From Armatimonadota bacterium (GTDB lineage: Bacteria > Armatimonadota > Fimbriimonadia > Fimbriimonadales > Fimbriimonadaceae): a stretch of DNA of 64,000 nt. The position numbers and the translations under genes were made by a program. The stretch spans positions 62,001 through 126,000 of the forward strand of contig JADFMN010000006.1 in NCBI GenBank assembly GCA_022563855.1. Reading direction: 5' to 3'. Below the pieces are notes generated by a model, which was not told the DNA's origin, searched no databases, and saw only the letters and a program-made list of their open reading frames with translations. Positions 1-64,000 of this stretch are shown piece after piece; position 1 is the first letter of the stretch; each line of letters begins with the position of its first letter.

Positions 1-286
1 TCAGCAGCAGCTTCATTCTTTCGGGCAGCTTGTGTTTCAGACTATCCGCGAGCAGTTCCTGCAATCCGAAACTCTTGATTCGAATACAAGTGAAGACGTG
101 TCTAAGGCCGGCCCCCAATACCACCGCCAAAATAACTCGCCCGAGCAATGTCAGATCGGAAACAAGTAAAGCAACGACAATCCCGGCAATACCTGCCCAT
201 GTCTCAATCCGGCGGAATTCGTAGATTGTGTTTGCTAGGACAATTCCCTTTAGCGACTTCTCGAGATTGGGATAGCTGTCGGCCAT
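1..286 (-). CDS. N-terminal part of a small membrane protein, paralogue of the next gene (cut by window edge)
   Basis: Reading the minus strand from the ATG at 286 gives 95 codons without a stop up to the window edge, so the C-terminus is missing. The start MADSYPNLEKSLKGIV matches the start of the protein at 697-1401 (MTASYPNLDRVLKGII). Both continue with a conserved Trp, two hydrophobic segments, an IRxKxF motif and a P-x-R-M motif near residue 90, so they are paralogues. A GAGGAAAG Shine-Dalgarno sequence lies 9 nt before the ATG. Function is unknown; a two-helix membrane anchor with a cytoplasmic tail is inferred. Confidence 0.7.
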   Translation of the reverse strand, partial: MADSYPNLEKSLKGIVLANTIYEFRRIETWAGIAGIVVALLVSDLTLLGRVILAVVLGAGLRHVFTCIRIKSFGLQELLADSLKHKLPERMKLLL

Positions 287-696
287 TTCACGTCGCTTTC
301 CTCGCGTGATAAGACCAACTATACATCGTTTCGGACATGGAGGGCGTTGCTCAGTCGACGCCAAGGAGCGAAGCACAATCCGCCAGCCGGCTACTCACGG
401 GCTATCGCGCCATTCGTCTTTTGGGTTGACGGCCGAGGGGCGAGGGTGTCGGTTGAAGGGTGCCACGGTCTGACCCGTAGGGCAGGCCGTGCGCCTGCCA
501 GATACTTACTCTAGAACGGGAGGGCGAGCTGTCGTCCTGAGCGGAGACGAAGGAAAGGATCGAGAGCTAGAAGTAGTCCCCTCAACCGTCATCCTGAGCG
601 GATCGAAGGAGCGCGGTTGAGGGGACGGTATTTGCCGCAGGATATCAAATGCGCCCGTGCAGGTCTGGAGACCCGCACCACAATTCCAGGCCGTCG
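287..696. other. 410-bp spacer with palindromic repeat elements, no convincing gene
   Basis: No ORF with coding character is visible. The stretch holds a GGCAGGC/GCCTGCC hairpin (481-499), two copies of a CCTGAGCGGA-type motif (about 533-556 and 589-612), and a perfect 13-bp inverted repeat around the second copy. The CCTGAGCGGA...CGAAGGA wording resembles a dispersed intergenic element seen in many bacterial genomes (from memory). It separates the two paralogous membrane genes. Confidence 0.6.
576..626. repeat. Palindromic intergenic repeat with 13-bp arms
   Basis: GTCCCCTCAACCG (576-588) and its exact reverse complement CGGTTGAGGGGAC (614-626) flank a 25-nt centre that contains CATCCTGAGCGGATCGAAGG. 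A degenerate copy of the centre lies just upstream at about 533-556. Either a dispersed palindromic element or a strong hairpin after the 697-1401 gene. Confidence 0.6.
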
Positions 697-1401
697 CTAA
701 CCTGAATCAGTGTCGGTCTTGACTTCTTCGATTGCATCTTTCAACGCCCGAAAGTGCTCCAGACTGTCTTGCAGGTCAGCAGAGTCTTCTGCCCTTTCGC
801 TCATGTCGGAAAGGGTACGCGACTCTCTTTCCAGTAAATGCAAATCATCGCGCAAGTCATTTAGTTGGTTAATCTCGGCGTCGCTCGGTTCGGTCTGAAA
901 TGTTAGTGATCGCTGGACTGCAGACAACGTCCGTCGCATCAAGACATCGGCAACTTTGAAAGCCTCGAACTGCGCCTTCAAGTAAGACGGCGAAGCTCCT
1001 GGTTTCAACATTTTTGCCTCCGTATGAGAGATCTGAACTTCCCACGACGCCTTCGAGCACTCCTCTAGAACATTCATGATATCTTTGCTTAGCATCGCCT
1101 GCAGCTTGCCCTTCTTTAACCACGAACGCATCCGTCTGGGCATAACCTCTTTCATGCCTTCCGAAATCGAAGCTGCAAAGCTGAAGTCCTTTAGACGAAT
1201 TCCTTCGGCCAAATGCGACAACACGAATGTCGTGGCTAGCGCAAGAATCGCCAGCCCGTACGACCCATCAACCAAGAACATCGTGAGTGCGACCATCCCA
1301 ATTGCCCAAATCCATTGATCTAGTTTTCGAAGGTATGAAAAGTAATCGGCAACAATAATTCCTTTCAGGACTCTGTCTAGATTCGGATAGCTCGCGGTCA
1401 T
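697..1401 (-). CDS. Membrane protein of unknown function with C-terminal coiled coil
   Basis: A 234-aa protein with two adjacent hydrophobic segments at about residues 31-44 and 48-62. A soluble C-terminal half is rich in Glu, Asp, Arg and Leu, and residues about 170-230 look like a coiled coil. I do not recognise the family. Its first 95 residues are clearly paralogous to the truncated protein at 1-286, so the locus arose by tandem duplication. It starts 42 nt after the stop of the 1444-2004 gene, so the two are probably co-transcribed. Confidence 0.7.
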   Translation of the reverse strand: MTASYPNLDRVLKGIIVADYFSYLRKLDQWIWAIGMVALTMFLVDGSYGLAILALATTFVLSHLAEGIRLKDFSFAASISEGMKEVMPRRMRSWLKKGKLQAMLSKDIMNVLEECSKASWEVQISHTEAKMLKPGASPSYLKAQFEAFKVADVLMRRTLSAVQRSLTFQTEPSDAEINQLNDLRDDLHLLERESRTLSDMSERAEDSADLQDSLEHFRALKDAIEEVKTDTDSG

Positions 1402-1443
1402 GTCAAAACTCTGTTGCTAGCGGTCGCACCATGATCTGGGTGC

Positions 1444-2004
1444 TCATGTGACCACCGGCACCGTTCCAGTCATTGCAATACGGTTTTGCTCCGCCCAGTG
1501 GCAAATCGACTCGATTGCGTCGGGCTGTGCCAGAAGCCTGCAGTCGATGTAGATAGGCGGAAGCATCGACCACTTTCGTCTCACGAGACACCCCTCGTCA
1601 AGCCACTCGATAGATTTGACCCGCTTAGCTCGGATTATGACAGTGAAAGGCAGTTCGTACAGCCACTTCGTCCGGTGCCTCTCCTTAAGGCCGATCCAAT
1701 CGGACTGCAATGTAAATTTGATTTGGTCGAGGGAACCAACGATTCTTCGAACTTCTGGCAGTAGACCGAATAAAACTGCACCAATGGCAAAGCCGAGCGG
1801 CGCACCCCATCCGAAAAACAGGTCCATGAGGAACGTCCCGATGACCGATGCCAGACAGAGGCAAGCGAGCGTATTTTCGTCTCTCCACTTCAATACCGTG
1901 CGCCGAGAGTGTTTATAGGACCGCAAGTCGGCGGCGTCCGTGAAGGCGTACTCGTACGACGCCCCCAAGACCCCCCGTAAACTATCGGCAGCTACGTGTG
2001 CCAC
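1444..2004 (-). CDS. Small membrane protein, possibly YcxB-like
   Basis: A 186-aa protein with two closely spaced hydrophobic segments (about 46-60 and 68-84). After them come a beta-rich, PH-like stretch with conserved Trp residues and a PPIYIDCRL-type strand near the C-terminus. This layout (two helices, then a small beta domain) resembles YcxB-like proteins, but the assignment is weak. The GTG at 2004 is the chosen start; an ATG two bases upstream is out of frame. A perfect TATAAT lies only 6 nt before the GTG, with no Shine-Dalgarno, suggesting a leaderless mRNA. It is the first gene of the pair with 697-1401. Confidence 0.65.
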   Translation of the reverse strand: MAHVAADSLRGVLGASYEYAFTDAADLRSYKHSRRTVLKWRDENTLACLCLASVIGTFLMDLFFGWGAPLGFAIGAVLFGLLPEVRRIVGSLDQIKFTLQSDWIGLKERHRTKWLYELPFTVIIRAKRVKSIEWLDEGCLVRRKWSMLPPIYIDCRLLAQPDAIESICHWAEQNRIAMTGTVPVVT

Positions 2005-2010
2005 ATTTTG

Positions 2011-2016
2011 ATTATA
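2011..2016 (-). promoter_or_regulatory. TATAAT -10 box, 6 nt before the GTG start
   Basis: The minus-strand hexamer TATAAT matches the sigma70 consensus and sits where transcription would begin at or next to the GTG at 2004. No clear -35 box is visible. Confidence 0.5.
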
Positions 2017-2070
2017 CAGCGCCTCCGGGCCGGGCGAGATGATCCGAGTTCGGCCTGGGGTTGGGGAGTC

Positions 2071-3213
2071 CTACGGTCTGAGAGCCAATTCGCGCCAGGC
2101 GGCGACGGTGATCTCGGTGCAGAAATGCCGGCCTTCCGCGGTCAGGAACACCGAGCCGTCGCGTTCCTCGATCCAGCCGGTGTCGAGAAACTTTTCAAGA
2201 GCGGAGTGGTCGAGACTCAAGCCCTCAACAGGTACTCCTTCGTTCAGGCGGATGCCGAGCATCCAGCGCTCGAAAGCCAGCGTATCGGCGTCCAAGACCT
2301 CGCTGTCGCACCACATATCGATCGCGCCTTCGAGCGCGTCGCAGTACCGCTCCGGGTGCTTCTGGTTCGTGTACCGCGTGCGTCCGTCATCGGAAGAAGC
2401 AAAACACCCGACCGCTCCAGGGCCGTAGCCGAGATACTCCTCCTCGTGCCAGTAGCACAGGTTGTGCTCGCACTCGAAACCCGGCCTGCAGAAGTTGCTG
2501 ATCTCGTACTGCCGGAAGCCCGCTTTCTCTGCCAAAGAGCAAGCAGAATCGTACATCTGCACCTGCGACTCGTCGTCCGGCAGATCTAGCAGCCCGCGCT
2601 GAGCGTAACGGTGAAACCGCGTGTTCGGCTCGATGGTCAAGCAGTAGAGGGAAAGGTGATCCGGCCGGAGCGCAAGGGCCGTCTTCAAGTTCTGTTCCCA
2701 AGTGCGCGGAGACTGACCGGGCAGAGCAAACATCAGGTCTAGATTCAGATTATCGAACCCGGCCTGCCGCGCGGCTTGCACCGCGCGGGCGATATCGCTC
2801 GCTTCGTGAACGCGGCCAAGTTGGATCAGCTCACCCGATTGAAAACTCTGCGCGCCAAGGCTCAGCCGGTTGAAGCCCGCCGCGCGCATCGCCGAGAACT
2901 TCTCCGCGTCCACCGTGCCGGGATTCGCCTCGCTCGTAATCTCCGCACCGGCAACCGGCGGATGAGCTTCGATCACGGTGCGAAGCAATCGGCATAGCTG
3001 TTCGGCAGAGAGGAAAGTCGGCGTTCCGCCGCCGAAGAAGATCGTCTTCGCTGGTCGCCCTCGCCAGTAGCTTCTCTCAATTTCAGAAACGGTCGCAGCG
3101 ACAGTCCGCTCAATGATCTCACCATCAAGCGCAAAGGAATTGAAGTCGCAGTAGCCGCACTTGCTGGGGCAGAACGGCGTGTGGACGTAAACGGCGACGG
3201 GGTCGAGATTCAC
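2071..3213 (-). CDS. hemW: HemW, radical SAM haem chaperone (CPO-III-like)
   Basis: A 380-aa protein opening with YVHTPFCPSKCGYCDFNSF. This carries the radical-SAM CxxxCxxC cluster (Cys15, Cys19, Cys22) in the form typical of HemW, followed by the FFGGGTP motif and a C-terminal HemN-like domain. HemW binds haem and helps deliver it to respiratory proteins. It was long annotated as oxygen-independent coproporphyrinogen oxidase but lacks that activity in studied members. The GTG at 3213 puts the family's N-terminus exactly in place. That GTG overlaps, as GTGA, the distal stop of the small TGA-containing ORF upstream, implying translational coupling. Confidence 0.93.
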   Translation of the reverse strand: MNLDPVAVYVHTPFCPSKCGYCDFNSFALDGEIIERTVAATVSEIERSYWRGRPAKTIFFGGGTPTFLSAEQLCRLLRTVIEAHPPVAGAEITSEANPGTVDAEKFSAMRAAGFNRLSLGAQSFQSGELIQLGRVHEASDIARAVQAARQAGFDNLNLDLMFALPGQSPRTWEQNLKTALALRPDHLSLYCLTIEPNTRFHRYAQRGLLDLPDDESQVQMYDSACSLAEKAGFRQYEISNFCRPGFECEHNLCYWHEEEYLGYGPGAVGCFASSDDGRTRYTNQKHPERYCDALEGAIDMWCDSEVLDADTLAFERWMLGIRLNEGVPVEGLSLDHSALEKFLDTGWIEERDGSVFLTAEGRHFCTEITVAAWRELALRP

Positions 3214-3380
3214 CGCTTAGAGGTTAGCACGGCGATCAACCCGAGAATGGCGCCACCAAGAACCGGTACCACCGGCTCACGACAACTGATTCAGCCGGAA
3301 CTGATCGCTTTCATCAGCAGGTGATAGCCGAAACCGCCCGCCGCACCGATGGCTGTTCCTACTAGAGTTTCCCAGCGCAT
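3210..3380 (-). CDS. Candidate selenoprotein: 56-aa two-helix membrane protein with in-frame TGA (UxxC motif), DUF6132-like
   Basis: From the ATG at 3380 the frame gives 29 codons, TGA (3291-3293), then 26 more codons to a second TGA at 3210-3212. Reading the first TGA as Sec gives a 56-aa protein with two Gly/Ala-rich hydrophobic helices (about 6-26 and 37-52). They flank SSG-U-ISC-REP, a UxxC redox-type motif. From memory, DUF6132-like proteins share this layout with an SG.CPIT motif. Counting back ungapped from the second-helix LxGAxxG motif, the TGA falls on the conserved Cys. The distal stop overlaps the hemW GTG start as GTGA. A hairpin of SECIS geometry begins 13 nt after the TGA. Alternatives are a pseudogene or a 29-aa peptide. 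An in-frame ATG at 3392 could also serve; TATGAT at 3388-3393 favours a leaderless start at 3380. Confidence 0.72.
3260..3278 (-). promoter_or_regulatory. Putative bacterial SECIS hairpin
   Basis: Twelve nt after the TGA, GAGCCGGT (3278-3271) pairs with ACCGGTTC (3267-3260) over 8 bp with one G-U. The apical loop is the trinucleotide GGT, so it starts with G and begins 21 nt after the TGA. Known bSECIS elements have a G in the first two loop positions and the loop roughly 16-37 nt after the UGA, so the geometry fits. Confidence 0.6.
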
Positions 3381-3387
3381 TACAAGG

Positions 3388-3393
3388 ATCATA
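3388..3393 (-). promoter_or_regulatory. TATGAT -10-like box before the candidate Sec gene
   Basis: The minus-strand TATGAT ends 7 nt before the ATG at 3380, and no Shine-Dalgarno is seen. This is the spacing found at other apparently leaderless genes here. A TTGACA lies too close upstream to be its -35. Confidence 0.35.
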
Positions 3394-3438
3394 GCGTGTC
3401 AAACCGCATCAAAGTTCCGCGCGCCTGGGCGGACACCG

Positions 3439-3444
3439 TATAAT
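3439..3444 (+). promoter_or_regulatory. TATAAT -10 box for the beta-propeller gene
   Basis: A perfect TATAAT lies 17 nt before the ATG at 3462. It overlaps the alternative TTG start at 3444, which is therefore unlikely to be used. Confidence 0.5.
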
Positions 3445-3461
3445 TGCCGGACGCGAGCGAA

Positions 3462-4487
3462 ATGAAACTGACACGAAGAGACGTTCTCAAGGCAGGCGCG
3501 ATCGGTGCTGGCGCTTTGGCCTTGGGCGGGGCAGCGGGCGCGCTTTCGCGCGGCCTGCAGAAAAGGCCGGTGATCGGCTCTGGCGAGCACACCTACGAGG
3601 TGTATCACGACTGGCTCCAGCCCCCGGCGAACCTCAAGTGGGGCGACACCCACGGTTTGGTTCAAGACTCGAACGGTTGGATCTACGTCGCTCACACCGT
3701 CAACGGTGCGAGCGTGAGCAAAGACGCCGTCGTGGTCTTCGACGAGAAAGGCAAGTTCGTGAAGTCGTTCGGCGCGGAATTCGCCGGCGGGGCGCACGGG
3801 CTCGACATCCGCAAGGAAGGATCCGACGAGTACCTGTACCACTGTGATATCAACCGCAGGCTGATCGTGAAAACGAACCTGACGGGAGACGTGGTCTGGG
3901 AACAAGGCATGCCGACCGAGCCCGAAGTCTATGAGAACGAGGGCCAGTGGCGGCCGACGAACGTCGCGTTCGCCCCCAACGGCGACTTCTTCTTGGGCGA
4001 CGGGTACGGATCGAGCTACATCCACCGGTACACCAAGGACGGCGAGTACGTCAGCCTGTTCTGCGGGCCGGGTTCGGACGCGGGGAAGGTCTCCTGCCCA
4101 CACGGACTCTGGGTGGACGAGCGAGGCGACGAGCCGATGCTCGTCGTGGCTGACCGCTCGAACCGGCGGCTTCAGTACTTCACCTTGGATGGCAAGCACG
4201 ACCGGTTTATTACGGAGGGCATGCGTCTGCCGTGCCACGTCCACTTCAACAAAGACCTGATGCTCGTGCCCGACCTATCGAGCATCGTCACGATTCTTGG
4301 GGCGGATAACCAAGTGGTTGCAGCCCTCGGAGACGGCCATCCGACGAACCTGCGTGGGAAGCCGCGAGAGGACTTCATTCCGGGCAAGTTCATCCACCCG
4401 CACGCCGCGATCTGGGTCAACGGCGACGATATTTTGGTCGCTGAATGGGTGCCGATCGGCCGATTGACTCTGCTGAAGAAGCTCTAA
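3462..4487 (+). CDS. Tat-exported NHL-type beta-propeller protein
   Basis: A 341-aa protein. It begins MKLTRRDVLKAGAIGAGALAL, a twin-arginine signal (TRRDVLK) followed by a hydrophobic Ala/Gly stretch, so it is probably exported folded by Tat. The mature part has repeated propeller blades with NHL-like wording, for example VVVFDEKGKFVKSFG, HGLWVDERGDEPMLVVADR and NRRLQYFTLDG. It resembles six-bladed peptidylglycine-lyase-like proteins common in Planctomycetes and Verrucomicrobia. Enzymatic activity cannot be deduced. The ATG at 3462 is preferred because TATAAT overlaps the earlier TTG. The stop overlaps the convergent argS stop (CTAA). Confidence 0.75.
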   Translation: MKLTRRDVLKAGAIGAGALALGGAAGALSRGLQKRPVIGSGEHTYEVYHDWLQPPANLKWGDTHGLVQDSNGWIYVAHTVNGASVSKDAVVVFDEKGKFVKSFGAEFAGGAHGLDIRKEGSDEYLYHCDINRRLIVKTNLTGDVVWEQGMPTEPEVYENEGQWRPTNVAFAPNGDFFLGDGYGSSYIHRYTKDGEYVSLFCGPGSDAGKVSCPHGLWVDERGDEPMLVVADRSNRRLQYFTLDGKHDRFITEGMRLPCHVHFNKDLMLVPDLSSIVTILGADNQVVAALGDGHPTNLRGKPREDFIPGKFIHPHAAIWVNGDDILVAEWVPIGRLTLLKKL

Positions 4488-6580
4488 CGGTCCATCCGCT
4501 TGGGCGCGCTGATGCCGAGCAGGCCGAAAACCGCCTTCAACCCGGTCGCCGTCGCCTGGCAGAGGGCGAGCCTAGCCTGACTGAGTTCAGGCTCCTCAGG
4601 CTGAATCACTCGGCAAGCGTCGTAGAAGTGGTGGTAGGTTCGCGCGAGTTCGGTGGCGTACGTCGTCAACCGGTTCACGGCATAGTCCTCAGCGCACCTC
4701 TCGACTTCGTATCCGAGGTCCTGCAGCTTCAAAATGAGCGCCTTTTCCTTCGGGTCCCGAAGCAATTCGAGGTTCGGGCCTCCACCCCTAACCCCCTCCT
4801 CCATTTCGCTGTCGCAAGAATGGAGGAGAGGGCTCTTGATCCCTGCCTCGGCAGCCTTGGCGATTAAGCTGCAGATGCGTGCGTGGGCGTACTGGACGTA
4901 GAAAACCGGGTTTTCGTCGCTCTGCTTTTCGGCCAGATCGAGGTCGAAGTCGAACGTCGTGTCGTGGTGCCGCATCAAGTAGAAAAACCGTGCGACGTCC
5001 CTGCCGACCCTCTGCTTATCCTCGTCCGAACCATCCGGTTGTACGTGCTCTCCGATTTCGTTGATTAGGTCGATGAGCGCATAGATGTTGCCGTCGCGCT
5101 TGCGCATCGGGGCTGCGACGCCGTCCTTCAGAAACCGGACGAGCTGGAAGATCAGAACGTCCAGCTTTTGGTTCGCTTCGTCGCGCGCGTCGAGGCAGTC
5201 CTGCTTTTCGCTCTTGTCGGACCAGATCATGGCGTCGTGCTCGTCGAACGTCTCGGACTTTGCTGGGCTGGGCTGCATCAGCATGGCCGCGACTACCGCA
5301 TGGAGCCTGCTGATGTATCCGTGGTGGTCCGGGCCGAGCACCGTGATCAGCTTGTCGCACCCCTCCGGCCGGTTGAATTTGTCCTTGTGGTACGCGATGT
5401 CGCTGGCGATGTAGGTCAGGCGTCCGTCGGACCGGCGCAGCACCCGGTCCATGTCGTCGCCAAACTTGGTTGAGCGCAACCAGAGCGTTGCTGTCCCTGG
5501 GCTATTGGCTTCGCCTGACTCTTGGCTGTCGCCTGACTCTTGACTTGCGTCTGACTCTACACTCGCGGTCGGATCGCTCGAACTCCCTCTCCGGTGGGAG
5601 AGGGTTGGGGAGAGGGTGTCCGGCTTACCTTCCGCACCCCCTCCTTCGTCCTCCCCCAGGGGGGAGGGGGCTTGTTCGTCGCCATTCTGGGGTTCGCGGG
5701 TGACGTCTTTGATTTCGTCGTTCTTGCCGACCGCGACCTTCGTGCGAAACGTCTGCTCGTCTGCAACTTTCTTCTTGAGCAGGTTGCGAATGCCGTCGTC
5801 CACTGCACCGCTGTCATGCAATGACTGCTCGCTGAACCATGTGTCGAACTCGACGCCGAAGGCCTGTAAGTCGCCTCGCTGCGAATCTATCATCAAACGT
5901 TGGCTGTGTGTCTGGAACTCGCCTAGTGATAGGTCGCATACGTCGTATTGGTCGGATAGACTAGCTGAGACCTCTTGAACGTAATCGCCCTTGTAGCCAT
6001 CATCGGGAACCTTCTTTCCCTCCGAGAGAGCCTTCACGGACAGCGCGAACAGCCGCATCTGCTCGCTGTTGATCCCGTCGTTGATGTAGTACTCGCGGTG
6101 GACGGTGTGGCCGACGGCTTCGAGCACGTTGCAGAGCGTCGAGCCGTACGCCGCCCCTCGACCCGAGCCGACCGTGATTGGGCCGTTCGGGTTCACCGAC
6201 ACGAACTCGACGTTGATCTTGAGCGGCTTAGCCGCGGCCCTGTGGAAAAACGACGCCCCGCCGGACAGAACGAAATCGAGCGCTCGAGCCGTCATACGCT
6301 CAGAGAGCGTGAGGTTGATGAAACCGGGGCCGGCGACTTCCACCTTGCTGAGGTCGGCGTCGTGCGAAAGCGCACCGGCGATCATCTCTCCGAGCGCTCT
6401 CGGGTTCATTCGCGCGGTCTTCGCAGCGGCCATCGCGAAGTTGCAGGCGAAGTCGCCGTGCTCTGGAGATTTGGTGTCACTAATTTCAGCCTTGGGATAC
6501 TCTGCACCCGGCAGGCTTCCATCTGCCTTCAGACCTTCGATGACGGCATCGACCTTTGCGGTTAGCTCGCTCCGTAACAA
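4484..6580 (-). CDS. argS: Arginyl-tRNA synthetase with two repeat-derived insertions
   Basis: A 698-aa ArgRS; typical length is 550-600. Recognisable parts are the N-terminal Add-1 domain (HGDFACNFAM), the catalytic domain (FVSVNPNGP...GRGAAYG, about 126-146; TKFGDDMDRVL; YIASDIAYH; GPDHHGY) and the C-terminal anticodon domain (FYVQYAHARI; LARTYHHFYDACRV). The HIGH signature reads TVGS at about 136-139, so both histidines are absent. The KMSK region is PMRKRDGN, and a degenerate KMSK is common in ArgRS. Insertions at about 297-368 and 577-601 are low-complexity and are encoded by palindromic and tandem repeats. The start is a TTG at 6580, with no better start in frame. It charges tRNA-Arg in the cytoplasm. 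Confidence 0.9.
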   Translation of the reverse strand: MLRSELTAKVDAVIEGLKADGSLPGAEYPKAEISDTKSPEHGDFACNFAMAAAKTARMNPRALGEMIAGALSHDADLSKVEVAGPGFINLTLSERMTARALDFVLSGGASFFHRAAAKPLKINVEFVSVNPNGPITVGSGRGAAYGSTLCNVLEAVGHTVHREYYINDGINSEQMRLFALSVKALSEGKKVPDDGYKGDYVQEVSASLSDQYDVCDLSLGEFQTHSQRLMIDSQRGDLQAFGVEFDTWFSEQSLHDSGAVDDGIRNLLKKKVADEQTFRTKVAVGKNDEIKDVTREPQNGDEQAPSPLGEDEGGGAEGKPDTLSPTLSHRRGSSSDPTASVESDASQESGDSQESGEANSPGTATLWLRSTKFGDDMDRVLRRSDGRLTYIASDIAYHKDKFNRPEGCDKLITVLGPDHHGYISRLHAVVAAMLMQPSPAKSETFDEHDAMIWSDKSEKQDCLDARDEANQKLDVLIFQLVRFLKDGVAAPMRKRDGNIYALIDLINEIGEHVQPDGSDEDKQRVGRDVARFFYLMRHHDTTFDFDLDLAEKQSDENPVFYVQYAHARICSLIAKAAEAGIKSPLLHSCDSEMEEGVRGGGPNLELLRDPKEKALILKLQDLGYEVERCAEDYAVNRLTTYATELARTYHHFYDACRVIQPEEPELSQARLALCQATATGLKAVFGLLGISAPKRMDR
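4796..4828. repeat. Palindromic repeat inserted in frame in argS (C-terminal site)
   Basis: CTCCTCCATT (4796-4805) and AATGGAGGAG (4819-4828) form a perfect 10-bp inverted repeat with a 13-nt loop, within C-rich sequence typical of dispersed repeats. It encodes the loop around SPLLHSCDSEMEEGVRGGG, between two helices of the anticodon domain, where ArgRS normally has a short connector. Confidence 0.65.
5511..5564. repeat. Three degenerate 18-bp tandem repeats in argS
   Basis: The units 5511-5528, 5529-5546 and 5547-5564 share TCGCCTGACTCTTG. On the minus strand they encode a Ser/Glu/Gly-rich linker of the DSQESGE type. The 18-bp period keeps the reading frame. It adjoins the palindromic insert at 5585-5667. 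Confidence 0.75.
5585..5667. repeat. Two palindromic repeats inserted in frame in argS
   Basis: CCCTCTCC/GGAGAGGG (5585-5592/5597-5604) and CCTCCCC/GGGGAGG (5650-5656/5661-5667) are two strong hairpins. On the minus strand they read out as LSPTLSHRRG and PSPLGEDEGGG. The same wording turns up widely as intergenic repeats in GC-rich genomes (from memory), so this looks like a repeat inserted into a surface loop of ArgRS. Confidence 0.7.
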
Positions 6581-6784
6581 CTCAGGGCTGGAATACCTGA
6601 AAATGTGCGGGGTTAAAGGCCAGATTCCGCCTCCCAGCAGAAAAAAGGGTGCTACAAATTACGATTTGGCGAAAAATAGTTCTAAAATGAGTCAATTGCA
6701 AAAGCACCGGCACTTCGATAGCTGGCCCGTGCTACTGTTTTCTTGCGGACCTCTCCGCGTGGACTGACTGAGGATAAAGCGTTT

Positions 6785-8545
6785 ATGGCATTGAAACGGG
6801 TACCGATGGCCAACTTCCTGATGGAGAAGGGCCACCTGACAAAAGAACAGCACGAAGAAGCCCTGAAGGTTCAGCGGCAGACCGGCAACACAGACCTCGG
6901 TCGAATTCTGATCGATCTCGGTCACGTCGGCGAGCGAGAGGTCTTGCAGGCGACGGCACAAGAAGCAGGGCACCAATTCGTCGATCTGGACCGCCTGAAG
7001 ATCGATTCATCAGCGATCAACATCGTGCCGGAGCGCATCGTCAAGCTGCACGGCGTGATCCCGATCCGCAAGAAGGACACGACCTTGTGGCTCGCGATGG
7101 CCAACCCGCAGGACATACCCGCGCTCGACGACGTCCGTTTGGCGAGCGGTTGTCGCGTCAGGCCCGCCGTTGCGGTGCCGGGGGCGATCGAGGACGCGAT
7201 CCGGAAACATTACAGCACGGCCAACGGCTCCCCGATGACGGATGAAGGGGTTACCGGTGATCAGCGCGAGCTCGTCTCCGATATGCGCGGCGTGATCGCT
7301 GCGGCACAGGTGGGTCGCGATGTTGACGACTCGTCGCTTCCGGATGACGCTACCGCAGAGCAGCTCGCCGAACAGGCACCGATCATTAAACTGGCGAACG
7401 CGCTGATCCAGCAAGGCGTCGTCGACGGTGCGTCCGACGTCCACGTCGAGCCGCAAGAGCGCCATGTGCGGGTCCGCTACCGCATCGACGGCGTTTTGAT
7501 GGAGGCGATGACGGTTCCGAAGAACCTGCAGGCCCCGCTGATTTCGCGCTTTAAGATCATGGCGGACATGAACATCGCCGAGCGCAGGGTTCCTCAGGAC
7601 GGTCGCATGGAGGTCCGGCACCAAGGCAACGAGTACGACCTTCGCGTCAGCTCGATTCCTTGTCCATACGGCGAAAAGGTCGTCATGCGAATCCTCGACA
7701 AAGGCAACGCCATGGTCGGTCTTCAGAAGCTCGGCTTCACGGCTGAGACGATGGCCAGAATCGAGGAGCTCGTCAGCCAGCCTAACGGTATGTTCCTCTG
7801 TACGGGGCCGACCGGCTCCGGAAAGACGACGACGCAGTACTCGGTTCTGCACAAGCTGAACACCGTCGAGGTCAACATCATCACGATCGAAGATCCGATT
7901 GAGTATCAGCTCAACGGACTCGCTCAGGTCCAGATCAACAAGAAGGCAGGTCTGACGTTCGCCACTGGTCTGCGATCCTTCCTGCGACAGGACCCCGACA
8001 TCATCATGATCGGCGAGATGCGCGACTTGGAAACCGCTGAGATCGCCATCGAGGCCTCGCTGACCGGCCACCTCGTGCTCTCGACGCTGCACACGAACGA
8101 TGCGCCGTCTGCCACGACGCGCATGATCGATATGGGCGTTGAGCCGTACCTGATCTCGGCGACGGTGATCGGCGTGCTGGCGCAACGTCTCGGAAGAAAA
8201 ATCGACCTAGAGCACCGTGAGGCGTATACGGCCAAGGCGATTGATCTGCGCAGATTCGGATTCGAAGTGACCGACCCCGAAGAAGAGGTCGAGCTGTTCA
8301 GGGGTATCGCCCACGAGGACAACAGGATGACCGGTTACAGAGGTCGTACTGGTCTGCACGAGCTGATGGTCATGAACCAGGAGATCGCAGAGCTGATCGT
8401 GCGGCGCGGATCGGTTGCCGACATCAAGGCCGCAGCCAAGGTGGCAGGCATGCACGAATTGCGAGAGGACGGCCTGGAGAAGGTTCTCGCTGGCGTGACT
8501 GACCCCGCAGAGGTTATGCGCGTCGTATTCACCGCCGGCTACTAA
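6785..8545 (+). CDS. pilB: PilB, type IV pilus extension ATPase
   Basis: A 586-aa GspE/PilB ATPase that powers pilin polymerisation at the inner membrane. It has an N-terminal MshEN-like domain (FLMEKGHLTKEQHEEAL; ILIDLGHV), the ASDVHVEP motif near residue 216, Walker A GPTGSGKT (341-348), the Asp-box IITIEDPIEY and Walker B DPDIIMIGEMRD. The usual tetracysteine zinc motif before the TGYRGR.GLHE segment is missing: the stretch after AQRLGRK has no Cys. The start is the ATG at 6785, with GAGGA 10 nt upstream (6770-6774), rather than the upstream in-frame ATG at 6743. It heads the pilB-pilT-pilC-pilD series. Confidence 0.95.
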   Translation: MALKRVPMANFLMEKGHLTKEQHEEALKVQRQTGNTDLGRILIDLGHVGEREVLQATAQEAGHQFVDLDRLKIDSSAINIVPERIVKLHGVIPIRKKDTTLWLAMANPQDIPALDDVRLASGCRVRPAVAVPGAIEDAIRKHYSTANGSPMTDEGVTGDQRELVSDMRGVIAAAQVGRDVDDSSLPDDATAEQLAEQAPIIKLANALIQQGVVDGASDVHVEPQERHVRVRYRIDGVLMEAMTVPKNLQAPLISRFKIMADMNIAERRVPQDGRMEVRHQGNEYDLRVSSIPCPYGEKVVMRILDKGNAMVGLQKLGFTAETMARIEELVSQPNGMFLCTGPTGSGKTTTQYSVLHKLNTVEVNIITIEDPIEYQLNGLAQVQINKKAGLTFATGLRSFLRQDPDIIMIGEMRDLETAEIAIEASLTGHLVLSTLHTNDAPSATTRMIDMGVEPYLISATVIGVLAQRLGRKIDLEHREAYTAKAIDLRRFGFEVTDPEEEVELFRGIAHEDNRMTGYRGRTGLHELMVMNQEIAELIVRRGSVADIKAAAKVAGMHELREDGLEKVLAGVTDPAEVMRVVFTAGY

Positions 8546-8636
8546 AACCAGTCATCGGCTCGGTCCCTGGCGGCACCTTGCCGATACTGTTAGCTAGGTA
8601 TCCTGCGGTTCGAACGAATTGGAAAGGCAGACGAGT

Positions 8637-9851
8637 ATGGAAAAAGAATCGCAGTTGACCCCAAGTCCTCCGCCGGTAGGCGAGAACGTCGCAGCGGAGG
8701 CCGAGAAGAAAGACGTAGCTCCGCCAAAGGTTACGGGCAGCGTAGGCAAGCCGAAGACCTTAGAGGATCTTCACATCGATGAACTGCTCAACGTCATCGT
8801 CGACCGAAGTTGCTCCGACCTGCACATCTGCGTTGACAGCGAGCCGGTGATTCGCGAAGACGGCGCTCTAAAGAGGCTGAACTACGAAAAATTCACGCCG
8901 CAGCAGTCGCAGCGCATGATGTACGAGATCATCGCGGATGCGCAGATCCAGCAGTTTGAGACGACGCTCGAGCTGGACTTCTCGTACCAGTTGCCGCACC
9001 GCGCGCGGTTCCGCGTCAACATGTACCGCGAGCGCGGATCGATCGCCGGAGCGTTCCGCCTGATCTCCAACCGCATTCCGACAGTGCGCGAGCTGAACTT
9101 GCCAGCGATCCTCGACCAGCTTTCCGAGAGGCCGCGCGGATTGGTGCTGGTGACCGGCCCGACCGGTTCTGGCAAGTCCACCAGCCTCGCGGCGATGATC
9201 AACCACGTCAACGCGACTAGGGCGCTCCACATCATCACGATTGAGGATCCGATCGAGTATCTGCACTCGCACAGGCTGTGCATCATCAATCAGAGAGAGC
9301 TGGGGACCGACACGAAGAAGTTTTCAAATGCGCTGCGGGCGTGCTTGCGCGAAGACCCGGATGTGATCCTGGTCGGTGAGATGCGCGACACCGAGACCAT
9401 CGCCCTGGCCATTACGGCGGCAGAGACCGGCCACTTGGTTTTCGCGACCCTGCACACGAACAACGCCGCAGAGTCGATCGACCGAATTATCGACGTGTTC
9501 CCTCCGGGGCAGCAGGAGCAGATCCGCGTTCAGCTGTCGAACAACCTCGTCGCGGTCTGCGCGCAGCAGCTGCTTCCCAGGGCCAGCGGCCCCGGCCGAA
9601 TCCCAGCTATGGAGATCATGGTCGCAACGCCGGCGATCCGGAACCTCATCAGAGAGAACAAAACGCACCAGATTCCGTCCATTATTCAGACCAGCGCCGC
9701 AGCCGGGATGATGTCGATGGATCAGTGCCTGCGCAACATGTACATGAAGGGCCTCATCACTTTGGAAGAGGCTATGCTGCGTTGTATGAACCAGAAAGAA
9801 CTGTCGAAGATGATCGACCTCGGCGGCACGAGCGCCAGACCGAACAGGTAG
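8637..9851 (+). CDS. pilT: PilT, type IV pilus retraction ATPase
   Basis: A 404-aa protein. After a Pro/Lys/Glu-rich N-terminal tail of about 45 residues comes a standard PilT core: CSDLHI, Walker A GPTGSGKST, IITIEDPIEY, DPDVILVGEMRD, the His-box TGHLVFATLHTN, and the family hallmark AIRNLIRE followed by QTS. It disassembles the pilus and drives twitching motility. The start at 8637 is chosen because GGAAAGG lies about 10 nt upstream; the TTG at 8619 overlaps that sequence. It sits between pilB and pilC. Confidence 0.95.
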   Translation: MEKESQLTPSPPPVGENVAAEAEKKDVAPPKVTGSVGKPKTLEDLHIDELLNVIVDRSCSDLHICVDSEPVIREDGALKRLNYEKFTPQQSQRMMYEIIADAQIQQFETTLELDFSYQLPHRARFRVNMYRERGSIAGAFRLISNRIPTVRELNLPAILDQLSERPRGLVLVTGPTGSGKSTSLAAMINHVNATRALHIITIEDPIEYLHSHRLCIINQRELGTDTKKFSNALRACLREDPDVILVGEMRDTETIALAITAAETGHLVFATLHTNNAAESIDRIIDVFPPGQQEQIRVQLSNNLVAVCAQQLLPRASGPGRIPAMEIMVATPAIRNLIRENKTHQIPSIIQTSAAAGMMSMDQCLRNMYMKGLITLEEAMLRCMNQKELSKMIDLGGTSARPNR

Positions 9852-9860
9852 GTATAGAAA

Positions 9861-11096
9861 ATGCCCGTTTACAGCTACACATTCAAAGATCCGAACGGTG
9901 CGACTCAGAAAGGCACCACAGAAGCAGAAAGCGAAGACAGACTGAGGAAGCGGTTCGAAGAGCAAGGCCTCGAGATCATCGAAGTCACGATGATCAAGAA
10001 GCGCGGCAGGGCGGTATCGCGCGGCTTTGGCAAAGTCAGGCTTACGCATCTCTCGGTGTTCTGCCGTCAGTTCTCCACGATGGTCGACGCCGGCGTGTCG
10101 CTTGTGCGATGCCTTGATGTGCTCGGGCGCCAGACGGAGGATCCAAAGCTGAAGAAGATCCTGCTCGACATCGGCGAAAGAGTCGAGGGTGGCGAGAGCC
10201 TTTCGCGAGGCATGCAGCGACACCCTAGAACGTTCAACAACCTGTTTATCGGTCTCATCCGGGCCGGCGAAGTCGGTGGCGTCCTCGAGGAGTCGTTGCA
10301 ACGACTGTCAACGTTCCTGGAAAAGGACGTCGAGCTTCGCCGAAAGATAAAGGCCGCCATGACCTATCCGGTTTTGGTGCTGATCGCAGCTATCCTAATC
10401 GTGGGGTTCCTGGTCATTAGGATCGTTCCCGAGTTCGCCCAGCTGTTCGAGGAAATCGGTTTGAAACCAGAGGACTTCCCGAAACCCACTCAGTTCCTCG
10501 TCAACCTTTCGGACAACATTCGACACAACGGCATTATGATCCTGCTGGTGATCGGGGCAGTGATTGTCGCCTGGAAGCTGTTCACAGGCACTCGCTTTGG
10601 CCGCCGGGTAGCGGATCGAATCAAACTGCACGTGCCCGTATTCGGCAAACTGCACCAGAAAGTTTGCCTGGCGCGGTTCAGCCGAACGATGGGAACGCTG
10701 CTCACTTCGGGCGTGCCGATCTTGCAGGCGATGGAAACGGTATCGGGCGTAGTCGGCAACTCGATCATGGCCGACGCAGTGCTGGATGCGCGCGCAAGGA
10801 TCAGAGAGGGAGACCGCATCGGCGACCCGCTCGAAGATTCAAAGATGTTCCCGCCCATGGTCGTGCACATGATCGGGGTCGGAGAAGAGTCGGGCTCGCT
10901 CGACTTCATGCTACAGAAGATCGCGGACTTTTACGAGTCCGAGGTCGAGGCGACCCTCCAGTCGCTCACCGCTGCGCTCGAGCCGATCATGATCGTGATC
11001 CTTGGCTTCATCGTAGGGTTCATCGTTATCTCAATGTTCCTGCCGCTGATCAAGATCATTGAACATATGTCAATGGACGGGTTCTCCGAAACGTAG
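9861..11096 (+). CDS. pilC: PilC, type IV pilus inner-membrane platform protein
   Basis: A 411-aa protein with the usual duplicated T2SSF architecture. An N-terminal soluble stretch (MPVYSYTFKDPNG) precedes the first cytoplasmic helical bundle, which holds FCRQFSTMVDAGVSLVRCLD. TM helices follow near 165-190 and 215-235, and the second bundle holds FSRTMGTLLTSGVPILQAME. A final TM sits at about 380-400 (IVILGFIVGFIVISMFLPL). It anchors PilB and PilT and organises pilin assembly. It starts 10 nt after the pilT stop. Confidence 0.95.
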   Translation: MPVYSYTFKDPNGATQKGTTEAESEDRLRKRFEEQGLEIIEVTMIKKRGRAVSRGFGKVRLTHLSVFCRQFSTMVDAGVSLVRCLDVLGRQTEDPKLKKILLDIGERVEGGESLSRGMQRHPRTFNNLFIGLIRAGEVGGVLEESLQRLSTFLEKDVELRRKIKAAMTYPVLVLIAAILIVGFLVIRIVPEFAQLFEEIGLKPEDFPKPTQFLVNLSDNIRHNGIMILLVIGAVIVAWKLFTGTRFGRRVADRIKLHVPVFGKLHQKVCLARFSRTMGTLLTSGVPILQAMETVSGVVGNSIMADAVLDARARIREGDRIGDPLEDSKMFPPMVVHMIGVGEESGSLDFMLQKIADFYESEVEATLQSLTAALEPIMIVILGFIVGFIVISMFLPLIKIIEHMSMDGFSET

Positions 11097-11163
11097 GACC
11101 CGCGAACTCCGTCTTGAGGCTCGGCGCGGAAAATCTCGCCGGGCCTCGCTGTATGTCGGGTCC
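11096..11163 (+). terminator. Nested hairpin between pilC and pilD
   Basis: GAGGCTCGGCG (11116-11126) pairs with CGCCGGGCCTC (11137-11147) with one G-T. An outer pair GGACCCG (11096-11102)/CGGGTCC (11157-11163) encloses it. The U-tract is poor, so it may attenuate transcription or stabilise the mRNA rather than terminate fully. Confidence 0.45.
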
Positions 11164-11197
11164 GCGGTTTCTTGCGCTTGGTGGAGGATAGCTGCAG

Positions 11198-13039
11198 ATG
11201 TTTCCTGATTGGACTTGGGTGGCAGGGTTCGGTATCGGAGCGTTTATCGGATCGTTCGTCAACGTTGTCATCTACCGACTGCCAAGAGGGATTTCCCTGT
11301 CCAACCCAGCGCACAGCTTCTGTCCGTCCTGCGACCACCGCTTGACGGCGCTGGACCTCGTCCCGCTGTTGAGCTGGCTGTTCCTGCGCGGGCGGTGCAG
11401 ACACTGCAAAGCCAAGGTCTCGTCCCGATACTTTTGGGTCGAGCTGTGCGTCGCTTCGCTCTGGGCGATCATTTGGTACCAGCACCTAGTAGTCGCGACG
11501 GACGTCCTCAACCCAGACCGCGTCTCCGTAAGTCTGGGGGCGGCGCACGCGATCGCATACGCGCTGTTCGCGGCCGCGCTCGTCGCCGCGATCTTCACCG
11601 ATTTAGCCCATTACATCATTCCCGATCAGATCAACGCCTTTCTCCTGTTCCTCGGCTTCGGGCTCAATGTCGCGCTGATAGTGCTCCGTGAACCGAGCGG
11701 TTGGATGTGGGGCGTCCCCAGCAGCCTTGTCGGCGCGCTGTTCGGATGGGGCGTTCTTTGGGGAATCGCCTTCTTGGGCAGGCTGCTGTTCCGCAAGGAC
11801 GCGATGGGGCACGGCGACATCAAGATGGCGCGTGGGATCGGCGCCGTTCTCCTGCCAGGTGCTGCAGTGATGAGCTTTGCGGTCGCGATCGTGCTTGGAG
11901 CGGTCATCGGGGTAGTGATTCTGCTGGTCCGGCGCCTTAGGCATCGCGACGGTGGGCGCGAGGTCCTTGTCAACACGATCGGCGACGCACAGCTCTTGCG
12001 GCTGATGCGACAACTGAGACTCGAGAAGCTGAACAAGAATTCAAACGCCGCCCAAAGCTCGCTGTCGAAAGCCGAGTCGCGGATCAACCAGTTGCTTGAA
12101 GGCTCTAGCGGCGTGACCTGGCTTCAGCGAAGACGGTTGCAGGGCTCTCTCAGCGGCATGAAGGAGCTCGCTGGCTGTTTCGGCGCGAATCAGGACGTCG
12201 CCATATTTCTCAGCGACGACGCCTTCGAGTGTCGGTTCAACGGAGATTTGTCCGCATGGCTTTTCACGTTGCTGAAGGGGTTCGAGAACGCCATGAAGGA
12301 GGGAGACTTGGAGGCTGCGGCCAAGCTGCTGGGACTTCTTCCAGACCGTGCGATCAGTGTGACCGTCGGCGAAGGGGTTGACCGAGCGGCGGTCGAGGAG
12401 CAGATTGAAACGGCTAATCGCGCCTTGGACTCGATCGGAATAGGGCTGCGCACATCCGGCGACCGTTCGATTTCGTCGGTCACCGTACTAGCAGACCAGA
12501 GTCAAAAGATCGCCCAGGCCAAGGACGATTCAGACTTCAGCTTCAAACTGACCGTCGACGAACCGATGACAGACCGGGGATTTGTGGCCGCGGCCCTAGC
12601 GGTGATAGGCGTTAACGTTCCAAGCCATTTGGTTGACGAACCGTCGTTGTCAGGCTCTGAGCTTGCAAAAAGGGTTCGATCCGAGGCGAAAGCTCGGATG
12701 GAGGAGCTGGATTCCATACGGACCGGGTGCAAGGAGATTCTGGAAAACGGCGAGGCGCCGGACTTTATCTTCGTCGAGTCTATAGGCTCGCTGGCCAAGT
12801 GCGGAGTGGGCTACCTCTTGGCCATGGACGTGGTTGGGCTGGCGTTCCCGAAGGTGTACGAATGGTGGTTCGGCGAAAACCCCTACGCATATGAGGAGTT
12901 TGAGGAGGATCCTGTAGTAGAATTGACGATGATTCCATTCGGGCCGTACTTGGCGGCAGGGGCGTTGATCGTCATGTTGGCCGCCAGCCCGCTCTGGGCG
13001 CTGTGGAGCCGGTACATGGCTTTCATGGGCATCGAGTAA
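11198..13039 (+). CDS. pilD: PilD prepilin peptidase with a ~320-aa inserted domain
   Basis: A 613-aa protein; usual prepilin peptidases are 230-290 aa. Residues 1-245 hold the expected core: the zinc site CPSC (42-45) and CRHC (67-70), catalytic Asp135 in TDLAHYIIPD, and Asp207 in the GHGD motif. The last conserved transmembrane motif (IPFGPYLAAGALIVML) appears only at about 579-594. So residues about 250-570 are an insertion in the cytoplasmic loop before the last helix, not a C-terminal fusion. The insert is hydrophilic and helical and matches nothing I recognise. It cleaves prepilin leaders (RVG|FTLIE) and N-methylates them. GGAGG lies 10 nt before the ATG. Confidence 0.9.
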   Translation: MFPDWTWVAGFGIGAFIGSFVNVVIYRLPRGISLSNPAHSFCPSCDHRLTALDLVPLLSWLFLRGRCRHCKAKVSSRYFWVELCVASLWAIIWYQHLVVATDVLNPDRVSVSLGAAHAIAYALFAAALVAAIFTDLAHYIIPDQINAFLLFLGFGLNVALIVLREPSGWMWGVPSSLVGALFGWGVLWGIAFLGRLLFRKDAMGHGDIKMARGIGAVLLPGAAVMSFAVAIVLGAVIGVVILLVRRLRHRDGGREVLVNTIGDAQLLRLMRQLRLEKLNKNSNAAQSSLSKAESRINQLLEGSSGVTWLQRRRLQGSLSGMKELAGCFGANQDVAIFLSDDAFECRFNGDLSAWLFTLLKGFENAMKEGDLEAAAKLLGLLPDRAISVTVGEGVDRAAVEEQIETANRALDSIGIGLRTSGDRSISSVTVLADQSQKIAQAKDDSDFSFKLTVDEPMTDRGFVAAALAVIGVNVPSHLVDEPSLSGSELAKRVRSEAKARMEELDSIRTGCKEILENGEAPDFIFVESIGSLAKCGVGYLLAMDVVGLAFPKVYEWWFGENPYAYEEFEEDPVVELTMIPFGPYLAAGALIVMLAASPLWALWSRYMAFMGIE

Positions 13040-13100
13040 AAAAGAATGGAACATGTTGGAGTGGATCAAAGTCAATGTATTTGCACCGGAGTGACGACAT

Positions 13101-13949
<849 letters not shown>

Positions 13950-13995
13950 CCGCCCCGCGACGCGCATCGCAACGGCAAGGCTCCCGGACAGCGAA

Positions 13996-16095
13996 ATGAA
14001 GCGGACCAGCAGGCGACACGGCTCAACCCTGATCGAGACACTGACGGTTATCGTCGTGTTCCTCGTCGGCATTCTGGCGATGATCCAGATTTTCCCGCCA
14101 GGCCTGACCGCGCTGCGCCACACGGGCGGCGTGCAGGCTGCTGCAGCCATAGGCAGAGCTGAAGTCCAGAGGATGCAAGCCAAGCCGGGGCAATTGCCAG
14201 AGTACATCGCGCCGGTTACGTATGTGACCACGAACGCCGGAAGCTTTATCATCTTAGACCCGAACCGTCCCTTCTCAGAGCTGATGGCCGACAAGGACCC
14301 TGACCCGGCGCCGGGATTCCTCGATCAGAACGGCGACATCTTCCTGAACGGCGGCGTCGACAATATCGGCTCCTGGGAGAAGATCAGCGGCTCGAACAGG
14401 TTCTCGCGGGTTTTCGGCGAGTCGCATCCGGTGACCTCTCCGCGCCAGGTGGGCTCTTCTCTGTACGGTTCGATCATCGATATGATGTTCGCGCCGTTCT
14501 ACTTCTTCCCGACGCCCAACGGCGTCGGTGAGCCCGGTGTGCTGCAGGCGTACGGCAATAGGTTCTCGCGCAGAACGGGCAACCGGTTGCGAGGCATACC
14601 CTCGACGTTCAGGACGCCCTCGTCCACGCGCTTCTACTTCGTTCCCGCGAGCCTTACCGATTCCGGCGATCCGTTCCCTGGTTTCGACCAGATATGGGTA
14701 TCGGGCTTGTCGGTCATCGACCTTCGCTTCCAGCTTAGTTTTTTCTACGACAGCGGTGGCAACACCGATGAGTACAGCACGATCATCACTGTTCTGCTAG
14801 ATCCGGCGGCCCTTCCGCCGTTTGCCGGCATGGCGGGCAACTACATCGTGATCTCCGTGCCGGAGCTGATCGGTCAGGTGGACATTTACGGTCGAAACCT
14901 GTACGCGCCCGGCAACTACTTGGGCGTCGATGCGAACTCCCTGCGGGTTCAGCGCCTGTTCAGCGAGATTCCGGTTGCGAACGCGTTCAACCCATCAAAC
15001 CCGTACGAGTACAAGGTGGTGAGCTCGAACCTCGGCTCGATCCTCGTCAATCCGAGGGCGTTCCAGTTCAAGGTGAGGAACGAGCGCGGCCAACTGAAGC
15101 CGCTTCAGGTGAACCTCGACTACACGGTTTTCGACTGGCGCATCCTGCGGGATGAGTTCAGAGCGCCGCGCGGAGCGCCGTACTCGCTCAAGCTTCTGCG
15201 CCCCAGCATCAAGTCGCTGACCTCGCCCGGCCCCGACGGCCGTCAGCACACCGGGATCGGCCTGGCCGTTCCGGTGCTCGACCCGAGCGGCGCTTCGGTG
15301 ACCGTCCGCGACGACGACTTTGTAGTCGTCGACCTGACGACCGGCGCAGTAGTGCTCGGCAACCACACGTCGACGGGCGCCAACGAAAGCGGCTACTACG
15401 TCGACAAGACGAACGGCTTCATCACGTTCCGCGATGTGGACGGGATCGTCGATCCCAGCACGGGCAACGGCCTGAGCGCGTACATGAGCTTCCCGACCAA
15501 CGACCCGCTGTTCCCGTGGAGTGCGCCTGTGTTCGTGGCGGACATCGGTGGCCGCGCCCTCCGCGCCCTGTATCTCGCGCGCGGAGAGTGGGCGGTGCAG
15601 CCGTACAAGGCCGCCAGCGAGTATAGGATCACAGGGCTTCTCGCCAGCAACGGCCTGCAGATCGCCGAGTGCTATATCGGCGCTTCCCGGCTCGACGCCG
15701 GCAACGTCCCGATCGGCGACCCCGACAGGCTGTACTTCCCGCTGGCCGATCGCGGCCACAAGGTGCTGGTCGGAGAGATTTGGTACAACCAGGGCTTCGG
15801 GCCGCGCGTTTTCCGTGATCAGGAGTTTCAGATCGACGGTATCCAGAACGTCGGCGGGACGCAGCTCGCGTACGCCGACCTTTCGGCGCGAGCGCCGGGA
15901 GCGGTGTTCGATTATTCGCGCGGATACGCGGTCCGGCGAGTGCGGGGCGCGTCCATGACCGTTCGCGTTCTTTGGAATCCGGCCAGCTTTGTTCTAGGCA
16001 CCGACCCCGAGGCGAACTTCAGGAGGCTCGAGGTCTGGATGAGAAGCTGGCGCCGCATGAAGACGGATAGTTTTGCAGTGGGCGGTGCCAAGTAG
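13996..16095 (+). CDS. Large PilV-like minor pilin
   Basis: A 699-aa protein whose N-terminus MKRTSRRHG|STLIETLTVIVVFLVGILAM is a type IV prepilin signal with Glu5 conserved. The remaining 650 residues form a large beta-rich extracellular domain, unusual because minor pilins are mostly 120-250 aa. Two stretches read VVDLTTGAVVL and YYVDKTNGFITF (around 15330-15430), a beta-hairpin motif that recurs in the giant protein at 26375-33316. It is probably processed by PilD and placed near the pilus tip. It lies 46 nt after the previous gene. Confidence 0.8.
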   Translation: MKRTSRRHGSTLIETLTVIVVFLVGILAMIQIFPPGLTALRHTGGVQAAAAIGRAEVQRMQAKPGQLPEYIAPVTYVTTNAGSFIILDPNRPFSELMADKDPDPAPGFLDQNGDIFLNGGVDNIGSWEKISGSNRFSRVFGESHPVTSPRQVGSSLYGSIIDMMFAPFYFFPTPNGVGEPGVLQAYGNRFSRRTGNRLRGIPSTFRTPSSTRFYFVPASLTDSGDPFPGFDQIWVSGLSVIDLRFQLSFFYDSGGNTDEYSTIITVLLDPAALPPFAGMAGNYIVISVPELIGQVDIYGRNLYAPGNYLGVDANSLRVQRLFSEIPVANAFNPSNPYEYKVVSSNLGSILVNPRAFQFKVRNERGQLKPLQVNLDYTVFDWRILRDEFRAPRGAPYSLKLLRPSIKSLTSPGPDGRQHTGIGLAVPVLDPSGASVTVRDDDFVVVDLTTGAVVLGNHTSTGANESGYYVDKTNGFITFRDVDGIVDPSTGNGLSAYMSFPTNDPLFPWSAPVFVADIGGRALRALYLARGEWAVQPYKAASEYRITGLLASNGLQIAECYIGASRLDAGNVPIGDPDRLYFPLADRGHKVLVGEIWYNQGFGPRVFRDQEFQIDGIQNVGGTQLAYADLSARAPGAVFDYSRGYAVRRVRGASMTVRVLWNPASFVLGTDPEANFRRLEVWMRSWRRMKTDSFAVGGAK

Positions 16096-16096
16096 G

Positions 16097-18382
16097 ATGA
16101 TGTACCGTCGAAGAGCTTTCACGCTGATCGAGCTGATCGTCGTCATGGCGATTTCAACGATGCTGCTCACGATCATCGCGATCCCGATGATCCACAGCTT
16201 CAACATCACGCGGGCGGCGCAAGGGTACGCGAATGCCCAACGTCGCGCTTCCGACGTGATCTCGATGATGGAGAAGGAGATCGGCAACGCGGTAGCAGTG
16301 CGGGACAACAGCGGTACGCGCGGGTCTCAGTACGTCGTCGTTCCCGGTTCTGACGGTTTTCCTGAGACCTTGCTGATGAGCGCAACGAAGCTGGACTTCT
16401 ACAGGGCGGCCCTCGGCGAACCGCTGCGCGGACCGAGCGGGGCGTACATCAACCCAGGGACCGGAATGGAAGACCCGACCACGCCGACGCCGATCGGACA
16501 GGTGAACCTGCCCGTGGCGCGCGGCCTCACGATGGTGCGGTACTTCATCGGCCTAGCGAGGCCGCTGTCCGACACGGACAGGGACGGACTGCCCGACCGC
16601 GCCGAATCGTACAACAACCCTTACGACGGACTGCTCATGAAGCGGAACTCGGACCGCGACAACCTCTTTGTGCTGTACCGCGGCGAGGTGCAGCCGTTCG
16701 TGTTCTCGACGGCCAACAACCGATTCGAGGTCAATACGCGCGCCTTCGTCCCGTCCGATCCCGCCGACCTGAGCCGCGACCCGATTTATGACGATCCGGC
16801 GTTCTTCACGATGATGCCGGGCGTCGACTACGACCCTTCGATTGGTCCCAGGCAGCCGAACCTGACACCTGTCGGAGAGGATAAGGCTAAGCTGGTTCAG
16901 TACTGGACCCAGAACGCCACGATCGTAACGGAAGTGAGCCGGTACGACATGATCAACGTCGAATATGATCGGCGAAACGGCAAAGCGTTCTACGACAACA
17001 ACGTGCCGCGCGTCACGCCGCTGATCAGAATCCAGCCGACTCGGGTCGCGAGCGAAGCAGCGCTGGGTGAAGTGTCCGCCAGGGTCGGCGAAGAGACCGA
17101 CAACGCAGTGAAGCTCGGGGCTGACACGTACCGAACGGAGTACGGTGCTTGGTCAAACCTCCTGATGCGCATATGGCCCAGCGACTATCCGACGGCCTGG
17201 GGGTACGGAGCTGGCCAGCGGACGGCAGGCCAGGTCAGGCGCTCCTGGGGTTCCGGCGGACGCGCTCTGAACACGCCGTACATGGTCGGCCGCCCGCGGC
17301 TCGACCTCGCCGGTAACGTGCTCGGCTTCAGCCTCTATGCGTACGACCCGACGTCCGGCGTGAGCGATCTCGCAGGCGGACTTGAGGTCTTCGACTACTC
17401 GCTCTACAATCGGTTTTTGGAGTCCGGTCTGCCGGGCGGATTCTCGGCCGCAGTCGACGCCGCGAACGCCCGCAGCGCGTGGCTGACGATCGTCGAGCCT
17501 GCCGTGCCGGATCTCTTCGTGCCCGTGTTCCCGAACGCCAGGGCCGGTCGCGTCATCGCCAGTTTCGATATCCGCGAAGTAGGGCAGCTTGGCGTCGGAT
17601 ACAACGAGAACGTGCCGACCGTCGATCCGTTCGGCGGGAGCCCGGTTGGAATCGGAACGGGCCTCGCGGTCACGCCGAACGATCCGATGTTCTCAGTCGG
17701 GGCGTGGACCGATTACACGAAGATCAACGAACGCTTCGGCAAACTTTGGCGGGACTGGGCGATTCTGATGCCCGGGCTGGACCGATCCCGTTACGTGAAA
17801 CGGTTCGTCCTGCTCGGAACGGTTCCACAGTCCGACGGCACGCCCAGCCCACTGAACAAGACGCCGTACGCGACGGGCGGGTCCGGGTTCAGGCGCGCCT
17901 ACGTGCAACCCGGCTCCGAGGTCGTGATCGGCCCGGATCAAGGCGCAGGCCCGAACTACGGTCGTCTGATTCGCTACGTGAGAACGACGCAGCGCCCCGT
18001 CGGACCGAACGAGTACTTCATCAATTACGTCGATCAGCCCGATCCGGACTACGCCGGCATTGGCATCCCGGCGCCGCCTGCAATCCACGACCCGTCGTTC
18101 TACGATCCCAACAACTTGATCTCGGCGATCGTCCAGCCGCAGTTCAGAGCAGGCTACGTTGAGTTCAACTCCCGGTTCGGCGAACCGATTCCGGAAGGGA
18201 ACATATTCGTCACGTATCGCTTCCAATTCAACGAGCAGAACGACGTCATCGCCGTCGATTACGACTCGTCGGAGTTGTTGGAGGTCGTGCTGACGGTCAA
18301 GACGTTCCCGCTGACGAGCATGCCGAACAACCAGGTGGTGACGCTGAAAGGCTCCGCCGTCGTGAGGAACTTCATCCGATAG
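16097..18382 (+). CDS. Large PilW/PilJ-like minor pilin
   Basis: A 761-aa protein with the prepilin signal MMYRRRA|FTLIELIVVMAISTMLLTI, cleaved after Ala because Phe-Thr-Leu-Ile-Glu follows. The large ectodomain is rich in Pro, Asp and aromatic residues. I assign no enzymatic domain. The start at 16097 (or the adjacent ATG at 16100) directly follows the TAG of the preceding gene and places the prepilin leader correctly. The frame also opens upstream at 16073, but that would add an atypical leader. Translational coupling with its neighbour is likely. Confidence 0.8.
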   Translation: MMYRRRAFTLIELIVVMAISTMLLTIIAIPMIHSFNITRAAQGYANAQRRASDVISMMEKEIGNAVAVRDNSGTRGSQYVVVPGSDGFPETLLMSATKLDFYRAALGEPLRGPSGAYINPGTGMEDPTTPTPIGQVNLPVARGLTMVRYFIGLARPLSDTDRDGLPDRAESYNNPYDGLLMKRNSDRDNLFVLYRGEVQPFVFSTANNRFEVNTRAFVPSDPADLSRDPIYDDPAFFTMMPGVDYDPSIGPRQPNLTPVGEDKAKLVQYWTQNATIVTEVSRYDMINVEYDRRNGKAFYDNNVPRVTPLIRIQPTRVASEAALGEVSARVGEETDNAVKLGADTYRTEYGAWSNLLMRIWPSDYPTAWGYGAGQRTAGQVRRSWGSGGRALNTPYMVGRPRLDLAGNVLGFSLYAYDPTSGVSDLAGGLEVFDYSLYNRFLESGLPGGFSAAVDAANARSAWLTIVEPAVPDLFVPVFPNARAGRVIASFDIREVGQLGVGYNENVPTVDPFGGSPVGIGTGLAVTPNDPMFSVGAWTDYTKINERFGKLWRDWAILMPGLDRSRYVKRFVLLGTVPQSDGTPSPLNKTPYATGGSGFRRAYVQPGSEVVIGPDQGAGPNYGRLIRYVRTTQRPVGPNEYFINYVDQPDPDYAGIGIPAPPAIHDPSFYDPNNLISAIVQPQFRAGYVEFNSRFGEPIPEGNIFVTYRFQFNEQNDVIAVDYDSSELLEVVLTVKTFPLTSMPNNQVVTLKGSAVVRNFIR

Positions 18383-18391
18383 GACAGCCTG

Positions 18392-21300
18392 ATGAGGAAG
18401 ATGCGTACTAGAAGAACGGAGTGGATCGGCCGCAACAACGGCCAAACGTTGATCATCGCGATCATCGTCCTCGGCGTGCTGCTCATTCTGGGCGGCGCCT
18501 TCGCAGCCATCATCGCGCAGTCTATGAGCCGCTCTAGCTCAAGCCAGCGCCGAACTGTGGCGAACGATCTGGCGGAAGCCGGGGCGCGGTACGCGCACTA
18601 CCAGCTGCTGCACTCAGTTCTAGGAGCCGACTGGCGCCCAGCCCCGACCCCGCCGTTCAGCGTCTCGCCTGCGGGCTTTACCAAGGATCCGGATGCGATG
18701 TATCTGCGACCGGGCTCCGGCTTGATGTTTCCCGGAACGAACGACGCTCTCGTGGATCGCGGTGGCCCGGACGGCCTTGGCCCGTACACCCGGGTGTTCT
18801 TTGAGCGCGGTCGCGTTCTCTTGCGCGTACGGTACGCGCCAAGCAATTACAATGCGTTCGCCACGCCGACGGGGGGCCTGAGGCAGTCCGGCAAGACGCG
18901 CAGCTACCTAGTCATCGAATCCGTCGGTCGAGCGGGGCGGCTGCTGACGGGAGGCAAGATCGATCCGACGCGTCTGGCTCGCGAGGCGGTCAAGGTTCAG
19001 AACTACAAGGACGCAGATGACCTGGCCAACTCCCTTGGCCGCGTTCGGCACATTGATTCGCAGATCACCGCATCCCGCAAGATGGTGGCGTTCGCGACGA
19101 CCGGGATCAACAACTACGCGATGTTCATCACGGATCTGAACCACGTCGCGCGCCCGGCAGATTTCGGCTGGCCGACCGCTGGCGGCGGCGGATCGTTCGA
19201 CTCCGCCGTTTCGGTTGGCGCGTACTTCGCCGGCAGTCCGGTTCGCGTGGCGGTGGAGATCGGCATCTCTTACCCCGAGCCGAACGCGGGCAGAGGAAGA
19301 TCCTGGCTGTTCACGCCAGGTCAAGGCGGGTTCCACAGCAATATGTCGCTGAGGATTCACGGCGACGTGCAAGTCCACCTCAACGCCTTCCTCGGTGAGG
19401 CGTTCCAGATTCACGGGAACGTGAGCGCGGCCAACGACGCCTCGAACCTCGAACTGTCCAGGTCGTACTACGACGCCGGGACCGACCTCTGGCTGAGCGA
19501 CTGGGGCGGGAATCCGTCGACGGTCACAGTGCCGATATCGATCACGGGTACGGCGCTCGACAGCAGAAACCCGTCGTTCAGCACTTACGGCAGGGTGTTC
19601 GTCGACGGCGTACAGCAGCCCGACGCGATGGGGTACCCGCGCGGAATCACGTACATTGAGCCGCCGCTGATGGATTTGGAAGATCCGCAGGGCGGCGCTG
19701 ACCGGTTCCTGCTGAGTTCGCGCGATTCGGGGCGGGTCATCAACGGCTTCAACCTAGGGCGCTGGGGTTTTGGCGAGGGCGTCTACGTCGATTCGCCGGA
19801 GCGAGGCAACGTCTCGACTGAAGATGAGAGAGAAGCGCTCGGCGCCATGCGGTCGCTGCCGAACGACTGGATGAATCCGAACAACGCCAATTCGTTAGGC
19901 TGGCAAGGGCCGTTCTACCGGCCGATCGGCGCATACCTGAAGCTGCGGCACGACGGATTTGAAATCGTGCGGGACAGCCGGAGCCGGCGACGGTTCTGGC
20001 GCGACCCGGCCAATGGCGCTTCGACCGGCCTCTCGACGATTCGATACAGGCTACGGGACATCGGCGGCCAAGTCTGGACCCTCAACTCGATCCAGCATCC
20101 GACGCTTGCGAATCAGCCTGCGGCGTCGCTTTCGAACGGTGATTTCTTGAACAACGGGCTTCCGTTCAACGGGGTCGTCTACTTTGAGGGCGACGCGCGC
20201 GTTCGCGGCGTGATACCCACGAACATCCAGCTAACGGTCGTTTCAGGCGGCACCATTTACGTCGAGGGCAGCATCACGAAGGGTCTGATCACAGAGTTTG
20301 GCGCGATGCTCTCGACCCCGAGCCGTTCCGCGATCAGCCTGATCGCGCGGGACTACATCACGGTCAACACTACGCAGTTCTTCGCGCCGGGGCCGGGCGA
20401 AGATCCGAAGCCCAAGAACGCCGACGCGCTTCCCGATACTCCGAATCCGATCGAGCTCGACTGGGGCGGCCCGACCAGCATCACGCTGCAAGCGCAGTTC
20501 CTCTATGGGCCGGATCCGGATCCCAGCAACGGGGGAATCAATCCTTTCAATCCGATCACCTGGGTTCCGTACGCTCTGCGATACGCCGAATGGGCAGGCG
20601 CGAACGCCGTCGGTCCAGCGTTCGAGTCGGAGCTGCTGGTCGCGAACTCGGCTGACGACAACGGTCCAGCCTTCACTTCGATGGACGTCGGTCCGACGCT
20701 CGGCACTCTCGCATCATACTTTTTCAGCCGGCAGCTCGATTTTGCAAGCGCGGGAACGATCACTTACAACGCCGCCGATCCGTACTTCACGCCTGGGCGG
20801 AACATTCCGATCTACGGGCTGGGCAATCCAGCCATCAACGCCTATCCGAAATTCGAGACCGTTGGTCACCCGCTGGTCAGGCCGGGCACCTGGTCTATCG
20901 GCGCAGGCAGGCGAACGCTCGTGCCACCGGGCGGCAACCCCGAAGGAGACTACGCACTGGCGCTGATGGACGACACGAAGTTGAGGATCAGGTTGGACTC
21001 GGTCGGACCGCTGCCGCCGAAAAACTACCTTGCGGCACGGTTTGCGATCGCTCCTTACGACGTGCGAATCGAGGCCGCGATGTACGCGCAAGAAGGCTCG
21101 TTCTACGTCATCCCCGGCAACTGGTTCAACATGAACTCGGACGATTCGCGCGAGCAGTTCAACGCGTGGGTAAGCGCGACGAACCTCGACCAAGCGCAGC
21201 GCCAGAGATTCGAGCTGTTCGGCAACACGCCTTCTGTCCCGTTCTTCGCAGAACCGCTGGACGTTAGAGTGGCGATCATTGGCGCGATCAGCCAAAACGT

Positions 21301-21595
21301 GCCGGCGCCGATCGCGCACCAGTCGCAATGGCTGCAGAAGTGGGGTTGGATCCCCCGCGAGATCGGCGGTACAGGCCGGTTGATTCCTTGGCAGCACGTT
21401 CCGGCGCTATACAATTTGGCCGCAGAGAACGCGGTGCCGAACTTCACTCTCGTCTTCGACCCGACCTTTGCGACGGGTTCGGCGGACGGGGCGAATCCGA
21501 TGCGAGTGGACGGCAACGGCTGGGCGCTTTCCGCTACACCCAGACTGCCGGTCAGCCCGACTCTTGTGTTCTTCGGCGACGAGGTAAATCCGTGA
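18392..21595 (+). CDS. Giant PilX-like pilus-associated protein
   Basis: A 1067-aa protein that starts with basic residues and RNNGQTLIIAIIVLGVLLILGGAFAAII, a single N-terminal helix of the PilX type, where Glu5 is often absent. AEAGARYAHYQ just after the helix matches the usual LAEAGxxxA signature of PilX/GspK-like minor pilins. The long ectodomain is beta-rich with repeated Gly-Pro-Asp segments. It probably belongs to the tip complex with its neighbours. It starts 9 nt after the previous stop, and its own TGA overlaps the next gene's GTG (GTGA). Confidence 0.75.
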   Translation: MRKMRTRRTEWIGRNNGQTLIIAIIVLGVLLILGGAFAAIIAQSMSRSSSSQRRTVANDLAEAGARYAHYQLLHSVLGADWRPAPTPPFSVSPAGFTKDPDAMYLRPGSGLMFPGTNDALVDRGGPDGLGPYTRVFFERGRVLLRVRYAPSNYNAFATPTGGLRQSGKTRSYLVIESVGRAGRLLTGGKIDPTRLAREAVKVQNYKDADDLANSLGRVRHIDSQITASRKMVAFATTGINNYAMFITDLNHVARPADFGWPTAGGGGSFDSAVSVGAYFAGSPVRVAVEIGISYPEPNAGRGRSWLFTPGQGGFHSNMSLRIHGDVQVHLNAFLGEAFQIHGNVSAANDASNLELSRSYYDAGTDLWLSDWGGNPSTVTVPISITGTALDSRNPSFSTYGRVFVDGVQQPDAMGYPRGITYIEPPLMDLEDPQGGADRFLLSSRDSGRVINGFNLGRWGFGEGVYVDSPERGNVSTEDEREALGAMRSLPNDWMNPNNANSLGWQGPFYRPIGAYLKLRHDGFEIVRDSRSRRRFWRDPANGASTGLSTIRYRLRDIGGQVWTLNSIQHPTLANQPAASLSNGDFLNNGLPFNGVVYFEGDARVRGVIPTNIQLTVVSGGTIYVEGSITKGLITEFGAMLSTPSRSAISLIARDYITVNTTQFFAPGPGEDPKPKNADALPDTPNPIELDWGGPTSITLQAQFLYGPDPDPSNGGINPFNPITWVPYALRYAEWAGANAVGPAFESELLVANSADDNGPAFTSMDVGPTLGTLASYFFSRQLDFASAGTITYNAADPYFTPGRNIPIYGLGNPAINAYPKFETVGHPLVRPGTWSIGAGRRTLVPPGGNPEGDYALALMDDTKLRIRLDSVGPLPPKNYLAARFAIAPYDVRIEAAMYAQEGSFYVIPGNWFNMNSDDSREQFNAWVSATNLDQAQRQRFELFGNTPSVPFFAEPLDVRVAIIGAISQNVPAPIAHQSQWLQKWGWIPREIGGTGRLIPWQHVPALYNLAAENAVPNFTLVFDPTFATGSADGANPMRVDGNGWALSATPRLPVSPTLVFFGDEVNP

Positions 21596-24500
21596 AACTA
21601 GTACGACTTACGATCACATGTCTTTTGGCGGTTGCTGCCGTCGTTGCGCTCGCGCAGCCGCTTTCCTACGCCCATCGCAGGACGACTGTAAACGCCGGTG
21701 TGCTGCTCATCGAAAGCCAGCGCATCGGAAATCCGAGCGTGCCGGCGAACCCCGCACCGCACATATGGTTCAACATTGACTCCGATTCGTCGGTGAAGCC
21801 TGCGGGCTGGACGTTCGACAGCCCGATGGGCCAGTCGTCGATGACCGCCGACATGTGGCAGCGGTGGAGGAACCGCCCTGGCGCGGGCTTCGTTCCGCCG
21901 GTCGGGTCGAGGATCAGCAAGCGCGACGCCTCGTATTGGGAAGTGTCGCTGACGACGGTCGGCCAAGAGACCATGGCTCGGTTCGACGTGCTCTCTCTAA
22001 GCCTCAACGGAACGCTCTCCCTGAACAGCATTGAGCGCGAGAAGCTCCGCAACTACATCGATCAGGGCGGCATCCTGTGGGTGGACCTGATCAACGACGC
22101 GTCCATCGGGCTCGATCTCGCCAACGGAATCCCGTACGGGTTCGACTGGATGGTCTCGAACGCTCCGATCCAGATCAACCCCGCGCACCCGCTGCTTCGC
22201 CGACCAAATCTGCTGTCGGTCAACGACGTGAGGCGCATGGACTACGCGTTCGCGCTTTCCGGCGTTGTCACGTTGCGTGTAAACCTAGCCAAGTGGAAGG
22301 TCGCAAGACTGCTGTCGTGGATCGAGCCGGACTCGCGGCGGCTAGAGCCGGTCGCAGCAAACGTCGACGGCAACACGATCAGCTCGGGGCGGCTCGGCGA
22401 CGGCTATATCGTCGTGACGTCCCGCGGCGTGTCGGCGACCCTCAACAGAGGATTCAATAGGAACGCCCCTCCGCCGGCCGTGCCGCAGGTCAACAGGGGG
22501 TTCGCTGGCCTTGAACCGGTCGTCGATCCACAGTTCACGGCTGCGGCGAAGTTCGTCGTTAACCTGCTGTCGCTGAACACGAGTTATGCGATGCCGGGAG
22601 CTGGATCGCGCAAGTCGAGCAGCAGCGGATCCAACGTTCGAGCGCCACTGCTGGAGCGATTCAACGTCTCGTTGGGCGCGATAGAGAGAGACAAGCCGCC
22701 CGCGCTGTTCAAAGGGTATCTGATCACATCGATCGGTGGTCGCGTAACCGTATTCGACGCCCAGCCGGATAGAGATATCGACGGCGACGGCGATCCGGAC
22801 GACGGTGAGCCCGACTTGGCAGGGTCCGGCGCCGATCTGATCTGGCGGAGCGTAGACCTGGGCAGGCTGTCATCGCCTGCGGTGGTTGAAGTCACCAACA
22901 CGTCGCTCGTCAATCCGGATCGTAAGAACTTGTTGGCGATCAACCAGATTTGGGTCGTCGACAACGGTGGCACCGTACACATTTTCGACCTCGAGACCCC
23001 GGAGGGCTCGGAGGTACAGTCGGTCGAGAAGATACTCCCACCGAACGGCGAGTTTTCGGACGGCTCCGCTTCAGGGCCGCACGCGCCGACGTTCCACGAG
23101 GGCGTCGCGTTCGTCCACGACACTCGCGCGTCGGACGGAAACGGCCGCATCCGCGCGATCGACTTGAATACGGCGATCCCGCTCTTCACGGATGCCACAG
23201 AGTGGGTGATCAAGGGAACTGGAGCGCTGCAGCCGGCAGGCGCGAGCCCGACGGTCGGCTACATACCGATCCAGGACAACTCGAGCGGACTCGATCGCGT
23301 CGTGTACCTGCCGATGGAGCCGACGGTCGTTGGAACGCCTCAGCCCGCGGCCGTGGCGAGCATCTGGTTCGGCGCCCGCGGCGAGCGACCGATTCGCGCC
23401 CGGCTCGTCAACCCGGGCATTCTTCGTATTACAACGCGCGCCAGCAGGAACGGCCTCCCGGTGTTGTTCGCCGGGTCGAACAGCTCCCTGGGCATCAAGA
23501 TTACGATACTCAAGCCGAACGGCGACCCGTTTACCCTGGCCGAGATGGAGGACAATCTGAACGGCACGCTCACCGATCCGGGAACAAACGGCGAGATCGA
23601 CATCGGAATTTCGACTACGGCCTGGGACTGGGACGGCACGATCACGCCTGGCAACCCGAACGACGACGTCGGGTGGCGAGTCGATTACACGATCGATTGG
23701 GGAGGGATTTCGACCGGATTGGGCGGCGTGCCTGCAGACAAGTTCGTCCGCGGAAAGCTGCAGTTCCCCGACACACTGATTACCGCTGGCTCCGGGCGAA
23801 GGCGAATTCAAGGCAACGTCGCTCTTGGATCAACCGGCAACCTGTACGTCGTCACGGCATCCCCTGATCCGCGAGGGATCGGCGGAACGCTGTTCAACCT
23901 GCGCGAAGAGGGCCGAGGCCAGTTCAGGCTCGTATACCGCTACGACCTCTACGACCAGATGACGTTCCAGCTCAACAACAGCAGCGGTACGACAGACTCG
24001 ATAAATTGGCCCGGCGCGGTCACCGACGAGGACGAGCTGCTCATCGACTTTCCGTTCTTGGGGTCATCGATCTGGAATCTCAGGTTCGTAGGCGGTCCAT
24101 CGGTCGTCGGCGACACGGTGTACTGTGTCGCAGCCGGCGGCAAGCGGTTCGGCATATCGTCTGCGGCCTTTATCGACGCTAGCGTTCTGTTCGCTTTTGA
24201 AGCGAATCCGGGGCCGCTGGAATTCGAAATCGAAGGCTCCGCCGACTTTACGCTCGTGCAGCCGGACATCTCGCGCAGCACGAATAAGTTGGCGCCGACA
24301 CAGTTCAGCGTGATGAGGCGCGGCCAGTTCACGACAGAGCCGATCCCGAACACGAATCGGCGGCGGGTCATTTTGAAGAACGCCATGACCACGAGCAGCG
24401 GTCGCATCACGGACTCCATCAGTTCGAGCCTCCCAGTGATCATTCGGCGATCCGGACAGACGGACCTGATCATCGAACCGGAGAGTCCGGCTGTCAACGG

Positions 24501-26373
24501 ACGGGTCTTTCCCGGCTTTGCTCGCGGTCGATTCGATCCATTGGTGTGGTACGTAGTGCTCAACGGGTTCGAAGCGGTTACGGCGCCAGTCGTCGCAGGC
24601 GAGACGCTCTACTTTGCCGGCAGCAGCATTCTCCCGTCAATCTTCGCCAGTGGCTTTACGCCGCCGTTCCGCCGGCACGGTCTGATCTACGCCTTCGATG
24701 CGCAGATCAGTCCGAGCGATCCGTTCCTTCGCACCAATTCGATCCGGCCGTGGCATCAGCAACTTTCGACGTTCGTTAAGAGGTCGGCGGCTCCTGGGGA
24801 CTTTATCGCAGCCGATGCGATGCTGTGGCCACAGTTCCAGGGCGCCCGCAGTATTGACGACCTGAGGGTGCGCGTGCTGCAGGCTGCGCTGCCGGAAGAG
24901 AGGGTGCTCAACCTTGCCGTCGGCGACGGCGCGCTTGCCGCAACGAGCGACCAGCGGGTCCATGGATTTACGCGCTCCGACTTCGTCGTCGTCGACGAAG
25001 GCCGGGTATCGCGGTTCGACGCGGCCGGGAACCCGGTGTGGAGCGCCACGCAAACCGTATCAGCCGGTCTGGTGCAGCCAAACTCGGCTGCGAGCACGGG
25101 CGTTCGGCTATCGAGGCCGACGAGGCTGTACCCGACGCCGGACGGCGGGTTCTGGATCGTTGACTCTGGCAACAACCGAGTCGCTTTGATCGATGCGGCT
25201 GGCACCGAGCAGCGCACCATTTCAAGATTCAAAATCGATCCAAAGTTCGTGCCGCAAGGCATGAGCGACTCGGAATCGCTCGATCTCAGCGATCCGCGCG
25301 ACGTCTTTACGTTCACCTCTCGCGTCGTACCTGCGGACAATCCGTTCTCGAACGCTCGCCCGCTGGAGTTATGGCGCCACGTGCTGATCGCAGAAGCGGG
25401 CAACAATCGGATCGTAGAATTGGTAGATCGGTACGAGCTAAACCCTGGCACCGGACGCCTGATCGGTGCCGTTCAGTATTTTGATCCGAACAGCACGAGG
25501 CCGGGAGGCGTCGAGACCGCGCTGGGAATGTTGCGCTGGCACACGCCTGAGGAGCTGTCCGGCAAGCGGTATGCCTACAACAGCATTGATGACGTGTTCA
25601 TTGACGACGGTTTCGGCGGCAAGCGCCGGGTCGTAGCGTTCGGGTTCGGCAACGTCGAGCCGGGGAGGGCGACGTTTGGGCTCGATTCTTCTCCACAGGA
25701 CCTGGACGTGTCGAGCGGCTTCGGCGGAATCGTCATTTATGACGGCGCCAGCACATTGGTCATCACCGACTTTTCAAAGCCGGCGATCCCCGCAGGGGCG
25801 TTCTTGGTGGAGACCGGCCCGGGAACTGGGCTGTACGACTTCCTGTCGGCGCCCAAGGCCGCCGAGCCCAATCACAAAATCGCCGGGCTGTCGTCCGTGA
25901 CCCTGCGCGTCATTCCGACCGTATTCGGCGTGAGGCTGGCTGTGATGGTTTCGGAGGCTTCCGGAGTGTATGAGATCATCCAGCCGAACTTGGCGAATCC
26001 CGATCAGTGGGAAGTGAACTGGATGCTGCCCACAGAGGCGTACCGCGGCGTGCGGCGACCGCGATCCGCGGGGCCGTACAATCTGGTCCAGTTGAATGGA
26101 AACGCGCTCCAATTCAGACCGATGTACTCCCGGCGGCTGGACTCGGGCGAGGTTCTGATCGTCAACGGCTACGTCGGGCTGACGTTCAACGGCTCGACGT
26201 TCAACGGCGAAGTCGCCTTGTTCGATGGAAGGATCCTCGGAACTGGGAACGAACCGGGCTACGACGTCCTACGGCCAAACCTCGGATTCAATTCGTTGAG
26301 CATCAAATACGAACTGCCACCAGTGCTGGGCATACGCGGAATCATGCGGCCTGTGTACGCGGAGCGCCAATAA
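21592..26373 (+). CDS. Giant secreted beta-propeller protein (PilY1-like position)
   Basis: A 1593-aa protein with a Sec signal peptide (MKLVRLTITCLLAVAAVVALAQP). It has an N-terminal domain with a NYIDQGGILWVDL segment, somewhat like DUF4159 or glutaminase-fold domains. A Ca-binding-type acidic loop DIDGDGDPDDGEPD follows near residue 395. Multiple PQQ/NHL-like blades come next: GGTVHIFDLETPEG, GLIYAFDAQI, GGFWIVDSGNNRVALIDAAG and VLIAEAGNNRIVEL. The GTG at 21592 overlaps the previous TGA by 4 nt, so the two genes are coupled. By position and propeller content it is the best candidate for a PilY1-like tip adhesin. No von Willebrand A domain is visible. Confidence 0.75.
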   Translation: MKLVRLTITCLLAVAAVVALAQPLSYAHRRTTVNAGVLLIESQRIGNPSVPANPAPHIWFNIDSDSSVKPAGWTFDSPMGQSSMTADMWQRWRNRPGAGFVPPVGSRISKRDASYWEVSLTTVGQETMARFDVLSLSLNGTLSLNSIEREKLRNYIDQGGILWVDLINDASIGLDLANGIPYGFDWMVSNAPIQINPAHPLLRRPNLLSVNDVRRMDYAFALSGVVTLRVNLAKWKVARLLSWIEPDSRRLEPVAANVDGNTISSGRLGDGYIVVTSRGVSATLNRGFNRNAPPPAVPQVNRGFAGLEPVVDPQFTAAAKFVVNLLSLNTSYAMPGAGSRKSSSSGSNVRAPLLERFNVSLGAIERDKPPALFKGYLITSIGGRVTVFDAQPDRDIDGDGDPDDGEPDLAGSGADLIWRSVDLGRLSSPAVVEVTNTSLVNPDRKNLLAINQIWVVDNGGTVHIFDLETPEGSEVQSVEKILPPNGEFSDGSASGPHAPTFHEGVAFVHDTRASDGNGRIRAIDLNTAIPLFTDATEWVIKGTGALQPAGASPTVGYIPIQDNSSGLDRVVYLPMEPTVVGTPQPAAVASIWFGARGERPIRARLVNPGILRITTRASRNGLPVLFAGSNSSLGIKITILKPNGDPFTLAEMEDNLNGTLTDPGTNGEIDIGISTTAWDWDGTITPGNPNDDVGWRVDYTIDWGGISTGLGGVPADKFVRGKLQFPDTLITAGSGRRRIQGNVALGSTGNLYVVTASPDPRGIGGTLFNLREEGRGQFRLVYRYDLYDQMTFQLNNSSGTTDSINWPGAVTDEDELLIDFPFLGSSIWNLRFVGGPSVVGDTVYCVAAGGKRFGISSAAFIDASVLFAFEANPGPLEFEIEGSADFTLVQPDISRSTNKLAPTQFSVMRRGQFTTEPIPNTNRRRVILKNAMTTSSGRITDSISSSLPVIIRRSGQTDLIIEPESPAVNGRVFPGFARGRFDPLVWYVVLNGFEAVTAPVVAGETLYFAGSSILPSIFASGFTPPFRRHGLIYAFDAQISPSDPFLRTNSIRPWHQQLSTFVKRSAAPGDFIAADAMLWPQFQGARSIDDLRVRVLQAALPEERVLNLAVGDGALAATSDQRVHGFTRSDFVVVDEGRVSRFDAAGNPVWSATQTVSAGLVQPNSAASTGVRLSRPTRLYPTPDGGFWIVDSGNNRVALIDAAGTEQRTISRFKIDPKFVPQGMSDSESLDLSDPRDVFTFTSRVVPADNPFSNARPLELWRHVLIAEAGNNRIVELVDRYELNPGTGRLIGAVQYFDPNSTRPGGVETALGMLRWHTPEELSGKRYAYNSIDDVFIDDGFGGKRRVVAFGFGNVEPGRATFGLDSSPQDLDVSSGFGGIVIYDGASTLVITDFSKPAIPAGAFLVETGPGTGLYDFLSAPKAAEPNHKIAGLSSVTLRVIPTVFGVRLAVMVSEASGVYEIIQPNLANPDQWEVNWMLPTEAYRGVRRPRSAGPYNLVQLNGNALQFRPMYSRRLDSGEVLIVNGYVGLTFNGSTFNGEVALFDGRILGTGNEPGYDVLRPNLGFNSLSIKYELPPVLGIRGIMRPVYAERQ

Positions 26374-26374
26374 C

Positions 26375-29300
26375 ATGGAGCAAGTGCTTGTGTATAAGAG
26401 AAGATATCTCAGTAAGACCATTGCGGTAGTAGGAATAGCGTGCGCGGGATTGATCATCGCGTCTTTCGCGTCGGCGCAGGACTACAGGCAATTTCGGGGC
26501 AACCACCACAGAACGGGCATGCCGACCCTGGCCCCGTCAACCCCGCCTCTTACGCCACCGTCGTCCTACAACAACGCTGGCCGCTCGTTCTTGCGCTGGT
26601 GGGATCCGATCCTGGCGAACCGGGTCACGCTCGACACAGGTGAGATTGGAACGCTCGAGGTGCCTCCGATAGACTGGACTGCAGTCGGAGTCGGCAACGT
26701 TCCACTGGCGTTCAACTTCCTGTCGAACAACATCCTCTTGCCGCCGTACGTCTTTGCTCGGACCGTACCCAGCCTCAGCTTTTCACAACCAACGCTGGCG
26801 TCGCCCGGCTTTACCGCCGCACACTACGAGTGGCGCTTCTTCGGCGTTGGAGTTGGGCAAGAGTACGAGCTGTTCGTGAACATTCCCATCGGTCCGACGG
26901 ACGTCGATCCAAGCGTCTTCGTCACGCAGCTCATGTTCCCGCAGAAGTTCTACGTGTTCGAAGTGCTGGGCGTGGTCGGCGGGCCGATCCCGATCATCGT
27001 GGACACGTTCACAAACGGTGGCGGATTCCTCCGGCTCAACGACCTGCTGACCGGCATCACGACGTTTACGGCAGACTCCAGCGGCCAGATCGCAGTGCGG
27101 CTCTATAACACGACCCCGCGCGGCCCGAACGGTGATTTCCTCGACGCCCCGTTCGCCGATCCTGGCAATGAGCTGGTCTACGCCGATGCGGCTGAGCTCG
27201 TGAACCTCGTAGCGCGCGGCGGATCGTACGCCGCGACCCCGATCGTCAGTGAGCTGACGGCGAATCCACCGGGCGGTGGACCGGCGCAGCTGCAACGGCG
27301 CGTGTACGCTTCGAGGATCGAGGAGACGACGGTCGGACAGCTCAACAAGACGTTCATGATGGGTGTCTTGTCGTCGTACGCGCACAACGGCCTCAACGTT
27401 TTCGACCCGACCGGATTGGGCAGGCGCAACCGGGTGTTCGACTGGCCCGTGCGTCGGCCGTTCAGCGATCTGCAGGTCGAGCTCGACCGGTATGCCAGCG
27501 ATAAGCGCGACTGGATTCTGAACGCCGGCGGCAAGACGAGGTCGCTGCAGGTGATCCAGCAGGACAACCTCAACGGTGGAGTTGCTCCAGTAGGTGGATT
27601 CCTCGTAGGCGCCCTCCTGGCGAACTACATAGGTGTCAATTACTACATCGCACCGGTGACAAACGGCGCGACAAATTCCACGGTCACGTTCCAGCCGGAC
27701 TTGCCCGAGGACAACTACTTCGTTTGGGTCTGGATGCCGGACCTCGACGACGGCTCCGCGCTCGCGATCGAAGCGCAATACGAGATCATGCGCGGCGGCG
27801 CCGTTGTGCAGACGATCAAGTTCAACCAGTCAATTGCCAGCGGTTGGGTTCCGTTGCCGGATCAACCGACCGACGGATACAGTCACTCTACGGCCACGCG
27901 GCTGTCCGTGAGGGTCGTCAACCACTCGGACGTCCTCGGCGATCTGGGGCGGCAGGTCTTCGCAGACGCCGTTAGGTTTGTGCGCACCGCAGACTTGCAG
28001 ATGCGCTCGACCTCGGTTCAGGTACGGACTGACGTCAGGCTGCCGGGCGGTGCCGTCGTGAGCCGGGACGTGCTCATCATAGCGATGGAGAACGGCCGGA
28101 TCTACTGCATCGACGCCCACGGCGATCCGGTGACGGCCGACCCGCCGCGGACGTATTGGGCTTATCCGAGCGAGGACGTGTTCCCCGACCCGAACCACGT
28201 CGCGGGCGAGGATGGCAAGGACGGCATGGCAGAGATGCCGACCGGTTTCGACATCAGCTCGGCGCTGGTAGCCAACGTCGGCGGTCAGGACTTCCTCTAC
28301 ATCGGCACGAAGAACGGCCGCGTGTACTGCCTGGAGCTGACCGGCCGAGGCGACGGCACAACGCGAAGAGTCTGGACTTATCCGGACGACTACAACCCTC
28401 TGTTCCCGGCTGCGCCGCGATCCGCAAGCCTGCTCGGACCGATCGCAGGATCGATCTCGTTCGGCCCCGGCGGCGGAACGCCTACCATCTACGTTCCGAC
28501 GACGCAAGGACGAATCTTCGCGCTCGACGCAGCCGGAACGCCAGCGACCAAGTCGACGACGGTGCGTTGGCAGTATCCGCCGGCGACGGTGCTAGGCCCG
28601 ATCACGATGGCGCCGGCAGTAGCGTTCGGAAACGTGTACTTCGGCGCGCCGGATTCCGACGGTTCGCCGAACGGCACGATGTTCGCGATCGACGAGGTGA
28701 CCGGACTCGTTGTATGGTTCTCGACCGGCACCGTTTCCGGTTCGCACGGTCGGTACGGGCCATCGAGCCCTGCCGTCGTCGATCGCTCGCTCATGACTGG
28801 CGGCGGTCCTTTCGAAAAAATCAGCGCGGTGTTCGCCATGGACGACAAAGGTCGTTTCGTGTCGTTCAACGCTTTGACGGGCGCGTTCCAGTGGGAGACG
28901 ACGGAGCTTGGCTCTGCAGCGACTAGCTCGCTGCTCTTCACCCACCAGACGGTCTACAACAACGCCGGCCTTCTGGCGCTCAACACGCCGGTCATCCTGG
29001 TTCCGACCGTCGACGGCCACATCGCGTCGTTCCCGGCCGACGGCAGCATCAACCGGGCCCTGCGACATCAATTTTGGGGCGTTACGCTCGACGGTGATGA
29101 GCAGATCGGTTCGGTCGCCTCCGGCGGCAAGGCGCCCGGCGAGATCCATTCATGGCTGTACGTCGCAGATTCGGCGGGCCTGCTTTATGCATTCAACTTT
29201 GACCCGGTGCTGGGGAACAACCAGATAATCACTCGGGGCGACCAGCCTATTTTCCGGGATACCGACATCAACAACCCGAACGATCGGGATTTGGACAACA

Positions 29301-32300
29301 TCATGCTCCAGGCCAGCTTCATACTGCTGGTGCCGGACGCCTACGATAGCCTACTGGCGGGCCTGCAAGACGGGACCTTGAAGTACAGCGACCTGACGTC
29401 GGCAGCCTCCACTCAGGCCGCGCTGCGCCGGAGCTTTGAGTTTGGCGAAGCGCTCTACGTTCTGATCTACGATCTGCCTGAACTTTTCGGAGCAAACTCG
29501 AACTACAACATCGAGATTCAGCTCTCGGGCGGTCGGCGCGCTTCGACGAGGCGCCAAATCCAGGTGAGGTTCATTCCGGACGGCCCAACGCAGCAATTCC
29601 AGGAGAAGTTCATGCTGGGCGCGTTCCCGATGCTCCCAACTGGATCGGGCGGACTCGTGCCGGGGGACAATACGCTGCGGGCCAGGGCGATCCTGGCGGG
29701 TTCCAGCAGGCAGCGAGGCGCAGCTCGGGAGATTCCGATAAAGCTCGCCAACCCGATCGGGATCGTGTTCCTCGAAAACGACGGCTTCACGGTGGCGAGC
29801 AGCGTGGGCAATACCACAGACGTGTTCCATCCGATGGTGCAGGGCAACGGCAATGTCAGCAATGATCAGGGCAACGCTATCGAGCCGTTCACGGCGGTCG
29901 GACCGAGCCTGAGTTCGCAGTTTGGCAACGTCGCGCACGGAACCACGGGCGTTACGAGAATGCTGGTGTTGGACCGCAGTTTGATGCGCCTCATTTACGG
30001 TCGGAGCCGCGGCCTCTCAGGTATTCGGTTCTCGGCTGCGGACGTTGCTTGGATACCGGATGGCAGCGCGGACGGCGGGGTCTGGAAACCGCTCACGGAC
30101 AACGTCGGCGCAGTGTATCCGTCTTTCGAGGACTATCCGATCTTCGTTCCGAACTCCAGCCTTGATTACCCGGACGTCAATCGAGACCGCATCGTCGTCA
30201 CGAAACAGGCGTTCGGCCGAGTAGACAATCCGCAGTTCATCGGCGTTGAACTGGTCCCGCCGGCGATCGCCTCGATCGACGAAACGAACTACCGGACCGC
30301 AGACCCGAACCTTGGTTACGACAGGCAAATGACCCGCGTGCTCGCCCGGACGGACTTCGACATCGACCTGAACGTGCCGCGCTACCAGCCGCCAAGCAAC
30401 AGAGGTCAGCCGCCAAGCAACAGCGGTTACTACGGGTCGCAGACCGTGTACGTCGACGCAGGCCGCACCGGTCGTGACCCGGGCAACGTGGAGCCGTACA
30501 GGACCATCGGGCTCGGTCTGGGCGTCGCTGTCGACGAACGTCTGACCGTCGGAACGCCGACTGTCGATCTGAGCTCGCTGCCTGCAGGCGGCGGATTCAA
30601 CGGCGGCCTGGGCTTCGGTCCCCGCGCGCCGTGGGATCCAGTGACGCAGTTCAGCCCATGGAACAGCATCTACCGCACCGGCGCGATGAAGATGTTCGAC
30701 CCGTTTTCGGTGTTCAACGAGGGCAACGTGAACCTTCTGAACGTTCGCGTGGCGAAGGAGTTCGACTCGAATTCGCTCATCTTCTCGGGCCGTCAGTATC
30801 GACCGGTCGAGCTGTACTCCGACGGGCTGCACGAGCTGTCGTGGCTGGACGCGTCGTTGCACCTGCACACCAACCTCGACCCGCGATTCAGCGCCACGGG
30901 CCCGTTGATGACCGGCATCGACCCGCTGGGTCGCAATATCCTGCAGAAGGCGCGCCCCGGCGACGTCGCGCCGACGCGCCTCAGCGTCAACCCAAGAAGC
31001 CGAATCAACCCGAATCTTCCGGGATCGGGCAGTTTGCTGATGGATCCAGGCCTCGTGCCAGTCGGCGATGCGGCAGTCGGCGTCACCGTTCCGATCGGCG
31101 TGCCGGTCGGCGACTACATCCGGCGTATCTTCGCTTTCGAAGATCGGCTCGGATCAAACCGCTTTGCGTGGCTGCCGTCCCTTGGCCAGGATGAGCCGTT
31201 CTCCGATCCGGGGTTCACGCTCAAGTTTACGGTGCGCGAGAGTCGCTTCACGACGAAGCCGACGCTCAAGGCTGCTCCCAACATGGAGTCGTTGCTAATG
31301 GCAGACATCCACCGCTTCCCGAACGCGCAGCCATCTGCGATGCGCGACGGTCGCGGCAACCTGTTCGTCGTCTTCGCATCGTCGAGAATAGACGTCGGTC
31401 CGAACTGGGATCCAATGGTTCGCACAGAGGCCGACTACGCAGCGCAGAATCCGTGGAGGATCTATCTGAGCTCGCTGGTGTTCGACGGGGCGGTCGTTCC
31501 GCCGGTCACCCAGAGCCCGATCGGCGACTACAACGGCTGGCTCCAGAGCAGCGGTGCTCGGTGGTTCAACAGGTCGCTGGCCGGTCCGTTCCCGACCGCG
31601 GCGCCTAGCACGCTGTTCACGCTCGGACCAGGCGAGGTCGTCGTGCCATCGAGCGTGCAGTTCGGCGCGCCGACGTTCCCATCTTCGGGGTCGTTCGACC
31701 TCACGCAGTTCCCAGACGAAAGCGGTCGTGTCTCGATCCAGAACCGGTACATGGCGTTCCTCGGCTCTGCGGCTATAGCCATGCCCGACGGCTCGGAGTC
31801 CTTCAGGGAGCAAGTGTTCTTGCAAGAACTCGGTTTCCTCTCCACTGGATTGATCACGGAAAACGCGCCGGCCACGGCGCTGCCGTTCGACTATAGCGCA
31901 GGCAAGAGCCAGCCGAGCCTCGTCCAGACCGGCAACAGCGCAACGGTGTTCTACACGTCGAACGCCGGCGGGCTTGGCGTGGTGGACTGGGCTCACTACA
32001 ACGGCTTGGACTGGACGCGTCCGTCATCGCTGCAGATGGGGAACGCTTTTGAATCGGTCGACGCGCCGTCTGCGGTTCTCCGCAGGTATCAGAACAGGAG
32101 TATTGCCGACCCCAGTCAACCGATCAGGACTCGCAACGTCATCGACGTGGTGTTCACGGCCAAACTTCGAGGCAGGAGCTTCAGCGAAGCGTTCATGACT
32201 CGACTGAGTGCCAACGCGAACGGTCGACCGACAGGCCGAACTCCTCAAGCGGCGTTTGGCCCGAGAATCGACGAGTTGCTGCTCGATCCCGCGACGGGCA

Positions 32301-33316
32301 CGTACTGGGCGCCAGGCGCCGTCTGGCGGCTCGGACGCTCCGATCTGTTCATCGCCGATCCGACGGCCCCGTTCAGCGACACGGAAACTTACATCGACGT
32401 TCTGCGCATCGTGGGCGGGACGTTCGAAACGGTCGTCGACAAGACGACGCGCACGTTCGACCGAGATACCGGCCTCATCTCGTACTCGACCGCTCTCGGC
32501 GGCCGGGTGTACGTGGACACGAACACCGGCAGCATCAGGTTCTCCGGAGCGGTCGTGCCCCGCAGTATGCGGCTGTACGTCCGGTACGCACCGTACTACC
32601 TCAAGGTCAGCGCGGGGCCGGGAGCAAACTACCGCTCTGCAAGCATGGTCTACGACGACCGATTCATCGGCATCTACTTCGACGCCATTCAACCGATCAG
32701 GAATCGATTGGGCGACATCAGCTACTGGGGCAACCAGGCCAACGGTAGGCCGGCGTTCGACGACCTGTTGCGATGGGATCGTCACGTGATCTCGTTTACT
32801 CGCACTTCCAGCGACGGCACCCAGGCGGCAAGGCCGTTCTTGAAGACGGTGAGGTTCGGCGTGCAACTGCCAACCGCAATCGCCCTCAATGCGGACGGCT
32901 CGCTGTTCAACTTCACGGTGACGTGGGACGCGGCCGTCCCCGGCGCTGAACGGTTCTATCAGGTAGACCCGGCAACAGGCCGAGTGTTCTTCATGGCGGG
33001 CACGGAGGATCGGCGGATTCAGATCAAGTACCGCGGCGTGGACGACAGCGGAGTCCTATATCCGAACCTGATCACGTTCGAGTCATCGGTCGGTTTGCTG
33101 ACCGAGCTGCTCGAAGAGGCCGTGCCGATCGAACAGGTCGGAGCCGAGTCCGGCTTGCGGCTGGCGCTGGATCCGATCAGCGGCGCCTTCAACCGGCGAA
33201 ACTTCAGGCGGCCTAACGTGTACTGGCTGTTCTGGACCAGCACCAGAACTGGCTCTCCGGACGTCTACTTCGAGACGATTGCGCCGAGGTTCACTCCCAG
33301 GCCTCCGGCGCGCTGA
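26375..33316 (+). CDS. Giant secreted PQQ-type propeller protein (2313 aa)
   Basis: The signal peptide (about residues 14-35, ending SFASAQ) is followed by QFRGNHHRTGMP, the usual opening of PQQ-repeat proteins. Propeller blades follow at about 560-900 (MENGRIYCIDAHG, TKNGRVYCLELTG, TTQGRIFALDAAG). A very long beta-rich region comes next. Near the C-terminus, hairpin-like repeats read FDRDTGLISY, YVDTNTGSIRF and YQVDPATGRVFF. The latter resemble segments of the minor pilin at 13996-16095. The start follows the previous stop by 1 nt, so it is the last gene of the operon; a strong hairpin lies just downstream. Likely surface-exposed; function unknown. Confidence 0.75.
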   Translation: MEQVLVYKRRYLSKTIAVVGIACAGLIIASFASAQDYRQFRGNHHRTGMPTLAPSTPPLTPPSSYNNAGRSFLRWWDPILANRVTLDTGEIGTLEVPPIDWTAVGVGNVPLAFNFLSNNILLPPYVFARTVPSLSFSQPTLASPGFTAAHYEWRFFGVGVGQEYELFVNIPIGPTDVDPSVFVTQLMFPQKFYVFEVLGVVGGPIPIIVDTFTNGGGFLRLNDLLTGITTFTADSSGQIAVRLYNTTPRGPNGDFLDAPFADPGNELVYADAAELVNLVARGGSYAATPIVSELTANPPGGGPAQLQRRVYASRIEETTVGQLNKTFMMGVLSSYAHNGLNVFDPTGLGRRNRVFDWPVRRPFSDLQVELDRYASDKRDWILNAGGKTRSLQVIQQDNLNGGVAPVGGFLVGALLANYIGVNYYIAPVTNGATNSTVTFQPDLPEDNYFVWVWMPDLDDGSALAIEAQYEIMRGGAVVQTIKFNQSIASGWVPLPDQPTDGYSHSTATRLSVRVVNHSDVLGDLGRQVFADAVRFVRTADLQMRSTSVQVRTDVRLPGGAVVSRDVLIIAMENGRIYCIDAHGDPVTADPPRTYWAYPSEDVFPDPNHVAGEDGKDGMAEMPTGFDISSALVANVGGQDFLYIGTKNGRVYCLELTGRGDGTTRRVWTYPDDYNPLFPAAPRSASLLGPIAGSISFGPGGGTPTIYVPTTQGRIFALDAAGTPATKSTTVRWQYPPATVLGPITMAPAVAFGNVYFGAPDSDGSPNGTMFAIDEVTGLVVWFSTGTVSGSHGRYGPSSPAVVDRSLMTGGGPFEKISAVFAMDDKGRFVSFNALTGAFQWETTELGSAATSSLLFTHQTVYNNAGLLALNTPVILVPTVDGHIASFPADGSINRALRHQFWGVTLDGDEQIGSVASGGKAPGEIHSWLYVADSAGLLYAFNFDPVLGNNQIITRGDQPIFRDTDINNPNDRDLDNIMLQASFILLVPDAYDSLLAGLQDGTLKYSDLTSAASTQAALRRSFEFGEALYVLIYDLPELFGANSNYNIEIQLSGGRRASTRRQIQVRFIPDGPTQQFQEKFMLGAFPMLPTGSGGLVPGDNTLRARAILAGSSRQRGAAREIPIKLANPIGIVFLENDGFTVASSVGNTTDVFHPMVQGNGNVSNDQGNAIEPFTAVGPSLSSQFGNVAHGTTGVTRMLVLDRSLMRLIYGRSRGLSGIRFSAADVAWIPDGSADGGVWKPLTDNVGAVYPSFEDYPIFVPNSSLDYPDVNRDRIVVTKQAFGRVDNPQFIGVELVPPAIASIDETNYRTADPNLGYDRQMTRVLARTDFDIDLNVPRYQPPSNRGQPPSNSGYYGSQTVYVDAGRTGRDPGNVEPYRTIGLGLGVAVDERLTVGTPTVDLSSLPAGGGFNGGLGFGPRAPWDPVTQFSPWNSIYRTGAMKMFDPFSVFNEGNVNLLNVRVAKEFDSNSLIFSGRQYRPVELYSDGLHELSWLDASLHLHTNLDPRFSATGPLMTGIDPLGRNILQKARPGDVAPTRLSVNPRSRINPNLPGSGSLLMDPGLVPVGDAAVGVTVPIGVPVGDYIRRIFAFEDRLGSNRFAWLPSLGQDEPFSDPGFTLKFTVRESRFTTKPTLKAAPNMESLLMADIHRFPNAQPSAMRDGRGNLFVVFASSRIDVGPNWDPMVRTEADYAAQNPWRIYLSSLVFDGAVVPPVTQSPIGDYNGWLQSSGARWFNRSLAGPFPTAAPSTLFTLGPGEVVVPSSVQFGAPTFPSSGSFDLTQFPDESGRVSIQNRYMAFLGSAAIAMPDGSESFREQVFLQELGFLSTGLITENAPATALPFDYSAGKSQPSLVQTGNSATVFYTSNAGGLGVVDWAHYNGLDWTRPSSLQMGNAFESVDAPSAVLRRYQNRSIADPSQPIRTRNVIDVVFTAKLRGRSFSEAFMTRLSANANGRPTGRTPQAAFGPRIDELLLDPATGTYWAPGAVWRLGRSDLFIADPTAPFSDTETYIDVLRIVGGTFETVVDKTTRTFDRDTGLISYSTALGGRVYVDTNTGSIRFSGAVVPRSMRLYVRYAPYYLKVSAGPGANYRSASMVYDDRFIGIYFDAIQPIRNRLGDISYWGNQANGRPAFDDLLRWDRHVISFTRTSSDGTQAARPFLKTVRFGVQLPTAIALNADGSLFNFTVTWDAAVPGAERFYQVDPATGRVFFMAGTEDRRIQIKYRGVDDSGVLYPNLITFESSVGLLTELLEEAVPIEQVGAESGLRLALDPISGAFNRRNFRRPNVYWLFWTSTRTGSPDVYFETIAPRFTPRPPAR

Positions 33317-33330
33317 TTCTGAACCGGATT

Positions 33331-33373
33331 CCTGCCCAGACCGGTCGCTTTTGGCCGGTCTGGGCAGGTTTGT
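33331..33373 (+). terminator. Strong hairpin terminator after the tip-protein operon
   Basis: CCTGCCCAGACCGG (33331-33344) and CCGGTCTGGGCAGG (33355-33368) form a perfect 14-bp stem with a 10-nt loop, followed by TTTGTGT. It separates the giant-protein operon from the pilM promoter. Confidence 0.75.
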
Positions 33374-33428
33374 GTAACCCAGCCGAATCTAACCTGCGTC
33401 CAGTTCTACACAGAGGCGCATTTTCGTA

Positions 33429-33458
33429 TTGACAGTGAACCTGGCGCGGTGCTAATAT
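33429..33458 (+). promoter_or_regulatory. Sigma70-type promoter for pilMNOPQ
   Basis: TTGACA at 33429-33434 and TAATAT at 33453-33458, with an 18-bp spacer, lie 35 bp before the pilM ATG and just after the terminator. Confidence 0.6.
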
Positions 33459-33493
33459 CATTGGGCGTGCGTCAGGGCGCGGGTAAGTCGTAT

Positions 33494-34708
33494 ATGGCTA
33501 AGAAGTTGAACAGTGCTATCGGCGTCGATATCGGTAGCCAGACCATCAAGTTGGTCGAAATCCGGCTGCAGGGCAACCAGCCGACGGTGACCGCTATGTC
33601 CCAGGCGATGACCCCCGAGGGCGCTGTAGACCACTTCGGGGTCCATGACGACCAGGCTGTCGGGGCGGTCCTGAAGGAGCTGATCAGCTCTTCTGGCGCA
33701 TCGGCCAGCGATGTCGTCGTGAGCATTGCAGGCCAAGGCTCCGTCTTAGTTCGAACCCTCGAAGTGCCGAAAATGACGGATGGAGAGCTCGCGCAGCACA
33801 TGGATTGGGAGATCACCCGCAACATACCGTTTGGAGAAAAGACGATCGAAAGCGACTACAAGGCGTTTCCGTCTGCCGACGACCAGGCGCAGAACATGGA
33901 CGTGGTCATGGCGATTTCGCCTCAGTCTGCGGTCGAGCTGATGGCCAGCGTAGTCAAGAAGGCTGGCAAGAAGACCGCTGCGATCGACGTCGAACCTCTA
34001 GGTATCGCCCGCTCGCTCGCCGTGACGTACGATTCGGACTACCACGACAAAACGCTCTGCGTCGTCGATATCGGGCACAAAACGACTTCCATCAACATCT
34101 ACAGGAACGGTCAGCTCCTGATGCCTCGCTTGGTGCCGATCGGAGGGCAGATGTTCACCCAAGCGATCGCCGACGCAAAGAACATCGGTTTCGAAGAAGC
34201 TGAGCAGATCAAGATTAAAGACGTGAATATTCCGGCTGACGCGGCGCAGCAGATGGAAGGGCTCAACCCGTTCGACGCAGACGCTGGCACGCAGGCGATG
34301 GAGCCGTACAACCCATTTTCCGACTCGCCGGAATCCGACAAAGGCGATGCTCAGGTAGAGAACCCGCCAGCGGTCGTCGACGAGCCACCGTCCTCTGGAG
34401 GAGAGCCTGACGAGCTGTTTGCAGCCTTGGCAGACGTCTTGGACGAGATGATCGCGGAGATTCGCCGGTCGGTCGACTACTATCGCAGCAAGGGCGGAGA
34501 CGTTGATCACGTGCTGCTGTCTGGCGGTGGATCGAAGCTCAAAGGGCTGCAGGCCTTCATCGAAGCGTCGGTCGGCTTGTCCGTTAGCCAGTACGACCCG
34601 CTGAAAGGCGTCGTTTCGAGCATCAGGAAACCCGACGCGTCGGTCGACGAGTCACATTGCGAGGAGTTTGTAATCGCAGTCGGCAACGCGCTGCACGTCG
34701 CATTTTAG
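33494..34708 (+). CDS. pilM: PilM, actin-like cytoplasmic pilus assembly protein
   Basis: A 404-aa protein with the actin-fold ATP-binding motif IGVDIGSQTIKLVEI at the N-terminus, the second phosphate motif VVDIGHKTTSINIY and the adenosine motif VLLSGGGSKLKGL. These are typical of PilM, which binds the PilN N-terminus. An insertion of about 50 residues (about 255-305) is rich in Pro, Asp and Glu, contains two NPF motifs, and is not usual for the family. The start at 33494 places the conserved motif properly and lies downstream of a good promoter; the earlier in-frame start at 33449 falls inside that promoter. Confidence 0.92.
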   Translation: MAKKLNSAIGVDIGSQTIKLVEIRLQGNQPTVTAMSQAMTPEGAVDHFGVHDDQAVGAVLKELISSSGASASDVVVSIAGQGSVLVRTLEVPKMTDGELAQHMDWEITRNIPFGEKTIESDYKAFPSADDQAQNMDVVMAISPQSAVELMASVVKKAGKKTAAIDVEPLGIARSLAVTYDSDYHDKTLCVVDIGHKTTSINIYRNGQLLMPRLVPIGGQMFTQAIADAKNIGFEEAEQIKIKDVNIPADAAQQMEGLNPFDADAGTQAMEPYNPFSDSPESDKGDAQVENPPAVVDEPPSSGGEPDELFAALADVLDEMIAEIRRSVDYYRSKGGDVDHVLLSGGGSKLKGLQAFIEASVGLSVSQYDPLKGVVSSIRKPDASVDESHCEEFVIAVGNALHVAF

Positions 34709-34717
34709 GATCAGTCT

Positions 34718-35542
34718 ATGAAGCTTAATCTCGTACCGTCGCACGTAAAGGAGGCACAGGGAGCTCTCGTGTTCATGCTGATTGGCGGAGTGATAGCCGC
34801 GGTGGCGGTCGCCATCTCCTTCATGTTGATCGCGAACGGGCGAGCAGCCTTGGATAAGGCCAATGCGCGCGTAGACGCCGTCGTGGACGATGTCGGGCGG
34901 GTCATGGGCAAGGCTGAGAAAGCCGATGAGATCATCCTGCTGGCAACCGGGATCGACAGGAACATCAAGCTGGCACATGCGATGAGCGAGCACAGCGCCA
35001 AGTACCCCGCGTTGTTCAAGGACGTGATGGATCACATCCCCAGCTTCTACAGGATCAGCTCGCTCTCGGCGACTCCGACCTCCGCAGCGAGCTGCACAGT
35101 GACGATGAGCGGCGTACTGCAGACCCACCAGCAATACGCGGACCTGGTCGCAGCGCTCTACAAGATGGAGGGGGTTACGAGCGTCGCGCGCGGCGGTTTC
35201 GTCTCGACGGCGAAGATCGTTCCGACGCTCACCGAGCTGGACCAAATAGGTACTGCTGTGGGGCCGGGGCAACCGAACCTTTCTTCAGACTGGGAGGCGA
35301 GGATGGATGAACAGATTCAGCTGGCAGCATCCGAGCCCCAAGGATTCCTGAACGTAGGAGGATTTGGCGCTCCGGGCCCAGGCATGAAGGGCGCCATGCC
35401 AGGCTGGTCGACCGTGACGATCACGATGTCAATCTCTCGGCCCATGCAGACGCCGGATCCGCGGGCAACGGTCAATCAGCACGGATCGGGCGGTGGTGCA
35501 GGGGCAGCAGGCGCATTGCCGGGGTTCGCAGGTGCGCGATAA
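34718..35542 (+). CDS. pilN: PilN-like inner-membrane pilus assembly protein
   Basis: A 274-aa protein that begins MKLNLVPSHVKEAQ, the short N-terminal cytoplasmic motif by which PilN binds PilM. One TM helix (about 18-43) precedes a periplasmic coiled coil and a ferredoxin-like domain. The C-terminus is Gly/Pro-rich and flexible (GFGAPGPGMKGAMP, GSGGGAGAAG). The gene sits 9 nt after pilM. Assignment rests on position and topology, as PilN sequences diverge strongly. Confidence 0.85.
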   Translation: MKLNLVPSHVKEAQGALVFMLIGGVIAAVAVAISFMLIANGRAALDKANARVDAVVDDVGRVMGKAEKADEIILLATGIDRNIKLAHAMSEHSAKYPALFKDVMDHIPSFYRISSLSATPTSAASCTVTMSGVLQTHQQYADLVAALYKMEGVTSVARGGFVSTAKIVPTLTELDQIGTAVGPGQPNLSSDWEARMDEQIQLAASEPQGFLNVGGFGAPGPGMKGAMPGWSTVTITMSISRPMQTPDPRATVNQHGSGGGAGAAGALPGFAGAR

Positions 35543-35563
35543 TCACAGACAGAGAAAACAGAA

Positions 35564-36334
35564 ATGAAACTTAGCGGCTGGGTCTATTTAGTGGTTGGAG
35601 TCTCGATTGCGATGGTCGCGTTGTCGTACTCGTTTTTCCAGCACTTTCTGCCAGACATGGTGGACGCCACGCTCCGCACCACGTACGCCAAACTTCTTGA
35701 AAAGGAGGCGGAGAGGGAGGGTGCTGCGCAGGTCAAGATCGACCACGCGCGCAGAGACGTGGCCGAAATGGCGGCGGAATGGAAGCAGCTATCCGCCGAT
35801 AAGACGCCGTCGAATGCGCTGTCCGAAGGCGGAATCAACCTGTCCAAGAATCCGTATGACCTCACGGTTGACGCGCCGAAGTACCGAAATAGCTTGCAGC
35901 GCGCGATCAACGAGCAGATGCGGTACGGCGGGGTGACTGTCCTGAGCGGCGGCAGCCGCGTGCCGCAGCCGCCCGGCGACGCAGCCAGTCTGATGAACTC
36001 GTTCTTCAACTACGACCGACTGCCGTTCCCCGTGGTCATCATCGACGTTGGGGCGATCACCGTTCGCGGCACGTTTGCGCAGATCAAGGCGAATATGGAG
36101 GGATGGAGCCAGATGCCGAACTATCTAGCTGTGGCGGACGGTCTATCTCTCACAGGAACCGCTCCGGAGTTGACTGGAACCTACAGCGTTTCCATCATCG
36201 GGTTCATGCGCGGGGGCGTGACGGGTCCGATGGGGGGTGTCGCGTCGCTGCCCGATTCCGGCGAGGAAGCTGGCGACTCGGAAGATATCGCTCAAAGGCC
36301 GGGCAGTGGAAACGTTGGAGGAATTGAACGATAG
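35564..36334 (+). CDS. pilO: PilO-like inner-membrane pilus assembly protein
   Basis: A 256-aa protein with one N-terminal TM helix (about 6-28), a coiled coil rich in Lys, Glu and Ala (about 40-85), and a periplasmic alpha/beta domain carrying VRGTFAQIKANMEGW, the last strand-helix unit typical of PilO. It pairs with PilN to align the inner-membrane platform with the secretin. Its place between pilN and the PilP-like lipoprotein supports the call. Confidence 0.82.
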   Translation: MKLSGWVYLVVGVSIAMVALSYSFFQHFLPDMVDATLRTTYAKLLEKEAEREGAAQVKIDHARRDVAEMAAEWKQLSADKTPSNALSEGGINLSKNPYDLTVDAPKYRNSLQRAINEQMRYGGVTVLSGGSRVPQPPGDAASLMNSFFNYDRLPFPVVIIDVGAITVRGTFAQIKANMEGWSQMPNYLAVADGLSLTGTAPELTGTYSVSIIGFMRGGVTGPMGGVASLPDSGEEAGDSEDIAQRPGSGNVGGIER

Positions 36335-36358
36335 CTCAGACCTGGGCTGACCGAAGAG

Positions 36359-36364
36359 TATAAT
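36359..36364 (+). promoter_or_regulatory. TATAAT -10 box before pilP
   Basis: A perfect TATAAT in the pilO-pilP gap suggests an internal promoter. It ends 1 nt before the first ATG and 10 nt before the second. Confidence 0.4.
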
Positions 36365-36374
36365 AATGTTACGG

Positions 36375-37073
36375 ATGCCGATCTTTAGAACCGGATTACA
36401 CCGATTCGCGGGCGCTTGCGTTTTTGCGGGCGCTGTCCTCATGCTGGCCGGGTGCGTCTCGAACGGACCGCGGGCGGAGGCGGCCAAGTCAACTCCGCCA
36501 GTCGGCGTTCAACCTGTGGAAATCGGTACCGGGCCCGGTGTGCCTATGCCGCCTGACTCCCCGTTCGTCGATCCAGCGACGCTGGGCGAGGGCATTAACT
36601 TCGTCATTCGAGCGGACCCGTTTGCACTGTCGGCAGCCGAGGTGAATTTCAACCGGGCGCAAATGGCTGAGAGCTTTTTGACAGAGATGGCCTGGGATAC
36701 GCCTGGGGATCTGTCCCTGGATACGGATAGCGGCGCCCCCAGGATCGTCGTCGAGCCTGTGCCGCGGTGGCGTCTCTCCGGCATCATCATCGCCAACGGG
36801 GTGCTCGGGATTCTCGATAGAGGAGCAGGATCGGACTCTGTACAGATCAGGCCCGGAACGAAGATTCCTGGGACGGAGTGGACAGTGGTCTCAATCGATT
36901 CTGAGAGAGCCATTCTCCGCAGGGAAGGGAACAAGCGGCCGAGCGAGTTCGCGGTGAACCTGCAAGGGCCGCTATCTGGCCAGTTGCCGAGCTTCGGCGG
37001 CGGAGGCGGCGGCGGTGGCGGCGGTGGCGGCGGTGGCGGTCCACGCGGTGGCCCTGGGGTTGGCCCGCCGTAA
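36375..37073 (+). CDS. pilP: PilP-like pilot lipoprotein with Gly-rich tail
   Basis: About 232 aa. The signal peptide ends in VLMLAGC, a lipobox, so it is probably a lipoprotein. The C-terminal domain with WRLSGIIIANGVLGILD and PGTKIPGTEWTVVSIDSERAIL has the wording of the PilP/GspC HR-type domain that contacts the secretin. The last 35 residues are mostly glycine (from about 36998), with Pro-Arg at the end. Two ATGs are possible (36366 and 36375). TATAAT at 36359-36364 ends 10 nt before the second, so that one is chosen. It is the fourth gene of pilMNOPQ. Confidence 0.75.
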   Translation: MPIFRTGLHRFAGACVFAGAVLMLAGCVSNGPRAEAAKSTPPVGVQPVEIGTGPGVPMPPDSPFVDPATLGEGINFVIRADPFALSAAEVNFNRAQMAESFLTEMAWDTPGDLSLDTDSGAPRIVVEPVPRWRLSGIIIANGVLGILDRGAGSDSVQIRPGTKIPGTEWTVVSIDSERAILRREGNKRPSEFAVNLQGPLSGQLPSFGGGGGGGGGGGGGGGPRGGPGVGPP

Positions 37074-37136
37074 CGAGTATTATCAGTTTTCGGCACTCGG
37101 CTGAAAGAGAAATGGACGATGGACGAAACGAATTGA

Positions 37137-37154
37137 AGAATCAAGCGTGATTCT
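37137..37154 (+). other. Small hairpin in the pilP to STN-protein gap
   Basis: AGAATCA (37137-37143) and TGATTCT (37148-37154) form a 7-bp stem with a 4-nt loop, followed by CTT. It lies just before the ribosome-binding site of the next gene and may modulate its expression. Confidence 0.3.
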
Positions 37155-37172
37155 CTTATGGAGACAGTTAAA

Positions 37173-37856
37173 ATGAAGAAGATAGTTGGAATGGTTTTGG
37201 GCTTGATCTTGGCAGGCTCGCTCGTCGTTGCGCCCATGGTGATTTCGGCGCAGGGCAATGTGGACGATCAGCTGATCGGCGAGCTTGTGCTCGATCAGGC
37301 CGATGTGCGCGACTCGCTCAAGATTCTGTTCAAGCAGGTCAGCGCCAGCTACACTGTCGCGCCGGACGTCCAAGGTTCGATCACGGTCAACCTCACGGAC
37401 GTTCCGTTCCGCACAGCGTTGCGGGCGATCTTGAACCAGGTCGATGCGACTTACCGGGTTGAGGGCGGCATCTACCACATCATCAGAAAGCCGACATTCG
37501 ACTTAGACACCGGCACCGATCCACTGCCTGACACCGGCGACAATTTCGTTACGCGCCGGATTTATCTGCGGCACGCAGATCCTCAGTTGATCGTCGATCT
37601 GCTGGCCGGTGAATCGGACGTTGGCGGCGCCCAAGGGCCAGAGCGGTCCAACCTGCCACAGTCCGGCGGCTTCGGCGGCGGCGGCGGCTTCGGCGGCGGC
37701 GGCGGCGGCGGCGGCTTCGGCGGCGGCTACGGCGGCGGCGGCGGCGGCTTCGGCGGCGGCGGCGGCGGCTTCGGCGGCAGCGGCCCGGGCAGCGGTGGCG
37801 GCGGCGGCGGCTTCGGCGGCGGCGGCGGCGGCGGCGGTGGAGGCTTCGGCAGATAG
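37173..37856 (+). CDS. STN/secretin N-domain protein with Gly-Phe repeat tail
   Basis: About 227 aa. The signal peptide (MKKIVGMVLGLILAGSLVVA) is followed by ELVLDQADVRDSLKILFKQVSASYTV and VPFRTALRAILNQVDATYRVEGG, an STN/N0-like domain as in secretins. A short stretch TRRIYLRHADPQLIVDLLAG looks like the start of an N1 domain, but no secretin pore domain follows. The last 70 residues are nearly all Gly with spaced Phe. The start at 37173 has GGAG 9 nt upstream, favouring it over the ATG at 37158. It may act as a detached N-domain of the secretin encoded next door. Confidence 0.75.
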   Translation: MKKIVGMVLGLILAGSLVVAPMVISAQGNVDDQLIGELVLDQADVRDSLKILFKQVSASYTVAPDVQGSITVNLTDVPFRTALRAILNQVDATYRVEGGIYHIIRKPTFDLDTGTDPLPDTGDNFVTRRIYLRHADPQLIVDLLAGESDVGGAQGPERSNLPQSGGFGGGGGFGGGGGGGGFGGGYGGGGGGFGGGGGGFGGSGPGSGGGGGGFGGGGGGGGGGFGR

Positions 37857-37896
37857 CGCCGATTGCAATTTGGGATTTGTCTGGAGGATATTTGGG

Positions 37897-39564
37897 ATGA
37901 CATTTAATGGAATCAGTAGGCTTGTAACGATCGCGGCCTGTCTGGCAGCAGTAGCTGTATCAGGCGTTGCGCTTGCGCAAGAGTCCGTGCTGGGCAAGAA
38001 GGTCGACCTTCTGCTCATCGACGTGGACTTGTTGGCCGCGACTCGTGCTTTGACGATACAGACGGGTATCCAATTCGTCGTGGAACAATCGGATGCCGAG
38101 TTCAATCGGATCAATCTAAACATCAGGAACATGACGCCAGAAGATGCGATCGGCTACGTTTGTAGGGCGGCTGGTGCTTGGGCGGAGCGGGATGCAAACG
38201 GCGTCTTTATCATACGCCACGGTTCTAAGCCGACGGGGACGGTCGGCCAGATTGAAGCTCCGATCGTAGCAAAGCCGACTCGCATAACGCGGATCAAGCT
38301 GATGAAAGCCGATCCTCTAGCGGTGCGAACTCTGCTTTCAGGACGTTCGATCTTCGATGCGCGCGACAGCGTCACGTTGATGAACAATGAGATCGGACGT
38401 GTGTACCGAAACAGCAATCAGATTTACATCCCTGGAGCCCAGGAACTGACGACCGGTGGTCGAACTGGCGTTCCGCGCGCCTTTACGCCAGCCACGGCCC
38501 GGTTGCCGGCGAACTTCGACGGTAGCCTTGATCTGCCGATCGATTCAGCTGGTCAATTCGGCGGCGCTGGCGGCGGCGGCGGCGGCTTCGGACAGGGCGG
38601 CGGCGGCGGCGGCTTCGGACAGGGCGGCGGCGGCGGCGGCTTCGGACAGGGCGGCGGCGGCGGCGGCTTCGGCGGCGGACAGGGCGGCGGTCGAGGTGGC
38701 GTTGGAGACCTTGAAGGCGGCGAGGGCCTGGTGCCGGAAGGCATTGACAGCATCGTATACGACCCCACCACAAACTCGTTCATCGTGGTCGGCACGGATG
38801 AGGCGATCCGCGAACTTGAGAATGTCATCGCGATGCTCGATGTGGCTCCGCAGCAGGTCGTGATCAAGGTCGAGTTCGTAACGACGACGCAATCGGCGGA
38901 CAAAGCGCTCGGCATCGACTGGATTTACCAGCGAGGTGCCGTGTTCGCTGGCATTCGTCCCGGTTCGTTCGCCCGCACGAGCAACCCGATCTTCTTCAAC
39001 TACGCAACTGGAAACGTCTCAACCAGGCTGCGCGCGCTGATGAACAGCGGCCAGGGTAGAACTGTCACGGCGCCGCTCGTGCGAACGCTGAACAACCAGA
39101 CTGCGGCGATCTTCGTCTCCACGACGACGTGGATATTCATCAACCAGGTGATCAACGGTTTCGGCGGCATCATCACGATTCCGCAACCGATACCGATTCA
39201 GGTGTTCACCGGATTGACGGTCACCCCGCGCATCAACGGAGACGGCACGATCGTCATGGGTCTGGCCCCGCAGATCTCCCAGTTCGGTCAAATTAAACAG
39301 GGACCGAACGGTCAGGAGATTCCAGAAATCTCGAATCAGAGCGTCTTCGTAGTTGCTCGCGTCAAGAATGGCGAAACGATCGCCCTCGGCGGCATGAACA
39401 ATAACTTCGACAGCTACTCTGAGTCGCGGATTCCGATTCTCTCCGAACTGCCGTTAATCGGTCAGTTCTTCCGAGGCAGGACGACGAATCAGACGCAGAG
39501 CGAACTGCTGATCTTCGTGACGCCGACGATCGTAGACGAAGACAACTACGGGTTAGGACCTTAA
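37897..39564 (+). CDS. pilQ: PilQ, type IV pilus outer-membrane secretin
   Basis: A 555-aa protein with a signal peptide (ending SGVALAQ), STN/N0 and N1-type domains (VDLLLIDVDLLAATRAL; ITRIKLMKADPLAVRTLL), a Gly-rich linker with GGGGGGFGQ repeats (38565-38700), and the secretin C-domain. That domain carries VPEGIDSIVYDPTTNSFIV, VVIKVEFVT and the hallmark ESRIPILSELPLIGQFFRGR near the C-terminus. It forms the pore through which the pilus exits. The frame extends upstream to 37609 as an Ala-rich shadow of the previous gene. The ATG at 37897 is correct, with GGAGG 9 nt before it and a proper signal peptide. Confidence 0.93.
   Translation: MTFNGISRLVTIAACLAAVAVSGVALAQESVLGKKVDLLLIDVDLLAATRALTIQTGIQFVVEQSDAEFNRINLNIRNMTPEDAIGYVCRAAGAWAERDANGVFIIRHGSKPTGTVGQIEAPIVAKPTRITRIKLMKADPLAVRTLLSGRSIFDARDSVTLMNNEIGRVYRNSNQIYIPGAQELTTGGRTGVPRAFTPATARLPANFDGSLDLPIDSAGQFGGAGGGGGGFGQGGGGGGFGQGGGGGGFGQGGGGGGFGGGQGGGRGGVGDLEGGEGLVPEGIDSIVYDPTTNSFIVVGTDEAIRELENVIAMLDVAPQQVVIKVEFVTTTQSADKALGIDWIYQRGAVFAGIRPGSFARTSNPIFFNYATGNVSTRLRALMNSGQGRTVTAPLVRTLNNQTAAIFVSTTTWIFINQVINGFGGIITIPQPIPIQVFTGLTVTPRINGDGTIVMGLAPQISQFGQIKQGPNGQEIPEISNQSVFVVARVKNGETIALGGMNNNFDSYSESRIPILSELPLIGQFFRGRTTNQTQSELLIFVTPTIVDEDNYGLGP
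38565..38700 (+). repeat. Tandem repeat encoding GGGGGGFGQ in pilQ
   Basis: At least three near-identical 27-bp units of GGC codons ending in TTCGGACAG lie between the N-domains and the pore domain. The period is a multiple of three, so copy-number changes would alter linker length without a frameshift. Confidence 0.8.
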
Positions 39565-39598
39565 CCAGTCTGAAATCCAATATCCGACAGACAATCCC

Positions 39599-39635
39599 GG
39601 CGGCAGGGGGCACAAGCCCTGCCGCCATTTCTTTC
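39599..39635 (+). terminator. Rho-independent terminator after pilQ
   Basis: GGCGGCAGGG (39599-39608) and CCCTGCCGCC (39617-39626) form a perfect 10-bp stem with an 8-nt loop, followed by ATTTCTTTC. Confidence 0.8.
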
Positions 39636-39647
39636 ACTTGAAGAAGC

Positions 39648-40169
39648 ATGGATCGCTGCCTTGTTCTCATAGGAATGATGGGCGCTGGCAAGACGATTGT
39701 CGGAAGAACGCTCGCTGCCAAGTTTGACGTGCCGTTCCGCGACACGGACAAACTGCTGGAGTACAAGCTCGGTCGTCCGGTGCATCAGCTGTTCCAACTG
39801 TACGGGGAGGCCGCGTTCCGTGCACAGGAAACGTCCGTCCTAAGCTCGATCCAGGCGCACCCGTCGGTGCTTGCAACTGGCGGTGGAATCGTCATGCTCG
39901 ACGAGAACTGGACGGAAATCCGCCGAATCGGCGTTTCCCTTTTCCTCGACGTGGACGTGGACGTGCTGGTCCGTCGGCTGCGGACCGCTAAGAAGCGCCG
40001 GCCGCTGCTCGAAGTGCCAAACTGGGAGGAGACCGTGAGAAACATGCTGAATACACGACGGTCGCAGTACGAAAAAGCGGACATCGTGTTGAAACTAACC
40101 GACGAGCCGTTCGAGCAGGTCGCAGAACTGGCCATCCAGGAGCTATCTCGTGCTGACGGTTCGGCATAG
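39648..40169 (+). CDS. aroK: Shikimate kinase
   Basis: A 173-aa protein, the usual size. It has Walker A GMMGAGKT at residues 9-16, the shikimate-binding DTDKLLE (Asp) and ATGGGIV motifs, and an Arg-rich lid (AKKRRPLLE). It phosphorylates shikimate at O3 in the chorismate pathway. It overlaps aroB by 20 nt, as in many aroKB operons. It follows the pilus locus, as aroKB does in Proteobacteria (pilMNOPQ-aroKB), a conserved neighbourhood. Confidence 0.95.
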   Translation: MDRCLVLIGMMGAGKTIVGRTLAAKFDVPFRDTDKLLEYKLGRPVHQLFQLYGEAAFRAQETSVLSSIQAHPSVLATGGGIVMLDENWTEIRRIGVSLFLDVDVDVLVRRLRTAKKRRPLLEVPNWEETVRNMLNTRRSQYEKADIVLKLTDEPFEQVAELAIQELSRADGSA

Positions 40170-41160
40170 CGGCGGAAGCTATAAGGTCGTGCCGACCGAC
40201 GTCAAGTCGGTGTTGGCGAGCCTTGGGTCAGAGGACTTTGTCATCAGCGACACGAATCTGATCGAGCACTACGAGCTGCCCGAGAGTTCGTTCATCGTGC
40301 CCGCAGGCGAGCGCAGCAAGAGCCTGGCCCAGTTCGCCGAGGCGACGTCGTGGTTGGCCATGCGCGCTCGCCGATCGGCCAGGGTCGTGGCGTTCGGTGG
40401 AGGAGTCGTCGGCGATCTGGCCGGTTTCGTCGCTGCCACGTTCATGCGCGGCGTAAAGCTTCTACAGGTACCCACAAGCCTGCTCGCGATGGTCGACTCG
40501 TCGGTCGGCGGCAAAGTTGGCATCGACTTGCCGGAAGGAAAAAACCTGGTCGGTGCGTTTTGCCCGCCGTCGCGCGTAGACGTCCCGCTCGACGCCCTGC
40601 TCACCCTTCCCGAGCGGGAGTTCTACAACGGCTGTGCGGAGATTGTGAAGTACGCGGCGATCATGGACTTGAGTCTGCTGGAACGGCTGGAATCGACCGG
40701 GCTGGCGCCAGACAGTCCGAATCTACAGGAGGTCATCTTCCGCTGCATCGACCTAAAAAGGCAGATTGTCGAGCAAGACGAATTTGAGACATACGGGCAG
40801 CGAGCGACCCTCAACTTCGGGCACACCGTCGGGCACGCGCTGGAGACGGCGCTGGCGTACCAGGGCGTACTGCACGGCGAAGCGGTCAGCATCGGAATGG
40901 TGGTCGAAACGCGCTTGGCCGAGCGACTGGGTGTTGCGAAGGACGTTTCGCCGAGGCTGGCAGCCGTCCTTCAGACGTTCGGCCTGCCAACGAGCCTTCC
41001 AGACGACCTCGACATCGACCTGGTTCTTTCGATCATGAGTCGCGATAAGAAGGCGAGTGGAAACGGAGTTGCCTGTAGCCTCGTTAGTGAGATTGGGGCG
41101 TGTAAACTGCACACAGGTATCGCAGAGAGCGATATCAGAGCTGTTCTAGAGAACGCATGA
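40150..41160 (+). CDS. aroB: 3-dehydroquinate synthase
   Basis: A 336-aa protein, slightly shorter than the usual 350-360. NAD-binding AFGGGVVGDLAGF and the substrate/metal segments PTSLLAMVDSSVGGKVGIDL, GKNLVGAF, CAEIVKYA, FGHTVGHALE and LHGEAVSIGM are all present, including the metal-binding Glu and His residues. It converts DAHP to 3-dehydroquinate. The GTG start at 40150 lies inside aroK. Its TGA overlaps the next gene's ATG (ATGA). Confidence 0.95.
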   Translation: MLTVRHSGGSYKVVPTDVKSVLASLGSEDFVISDTNLIEHYELPESSFIVPAGERSKSLAQFAEATSWLAMRARRSARVVAFGGGVVGDLAGFVAATFMRGVKLLQVPTSLLAMVDSSVGGKVGIDLPEGKNLVGAFCPPSRVDVPLDALLTLPEREFYNGCAEIVKYAAIMDLSLLERLESTGLAPDSPNLQEVIFRCIDLKRQIVEQDEFETYGQRATLNFGHTVGHALETALAYQGVLHGEAVSIGMVVETRLAERLGVAKDVSPRLAAVLQTFGLPTSLPDDLDIDLVLSIMSRDKKASGNGVACSLVSEIGACKLHTGIAESDIRAVLENA

Positions 41161-41366
41161 GGTTGATTCGAGCGGTTACGGGGATCGTGATATCGGTAGG
41201 TCTCGCCGTGGGCTACGGCGCCAGCCAGTGGGCGCTCTACAGCAATCAGACTGTGGAGTACGCCCGCCGCGTCGACGGCAACGTGGTACAGGCGTTGGCG
41301 CTGGCCGCGCTGCTCGTCGCGATCGTGTTGGTCGCACTACCGGATCGAAACGGTGAGGACGCATGA
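41157..41366 (+). CDS. Small two-helix membrane protein
   Basis: A 69-aa protein with hydrophobic segments at about 5-25 and 44-60 and a polar loop between. I do not recognise it. It overlaps aroB upstream and the PASTA-kinase gene downstream by 4 nt each (ATGA), so it is translated as part of this operon and may assist the membrane-bound kinase-like protein. Confidence 0.65.
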   Translation: MRLIRAVTGIVISVGLAVGYGASQWALYSNQTVEYARRVDGNVVQALALAALLVAIVLVALPDRNGEDA

Positions 41367-43138
41367 TCGGGGCTCTCTTACGGACGCGCTACGAGATTCT
41401 CCAACAGATCGGCGACAACCCGATCATGACGACGTTCATCGCCCACGACAGGGCTCGCGACCGAAACGTCGTCCTCAAGGTCATCAAAGAGAAGTACTGC
41501 AAAGAGCATGAGTTCATCTCGGAGCTTCTCGACCTTTCAACGCAACTCAAGAGTATCGATGAACCTGGGATCGCAAAGCTTTTGGACATCGAGCAGGATG
41601 ACGGTCGATGGTTCATGGTTTGCTCGTACCTGCCAGGCAGCTCGGTCTACGATCGCCTCAAGCGGCTGTCTACACTAACGCAATCCAGCGCTTTGACGGT
41701 TATTCGCCGAGTGCTTGAAGCGCTTGTTCCGCTTCATGAGAAAGGCCATGTTCACGGCGACATCAGTGCGCGCAACGTTGTGGTCGGAAGCTCTGACGAA
41801 GCGGGGCTGTTGCTGCCGGGAGTATGGAGGGCGTACTCCAGCAGTGTCGCGGCAGGAGTCGAGATGCTGCCGCTGATCGCTCCGTACTTGGCTCCGGAAG
41901 TGACGATGGGCGGAATGCCGTCGCCGCAGAGCGACGTCTATGCTGTCGGGGTTCTACTATTTGAGATGTTGGCTGGATGCAGGCCGTACGGAGGAAAGAC
42001 GCCCGCTGAGATCGCCACGCAACACGTTTCATCGGAGTATCCATCGCTGACGCGACTCAACACAGCGGTCCCGATGCCGCTTGACGAACTCGTCAAGAAG
42101 GCGATGGCAAAGAAACCGGGTGATCGGTACTTCAGCGCGAAGGCGATGCTGAACGACGTCAAGTTGCTCGAAGACGCTTTGCGGTTCGGGAAGCGGCTCA
42201 CCTGGCCGCTGGATCCGCAACCCGAAACCGCTGCAGACGAGCGCGTCGGGCCCAGGTTGAACGTCGTTCGAGACCAGGAGGCTGAAAAGAAAATGGCGAA
42301 GAGAAGAGCGAGCGCGCGCGGCGAGGGCGTGCCGAGATGGATGGTCGGCATCTTCATCGTGACCGCGTCGTTTGCTATCGCGGCGATCGGAGTGCTGGCG
42401 TATAACAACTTGACCAAGCCCAAGATCCTGACTGTGCCAAATATCATCGGGATGACCTTTGCCCAGGCGACCGCGGAGCTCGATGAGATGGACTTGAAGC
42501 TCAAACGAGTCAAGCAATCTCCGTCAGATGAATACGCCGTCTACGTAGTGATGGAAGTTTCGCCCAGCGTTGGGCAGGACATTCGGCAGTTCTCGACCGT
42601 CAATGCGGTTGTGAGCACGGGCTCAAACTTCGTCGAAGTGCCCGATCTCACAGGGATGACGCCGGCGGAGGCCCGAAGGCTGCTGGCGTCGATGAACCTA
42701 GCCCTGGCAGCGTTCGTCGAGACGGTCTACGACCCCTCTGTACCCGAGGGCACGATCGTCAGCCAAAAACCTAAGGAGAGAACCAACGTCGAGAGGCAAA
42801 CGAAGATCGCTGTCCAGGTCAGCACGCACTCCAGGTCCGTGATCGACGCGCCGCCGAGGGCAGACTCGAATATCTACACCCTTCGCTGGCAGTTGCCCGA
42901 TAGTCCCTTTCCGATCATGCTGCGGGTCGACGTGGAAGATGTGCTAGGCACGCGAACCGTGCACCAAGAGATGTACGAGCCCGAGGAAAATATCTCTCTG
43001 GATATTGAGGCGTACGGACCGAAGGCGACGTTCTACATCTACTACGACGGCGTACTTGAGAGCCGCATCACCCAAAGTGCCAGGCCCGACGAGGACGATG
43101 ACGACGGAGATAATGCTGACGAGGATTCGGTAGATTGA
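41363..43138 (+). CDS. PASTA-domain Ser/Thr kinase homologue, probably a pseudokinase
   Basis: A 591-aa protein with an N-terminal kinase fold (about 10-275), a basic linker, one TM helix (about 328-350), two PASTA domains (about 355-420 and 421-488) and a C-terminal beta domain ending in an acidic tail. This is PknB/PrkC topology. Kinase signatures kept are the VLKV lysine (39), HGDISARN (131-138; Asp133, Asn138), the LAPE-type APE and DVYAVG. The DFG metal-binding motif is missing: the position reads LLPGVWRA (about 150-157). The glycine loop (IGDNPIM) is also atypical. PASTA domains bind muropeptides or cell-wall fragments, so a sensing role is likely with weak or no catalysis. Confidence 0.8.
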   Translation: MIGALLRTRYEILQQIGDNPIMTTFIAHDRARDRNVVLKVIKEKYCKEHEFISELLDLSTQLKSIDEPGIAKLLDIEQDDGRWFMVCSYLPGSSVYDRLKRLSTLTQSSALTVIRRVLEALVPLHEKGHVHGDISARNVVVGSSDEAGLLLPGVWRAYSSSVAAGVEMLPLIAPYLAPEVTMGGMPSPQSDVYAVGVLLFEMLAGCRPYGGKTPAEIATQHVSSEYPSLTRLNTAVPMPLDELVKKAMAKKPGDRYFSAKAMLNDVKLLEDALRFGKRLTWPLDPQPETAADERVGPRLNVVRDQEAEKKMAKRRASARGEGVPRWMVGIFIVTASFAIAAIGVLAYNNLTKPKILTVPNIIGMTFAQATAELDEMDLKLKRVKQSPSDEYAVYVVMEVSPSVGQDIRQFSTVNAVVSTGSNFVEVPDLTGMTPAEARRLLASMNLALAAFVETVYDPSVPEGTIVSQKPKERTNVERQTKIAVQVSTHSRSVIDAPPRADSNIYTLRWQLPDSPFPIMLRVDVEDVLGTRTVHQEMYEPEENISLDIEAYGPKATFYIYYDGVLESRITQSARPDEDDDDGDNADEDSVD

Positions 43139-43797
43139 CCGTGATGCATCCATCGATAGCGCCCTCGATTCTTTCCAGCAACCCGGGTGAGTATCGCCTC
43201 GCGGTTCGCGAGATGATCGCCGCCGGTTGCGATTGGATTCACTTCGACGTGATGGATGGCCAGTTCGTGCCGCCGATCACGTTCGGTGCAGACCTCGTGA
43301 AAAGCTTGCGGGAATTGGCGGACACGCCGTTCGAGGCGCACCTCATGACGCTGACGCCGGAGAGGCACGTGAGCGCGTTCGCGAACGCGGGATGTCAGCG
43401 GATTATCTTTCACATCGAGGCGACGGATCATCCACATCGCCTGTGTCAGACGTTGCGGGACGCTGGAATTCAGGCCGGAATCGCCCTGAACCCGGGTACG
43501 CCGGTGCAACTCCTCGAGCCACTCATCGAGGCGATCGATCTGGCGCTCGTTATGACCGTGAACCCCGGATGGGGCGGTCAGGAACTGATCGAGGAGTGCT
43601 TGGACAAGGTGCGCGCCCTGCGGGCGCTCGCGCCTGGACTGGAGATCGAAGTCGATGGCGGAATCGAGCCGGACAACATAGGGAGAGCCTGGGCAGCTGG
43701 GGCGAATACGTTTGTCGTAGGCAGCTACCTGGTGCGCGGCCCGTCGATTCCCGCCGCCATCGAGGAGTTGAGAGCTGCATGTTCCTCAAAGTCCTGA
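43135..43797 (+). CDS. rpe: Ribulose-phosphate 3-epimerase
   Basis: A 220-aa TIM-barrel enzyme. It has IAPSILSS at the N-terminus, the metal-binding HFDVMDGQFVP (His, Asp), AHLM, the VMTVNPGWGGQ loop and EVDGGIEPDN with the catalytic Asp. It interconverts ribulose-5-P and xylulose-5-P in the pentose phosphate pathway. The TTG at 43135 overlaps the previous TGA and has GAGGA 9 nt upstream; the ATG at 43144 is the alternative start. It overlaps the next gene by 19 nt. Confidence 0.95.
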   Translation: MTVMHPSIAPSILSSNPGEYRLAVREMIAAGCDWIHFDVMDGQFVPPITFGADLVKSLRELADTPFEAHLMTLTPERHVSAFANAGCQRIIFHIEATDHPHRLCQTLRDAGIQAGIALNPGTPVQLLEPLIEAIDLALVMTVNPGWGGQELIEECLDKVRALRALAPGLEIEVDGGIEPDNIGRAWAAGANTFVVGSYLVRGPSIPAAIEELRAACSSKS

Positions 43798-44075
43798 CGA
43801 CGACGTTTTTCTTGTTCGGAATCCTGCTTCTGGTGGCGTGGCCGTTCGTGATAGGCCCTCAGCCTGACGCGGAGTTGGGGAAGAACGTCCTTGCTGACTA
43901 CGCGGTGAAGATGGCTTTCTACATCCTCGTTCTGAGCGTTGCCTGGATGGGTGCGGCGGTGTGTGCCTGGCTTCTGACGCGCAAGCTGCGAAAGGAGCTC
44001 GCCGGCCGCCGAACGGAGAATATGCGGGGTCTCGTGGAGGGCACTCTCAAAGATCATGGGCGAAAGCAGAAGTGA
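43779..44075 (+). CDS. Small two-helix membrane protein between rpe and ribD
   Basis: A 98-aa protein starting at the ATG inside the rpe 3' end, with hydrophobic segments at about 4-24 and 45-68 and a basic cytoplasmic-type tail (RKLRKELAGRR...GRKQK). I do not recognise it. It overlaps rpe by 19 nt and ribD by 20 nt, so translation is probably coupled. Confidence 0.6.
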   Translation: MFLKVLTTTFFLFGILLLVAWPFVIGPQPDAELGKNVLADYAVKMAFYILVLSVAWMGAAVCAWLLTRKLRKELAGRRTENMRGLVEGTLKDHGRKQK

Positions 44076-45114
44076 GCTGATGCGCCGTGCTGTGGAGCTC
44101 TCGCGAGGTGGCTTTCCAGCTCCGAATCCGCACGTCGGGTGCGTGATCGTCGCAGACGGCGAGGTCGTTGGGGAAGGATTCCATCACTACGCAGGAGGAG
44201 ATCATGCGGAGGTCGTCGCACTACGGTCGGCTGGTGAGCGTGCGCGAGGCGCTGAGATGTACGTCACGCTGGAACCGTGTACGCACCACGGGAGGACGCC
44301 GCCGTGCACGGACGCGATCATCGCAGCCGGCGTCCGCCGAGTCGTCGTTGCGGTGCTCGACCCAAACCCGAGCGCGGACGGTGGCGTGAAGGTGCTGCGC
44401 GATGCCGGGATTGAGTGCGAGGTCGGCTTGCTCGGCGAAGAGGCGACGGAGGCCAACCGCGTTTTCATCAAAGCTCATCAGCGCCAAAGGTCGACCGTGT
44501 ACGTCAAGGCCGCAGTCACCGTAGACGGGTTCATAGCGAACCAAGACGGCTCGAGCAAGTGGATCACGGCAGAGGACGCACGGGCAGAAGGGCATCGGCT
44601 TCGTGCTCAAATGGGGTGCGTTCTGATCGGGCGTGAGACAGCCGAGATCGACAATCCGATGCTGACAGCACGCATACCGGAGGTCGTAAACCAGCCGCTG
44701 AGGGTCGTGCTCGACCCGAACAGAAAGTTGAAAGATTCCTTGCGCGTCTTCGATAGTGAGACGCCAGCTTTGCGCGTGGTCAGGCCCGGGCTGGGCGGCG
44801 AGAGCACGCTCGAAGTCGAGCACACGCACGAAAGCGGGTTCGATCTAGACTCCTTGCTGGGCAAGCTGTTCGAGCGGGGAGTGATTGGCGTGCTCGTCGA
44901 AGGCGGCGGCGAGACGATCGCCTCGTTTCTGCGCGCCGGGCTGGTCGATGAAGTACATCTGTTCAGATCGCCCAAGGAGTTCGGCAAAGGGCGATACTGG
45001 CTAGGCGAAAGCCCGCCGCTCGTGAAGCTGAACGAAGTCCGCCGGACGAAGCTCGACGTGGACGAGTACGTCGTTTGCGAAATTGTGGAGCGCGCCGTGG
45101 AACAATCGCCTTGA
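44056..45114 (+). CDS. ribD: Bifunctional diaminohydroxyphosphoribosylaminopyrimidine deaminase/reductase
   Basis: A 352-aa protein. The N-terminal cytidine-deaminase fold has the zinc site HAE (about 50-52) and PCTHHGRTPPC. The C-terminal reductase domain begins YVKAAVTVDGFIA, with TAEDARAEGHRLRA and VEGGGETIASFL. It carries out steps two and three of riboflavin synthesis. No other rib genes are in the window. It ends near a shared hairpin terminator with pdxT. Confidence 0.94.
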   Translation: MGESRSELMRRAVELSRGGFPAPNPHVGCVIVADGEVVGEGFHHYAGGDHAEVVALRSAGERARGAEMYVTLEPCTHHGRTPPCTDAIIAAGVRRVVVAVLDPNPSADGGVKVLRDAGIECEVGLLGEEATEANRVFIKAHQRQRSTVYVKAAVTVDGFIANQDGSSKWITAEDARAEGHRLRAQMGCVLIGRETAEIDNPMLTARIPEVVNQPLRVVLDPNRKLKDSLRVFDSETPALRVVRPGLGGESTLEVEHTHESGFDLDSLLGKLFERGVIGVLVEGGGETIASFLRAGLVDEVHLFRSPKEFGKGRYWLGESPPLVKLNEVRRTKLDVDEYVVCEIVERAVEQSP

Positions 45115-45167
45115 CCATAATGTCTTATTGCATGTAAGTGGTAGGTTCCACCCTCTCGACAAACAGG

Positions 45168-45193
45168 CTCCGTCCCTAACCCTTAGGGCGGAG
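45168..45193. terminator. Bidirectional hairpin terminator between ribD and pdxT
   Basis: CTCCG-T-CCCTAA (45168-45179) pairs with TTAGGGCGGAG (45183-45193), with a single bulged T and a 3-nt loop. It lies between two convergent genes. Confidence 0.6.
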
Positions 45194-45196
45194 TCT

Positions 45197-45760
45197 TCAA
45201 ACTCCTAGAAACCAGGAATGGAATCTGTCGTCGCCCGTCAGTTCAGGATGGAACGCCGTCCCGATCCGGGATTCCTGTTTTACGGCAACGACTTGTCCCT
45301 GATACTTAGCCAGGACTTCGACCGCTTCGCCGAATTGCGTGACGATCGGAGAGCGGATGAACACCGCAGTCAGCGGATCGTCCATTCCGGCGATGGAGAT
45401 ATCATCCTCGAAGCTGTGAACCTGCGCGCCGAAAGCGTTGCGCTCGACCGTGATATCCAGTATCCCCAGCGTGTACTGATCACAGTCTGAGACTCGCTTC
45501 GCCATCAGAATCATGCCCATGCACGTGCCCCATATCGGTGTGCCAGAGGACGCGGCTTCGATGAGCGCATCTCCGAGCCCGAACCGGTCCATTAGCTTGC
45601 CGACCGTTGTACTCTCCCCTCCCGGAATCACGACGCGATCTACGCCAGCGAGTTGATCGGGCGTCTTGATCAGCGCAACATCCGCGCCGCACCGCTCGAA
45701 AGCGGCCTTGTGCATCTCGAAGTCGCCCTGCAGAGCGACGACCCCGACCGTTTTCGCCAT
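45197..45760 (-). CDS. pdxT: PdxT, glutaminase subunit of pyridoxal 5'-phosphate synthase
   Basis: A 187-aa class I glutamine amidotransferase. It has VGVVALQGDFEMH at the N-terminus, IPGGESTT, the nucleophile Cys in WGTCMGMI, and the catalytic His-Glu in AFHPELT. It feeds ammonia to PdxS for vitamin B6 synthesis. pdxS is not in the window. TAAACT lies 6 nt before the ATG with no Shine-Dalgarno, suggesting leaderless expression. It is divergent from the arginase gene. Confidence 0.95.
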   Translation of the reverse strand: MAKTVGVVALQGDFEMHKAAFERCGADVALIKTPDQLAGVDRVVIPGGESTTVGKLMDRFGLGDALIEAASSGTPIWGTCMGMILMAKRVSDCDQYTLGILDITVERNAFGAQVHSFEDDISIAGMDDPLTAVFIRSPIVTQFGEAVEVLAKYQGQVVAVKQESRIGTAFHPELTGDDRFHSWFLGV

Positions 45761-45766
45761 GCGGCC

Positions 45767-45772
45767 AGTTTA
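45767..45772 (-). promoter_or_regulatory. -10-like box of pdxT
   Basis: The minus-strand TAAACT ends 6 nt before the pdxT ATG at 45760. No -35 is recognised. Confidence 0.35.
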
Positions 45773-45938
45773 CAGCGCGAGCACCGGCTTCGGTTCGAAC
45801 TTGAGGCTTCAGTACTTGGTCTAGGGCGTCGATCGCTCGGCCTTCGCAAACCGTCCATTTGGCTGCAACAAAGCTGGACAGCAAGCGATCGTATGGCGTG
45901 GCCCTGCGCCGTCGCCATCACGAACCGCCCTGCGGGAG

Positions 45939-45944
45939 TAGAAT
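45939..45944 (+). promoter_or_regulatory. -10-like box of the arginase gene
   Basis: TAGAAT ends 6 nt before the ATG at 45951. There is no Shine-Dalgarno in the gap CGAGCC, fitting a leaderless transcript. Confidence 0.4.
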
Positions 45945-45950
45945 CGAGCC

Positions 45951-46922
45951 ATGATCGAAGTGATCGGGGCTCCGTTCGACCTCTGTGGCCGGAAACCCGG
46001 AAGCAGGCTTGGGCCGGTCGCTATGCGTCTGGAAGGGCTGCTCAAGGGGCTGACAGCGCTTGGGCACGAGGTCCTCGACACAGGCCCCGTAGCTGACGTA
46101 GATGCCTGGAACCCGCAGGACGCGGAGCAGCGGTACACCAGCGCGAACGAGGTGTACCTTGAGATCCAGGAGCGGGTCGGTCGTGCGATCGAGCGATCAA
46201 GCGTGCCTCTCGTCATCGGCGGCGACCACAGCATATCGATCGGTTCGGTGTCCGGTGCGCTGCGGCAGTACGGTAACGATTTGGCAGTGCTGTGGATCGA
46301 CGCGCACATGGACCTCAATACTCCGGACACTTCGCATTCTGGCAACCTGCACGGCATGCCTCTCGCGGCGCTGTCTGGGCTGACTACGAACGTCAAGGGG
46401 GCCCTCGGCACGGAATGGGCCGCGCTGGTCGAGGACGTGGTCGGGTCTGCGACCCTTGGGCCGGATCGCATCTGCTGGTTGGGTCTGCGCGACGTCGACG
46501 AGGGCGAGGTCTCCAATATGCGACGACTGGACGGCAGCCTGGCGCTGACGATGCAGGACGTTGACGAGCTAAGCGTTATCGGCGCGATGGAGCAGGTCGA
46601 CGATCACGTCCGCAACAGCGGCGCCCGGGCGCTTTGGGTCAGCTTCGACGTCGATGCGCTCGATCCGATCTTCGCGCCGGGTACCGGAACGGCGGTTCGC
46701 GGAGGCTTCACCTATCGCGAGGGGCATCTGATCGCCGAGATACTCCACCGGATCATGAGCGATCCTTCGAATCCGTACCGATTGGCTGGGCTCGACGTAG
46801 TCGAGGTCAACCCGCTGATCGACATGGGGAACCAGACGGCGAGGATAGCCGTCGGTTGGGTGCACAGCTTGTTCGGCAAGACGATTCTGAATCCCGACGA
46901 CCCCGGTCGATCCGAGCGGTAG
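45951..46922 (+). CDS. rocF: Arginase
   Basis: A 323-aa ureohydrolase with all manganese-binding signatures: GGDHS, WIDAHMDLNTP (DAHxD) and SFDVDALDPIFAPGTGT (DxDxxDP). It also has the arginase-type start IEVIGAPFDLCGRKPGSRLGP and HGMPLAALSG. The wording fits arginase better than agmatinase. It hydrolyses arginine to ornithine and urea. It is divergent from pdxT, with kdsD following after 12 nt. Confidence 0.9.
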   Translation: MIEVIGAPFDLCGRKPGSRLGPVAMRLEGLLKGLTALGHEVLDTGPVADVDAWNPQDAEQRYTSANEVYLEIQERVGRAIERSSVPLVIGGDHSISIGSVSGALRQYGNDLAVLWIDAHMDLNTPDTSHSGNLHGMPLAALSGLTTNVKGALGTEWAALVEDVVGSATLGPDRICWLGLRDVDEGEVSNMRRLDGSLALTMQDVDELSVIGAMEQVDDHVRNSGARALWVSFDVDALDPIFAPGTGTAVRGGFTYREGHLIAEILHRIMSDPSNPYRLAGLDVVEVNPLIDMGNQTARIAVGWVHSLFGKTILNPDDPGRSER

Positions 46923-46934
46923 ACTCTTTTACGA

Positions 46935-47897
46935 ATGTGCCTCGATACCTTGCGCCGAGTGCTGAGTGAAGAAGCCGAGGCCATAGCCCGCCTAGGCGAC
47001 AGCCTCGATGCGTCTTTTTCGACCGCCGTAGACTGGATGGTCGCTTGTCCGGGCCGCGTCATTGCTTGCGGGGTGGGCAAGAGCGGCCACGTCGCGCGAA
47101 AGGCTGCCGGAACGCTGGCGAGCACCGGGACGCCATCGCTGTTCCTCCATGCGACCGAAGCGGTCCACGGCGATCTCGGGATGGTCACCAGGAACGACAT
47201 CCTTCTGATCTTCACCTACAGCGGCGAGACGGACGAAGTCGTCCGCCTCTTTCCATCCTTCAACGACATCGGCGCCAAGACGATCGTCATCACTGGAAGG
47301 CCCGACAGCAGCGCAGGAAGGGCCGCTGACCTGGTGTTGAACGTCCGCGTGAGGAGGGAGGCGTGTCCGAACAACCTCGCGCCGACGACGTCCACGACGG
47401 TCATGATCGCGCTCAGCGACGCTCTGGCCGTAGCTGCGATGGAGAAGCGGAACTTCGGCGAAGACGACTTCGCCAGGTTCCACCCAGCTGGAACGCTCGG
47501 CCGGCGGCTCGTCCTGCGCGTGTCCGACGTTATGCGTGTCGGGGCAGACGTAGCGATCGTACGGGCAGAGACGCCGATCGTAGAGGTCATGCACTCTATT
47601 ACGCAGGCAGGCGCCGGCGGCGCTTGCGTGGTTGACGACGAACAGCGGCTCGTAGGCTTCATCAGCGACGGCGATCTGCGCCGGCACTTTGAAGAGAACG
47701 ACCAGCCGAGGAAGGCTTCTGCGAGCGACCTGATGAGCGGAGCGCCGAAGACGATCGAAACCGACCTGCTGGCGTTTGAGGCGCTTGAGGCGTTTCAGAA
47801 CTTCCCGCAGAAGATCGGTGAGATGCCGGTCATCGCCGACGGCAAGTTGGTGGGACTGTTAGTCCTCAAAGACCTGCTGCGAAGCGGGATAGTGTAG
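46935..47897 (+). CDS. kdsD: Arabinose-5-phosphate isomerase (KdsD/KpsF type)
   Basis: A 320-aa protein with an N-terminal SIS domain (CGVGKSGHVARKAAGTLASTGTPS, FLHATEAVHGDLGM, TYSGETDEV, APTTSTT) and two C-terminal CBS domains. It makes arabinose-5-P, the precursor of Kdo in lipopolysaccharide, indicating an LPS outer membrane. TAGACT lies 9 nt before the ATG and no Shine-Dalgarno is obvious. It converges on rpmA. Confidence 0.92.
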   Translation: MCLDTLRRVLSEEAEAIARLGDSLDASFSTAVDWMVACPGRVIACGVGKSGHVARKAAGTLASTGTPSLFLHATEAVHGDLGMVTRNDILLIFTYSGETDEVVRLFPSFNDIGAKTIVITGRPDSSAGRAADLVLNVRVRREACPNNLAPTTSTTVMIALSDALAVAAMEKRNFGEDDFARFHPAGTLGRRLVLRVSDVMRVGADVAIVRAETPIVEVMHSITQAGAGGACVVDDEQRLVGFISDGDLRRHFEENDQPRKASASDLMSGAPKTIETDLLAFEALEAFQNFPQKIGEMPVIADGKLVGLLVLKDLLRSGIV

Positions 47898-47905
47898 CGG
47901 CGACG

Positions 47906-48166
47906 TCAGGAGGCTTGCGCGGCGTAGACGCTCACCCGTCTCCGTTTTGTCGGCCCTTCAAACTTCACCTGGCCGTCGATCATCGCGAAGATCGTGTGAT
48001 CGTTTCCCATGCCGACGTTGTTGCCGGGGTGCAGCTTGGTTCCGCGCTGCCGCACGATGATCGTGCCGGACTTGACCACCTCGCCGCCGTACCGCTTCAC
48101 TCCGAGGCGGTTCGAACGCGAGTCGCGGCCGTTGCGGGTCGATCCCTGTCCTTTCTTGTGAGCCAT
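47906..48166 (-). CDS. rpmA: 50S ribosomal protein bL27
   Basis: An 86-aa protein starting [24 protein letters not shown], the universal L27 N-terminus, then [29 protein letters not shown]. No N-terminal cleavage extension is present. It overlaps the rplU stop by 1 nt (TAATG), the common rplU-rpmA arrangement. No obgE follows. Confidence 0.97.
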
Positions 48167-48483
48167 TACTTTCCTCCGACGACGGCCAGCACGCGCAAGT
48201 GGGTCTCAGACTGGCGGTGTCCCCAGCGCTTGCGCACGTTCTTCTTCGCCTTGTACTTGAAGCCGATGATCTTCTTGCCCCGTGTCTGTCTGACGATCTC
48301 GGTCTTGACCTTCGCGCCAGGGACGTACGGACTGCCGATCTTGATCTTCTTGCCGTCCTGAACGAGCACGACCTGGTCGAGCTCAATCTTGCCGCCTGGC
48401 TCGCCGTCGAGCTTTTCTACGACAAGGATTGCGTCCTTCTCGGCTCGATACTGCTTTCCACCAGTCTGCACGATTGCGTACAT
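48166..48483 (-). CDS. rplU: 50S ribosomal protein bL21
   Basis: A 105-aa protein that begins [19 protein letters not shown] and contains [36 protein letters not shown], diagnostic of L21. The frame opens further upstream (to 48531), but the ATG at 48483 is the family start and has GGTGGA 6 nt before it. A promoter (TTGATC, 18 nt, CATAAT) lies about 47 nt upstream. Confidence 0.97.
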
Positions 48484-48529
48484 AAGAATTCCACCGGCGC
48501 CCGTGTGCGAGCGCGATGCGCGAAGAACC

Positions 48530-48559
48530 ATTATGACAGAGCTTGAACCGCCAGATCAA
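48530..48559 (-). promoter_or_regulatory. Promoter of rplU-rpmA
   Basis: On the minus strand TTGATC (48559-48554) and CATAAT (48535-48530) are 18 nt apart, about 47 nt before the rplU ATG. The -35 box overlaps the end of the GGDEF gene. Confidence 0.45.
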
Positions 48560-50478
48560 GCAACGTCCTGCATCTCGATCACGGCAGCTAGGATATCTGG
48601 GTCGAACCGCCCATCATCGGAGGTATTTGCCGTCGGATCGCAGCGCAAAACTGCGGCTAGCACGTTCAGAATCCGCCCGACGAGGGGGATCCCCTCTCCG
48701 GCAAGACCCAGCCGACCAGACCCGTCAAACCGCTCGAGCGAGGCCTCCAGCGAGTTCAAGACCGAGGCCTCGACGCTCCATCGGCTTGCGAACTGCTCTC
48801 GCTCATCCTCTGCGGTTGCGAGGTAGACAGGCAGCAGCAGACAGGCAGCATAAACCTCGCTCCGTTGGTCCTTTGACAGGTCTAGCATGGACGAGAGCAC
48901 TTGTACGATTGGCTTGGCGTCTTCGGCGAACGCCGTGCCCGCTGCTGCTTGTGCACCGCCAACCGAGGCGAGAACCGACGCGACGCCGTGTCGCTCCACA
49001 AGCTCGCCGTACATGCGGGTGCAGTTCCTTCCGCTGCGCTTCGCCTCGTACATCGCGTCGTCGGCAGCCTTCAGCAGAGAAGCGGCGTCTTCAGCGTCCT
49101 CAGGAAACGTGGCGAATCCCAGGCTTGCGGTGATCCGCCGAGGGTCCCTCCCAGGTCTGGCAAACTCGACTTGCTCGATTCTCTTTCGTACTCGTTCTGC
49201 GGCGTTCCGCGTCGAAGCAGCATCGCTTCCGGGCAGAATGAGCGTGAACTCTTCGCCGCCGTATCGAGCTGCCATGTCGTACTGTCGGACTGAATCCCGC
49301 AAAACAGTTCCGACGATCCGCAAGACTTCGTCGCCCGCGTCATGTCCCTCCTCTTCGTTGAAGACCCGAAAGTGATCGACGTCGATCATCACGACGCCAA
49401 GTTGACGGCCTTCCCGCCTTGCCTCTGTCAGTCGCGCGTTGAGGAACTCCTGCATAGTCCGGTGGTTCGCGATTCCCATCAGCGGATCGAACGCCGCCAA
49501 CAGCTCGATACTCTCGAACAGATTGGCGCTGTTCAGTGCGAGCGTGAGGTGTTCCCCTACGGTTTCAAGCAGATCTTCGTGGCGCTCAAGTGAACCGCTC
49601 GCCTCGCGGCCGACCAGTTCGAGTACGCCGATGAGCGTATCGCCGTGAATTAGCGGCAGCACGATGATCGCTCCTGGGGGGTCGTGACAGAACTGCGCTT
49701 CGAGTCCTTCGGTCAGCGAGCTCGATCGAGCGTCCTCCAAGACGAGTTTCTGTCGCGTGCTGGCGCACAATTCAGCTACGCTGCCTCTTCCATCCACTGT
49801 GTCGAGTTGCTCGAGCGCCTCCATCTCCGACGTGTTCACACCGACGGTTGCTGCGAGCCGCATCGGCCCGTCGGCAGAACCCCTGACCCACAAGAGCACC
49901 GCACCGAGATCCAGGGTGGACTTGATCGCGTGAACGGCGGACTGGGCGAGAGGCTGAATCGTGTGATTCATGCTGAGCGCGTGCCCGATGCTTTTGAGGG
50001 CCGTTGCCGAACGGGCGTTGGCCGAAGCCGCCTCTCTGGTCTTGCTCTCTTCGCTCGCTTCGCAGATCAGTAGCAGCGCCTCGGTCGTGCCGTTGTGCCG
50101 TAGCGTGGTGGCGAGGTACCGGAACCCGTTGTAGAAGACGTTTCCGGGCGCTCCCTGCAAGGCGTCCTCAACAATGGCCCCAATCGGCGTAGCCAAGACT
50201 CCATCCGGTGCAGAGGCGTCATCTACCCCGTGTGAAAGCCCCCACGTGCAGCGGACGAACCCCGTCGAGTCCACGACTGCGACGCCTATCGAGCTCGGGT
50301 CGAACAGTGATAGCAGGCCGGGGTACGGCAGATCGAGTACGATGGAGCGTCCGTCGGGAAGGCTCAGGACGCACGGAAAGCCGATCGGCGCTTGGCCCGT
50401 ATCGTTCGTTACAGGGGTCATGCCGACGTTCTGAAGCGCTTCTATGAGCGGATGGAGATCGGAGCGAGAGTCCAACAT
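48556..50478 (-). CDS. Diguanylate cyclase: GAF-GGDEF with degenerate HD-GYP domain
   Basis: A 640-aa protein. A PAS-like N-terminal region precedes a GAF domain (about 165-320) and a GGDEF domain with intact active site GGEEF (about 407-411). The inhibitory I-site RQYD lies exactly five residues before it. The last 130 residues carry LERFDGSGRLGLAGEGIPLVGRIL, clearly derived from the HD-GYP signature (HHERxDGxGYPxGLxGxxIPLxARI), but the His and GYP residues are lost. It should make c-di-GMP and be unable to degrade it. It ends 73 nt upstream of the rplU start codon on the same strand. c-di-GMP commonly controls type IV pili, so a link is plausible. Confidence 0.88.
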   Translation of the reverse strand: MLDSRSDLHPLIEALQNVGMTPVTNDTGQAPIGFPCVLSLPDGRSIVLDLPYPGLLSLFDPSSIGVAVVDSTGFVRCTWGLSHGVDDASAPDGVLATPIGAIVEDALQGAPGNVFYNGFRYLATTLRHNGTTEALLLICEASEESKTREAASANARSATALKSIGHALSMNHTIQPLAQSAVHAIKSTLDLGAVLLWVRGSADGPMRLAATVGVNTSEMEALEQLDTVDGRGSVAELCASTRQKLVLEDARSSSLTEGLEAQFCHDPPGAIIVLPLIHGDTLIGVLELVGREASGSLERHEDLLETVGEHLTLALNSANLFESIELLAAFDPLMGIANHRTMQEFLNARLTEARREGRQLGVVMIDVDHFRVFNEEEGHDAGDEVLRIVGTVLRDSVRQYDMAARYGGEEFTLILPGSDAASTRNAAERVRKRIEQVEFARPGRDPRRITASLGFATFPEDAEDAASLLKAADDAMYEAKRSGRNCTRMYGELVERHGVASVLASVGGAQAAAGTAFAEDAKPIVQVLSSMLDLSKDQRSEVYAACLLLPVYLATAEDEREQFASRWSVEASVLNSLEASLERFDGSGRLGLAGEGIPLVGRILNVLAAVLRCDPTANTSDDGRFDPDILAAVIEMQDVA

Positions 50479-50530
50479 TCTGATTTTCGGGCGACCTAGG
50501 CGGCATCAGAAGCCCTGCCCAGTGAGAAAC

Positions 50531-52390
50531 ATGACCCATTTTTTGCGTCTAACGACCGTGGTCCACAAATTGATGCTCCTAGCTGGCTTCGTCGGCTGCG
50601 CAGTCATGTTTGGCTGCGGTGGCGGTGGCGGCGCCGGTGCAGGCGGCGGAGAGGGCGGTCTTACGGGGGGCTGTGCCGTCGGCGCACCCCTCGGGGTGAT
50701 CGAGTACTCCACGGTGTGGGGCGCAGGCGTTCCGTCGGTCGCGTCGCAGGTTCTGCAAGTTCTGGACGCTGACGGTAGCGCGGTGCGGACCGAGGCATTG
50801 AACCGGCAGGGGGCGAACAGCTCGCAGAAGACGGTAGCGAACGTGACCCCAGGGATTTACGAACTGAGGGTCACGCTGTACTCTTTGGAAAACGCTGGCG
50901 GCGTGATCATCGGCGTCGTCTCAGTCGTTGTCGAGCTGTGCGGCGGCGCGCAAAGTCCCGCTGTCGTGAAAACGACGAGCGCGAGGCAGGCGACGAAAAT
51001 CACTGTCGCACCGAGTCAGCACACCCTTTCGCAGCAGCAGAGGCAGCGGTACATAGCCACGCCGAGGGCGGCGACGAACGAGGCGGTGTTCTTTCCGACC
51101 GGCTCGATAACATGGTCGGTGCTCGGCGGCATCGGTGACGTCACAACCGACGGCGACTTCACGGCAGTCAACGTCGGCGATGGGAGCGTGCGCGCCGAAA
51201 CGTCTTCGCCACCATTGGCTGGTGCGGGCTCGGTGACCGTCGAAGAGTTCATCATCACGACCACGAAGTGGACGATCCTCGTTTTCCTGAACGCGGCGAA
51301 CAACCTTGCGCCTGACAGCGAGGACGACGTCAACGAGATGGAGCGCGTCGCGGCGAACTTAGATGTTCGGTTCATCGTGCAGTGGAAGCAGTCCCGCGAC
51401 GTGACCCCCGGAGCGTCGTTCGACGGCGTTCGGCGATACCTGATCAAGCCGGACACGTCACCAACGATCGTCAGCGAGCTGCTGCAGTCGAACTTGGTCG
51501 ATGGACAGGGCAATGCGCTCGACATGGGCGACCCGCAGGTACTCAACGACTTTCTCGTCTGGGCGAAGACGTTCTATCCTGCGGACAGGTACGTGCTAGA
51601 CATCTGGAACCACGGCAACGGCTGGCGGCGGTCACTGGACAATAGGGGTGGTACGCGGGGGTTTAGCTACGACGACCAGTACGGATCCTCGATCGAAATC
51701 TGGCAGCTCGATCAAGCGCTTGCCGGGCAGCATTTCGACGTGCTGTGTTGGGACGCGAGCTTGATGCAGATGCTGGAGGTCGCGTACGAGGCCCGGACGT
51801 ACGCTGACTACATCGTCGGCAGCGAGGAGAGCCCGCCGGCTGCGGGGTACCCGTACGACGAGGTGTTCGATGTCTTCAGAGACAACCCGGACGACACCAC
51901 GGCGAACCTCACCAAGGGGTTCATCGACGGGATGCTCAACTACGAGCCGTATCAGTTTCGAGCGATTACGCAGAGTTCGCTGGACTCGAGCAAGCTCACC
52001 GCGCTGGCCGTGTCGATGGACACGTTTGCGCAGGAGATGATCCTCAACAGGACCACGATAGCGACGGCGGTCCAGAACGCGCGCGCCAACGCCCAGAAGT
52101 ACAGCCCTACGTCGTTCCGGGTGTTTCGCGATCTCGTGGGCGTTTGCCTGTTGCTCGAAGCGGACGGCTCGGTACCGGATTCGGTGAAAGCAGCCGCTGC
52201 GGACGTGCGGGCGAAGGTCGCTGACGCGATCGTGTGGGAGGGGCACAACAACGAATATTCGCCGGGCAGCAACGGAGTGTCGATTGACTTTTCGTCCTGG
52301 GAACAGTTTGGGCCCGGCAGTACCGACTATCGGCGGCTCAAATTTGCGCAGGACACGTGTTGGGATGAGTGGCTGGTGATTGCTCCTTGA
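50531..52390 (+). CDS. Clostripain-like (C11) lipoprotein with catalytic Cys replaced by Ser
   Basis: A 619-aa protein. The N-terminal hydrophobic segment is followed by FGCGGGGGAGAGGG, a probable though imperfect lipobox and Gly linker. An Ig-like region of about 200 residues precedes the C11 domain. That domain has TILVFLNAANNLAPDSEDDVNEME, IWNHGNGW (His361) and WDASLMQMLEVAYEA...YADYIVGSEE. In clostripain-type peptidases the last motif reads DACLM, with the nucleophile Cys. Here it is Ser410, so the protein is either inactive or a serine variant. The start at 50531 gives the signal sequence; the frame opens further upstream without one. Confidence 0.82.
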   Translation: MTHFLRLTTVVHKLMLLAGFVGCAVMFGCGGGGGAGAGGGEGGLTGGCAVGAPLGVIEYSTVWGAGVPSVASQVLQVLDADGSAVRTEALNRQGANSSQKTVANVTPGIYELRVTLYSLENAGGVIIGVVSVVVELCGGAQSPAVVKTTSARQATKITVAPSQHTLSQQQRQRYIATPRAATNEAVFFPTGSITWSVLGGIGDVTTDGDFTAVNVGDGSVRAETSSPPLAGAGSVTVEEFIITTTKWTILVFLNAANNLAPDSEDDVNEMERVAANLDVRFIVQWKQSRDVTPGASFDGVRRYLIKPDTSPTIVSELLQSNLVDGQGNALDMGDPQVLNDFLVWAKTFYPADRYVLDIWNHGNGWRRSLDNRGGTRGFSYDDQYGSSIEIWQLDQALAGQHFDVLCWDASLMQMLEVAYEARTYADYIVGSEESPPAAGYPYDEVFDVFRDNPDDTTANLTKGFIDGMLNYEPYQFRAITQSSLDSSKLTALAVSMDTFAQEMILNRTTIATAVQNARANAQKYSPTSFRVFRDLVGVCLLLEADGSVPDSVKAAAADVRAKVADAIVWEGHNNEYSPGSNGVSIDFSSWEQFGPGSTDYRRLKFAQDTCWDEWLVIAP

Positions 52391-52716
52391 TTAGAAGTTA
52401 GAAGGGCCGGCTGCTGAGGCCGGCCCTTTGGGGCTGGGTGTATGCAATCGGAGGCTGGGATTCCTCCTCAGGGTTGTATTTTCGCGTTTAAAAATCAGCG
52501 TCTGATCTCCTTGTTCCAAAGGCGTTCGTCAAACCCGCTCGCGTTCCTACCGGGTCGTGTCGCGCGAACCTGGATTCAGGGACAATTGCGCGCGGGAATT
52601 TGCTTGCTCGCACAGCACCCTTGCCAGCCTTACAGCTGGCCCGGTGCGCGATGAAAGAGCCTGCGCCTGTGCTATAATCTCGCCTTGGCGAACCTTTCTG
52701 ACGCCGTGTTTGGACC
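52391..52716. other. 326-bp gap before rpsR
   Basis: It contains the hairpin after the C11 gene (52402-52428) and a TATAAT at 52673-52678, 38 nt before the rpsR ATG. A tRNA-Val-like fragment near 52594-52640 does not fold fully. No coding region is convincing. Confidence 0.5.
52402..52428 (+). terminator. Hairpin terminator after the C11 lipoprotein gene
   Basis: AAGGGCCGGC (52402-52411) and GCCGGCCCTT (52419-52428) form a perfect 10-bp stem with a 7-nt loop. The stem itself ends in TT and is followed by TGGGG, so the U-tract is weak. Confidence 0.65.
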
Positions 52717-53142
52717 ATGAGCGACGAGATTAAGAGCGAAGAGCAGCAAACGGCTGACGCCGAGGCTGTCGAAAAGACCGAGGCTCCCAAGGCTAAAGAC
52801 CAGGAGGCCAGCGCGCCTGCCGATAAGGAGGGCGAGGCCAAACCGGCTGACAATCGCTCAGGAGATCAGCGCGACCAGCGATTCCGTCGCCGTGGTCGAA
52901 CCCGCGTCAGCTACCTGACCATCAACAAGATTTACAAGATCGATTACAAGGATATCGATCTTCTGAAGCGGTTCATCACCGAGCGCGGCAAGATCCTGCC
53001 TCGGCGGCAGACAGGCAACACCGCGAAGCAGCAGCGCACTGTCGCGAGGGCGATCAAGCGCGCCAGGGAGATGGCGCTGTTGCCGTTTGTCGCGATCGAC
53101 GCCTCGAACGAGCGAATCAGCAGACGCCCGCGCGACCGCTAG
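52717..53142 (+). CDS. rpsR: 30S ribosomal protein bS18 with long acidic N-terminal extension
   Basis: A 141-aa protein; typical S18 is 70-90 aa. The C-terminal 80 residues hold [32 protein letters not shown] and [19 protein letters not shown], the S18 core, without the Cys residues found in zinc-binding versions. About 55 preceding residues are Glu/Ala/Lys-rich and disordered. It stands alone, without rpsF, ssb or rplI beside it. A TATAAT at 52673-52678 may drive it. Its TAG overlaps the convergent gene's stop (CTAG). Confidence 0.93.
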
Positions 53143-54092
53143 TTCGTGACGGTATAGACGATCCCGATCGTCAAGTCCGGCCCGATCGTCGCCCCTCCGG
53201 GGAACCGCGCCCACCGAAAGTTGCCGTCCTCGCTGATATACACCAGCCAGCGCTCTCGTGCGGACGTCCAACGCTGGTAGCCCAGCGACATGACCCTGTG
53301 ATCTGCGTCAAGCTCAGGGATTCCGCCGATAGTCGGCGACTGCTCGGCGTTCCACTGCAGCGTCAGCGCCTCGACCGAGGTCAGCTGCCAGGTCAGTGCA
53401 AGCGACGACGACAGCACCATGCTCCTTGGTCGAGAAAGCGCCGTCCCGCGACCCTGCGCCGTCCATCCCAGGGAGCCGTGCAGGGTGAGCCTCGTCGATA
53501 GCGGTACGGAGCCGTCGAGAAACAGTCCTGCGTCCACGCCGCCGCTGCCGAGCAGCTGCGATGCGTTGCCGGTCGGCAGCTCAACGGCAAATCGGATCAG
53601 CGTCCCTCGCCCTGGCGTCCAGCCGACTCCGACTGCGATGTCTCCGATCCCGAACGCTGAGCCGAACGGGCCGTCCGAGCCGAATTGGATGATTGAGCGC
53701 CCTCTGGGAGTCCCGTCTCTCAAGGCGTTTCGATCTCCTAAGATCGAGTTGTGCCACCAGTCGATGACGGAATCCAGAAACCCTCCTCCGCGGTCTGGCA
53801 GCGGCAGCACGACGAACACCTCGGTTCCGTTCCCAACGCCCCACGTGCCGAGCAGCTCCCACCGGCTCGTCTCGGCATCTTCATCTATTGGGCCCACTCG
53901 CCGAAACTCGTTGGCCACCACCAGCGAATAGACCACTGACTGCTCGCCAAGCTTTAATCTGCGCTCGCTCGCCGGTGGCAGGCGGAGGTAGATGAGGCTG
54001 GCTGATCGATGGTTGCGTGTGGGGATCGGATCGAACAGTTGAGCGGCCGCTATGGCTGGCCAGAGAAGCAGTAGCGGCAACAGTCGTCGCAT
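53139..54092 (-). CDS. DUF3187-like outer-membrane-type protein
   Basis: A 317-aa protein with a signal peptide ([17 protein letters not shown]) followed by [21 protein letters not shown]. Later come [19 protein letters not shown], a polar GSDGPFG stretch and many amphipathic beta strands. The TRN start and the FLD-ID-WH motif resemble DUF3187 proteins, thought to be outer-membrane barrels. The ATG at 54092 is chosen because it gives the signal peptide and lies 7 nt after TAGACT. The function is unknown. Confidence 0.7.
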
Positions 54093-54099
54093 CCGATTG

Positions 54100-54105
54100 A
54101 GTCTA
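54100..54105 (-). promoter_or_regulatory. -10-like box of the DUF3187-like gene
   Basis: The minus-strand TAGACT ends 7 nt before the ATG at 54092, with no Shine-Dalgarno. Confidence 0.35.
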
Positions 54106-54167
54106 CCGGTGCGGGTTCTAGGCAGCGGCCGTGCAGAAGTGCGTCGATGGTCTAGAATCATGTGCAA

Positions 54168-54195
54168 TTGATATGTTAAGTGTGAAATATATGAT
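54168..54195 (+). promoter_or_regulatory. Promoter of the efflux operon
   Basis: TTGATA (54168-54173) and TATGAT (54190-54195) are 16 nt apart in an A/T-rich island that contrasts with the GC-rich surroundings. The first gene starts 13 nt after the -10 box. The AT-rich stretch is a natural place for the AbrB-type regulator to bind. Confidence 0.55.
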
Positions 54196-54207
54196 TTCGA
54201 GGAGAAT

Positions 54208-54468
54208 GTGAAAGTGAGCCAAGTAAAACCTGACGACTGCTTCTACGGATCGACCACTGTCGGCGAGCGGGGCCAAATAGTGATTCCGGCCGAGGCGCGC
54301 GAAGACCTGGGAATCCGACCAGGCGACAAGCTGCTTGTGATGCGCCACCCGGTCTACAAGGGCCTGATGATCGCAAAGATTGACGCCCTGAAGGGGTTTC
54401 TGGACGAGTTCTCCAGAGGGCTGGAACTACTCGACTCCGAAGTCGAAACCAGGGAGGAGAGCGGCTAG
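54208..54468 (+). CDS. AbrB/MazE/SpoVT-type transcriptional regulator
   Basis: An 86-aa protein with one swapped-hairpin DNA-binding domain: GSTTVGERGQIVIPAEAREDLGIRPGDKLLVMRHP, the classic G.I.IP...R..L.I..GD.L pattern. A C-terminal helix (about 58-80) may dimerise. It is the first gene of an operon with tolC, adaptor and RND genes, so it probably autoregulates them. GAGGAG lies just before the GTG; a second GTG at 54214 is also possible. Confidence 0.85.
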   Translation: MKVSQVKPDDCFYGSTTVGERGQIVIPAEAREDLGIRPGDKLLVMRHPVYKGLMIAKIDALKGFLDEFSRGLELLDSEVETREESG

Positions 54469-55790
54469 TGTTCGTCTTGTATGGGATCGCTGTGGCGATG
54501 AGCCAAGCTCAGGTGCCGCAGCTATCGCTGGAGCAGGCGCTGGAGATCGCGGCGAGCAACGCGTTTTCCGTTCGTCTCGCGACGGCCGATAGCGATCGAG
54601 CGCGCGAGCAAGCGAGCGAAATCGCCGGGCGGCTGAGTCCGTCGCTGAGGTTGACCGGGTCGTATATCAAGATCGGCGGCGCGATCACCGGCACGAACTC
54701 TGGAAATGCAGGTGGCGGCCTCCTTCAGGTGCCGGCAGTAGCATCCTCTCCGACGGATTTCAAGCAGTTGGAGTTGACCGTTACGCAAGTGATCGATATC
54801 CTCGGCGTGCAACGGAAGGGGCTTGCGGCGGCGCGGATGGCGCACAGAGCAAGCGAACAAATCGTTCAGGTTGAGAGGAACTCACTGAAGGAAACGGTCC
54901 GCCAGCAGTTCTTTGGGGTGTTGCAAGCCCAGGCGCTGGTCGCCGTTCAGCGTGACGAGTTGGAGAGCGCAAGGGCAAGGACGGCGAACGCCAAGATCCG
55001 ATTCGAGTTCGGCGCCGTCAGCAAGTTCGACGTTCTCAGGTTGGAGACGGAGGAGAAGCGGAGCGAACAGGCGCTGTTGGACGCTGAGGCGAACTTTGTA
55101 ATCGGCAAGCAAAACCTCAACAACGTGATCGGGCGCGCGGTTCAGACTGAGTTTTCGCCGGGAGAGGTCGCTGGCGTGCCGACGGTTCGCGTTTCGCCGG
55201 ATAGAGCGGTCGAATTGGCGTTCCAACGACGCCCGGTACTGGCCTCTCTGGAGTTTGCCCGAAGTTCGTCGCGGCTGACCCGGCAGATGGAGGAGGGAGC
55301 TCTGAAGCCTTCTCTGATGATCAGCGCCCAGTTCCGCAGGATTATCGATCCCTTGCCCGGGCAGCCGGCTAACGGTGCATTTGCGCTCGTGTCGCTGAGC
55401 TTTCCGCTTCACGACTCTGGCGCGACCAGATCGCGCGTACGCGCGGCGCAGGATGCCGAGGATCGCATTTCGATTCAGGTTGAGCAGGCGAAGCTTGCGA
55501 TCTCCCTGGACGTGCGGAGGGCGATAACGCTAATGGAGACTGCCGGCAAGGCGCACGACGTTGCGTTGAGCGGATACGAACTGGCAAGAGAGGCGCTGCG
55601 ATTGGCGCAACTTCTGTACGACGAAGGCGCAGGAATACTGCTGGATGTGACGACGGCGCAGTCGGAGCAGACGCGGGCACAAGCATCCGTCGTGACGACG
55701 CGGTACGAATTCTGGAGGGCGTACGCGGCTATTCAAAAGGCGGTTGGCATTGATGACTTGCGGGAGTTGGCGATGGAGGTGACGAATTGA
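54468..55790 (+). CDS. TolC-family outer-membrane efflux channel
   Basis: A 440-aa protein with a short signal sequence (MFVLYGIAVAMSQAQ) followed by LSLEQALEIAASNAFSVRLA, the typical OEP repeat start. Long amphipathic helices follow: EQIVQVERNSLKETVRQQFF and ARTANAKIRFEFGAVSKFDVLRLE. The second OEP half contains LREALRLAQLLYDEG-like and LLDVTTAQSEQTRAQ segments. It forms the outer-membrane tunnel of the tripartite pump. The GTG at 54468 overlaps the previous TAG by 1 nt, with GGGAGGAG upstream. Confidence 0.9.
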   Translation: MFVLYGIAVAMSQAQVPQLSLEQALEIAASNAFSVRLATADSDRAREQASEIAGRLSPSLRLTGSYIKIGGAITGTNSGNAGGGLLQVPAVASSPTDFKQLELTVTQVIDILGVQRKGLAAARMAHRASEQIVQVERNSLKETVRQQFFGVLQAQALVAVQRDELESARARTANAKIRFEFGAVSKFDVLRLETEEKRSEQALLDAEANFVIGKQNLNNVIGRAVQTEFSPGEVAGVPTVRVSPDRAVELAFQRRPVLASLEFARSSSRLTRQMEEGALKPSLMISAQFRRIIDPLPGQPANGAFALVSLSFPLHDSGATRSRVRAAQDAEDRISIQVEQAKLAISLDVRRAITLMETAGKAHDVALSGYELAREALRLAQLLYDEGAGILLDVTTAQSEQTRAQASVVTTRYEFWRAYAAIQKAVGIDDLRELAMEVTN

Positions 55791-57241
55791 AACTAGGACG
55801 ATTCTTTGTAGTGATGCTGGTTGTAGGAACGGCCCTCGCTGGCTGCGTCGATCGCAAGGCACAGGAGCAAGCGCGTGATACCGAAAGCCTGATCAAAGAC
55901 CCAACGGTGTTGGTCAGCGTTATGACCGTCGCCAGCGCGGCGGTCGAGGATACGCTTGAGGTGACGGGCAGCATCCAGACCTCGGAAGACGTGCAAGTAA
56001 GCGCAAGCGTTTCCGGCCTGTTGGCGGCCGTTTACGTCCGCGACGGAGAAAACGTTTCCGCTGGCCAGATCATTGCGCAGCTCGCTGACAACGACTACCG
56101 CACGCAGGTAATGCAGGCACGGGCGCAGGTAGCGGTCTCGGAGTCTGCGCTGAGCCAGGCTGAATCTGACGCGGCTATCGGTCCGATGAAGAGCGCGGCG
56201 ACCGTGGAGGCCAGCGAGTCGAAGCTTGCGCAGGCGCAGGCCAAGCTTGACAAGCTCGTTGCAGGTTCTCGCCCCGAGGAGAAGCGGCAGGCGCAGGCGA
56301 TGGTCGATAAAGCGAAGTCAGACCTCGACACGGCTCTTTTGGCACGAGACAGGGCACGCAGGCTGAAGGCAGAGGGTGCGATCTCACAGTCCGACTTGGA
56401 GCAGGCCGAAAACGCCTATGCCTCTGCGTCGAGCGCGTACGAATCAGTGGAGCAGGGGCTTGAACTCGTGCTGAACTCGTCCAGGCAAGAGGACATCGTC
56501 GCTGCGGAGCAAGAGGTGCGCGCCGCGACAAACCAGGTTGCGATCGACGAAGCGACTCAGCAGCTCGACGTTCTCTTCGCGCAGCGGGTGCAGTCGGCGA
56601 AGAGCAGTCTTGAGCTAGTGCAGCATACGCAGCGACGAGCGGAGATCGCGCTGGCCAGCACAAAGATCTATGCGCCGTTCGCCGGTCGGATATCCGGGAA
56701 TCCGCTACAGGCAGGCGCCTACGTCTCACCAGGCGTGACGATCGCGCGGATCATCGGCGTGAGCGGTGCGTACTTCGAGGCAGAGGTGCCCGAGTCGGAC
56801 ATCGCAAAGATCGAGATCGGCTCTGTGGCGCGCGTTGTGATCGGAGCGCTTTCTGAATCGGAGATCAACGGCACGGTTTCGGCGGTCAACCCCGTAGCGA
56901 CCGAAACGGGGAGGCTGTATCTCGTGCGGGTCGCGCTCGGGCAGCTGCCAGCGCAGATAAAAGCTGGCATGTTCGGCAGGGCGATGGTCGTGATGCAAAC
57001 GCGAGACGGTGTGCACGTCGTGCCTTCGGACGCGATCATCCGCCGCGGAGACGACGCGTTCGTGTTCCTGATGGACGGCGACTCTGCAGTTCGTGTATCT
57101 GTCCAGCTCGGGCCATCCGCTCAAGGCTCAACGGAGGTCCTCGGTCTTTCGGACGGCGACGTGCTCATCGTCAAGGGGCAAGATCAACTCGGTGACGGAA
57201 CGAAGGTCCGGCTGCAGTCCGCAGCAGATTCTGCGGAGTAG
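55787..57241 (+). CDS. RND efflux periplasmic adaptor (membrane fusion lipoprotein)
   Basis: A 484-aa protein with lipobox ALAGC, the barrel/lipoyl half-motif VSASVSGLLAAVYVRDGENVSAGQIIAQL, and a long helical hairpin (about 105-280). The second lipoyl half is AEIALASTKIYAPFAGRISG, and beta-barrel segments follow. The hairpin is longer than in AcrA, fitting a long channel partner. The TTG at 55787 overlaps the TolC TGA. It links the RND pump to the TolC channel. Confidence 0.92.
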   Translation: MKLGRFFVVMLVVGTALAGCVDRKAQEQARDTESLIKDPTVLVSVMTVASAAVEDTLEVTGSIQTSEDVQVSASVSGLLAAVYVRDGENVSAGQIIAQLADNDYRTQVMQARAQVAVSESALSQAESDAAIGPMKSAATVEASESKLAQAQAKLDKLVAGSRPEEKRQAQAMVDKAKSDLDTALLARDRARRLKAEGAISQSDLEQAENAYASASSAYESVEQGLELVLNSSRQEDIVAAEQEVRAATNQVAIDEATQQLDVLFAQRVQSAKSSLELVQHTQRRAEIALASTKIYAPFAGRISGNPLQAGAYVSPGVTIARIIGVSGAYFEAEVPESDIAKIEIGSVARVVIGALSESEINGTVSAVNPVATETGRLYLVRVALGQLPAQIKAGMFGRAMVVMQTRDGVHVVPSDAIIRRGDDAFVFLMDGDSAVRVSVQLGPSAQGSTEVLGLSDGDVLIVKGQDQLGDGTKVRLQSAADSAE

Positions 57242-57244
57242 TCG

Positions 57245-60200
57245 ATGGGGATCACGAAGCTCGCGATAGAGAGGCCGGTCTTCATTCTGATGGTGATGGT
57301 GCTGATCGTGATGATCGGCATCATGGGCTACCGCAGCATGCGGCTAGAGGAGAACCCGGACGTCTCGTTCGGAATGATCACAGTTTCGACGAGCTATCCG
57401 GGCGCTGGCGCCGAAGAGGTCAACAACCTGTTATCGCGAGAGATCGAGGAGTCCATCTCAGGAGTAGCCGATCTAGTCGAGGTCACCAGCACATCGCAGG
57501 AAGGCGTGTCAGTCGTCGTACTGCAATTCGAGGTCGGTACTGACATGGATGTTGCTTTGAACGACGTCCGGTCCAAAGTCGATACGATCTTGGGCGAACT
57601 GCCGGACGCTGCGCTAAAGCCAGTCATCGAAAAGATTGATACGACCAGCGAACCGATTCTGTACTTCACGATCAAGAGCGACACGCACAACAATCGCGAC
57701 CTGCGAGATCTAGCCGAGAACGTATTGAAGGACCGGTTTGCGCGAATCCCCGGCATCGCGAGCGTAGGAGTTGACGGCGGAGACGTCCGCGAGATACAAA
57801 TTCAGATCAAAAAGGACGCGCTGATTCGGTACGGGATCGGCATTCTCGACGTGCAACAAGCCGTCGTTGCCGCATCGCTCAACGTACCCTCGGGTCGGAT
57901 CACGTCGGGCGCGCAAGAGTTCACCGTCCGGGTAATCGGTGAATTTCAGACTCCGGACGACATCGGAGAGATGTATCTCACAATCTCTGAAAGCGGACCG
58001 GACGGCGCCACGCGCAAAATTCAGCTGAAGGACGTCGCCACTGTGGTCGATGCAAACGCAGAGCGTAGAACGTATGCCAGGCTCGACGGCTCGGATTCTG
58101 TCACGATCGTCGTCCAGAAAGCTAAGCAGGGCAACGCTGTCGAGATTGCTAACGCAATTCGACGCACTCCCGTCGCCGGTTTCCCGAACATGCTCGCGCA
58201 AATGGAGGACGAGCACGACGTTGAGTTCGTAGTCACGCGCGATTTGGGAGTGAATATCAAGGACTCGTTGTTCGACCTGCAGTTCGCGCTGTTCTTCGGA
58301 ATCGTGCTCGTGACGGGCGTCGTTTACTTGTTCCTCCATAACGTCCGCGGAATGCTGATCGTGGCTATAGCGATCCCGCTTTGCATCTTTGGCACGCTGA
58401 TCGTGCTGTGGGCGACCGGTTTCACGATCAACAACATGACGATGCTGGCGCTGTCGCTTGCGGTCGGCGTGCTGGTCGATGACGCAATCGTCGTCATTGA
58501 GAACATCTACCGGCATCTGGCCATGGGCGAGGAACCGGTCGAAGCTGCGATCAACGGGCGCATGGAAATCGGTCTGGCGGCGATCGCGATCACTCTCGCC
58601 GACGTCGTCGTATTCGTCCCGATTGCGTTCATGGGCGGGATCGTCGGACAGTTCTTCAAGCCGCTGGCGATCGCGTTTGCTGTGACGGTGCTGTTCTCAC
58701 TGTTCGTCTCGTTCACGGTCACGCCGATGCTGGCGTCGCGCTGGTACCGCAAGGACGAGGACTGGGAGCATCCGAAGGGTCCGTTCGCCGAGTGGTTCGA
58801 AAGAGGCTTCGGCAATTTCAAAGACGGTTACGGCAGGGCGCTCAAGTGGTCGCTCAATCATCGTTGGTATCTTTTTGGCGGAGGATTTGCGGCGCTCATC
58901 TCTGTATTCCTCTTGATTTCGACCTCGGGGATGAAGAGTCCCGGCGACGTGTTCGGGAGCATGTTCCTAATGGTGCTCTTCGCGATCTCGATCGTGCTTG
59001 CGATCGCAGTCTTTACCATCACGTTCTTAAGAAACGTCTGGTCGCTCAAGAGACGGCGGACAGTTTTCGTAGGAAGCATGGTCGCGCTTGCACTTGCCTG
59101 CGTGGTCATCCTGCCGATGCTGCCTGACGAAGTCAAGAGTAAGATTCCCTTTCATATCGCAGACATGCAGCTGCCAGCGCTTGCGATCATTGGACTGGTT
59201 TTGGGCTGGCTCGTCGCGTTAGTCGCTACTTTCCTCTATGCACTCATAGCCAACTTTAGACCGAGACATGCTAGATATACGACTCTAGTCTCAGGCTTGG
59301 GGTTTGTTAGCGCTTTCGCGTTGGTAGCTGTTGGCGGCCAACAGTTTGGAGCTTGGAAGGATGAGTCCGTATTCAAGTTTGCGTTCATGCCACCGACTGA
59401 TGGGGGCCAGGTCGAGATCGGAATAGAACTGCCTCCTGGATCAACGCTCGCCGAGACAGAGGCAGTGGTCGCTTACGTCGAGCAGATAGCCATGCAGCAT
59501 CCAGAGGCAGAGTACGTTACGTCTGGAGTCGGGCGGCAATCCGGCGGCGGTTTCTCGGTCGGCAGCACCGGTACGAACTACGGGCGTATCAGCGTCAACC
59601 TGTACGGCAAGAAGTCGATCATCGATTCGCTGATGTTTTGGAAAGAAAGTGACGAGCGGTTGCGTACAGTCAGCGACACTTCTGTCGGGGGGGAACTGTT
59701 GCAGCAAATTGGACGTTATCCGGGTGCCAAGATCACGGTTGCGGCAAGTAGCGGACAGGCGTTCGGTCGGCCTATTCAGATGTCGTTTCGGAGCAACGAC
59801 GGCGAAGCGCTGATCGGTACCGCGACCGATATTCGAGATCGACTTGCGCGAGGCGAGATCGATGGCGTCGTTTCACCTGACATGTCGTCCAAGCCTGGCA
59901 AGCCTGAGTTTCAGGTCTTGCCACGACGTGCGCGCATGGGCGACGCGGACATCACAGTCGCTGAGCTGGGCGCCGCCATGCGCGTGCTCTACGAGGGCGA
60001 CGATCAGGCCAAGCTCCGCGTGCTGGGCCGCGAGTACGACATCCGCGTGATGTTGGACGTCGAAGACCGGAACGACGTGAACGTGCTCCAGCAAGTTCCC
60101 ATTCGATTCAGCGACGGTCGCCCAATATATCTGTCGGAAGTTGCGACGATCCGGCGCGCTCAAGGCGTCGACAAGATCGATCGGCGCGACCGAGTTCGGG

Positions 60201-60949
60201 AGGTTCAGGTAAGCGCAGACCTGCTGCCGGGGTTCGCAGCTGGAACCGTGCAGCGAGACATCGACATTTGGATGGAAGAGCAGGGTCTGATCCGCGACGG
60301 CGTCGAGTACAAGCCACTGGGGCAGGCGGACATTCAGGCCCGGGAGATGGGGTATCTGTTCGGCGCGCTCGGGCTGGGAATCGTGCTCGTCTATATGCTG
60401 CTGGCGTCGCTCTACGACAACCTCATGTACCCGTTCATCATCCAGCTCGCTCAGCCGCAGGCGCTGGTCGGCGCGATTCTGGCGCTGATCATCACCGGCA
60501 AGACGCTGAACATCGTTGGAATGATTGGAATTATCGCACTTGTTGGACTGGTCGGCAAGAACGCGATACTTCTGGTTGATTACACGAACACCCTTCGTGC
60601 GCGTGGGCTTGAGCGGTTTGATGCTCTGGTCGAAGCGGGTCGCACGAGGCTTCGACCGATCATGATGACCACGCTCGCGCTGATCTTCGGCATGCTGCCG
60701 GTCGCGCTGGCGATCGGACGCGGATCGGAGTTCCGCGAGACGATCGGCATCACGATCATCGGCGGAGTGGCTCTCTCGACGGTCCTCACCCTGCTGATCA
60801 TCCCTTGCTCGTACTCGATCTTCGACGATTTATCCGAGAAAATCCGTGGAAGGATGCGTCGCGATGAGCCCGGAGGTCCGCCGGATCGTGGAACCCACGC
60901 GCCGGATCTGGAATCAGAAGCGCAGGCGGCTTCCGGCGTCGAAGGATAG
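57245..60949 (+). CDS. RND efflux transporter with extra transmembrane segments
   Basis: A 1234-aa protein; AcrB-type pumps are about 1030-1050. The typical RND start LAIERPVFILMVMVLIVMIGIMGYR, the porter domain SYPGAGAEEVNNLLSREIE, and TM4 with its proton-relay aspartates (LALSLAVGVLVDDAIVVIENI) are present. The C-terminal half contains REMGYLFGALGLGIVLVYMLLA and GLVGKNAILLVDY. Between about residues 560 and 700 there is extra sequence with about four hydrophobic segments, placed before the usual FMPPTDGGQ entry to the second porter domain. So it probably has about 16 rather than 12 helices. Substrate unknown. Confidence 0.9.
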   Translation: MGITKLAIERPVFILMVMVLIVMIGIMGYRSMRLEENPDVSFGMITVSTSYPGAGAEEVNNLLSREIEESISGVADLVEVTSTSQEGVSVVVLQFEVGTDMDVALNDVRSKVDTILGELPDAALKPVIEKIDTTSEPILYFTIKSDTHNNRDLRDLAENVLKDRFARIPGIASVGVDGGDVREIQIQIKKDALIRYGIGILDVQQAVVAASLNVPSGRITSGAQEFTVRVIGEFQTPDDIGEMYLTISESGPDGATRKIQLKDVATVVDANAERRTYARLDGSDSVTIVVQKAKQGNAVEIANAIRRTPVAGFPNMLAQMEDEHDVEFVVTRDLGVNIKDSLFDLQFALFFGIVLVTGVVYLFLHNVRGMLIVAIAIPLCIFGTLIVLWATGFTINNMTMLALSLAVGVLVDDAIVVIENIYRHLAMGEEPVEAAINGRMEIGLAAIAITLADVVVFVPIAFMGGIVGQFFKPLAIAFAVTVLFSLFVSFTVTPMLASRWYRKDEDWEHPKGPFAEWFERGFGNFKDGYGRALKWSLNHRWYLFGGGFAALISVFLLISTSGMKSPGDVFGSMFLMVLFAISIVLAIAVFTITFLRNVWSLKRRRTVFVGSMVALALACVVILPMLPDEVKSKIPFHIADMQLPALAIIGLVLGWLVALVATFLYALIANFRPRHARYTTLVSGLGFVSAFALVAVGGQQFGAWKDESVFKFAFMPPTDGGQVEIGIELPPGSTLAETEAVVAYVEQIAMQHPEAEYVTSGVGRQSGGGFSVGSTGTNYGRISVNLYGKKSIIDSLMFWKESDERLRTVSDTSVGGELLQQIGRYPGAKITVAASSGQAFGRPIQMSFRSNDGEALIGTATDIRDRLARGEIDGVVSPDMSSKPGKPEFQVLPRRARMGDADITVAELGAAMRVLYEGDDQAKLRVLGREYDIRVMLDVEDRNDVNVLQQVPIRFSDGRPIYLSEVATIRRAQGVDKIDRRDRVREVQVSADLLPGFAAGTVQRDIDIWMEEQGLIRDGVEYKPLGQADIQAREMGYLFGALGLGIVLVYMLLASLYDNLMYPFIIQLAQPQALVGAILALIITGKTLNIVGMIGIIALVGLVGKNAILLVDYTNTLRARGLERFDALVEAGRTRLRPIMMTTLALIFGMLPVALAIGRGSEFRETIGITIIGGVALSTVLTLLIIPCSYSIFDDLSEKIRGRMRRDEPGGPPDRGTHAPDLESEAQAASGVEG

Positions 60950-60955
60950 CGGCGC

Positions 60956-61603
60956 TTACTCGTCGAACTCTAAAATGAGCTGTGGACGGAGCTTCTCTTC
61001 CGCAGATCGCGAAAAGAACTTGTACAGTGCGCCGTCGGCGCCTTCCGGCGCGATCGACGACGTCAGTGCCAGCGCGATGACCTTCGACTTCCCAGAAGCG
61101 GCCTTCGCAAGCGCAGCGCCAAAGTCGACTTCGCCTTTAAGCAGGTTGATCTCTATCGCGAACGGCTCGCCGTCGTCTGACGGTCTTGCTGACTGTTGCC
61201 CGACGATCGCTTTCTTGCCGGATTCCGGCGTATAGGACGCCGCCGAAGCGAACGACCACCGCTTTTCATCGAAACCTGACTCAGCCATCCGAACCTCTAA
61301 GGGGCTGTCTCGCGATTCGCCGCGAGTAAAGCCGGCGTCCGCGTCGTGCATCAGCCGCAGCACGGCGCTCTTCAACTTCTTGCCGTCGATCGATATCTCG
61401 CTCAAGTCGAATTGAAGCAGGCTGAAGGAGAACCCGCCCATCTCGATATCGCCGACCGAATCGACGCCGTCGCCCCACGCTCGCAGGTAGAGGTCGTCGG
61501 TCTGATCGACGGCGTGCGGATACACCCAAATATCGTCAGTCGGTTCGAGGGTCTGCGGCGCCATCAGGGCCAAAACGAGCAGGCAACTGGTCACGCTGTC
61601 CAT
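60956..61603 (-). CDS. Secreted DNRLRE-like protein
   Basis: A 215-aa protein with a signal sequence (MDSVTSCLLVLALMAP). After it, DLYLRAWGDGVDSVGDIEMGGFSFSLLQFDLSEI and KLKSAVLRLMHDADAG fit the DNRLRE or carbohydrate-binding-like jelly-roll pattern (LLxFDLS, L+LxxxDxG). The C-terminus LRPQLILEFDE is also typical. The ATG at 61603 gives the signal peptide. Its end converges on the RND gene with a 6-nt gap. Confidence 0.7.
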   Translation of the reverse strand: MDSVTSCLLVLALMAPQTLEPTDDIWVYPHAVDQTDDLYLRAWGDGVDSVGDIEMGGFSFSLLQFDLSEISIDGKKLKSAVLRLMHDADAGFTRGESRDSPLEVRMAESGFDEKRWSFASAASYTPESGKKAIVGQQSARPSDDGEPFAIEINLLKGEVDFGAALAKAASGKSKVIALALTSSIAPEGADGALYKFFSRSAEEKLRPQLILEFDE

Positions 61604-61648
61604 TGTACGTCGAACCTGGCGACGCTTGCTCTGCCACAATCAGGCTTG

Positions 61649-63970
61649 ATGCACGCGCTGGACACACTCGAGTTCGACGTGATCCTCGAACAGCTGGCGA
61701 ATCACTGCGATACGCCGGTTGGTCGCGAGCGTGCGGGCGGGTTGCTTCCGTCGTTCGACGATGACGAGGTCTGGCGTCTGATCGGCCTGACGGAAGAGGC
61801 GCTGGAGCTGCTTGATGTGCAGCCGATTTCGTTCTCTGGGATCGGCGATGTGGCGCAGGCGGCTCAGCACGCTGCAAAGGGCGGCGGAATCGACGGAGCC
61901 TCGCTGTGGCGCATCGGCGAGTCCCTCAAGGTCATGCGCGCGGTCAGAGGCACGCTACATTCGAGGCGCGATGAAGCGGAGAAGTTGTGGGCCATAGGAG
62001 AGCATCTCCCCAGCCTTCCGGAGCTGGAGTCCAGGCTACTGACTAGCCTCGACGGGGATGGAAGCGTCAGGGACGAGGCCAGCGCCGAACTCCAGTCAGC
62101 GCGAGGGCGGATCGGAAGCCTGCAATCTCGGATCCAAGACGGAATGCAGAAGTTTGTGTCCGGCAAGTTCAGAACTCTGCTCAGCGACCCGCTGTTCACG
62201 CAGCGCTCGGGCCGGTACGTGCTGCCGGTGAAAGCAGAGAACAAAGGCAAGATCAAGGGCATCGTGCACGACGTGAGCGCCAGCGGGCAGACCGTGTACG
62301 TCGAGCCGGAACAGATCGTCGCGCTCGGCAACGAACTGCGCGAAGCGGAAGCCGCAGAGAGGGCAGAGGTCGCGCGGGTTCTGTCGGAGCTCTCTGAGAT
62401 GGTAGGCGACTGCGCGGAAGACGTCATCCTCGGCTTGGAACTCTCGGCGGAGCTTGACTTGATCTTCGCCAAGGCGCGCTACGGCGCGGGTTCGGGAGGT
62501 GTGATTCCGAAGCGCGAGAAGGGCACGTACCTCCGGCTAGAGCTTGCGCGCCACCCGTTGCTCGACCGGAAGACGGTCGTGCCGCTGACGATAGATTTTG
62601 GTCGCGAGCACGACGCGGTGCTGATCACCGGGCCGAACACCGGCGGCAAGACCGTCGCAATCAAGGCCATAGGGCTGAGCGTAGCCATGGCTCAGAGCGG
62701 GCTGATGCCGACGGCAGAGGCGGTGCGGCTAGGAACTTTCACACAGATTTGGGCCGACATCGGCGACGAGCAGTCTATGCAGCAGTCGCTGTCGACGTTC
62801 AGCGCGCACATCAAGAACATTGCAGCGGCAATAAAGCACTTGGTACCGGGCGCGCTGGTGCTGCTCGACGAACTCGGCGCTGGTACCGATCCCGCAGAAG
62901 GAGCTGCTCTGGGCCGCGCGATCCTGCTGAAGCTCCAGCAGGGCGGCGCTTGCGTCATCGCCAGCACGCACTACGGCGAACTAAAGCTATTTGCCGAAAA
63001 CACGGATCGCTTCATGAATGCGTCCATGGAGTTCGATCAGAAGTCGCTGAGGCCGACCTACAGACTGATGGCAGGAGTGCCCGGATCGAGCCACGCGATG
63101 ACGATCGCAGAGCGATACGGCGTGCCAAGCGACGTAATCGCGGAGGCGATGTCGGGAGTCAGCGAAGAGGAGCTGGACGTGGCCAAAATGATCGAGAGGC
63201 TGGAGGTCGCAGAGAGGCGGGCGCGAGGTGCGCAGAGCGAGTCCGACCGTCTGTCGGCAGAGCTTCGAGAGCTCAAACGCCATGTGGAGGCGCGGGAGAG
63301 CAAAGCTCAGCAAGCGATAACCAACGCACGAGCAGAGGCGGCCGAAGAGATGCAAGACGCGCTTGCTGAAATGCGCGAGGAGACGAGCGCCGTGCTCGAT
63401 ACGTTGAAAGCCAGCGGTTCACAGCGCGAGCTCGACGAGGCGAGAGAGAAGTTGAAGCGCATTCAAGCTGAGGGCGCTTCAGCGGTCGAAGAGTTCCAAC
63501 CCGAGCCTGAGACTCGCGAGCCGCTCGAAGTTTCGCCAGGGATGTCGGTTCGCGCTGTGAATCTGAACCAGACGGGAGTCGTTGTTGGCAAACCTCGGGG
63601 CGGCTCGGTGCAAGTCCAGATCGGATCGATGAAGATAACGATTAAGCTGAATGATCTGGAGGAGGTCGTCGAGCGCCCCAAGGCGCGCCGCTCGTCCACC
63701 GGGATGCGCGCGGAAAAGAGCTTGTCGGTCAGCAGGGAGATTCATTTGAGGCGAAAACGGGCCGAGGACGCCAGGGAAGATCTGGAGAGGTTCATCGACG
63801 ACGCCGTACTCGCCGGATTGTCCAGTGTGCGCATCGTACATGGAAAAGGCGGTGGCGCACTGCGTAAACTGACGGATGAGTTGCTGCGCCGCCACTCAGC
63901 CATCAAATCGCACAGGCTCGCAGATGTCTCTGATGGAGGCGACGGAGTGACCGTAGCACAGCTGAAGTGA
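61649..63970 (+). CDS. mutS2: MutS2 (RqcU-type) ATPase with degenerate Smr domain
   Basis: A 773-aa protein. The MutS2 N-terminal core has GRYVLPVKAENKGKIKGIVHDVSASGQTVYVEP. The ABC-type ATPase has Walker A GPNTGGKT, EQSMQQSLSTFSAH and Walker B LVLLDELGAGTDPAEG. A coiled coil (about 510-610) and a C-terminal Smr domain with IVHGKGGGALRK follow. The Smr LDLRG-type motif is replaced (EIHLRRKRAEDA), so endonuclease activity is doubtful. MutS2 acts on collided or stalled ribosomes or on recombination intermediates. The ATG at 61649 follows CACAAT by 8 nt. The frame opens far upstream, but that part is the antisense of the previous gene. Confidence 0.93.
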   Translation: MHALDTLEFDVILEQLANHCDTPVGRERAGGLLPSFDDDEVWRLIGLTEEALELLDVQPISFSGIGDVAQAAQHAAKGGGIDGASLWRIGESLKVMRAVRGTLHSRRDEAEKLWAIGEHLPSLPELESRLLTSLDGDGSVRDEASAELQSARGRIGSLQSRIQDGMQKFVSGKFRTLLSDPLFTQRSGRYVLPVKAENKGKIKGIVHDVSASGQTVYVEPEQIVALGNELREAEAAERAEVARVLSELSEMVGDCAEDVILGLELSAELDLIFAKARYGAGSGGVIPKREKGTYLRLELARHPLLDRKTVVPLTIDFGREHDAVLITGPNTGGKTVAIKAIGLSVAMAQSGLMPTAEAVRLGTFTQIWADIGDEQSMQQSLSTFSAHIKNIAAAIKHLVPGALVLLDELGAGTDPAEGAALGRAILLKLQQGGACVIASTHYGELKLFAENTDRFMNASMEFDQKSLRPTYRLMAGVPGSSHAMTIAERYGVPSDVIAEAMSGVSEEELDVAKMIERLEVAERRARGAQSESDRLSAELRELKRHVEARESKAQQAITNARAEAAEEMQDALAEMREETSAVLDTLKASGSQRELDEAREKLKRIQAEGASAVEEFQPEPETREPLEVSPGMSVRAVNLNQTGVVVGKPRGGSVQVQIGSMKITIKLNDLEEVVERPKARRSSTGMRAEKSLSVSREIHLRRKRAEDAREDLERFIDDAVLAGLSSVRIVHGKGGGALRKLTDELLRRHSAIKSHRLADVSDGGDGVTVAQLK

Positions 63971-63974
63971 ACCT

Positions 63975-64000
63975 ATGAAAGCTCTGATTGCAGCCGCAAG
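63975..64000 (+). CDS. Start of a further gene, cut by the window edge
   Basis: The ATG at 63975 begins MKALIAAA and runs off the window after 8 codons. It starts 4 nt after the mutS2 stop. The start resembles sugar-nucleotidyltransferases (MKALIAAAGxGTR) but is too short to assign. Confidence 0.35.

Follow-up and report, generated by a model that had tools for sequence, protein, structure and literature searches.

Does the TGA triplet that interrupts a short reading frame beside the haem chaperone gene hemW of this Armatimonadota bacterium end a protein, or does it encode selenocysteine (Sec)? An earlier note, made from the letters of the 64,000-nucleotide stretch of DNA analysed here (the window), had proposed a 56-residue, DUF6132-like membrane selenoprotein at this place, with the Sec in a UxxC motif. 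We conclude that the gene very probably encodes a selenoprotein of a new family, a reading that rests on genome sequences, with no protein-level evidence of Sec. The features concerned are the following.

3210..3380, minus strand: putative selenoprotein CDS of 56 aa, a predicted two-helix membrane protein, including the terminal TGA (from the frame and homologues).
3291..3293, minus strand: in-frame UGA, inferred to be read as selenocysteine (residue 30), from a column that has 60 TGA and 20 Cys forms and tracks SelA.
2071..3213, minus strand: hemW, the downstream neighbour (TIGR00539, 307.6 bits, cut-off 205.4).
3388..3393, minus strand: TATGAT, a -10-like hexamer 7 nt upstream of the ATG (from enrichment among homologues).
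3263..3275, minus strand: SECIS-like hairpin CCGGU-GGU-ACCGG, spanning +19 to +31 when the U of the UGA is counted as 1.

The ATG start lies at 3380-3378, the coding sequence runs from 3380 to 3213 and the terminal TGA occupies 3212-3210; the minus-strand translation is MRWETLVGTAIGAAGGFGYHLLMKAISSG-TGA-ISCREPVVPVLGGAILGLIAVLTSKR-TGA, in which residue 33 is Cys and forms UxxC with residue 30. The frame, its length and the position of the TGA ahead of Cys33 had thus been read correctly in the earlier note, as had the adjacency of HemW, and the GTG start of hemW even shares bases with the terminal TGA of the putative selenoprotein gene (GTGA overlap). An Rfam scan of the window gave no match at gathering scores, and ARAGORN found no tRNA within it; the tRNA-Sec of the host sits on another contig.

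A single in-frame stop first suggests a pseudogene or a sequencing error, in which the TGA would be a true stop, and that several of the genomes are fragmented MAGs speaks for the same explanation. Homologues were searched for in 101 related genomes, using the protein with Cys in place of Sec as the query, and were present in 48 of them: 35 have exactly one in-frame TGA, in the same column as the window, 12 have Cys at that column and one (G029) has neither. A second search, with a profile of these 48 homologues against 291 Armatimonadota genomes, provided 34 extra loci that could be read (25 with TGA, eight with Cys in the loop and one with neither). Within Armatimonadota, the searches total 60 TGA loci (one per genome) and 20 Cys forms at one column, and the Cys homologues anticipated by the earlier note do align with this TGA. 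Substitutions among the homologues at codon positions 1, 2 and 3 number 58, 34 and 154 before the TGA and 44, 17 and 93 after it, a pattern indicating a single translated frame through both halves; a lack of conservation beyond the TGA would have refuted the proposal, and the downstream half proved to be conserved as coding sequence. This conserved recoding signature was computed directly. Since this TGA recurs, well beyond chance, in 60 loci that come from a large number of separate assemblies, is followed by coding-type substitutions, and gives way to Cys almost exclusively in genomes that have lost sel genes (see below), a pseudogene or sequencing error is virtually impossible here and was rejected on the conservation of the TGA.

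A separate scan for named records, which used a closer subset of the alignment, returned mostly Fimbriimonadaceae, Fimbriimonadales and other Armatimonadetes MAGs, and no relative was found in the plasmid records searched. One record titled Methanoregulaceae archaeon (L133, JADZEW010000008.1) shares its gene with G011:C8, which belongs to the window's bacterial family, and the organism name on this record is probably wrong. Two homologues (L062 in G029 and L131 in G047) were found in 1.5 Mb genomes without SelA and have a loop without Sec and Cys; because both residues have been lost there, the helices of these two homologues may have a role separate from the thiol. Ahead of the candidate start, a TANNNT hexamer at a distance of 6-9 nt is found in 23 of the 48 homologues versus 15 of 368 control codons (besides the window, L004, L008, L009, L012-L014, L018-L020, L023, L024, L026, L027, L047, L054-L057, L059, L060 and L064), a placement that suggests leaderless mRNAs for the putative selenoprotein gene.

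A lone TGA inside an open frame leaves the inserted residue unspecified, and the UGA could in principle be read through as another amino acid, by suppression or a changed code. The host genome, however, has the means to insert Sec, in keeping with what the earlier note had called for: a tRNA-Sec (anticodon tca, UCA; 74.2 bits), SelA and SelB are present, together with a SelD that has one in-frame TGA at the usual Sec place (CAG-U-ASKLGP). As computed directly across the relatives, SelA is present in 58 of the 60 TGA genomes versus one of the 20 Cys genomes (Fisher p = 3.5e-15, uncorrected for relatedness, which inflates this statistic), and the distribution of SelB agrees with the SelA pattern. 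The two TGA genomes without SelA are incomplete assemblies, one 74% complete and containing SelB, the other 85% complete and with a congener (G254) that has SelA. The exchange of Sec for Cys recurs inside five genera, in which TGA species have SelA and Cys species lack it: G050 vs G004 and G033 in g4, G005 vs G034 in g5, G232 vs G233 in g128, and G161 and G179 vs several species in g19 and g21, respectively. The expectation drawn from the first set before the outcome of a second SelA search was known, that SelA would be found in the TGA genomes G161 and G179 and be absent from six Cys relatives, was met in eight of eight cases. Only one Cys form (L028 in G049), with the loop TVCTVGCQQGPAVPI and one extra residue, has SelA and SelB in its genome; this case is counted against the association, yet it is not a contradiction of the selenoprotein reading. 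Judged from these gene inventories, the Armatimonadota relatives appear to keep the UGA along with the selenium machinery and to switch to Cys where the machinery is lost. The TGA also still terminates genes, including this gene and many of its relatives, and Cys occupies the site in forms without TGA; insertion of a different amino acid is thus extremely improbable, and a general reassignment of the stop codon was rejected on the conservation and the normal use of TGA as a stop. Sec insertion, as proposed in the earlier note, is supported by every one of these sequence checks and is inferred very strongly, although it is not demonstrated.

A hairpin downstream of the UGA, also computed directly, fits this inference. 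Numbering the U of the UGA as 1, most TGA forms of the window's family have CCGGC-GGU-GCCGG at +19 to +31; in the window and in L003 the sequence is CCGGU-GGU-ACCGG, where one C-G pair has become U-A and the rare codon GTA is used. The consensus CCGGY-GGU-RCCGG is kept through synonymous and paired changes: in 37 aligned sequences, 97.3% of the cells pair versus at most 58.4% with the partners slid, and the mean energy is -8.7 kcal/mol versus -3.6 for synonymous shuffles made with the window's codon use. Since a double change occurs in only one of the five pairs, it is chiefly the energy and the fixed choice of codons that support the hairpin. Three outliers (L064, L127 and L128) have, by eye, different short hairpins near the same place; in the distant TGA forms the hairpin is longer and less uniform, with 74% of cells paired. 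The Cys forms have no sign of a hairpin and use other codons or residues at that stretch. In the E. coli fdhF SECIS, the GGU stands at 22-24 by the same count, compared with 24-26 in the window's family. By its predicted fold, with its place soon after the UGA and a G(G)U in the apical loop, the hairpin fits a bacterial SECIS, and it may itself impose part of the conserved P-A-V-P-V motif on the protein.

The family to which the protein belongs could not be read from the window alone. The window protein did not match the Pfam model of DUF6132 (PF19628) at E 1 or at E 0.1, and single-sequence scans of Pfam and NCBIfam gave only weak compositional matches (holin, LPXTG anchor), which were rejected. 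Like DUF6132 proteins, it has two hydrophobic helices, rich in Gly, that flank a Cys loop, with the Sec aligned to the conserved Cys, and it differs in having SG-U-ISC..PVVPV instead of the motif CP[IM]TSNP. Relatives outside the order resemble DUF6132 more openly, for example L099 with SACAGGG-U-PMTSNPVVAILLGAVIG; in a whole-genome search, the TGA loci of G254 and G255 exceed the Pfam DUF6132 cut-off with their TGA at the conserved Cys, and 15 of the 18 distant members (A3) match the model (best 1.2e-7). Comparison of the profiles A1 and A3 gave a probability of 98.6 and an E of 1.3e-15 over the whole length, with the Sec in register. Because the window protein has no Pfam match and is linked to the family through its distant TGA relatives, it is, on profile evidence, a diverged relative of DUF6132 with its putative Sec at the conserved Cys. 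The DUF6132 likeness claimed in the earlier note thus holds at the level of a diverged relative and not at that of direct recognition by the Pfam model, while its placement of the TGA on the conserved Cys is borne out by both the profile comparison and the distant TGA relatives above the cut-off. To our knowledge, no Sec form of DUF6132 has been described.

Two other likenesses were considered. The XapX domain (TIGR03510 / DUF1427) also comprises tiny two-helix Gly-rich membrane proteins, and five members match it weakly (best 1.1e-4), a resemblance that may be one of composition. The membrane or redox selenoproteins YeeE/YedE, TsoA, TsoB, TsoX and TsoY of a 2026 inventory likewise place their Sec in a motif of the redox type, UxxC for example (PMC13188914); none of 66 members (48 + 18) matches the NCBIfam selenoprotein models (June 2026), including the YeeE/YedE and Tso types, at E 0.1.

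What the protein does can only be inferred from its anatomy and context. An AlphaFold2 model of modest confidence (pLDDT 69, pTM 0.31) has helices at 2-28 and 37-54 and the Sec/Cys loop between them. A single partner Cys, counted directly, accompanies the Sec: 58 of the 60 TGA forms have exactly one other Cys within -8 to +6 of it, at +3 in 29 forms, at +4 in 14 and at -4 or -5 in 12. The UxxC motif described in the earlier note is hence real in the window protein, with a spacing that is not universal in the family. That one partner is kept and yet is mobile suggests, as far as alignments can tell, that the loop is flexible and that Sec and Cys pair in it as a selenenylsulfide. In the mechanism that we propose, SelB and tRNA-Sec would decode UGA codon 30 as Sec, aided by the short hairpin from 19 nt downstream, and in the product two Gly-rich transmembrane helices would form a hairpin, with the Sec and one nearby Cys in the loop that joins them; these two residues would most likely form a reversible selenenylsulfide, and the protein would act as a membrane-anchored thiol/selenol redox relay, probably reduced by thioredoxin. 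The membrane hairpin, the redox activity and the thioredoxin link are all inferred.

The gene neighbourhood bears on this proposal in more than one way. A thioredoxin gene lies directly upstream in five distant TGA loci (L104, L108, L111, L112 and L117), an OsmC-type gene lies downstream in four distant loci (L010, L104, L107 and L111), and a CsoR-family repressor is found in two (L104, 758-1024, and L111, 725-991, in oriented loci). The window's own family has hemW as its neighbour, not thioredoxin, and 34 of 58 family loci have hemW downstream at a distance of up to 60 nt; this could mean that the Sec and Cys, instead of acting as a redox pair, bind a metal or heme or carry sulfur or selenium for HemW or another partner, and a partner Cys that shifts between +3, +4, -4 and -5 is something that a ligand pair might tolerate. 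Against such a role, hemW is absent from the stretch read around the distant TGA forms, some of which have a thioredoxin, OsmC or CsoR-family gene, and the housekeeping hemW may be a chance partner, as the upstream ArgS and Pgk appear to be. We consider ligand binding or carriage unlikely, though it cannot be dismissed.

The overlap with hemW also admits a reading in which the UGA is mainly a selenium-sensing switch, with early termination in the absence of selenium breaking translational coupling to hemW. In the window the stop codon shares bases with the start of hemW, and many relatives have the two genes spaced by -18 to +13 nt, but the same overlap exists in Cys forms (L050-L053, L058 and L120) and many TGA forms have no adjacent hemW; a switch of this kind is very unlikely. 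A thioredoxin-reduced membrane redox relay is favoured over the handling of metal, heme or sulfur, if by no wide measure of certainty, and is inferred from anatomy and context. A more specific version, a minimal membrane selenoenzyme with two Gly-zipper helices whose Sec/Cys pair would link thioredoxin to targets in the membrane or envelope (OsmC-type peroxidases, for instance) by shuttling electrons, or persulfide sulfur, between them, is possible at best and is offered tentatively.

In the distant loci L104 and L111, the order is the CsoR-family repressor, then thioredoxin, the TGA gene and OsmC; the residues preceding the final conserved Cys include His in one CsoR-family copy and Asp-Arg in the other, which leaves copper, persulfide or another compound possible as the inducer.

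A 2026 review lists 119 selenoprotein families and subfamilies, and DUF6132 is not among them (PMC13188914); nor is it named among the new families of the deep-Sep paper (PMC12013277). Our literature search found no report of DUF6132 as a selenoprotein or of a small membrane selenoprotein of this type, and none on selenocysteine in Armatimonadota/Armatimonadetes. With the UGA kept alongside the selenium machinery and Cys used without it, what is seen here appears to be a selenoprotein family absent from earlier lists, although a prior unnamed prediction (among the candidates of a groundwater MAG survey that the 2026 review cites) is not excluded. Ordinary gene calling would miss the gene because the UGA splits its frame into pieces too short to annotate. 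The finding would add to the approximately 119 prokaryotic selenoproteins a very small one, with the Sec between two membrane helices. Since no function is known for the Pfam family DUF6132, its Sec form gives a first testable clue, namely redox chemistry, and the matched Sec and Cys versions inside single genera offer a clean natural experiment on the contribution of selenium. If the proposal is true, the whole phylum would be using selenium in a membrane redox relay some 55 residues long.
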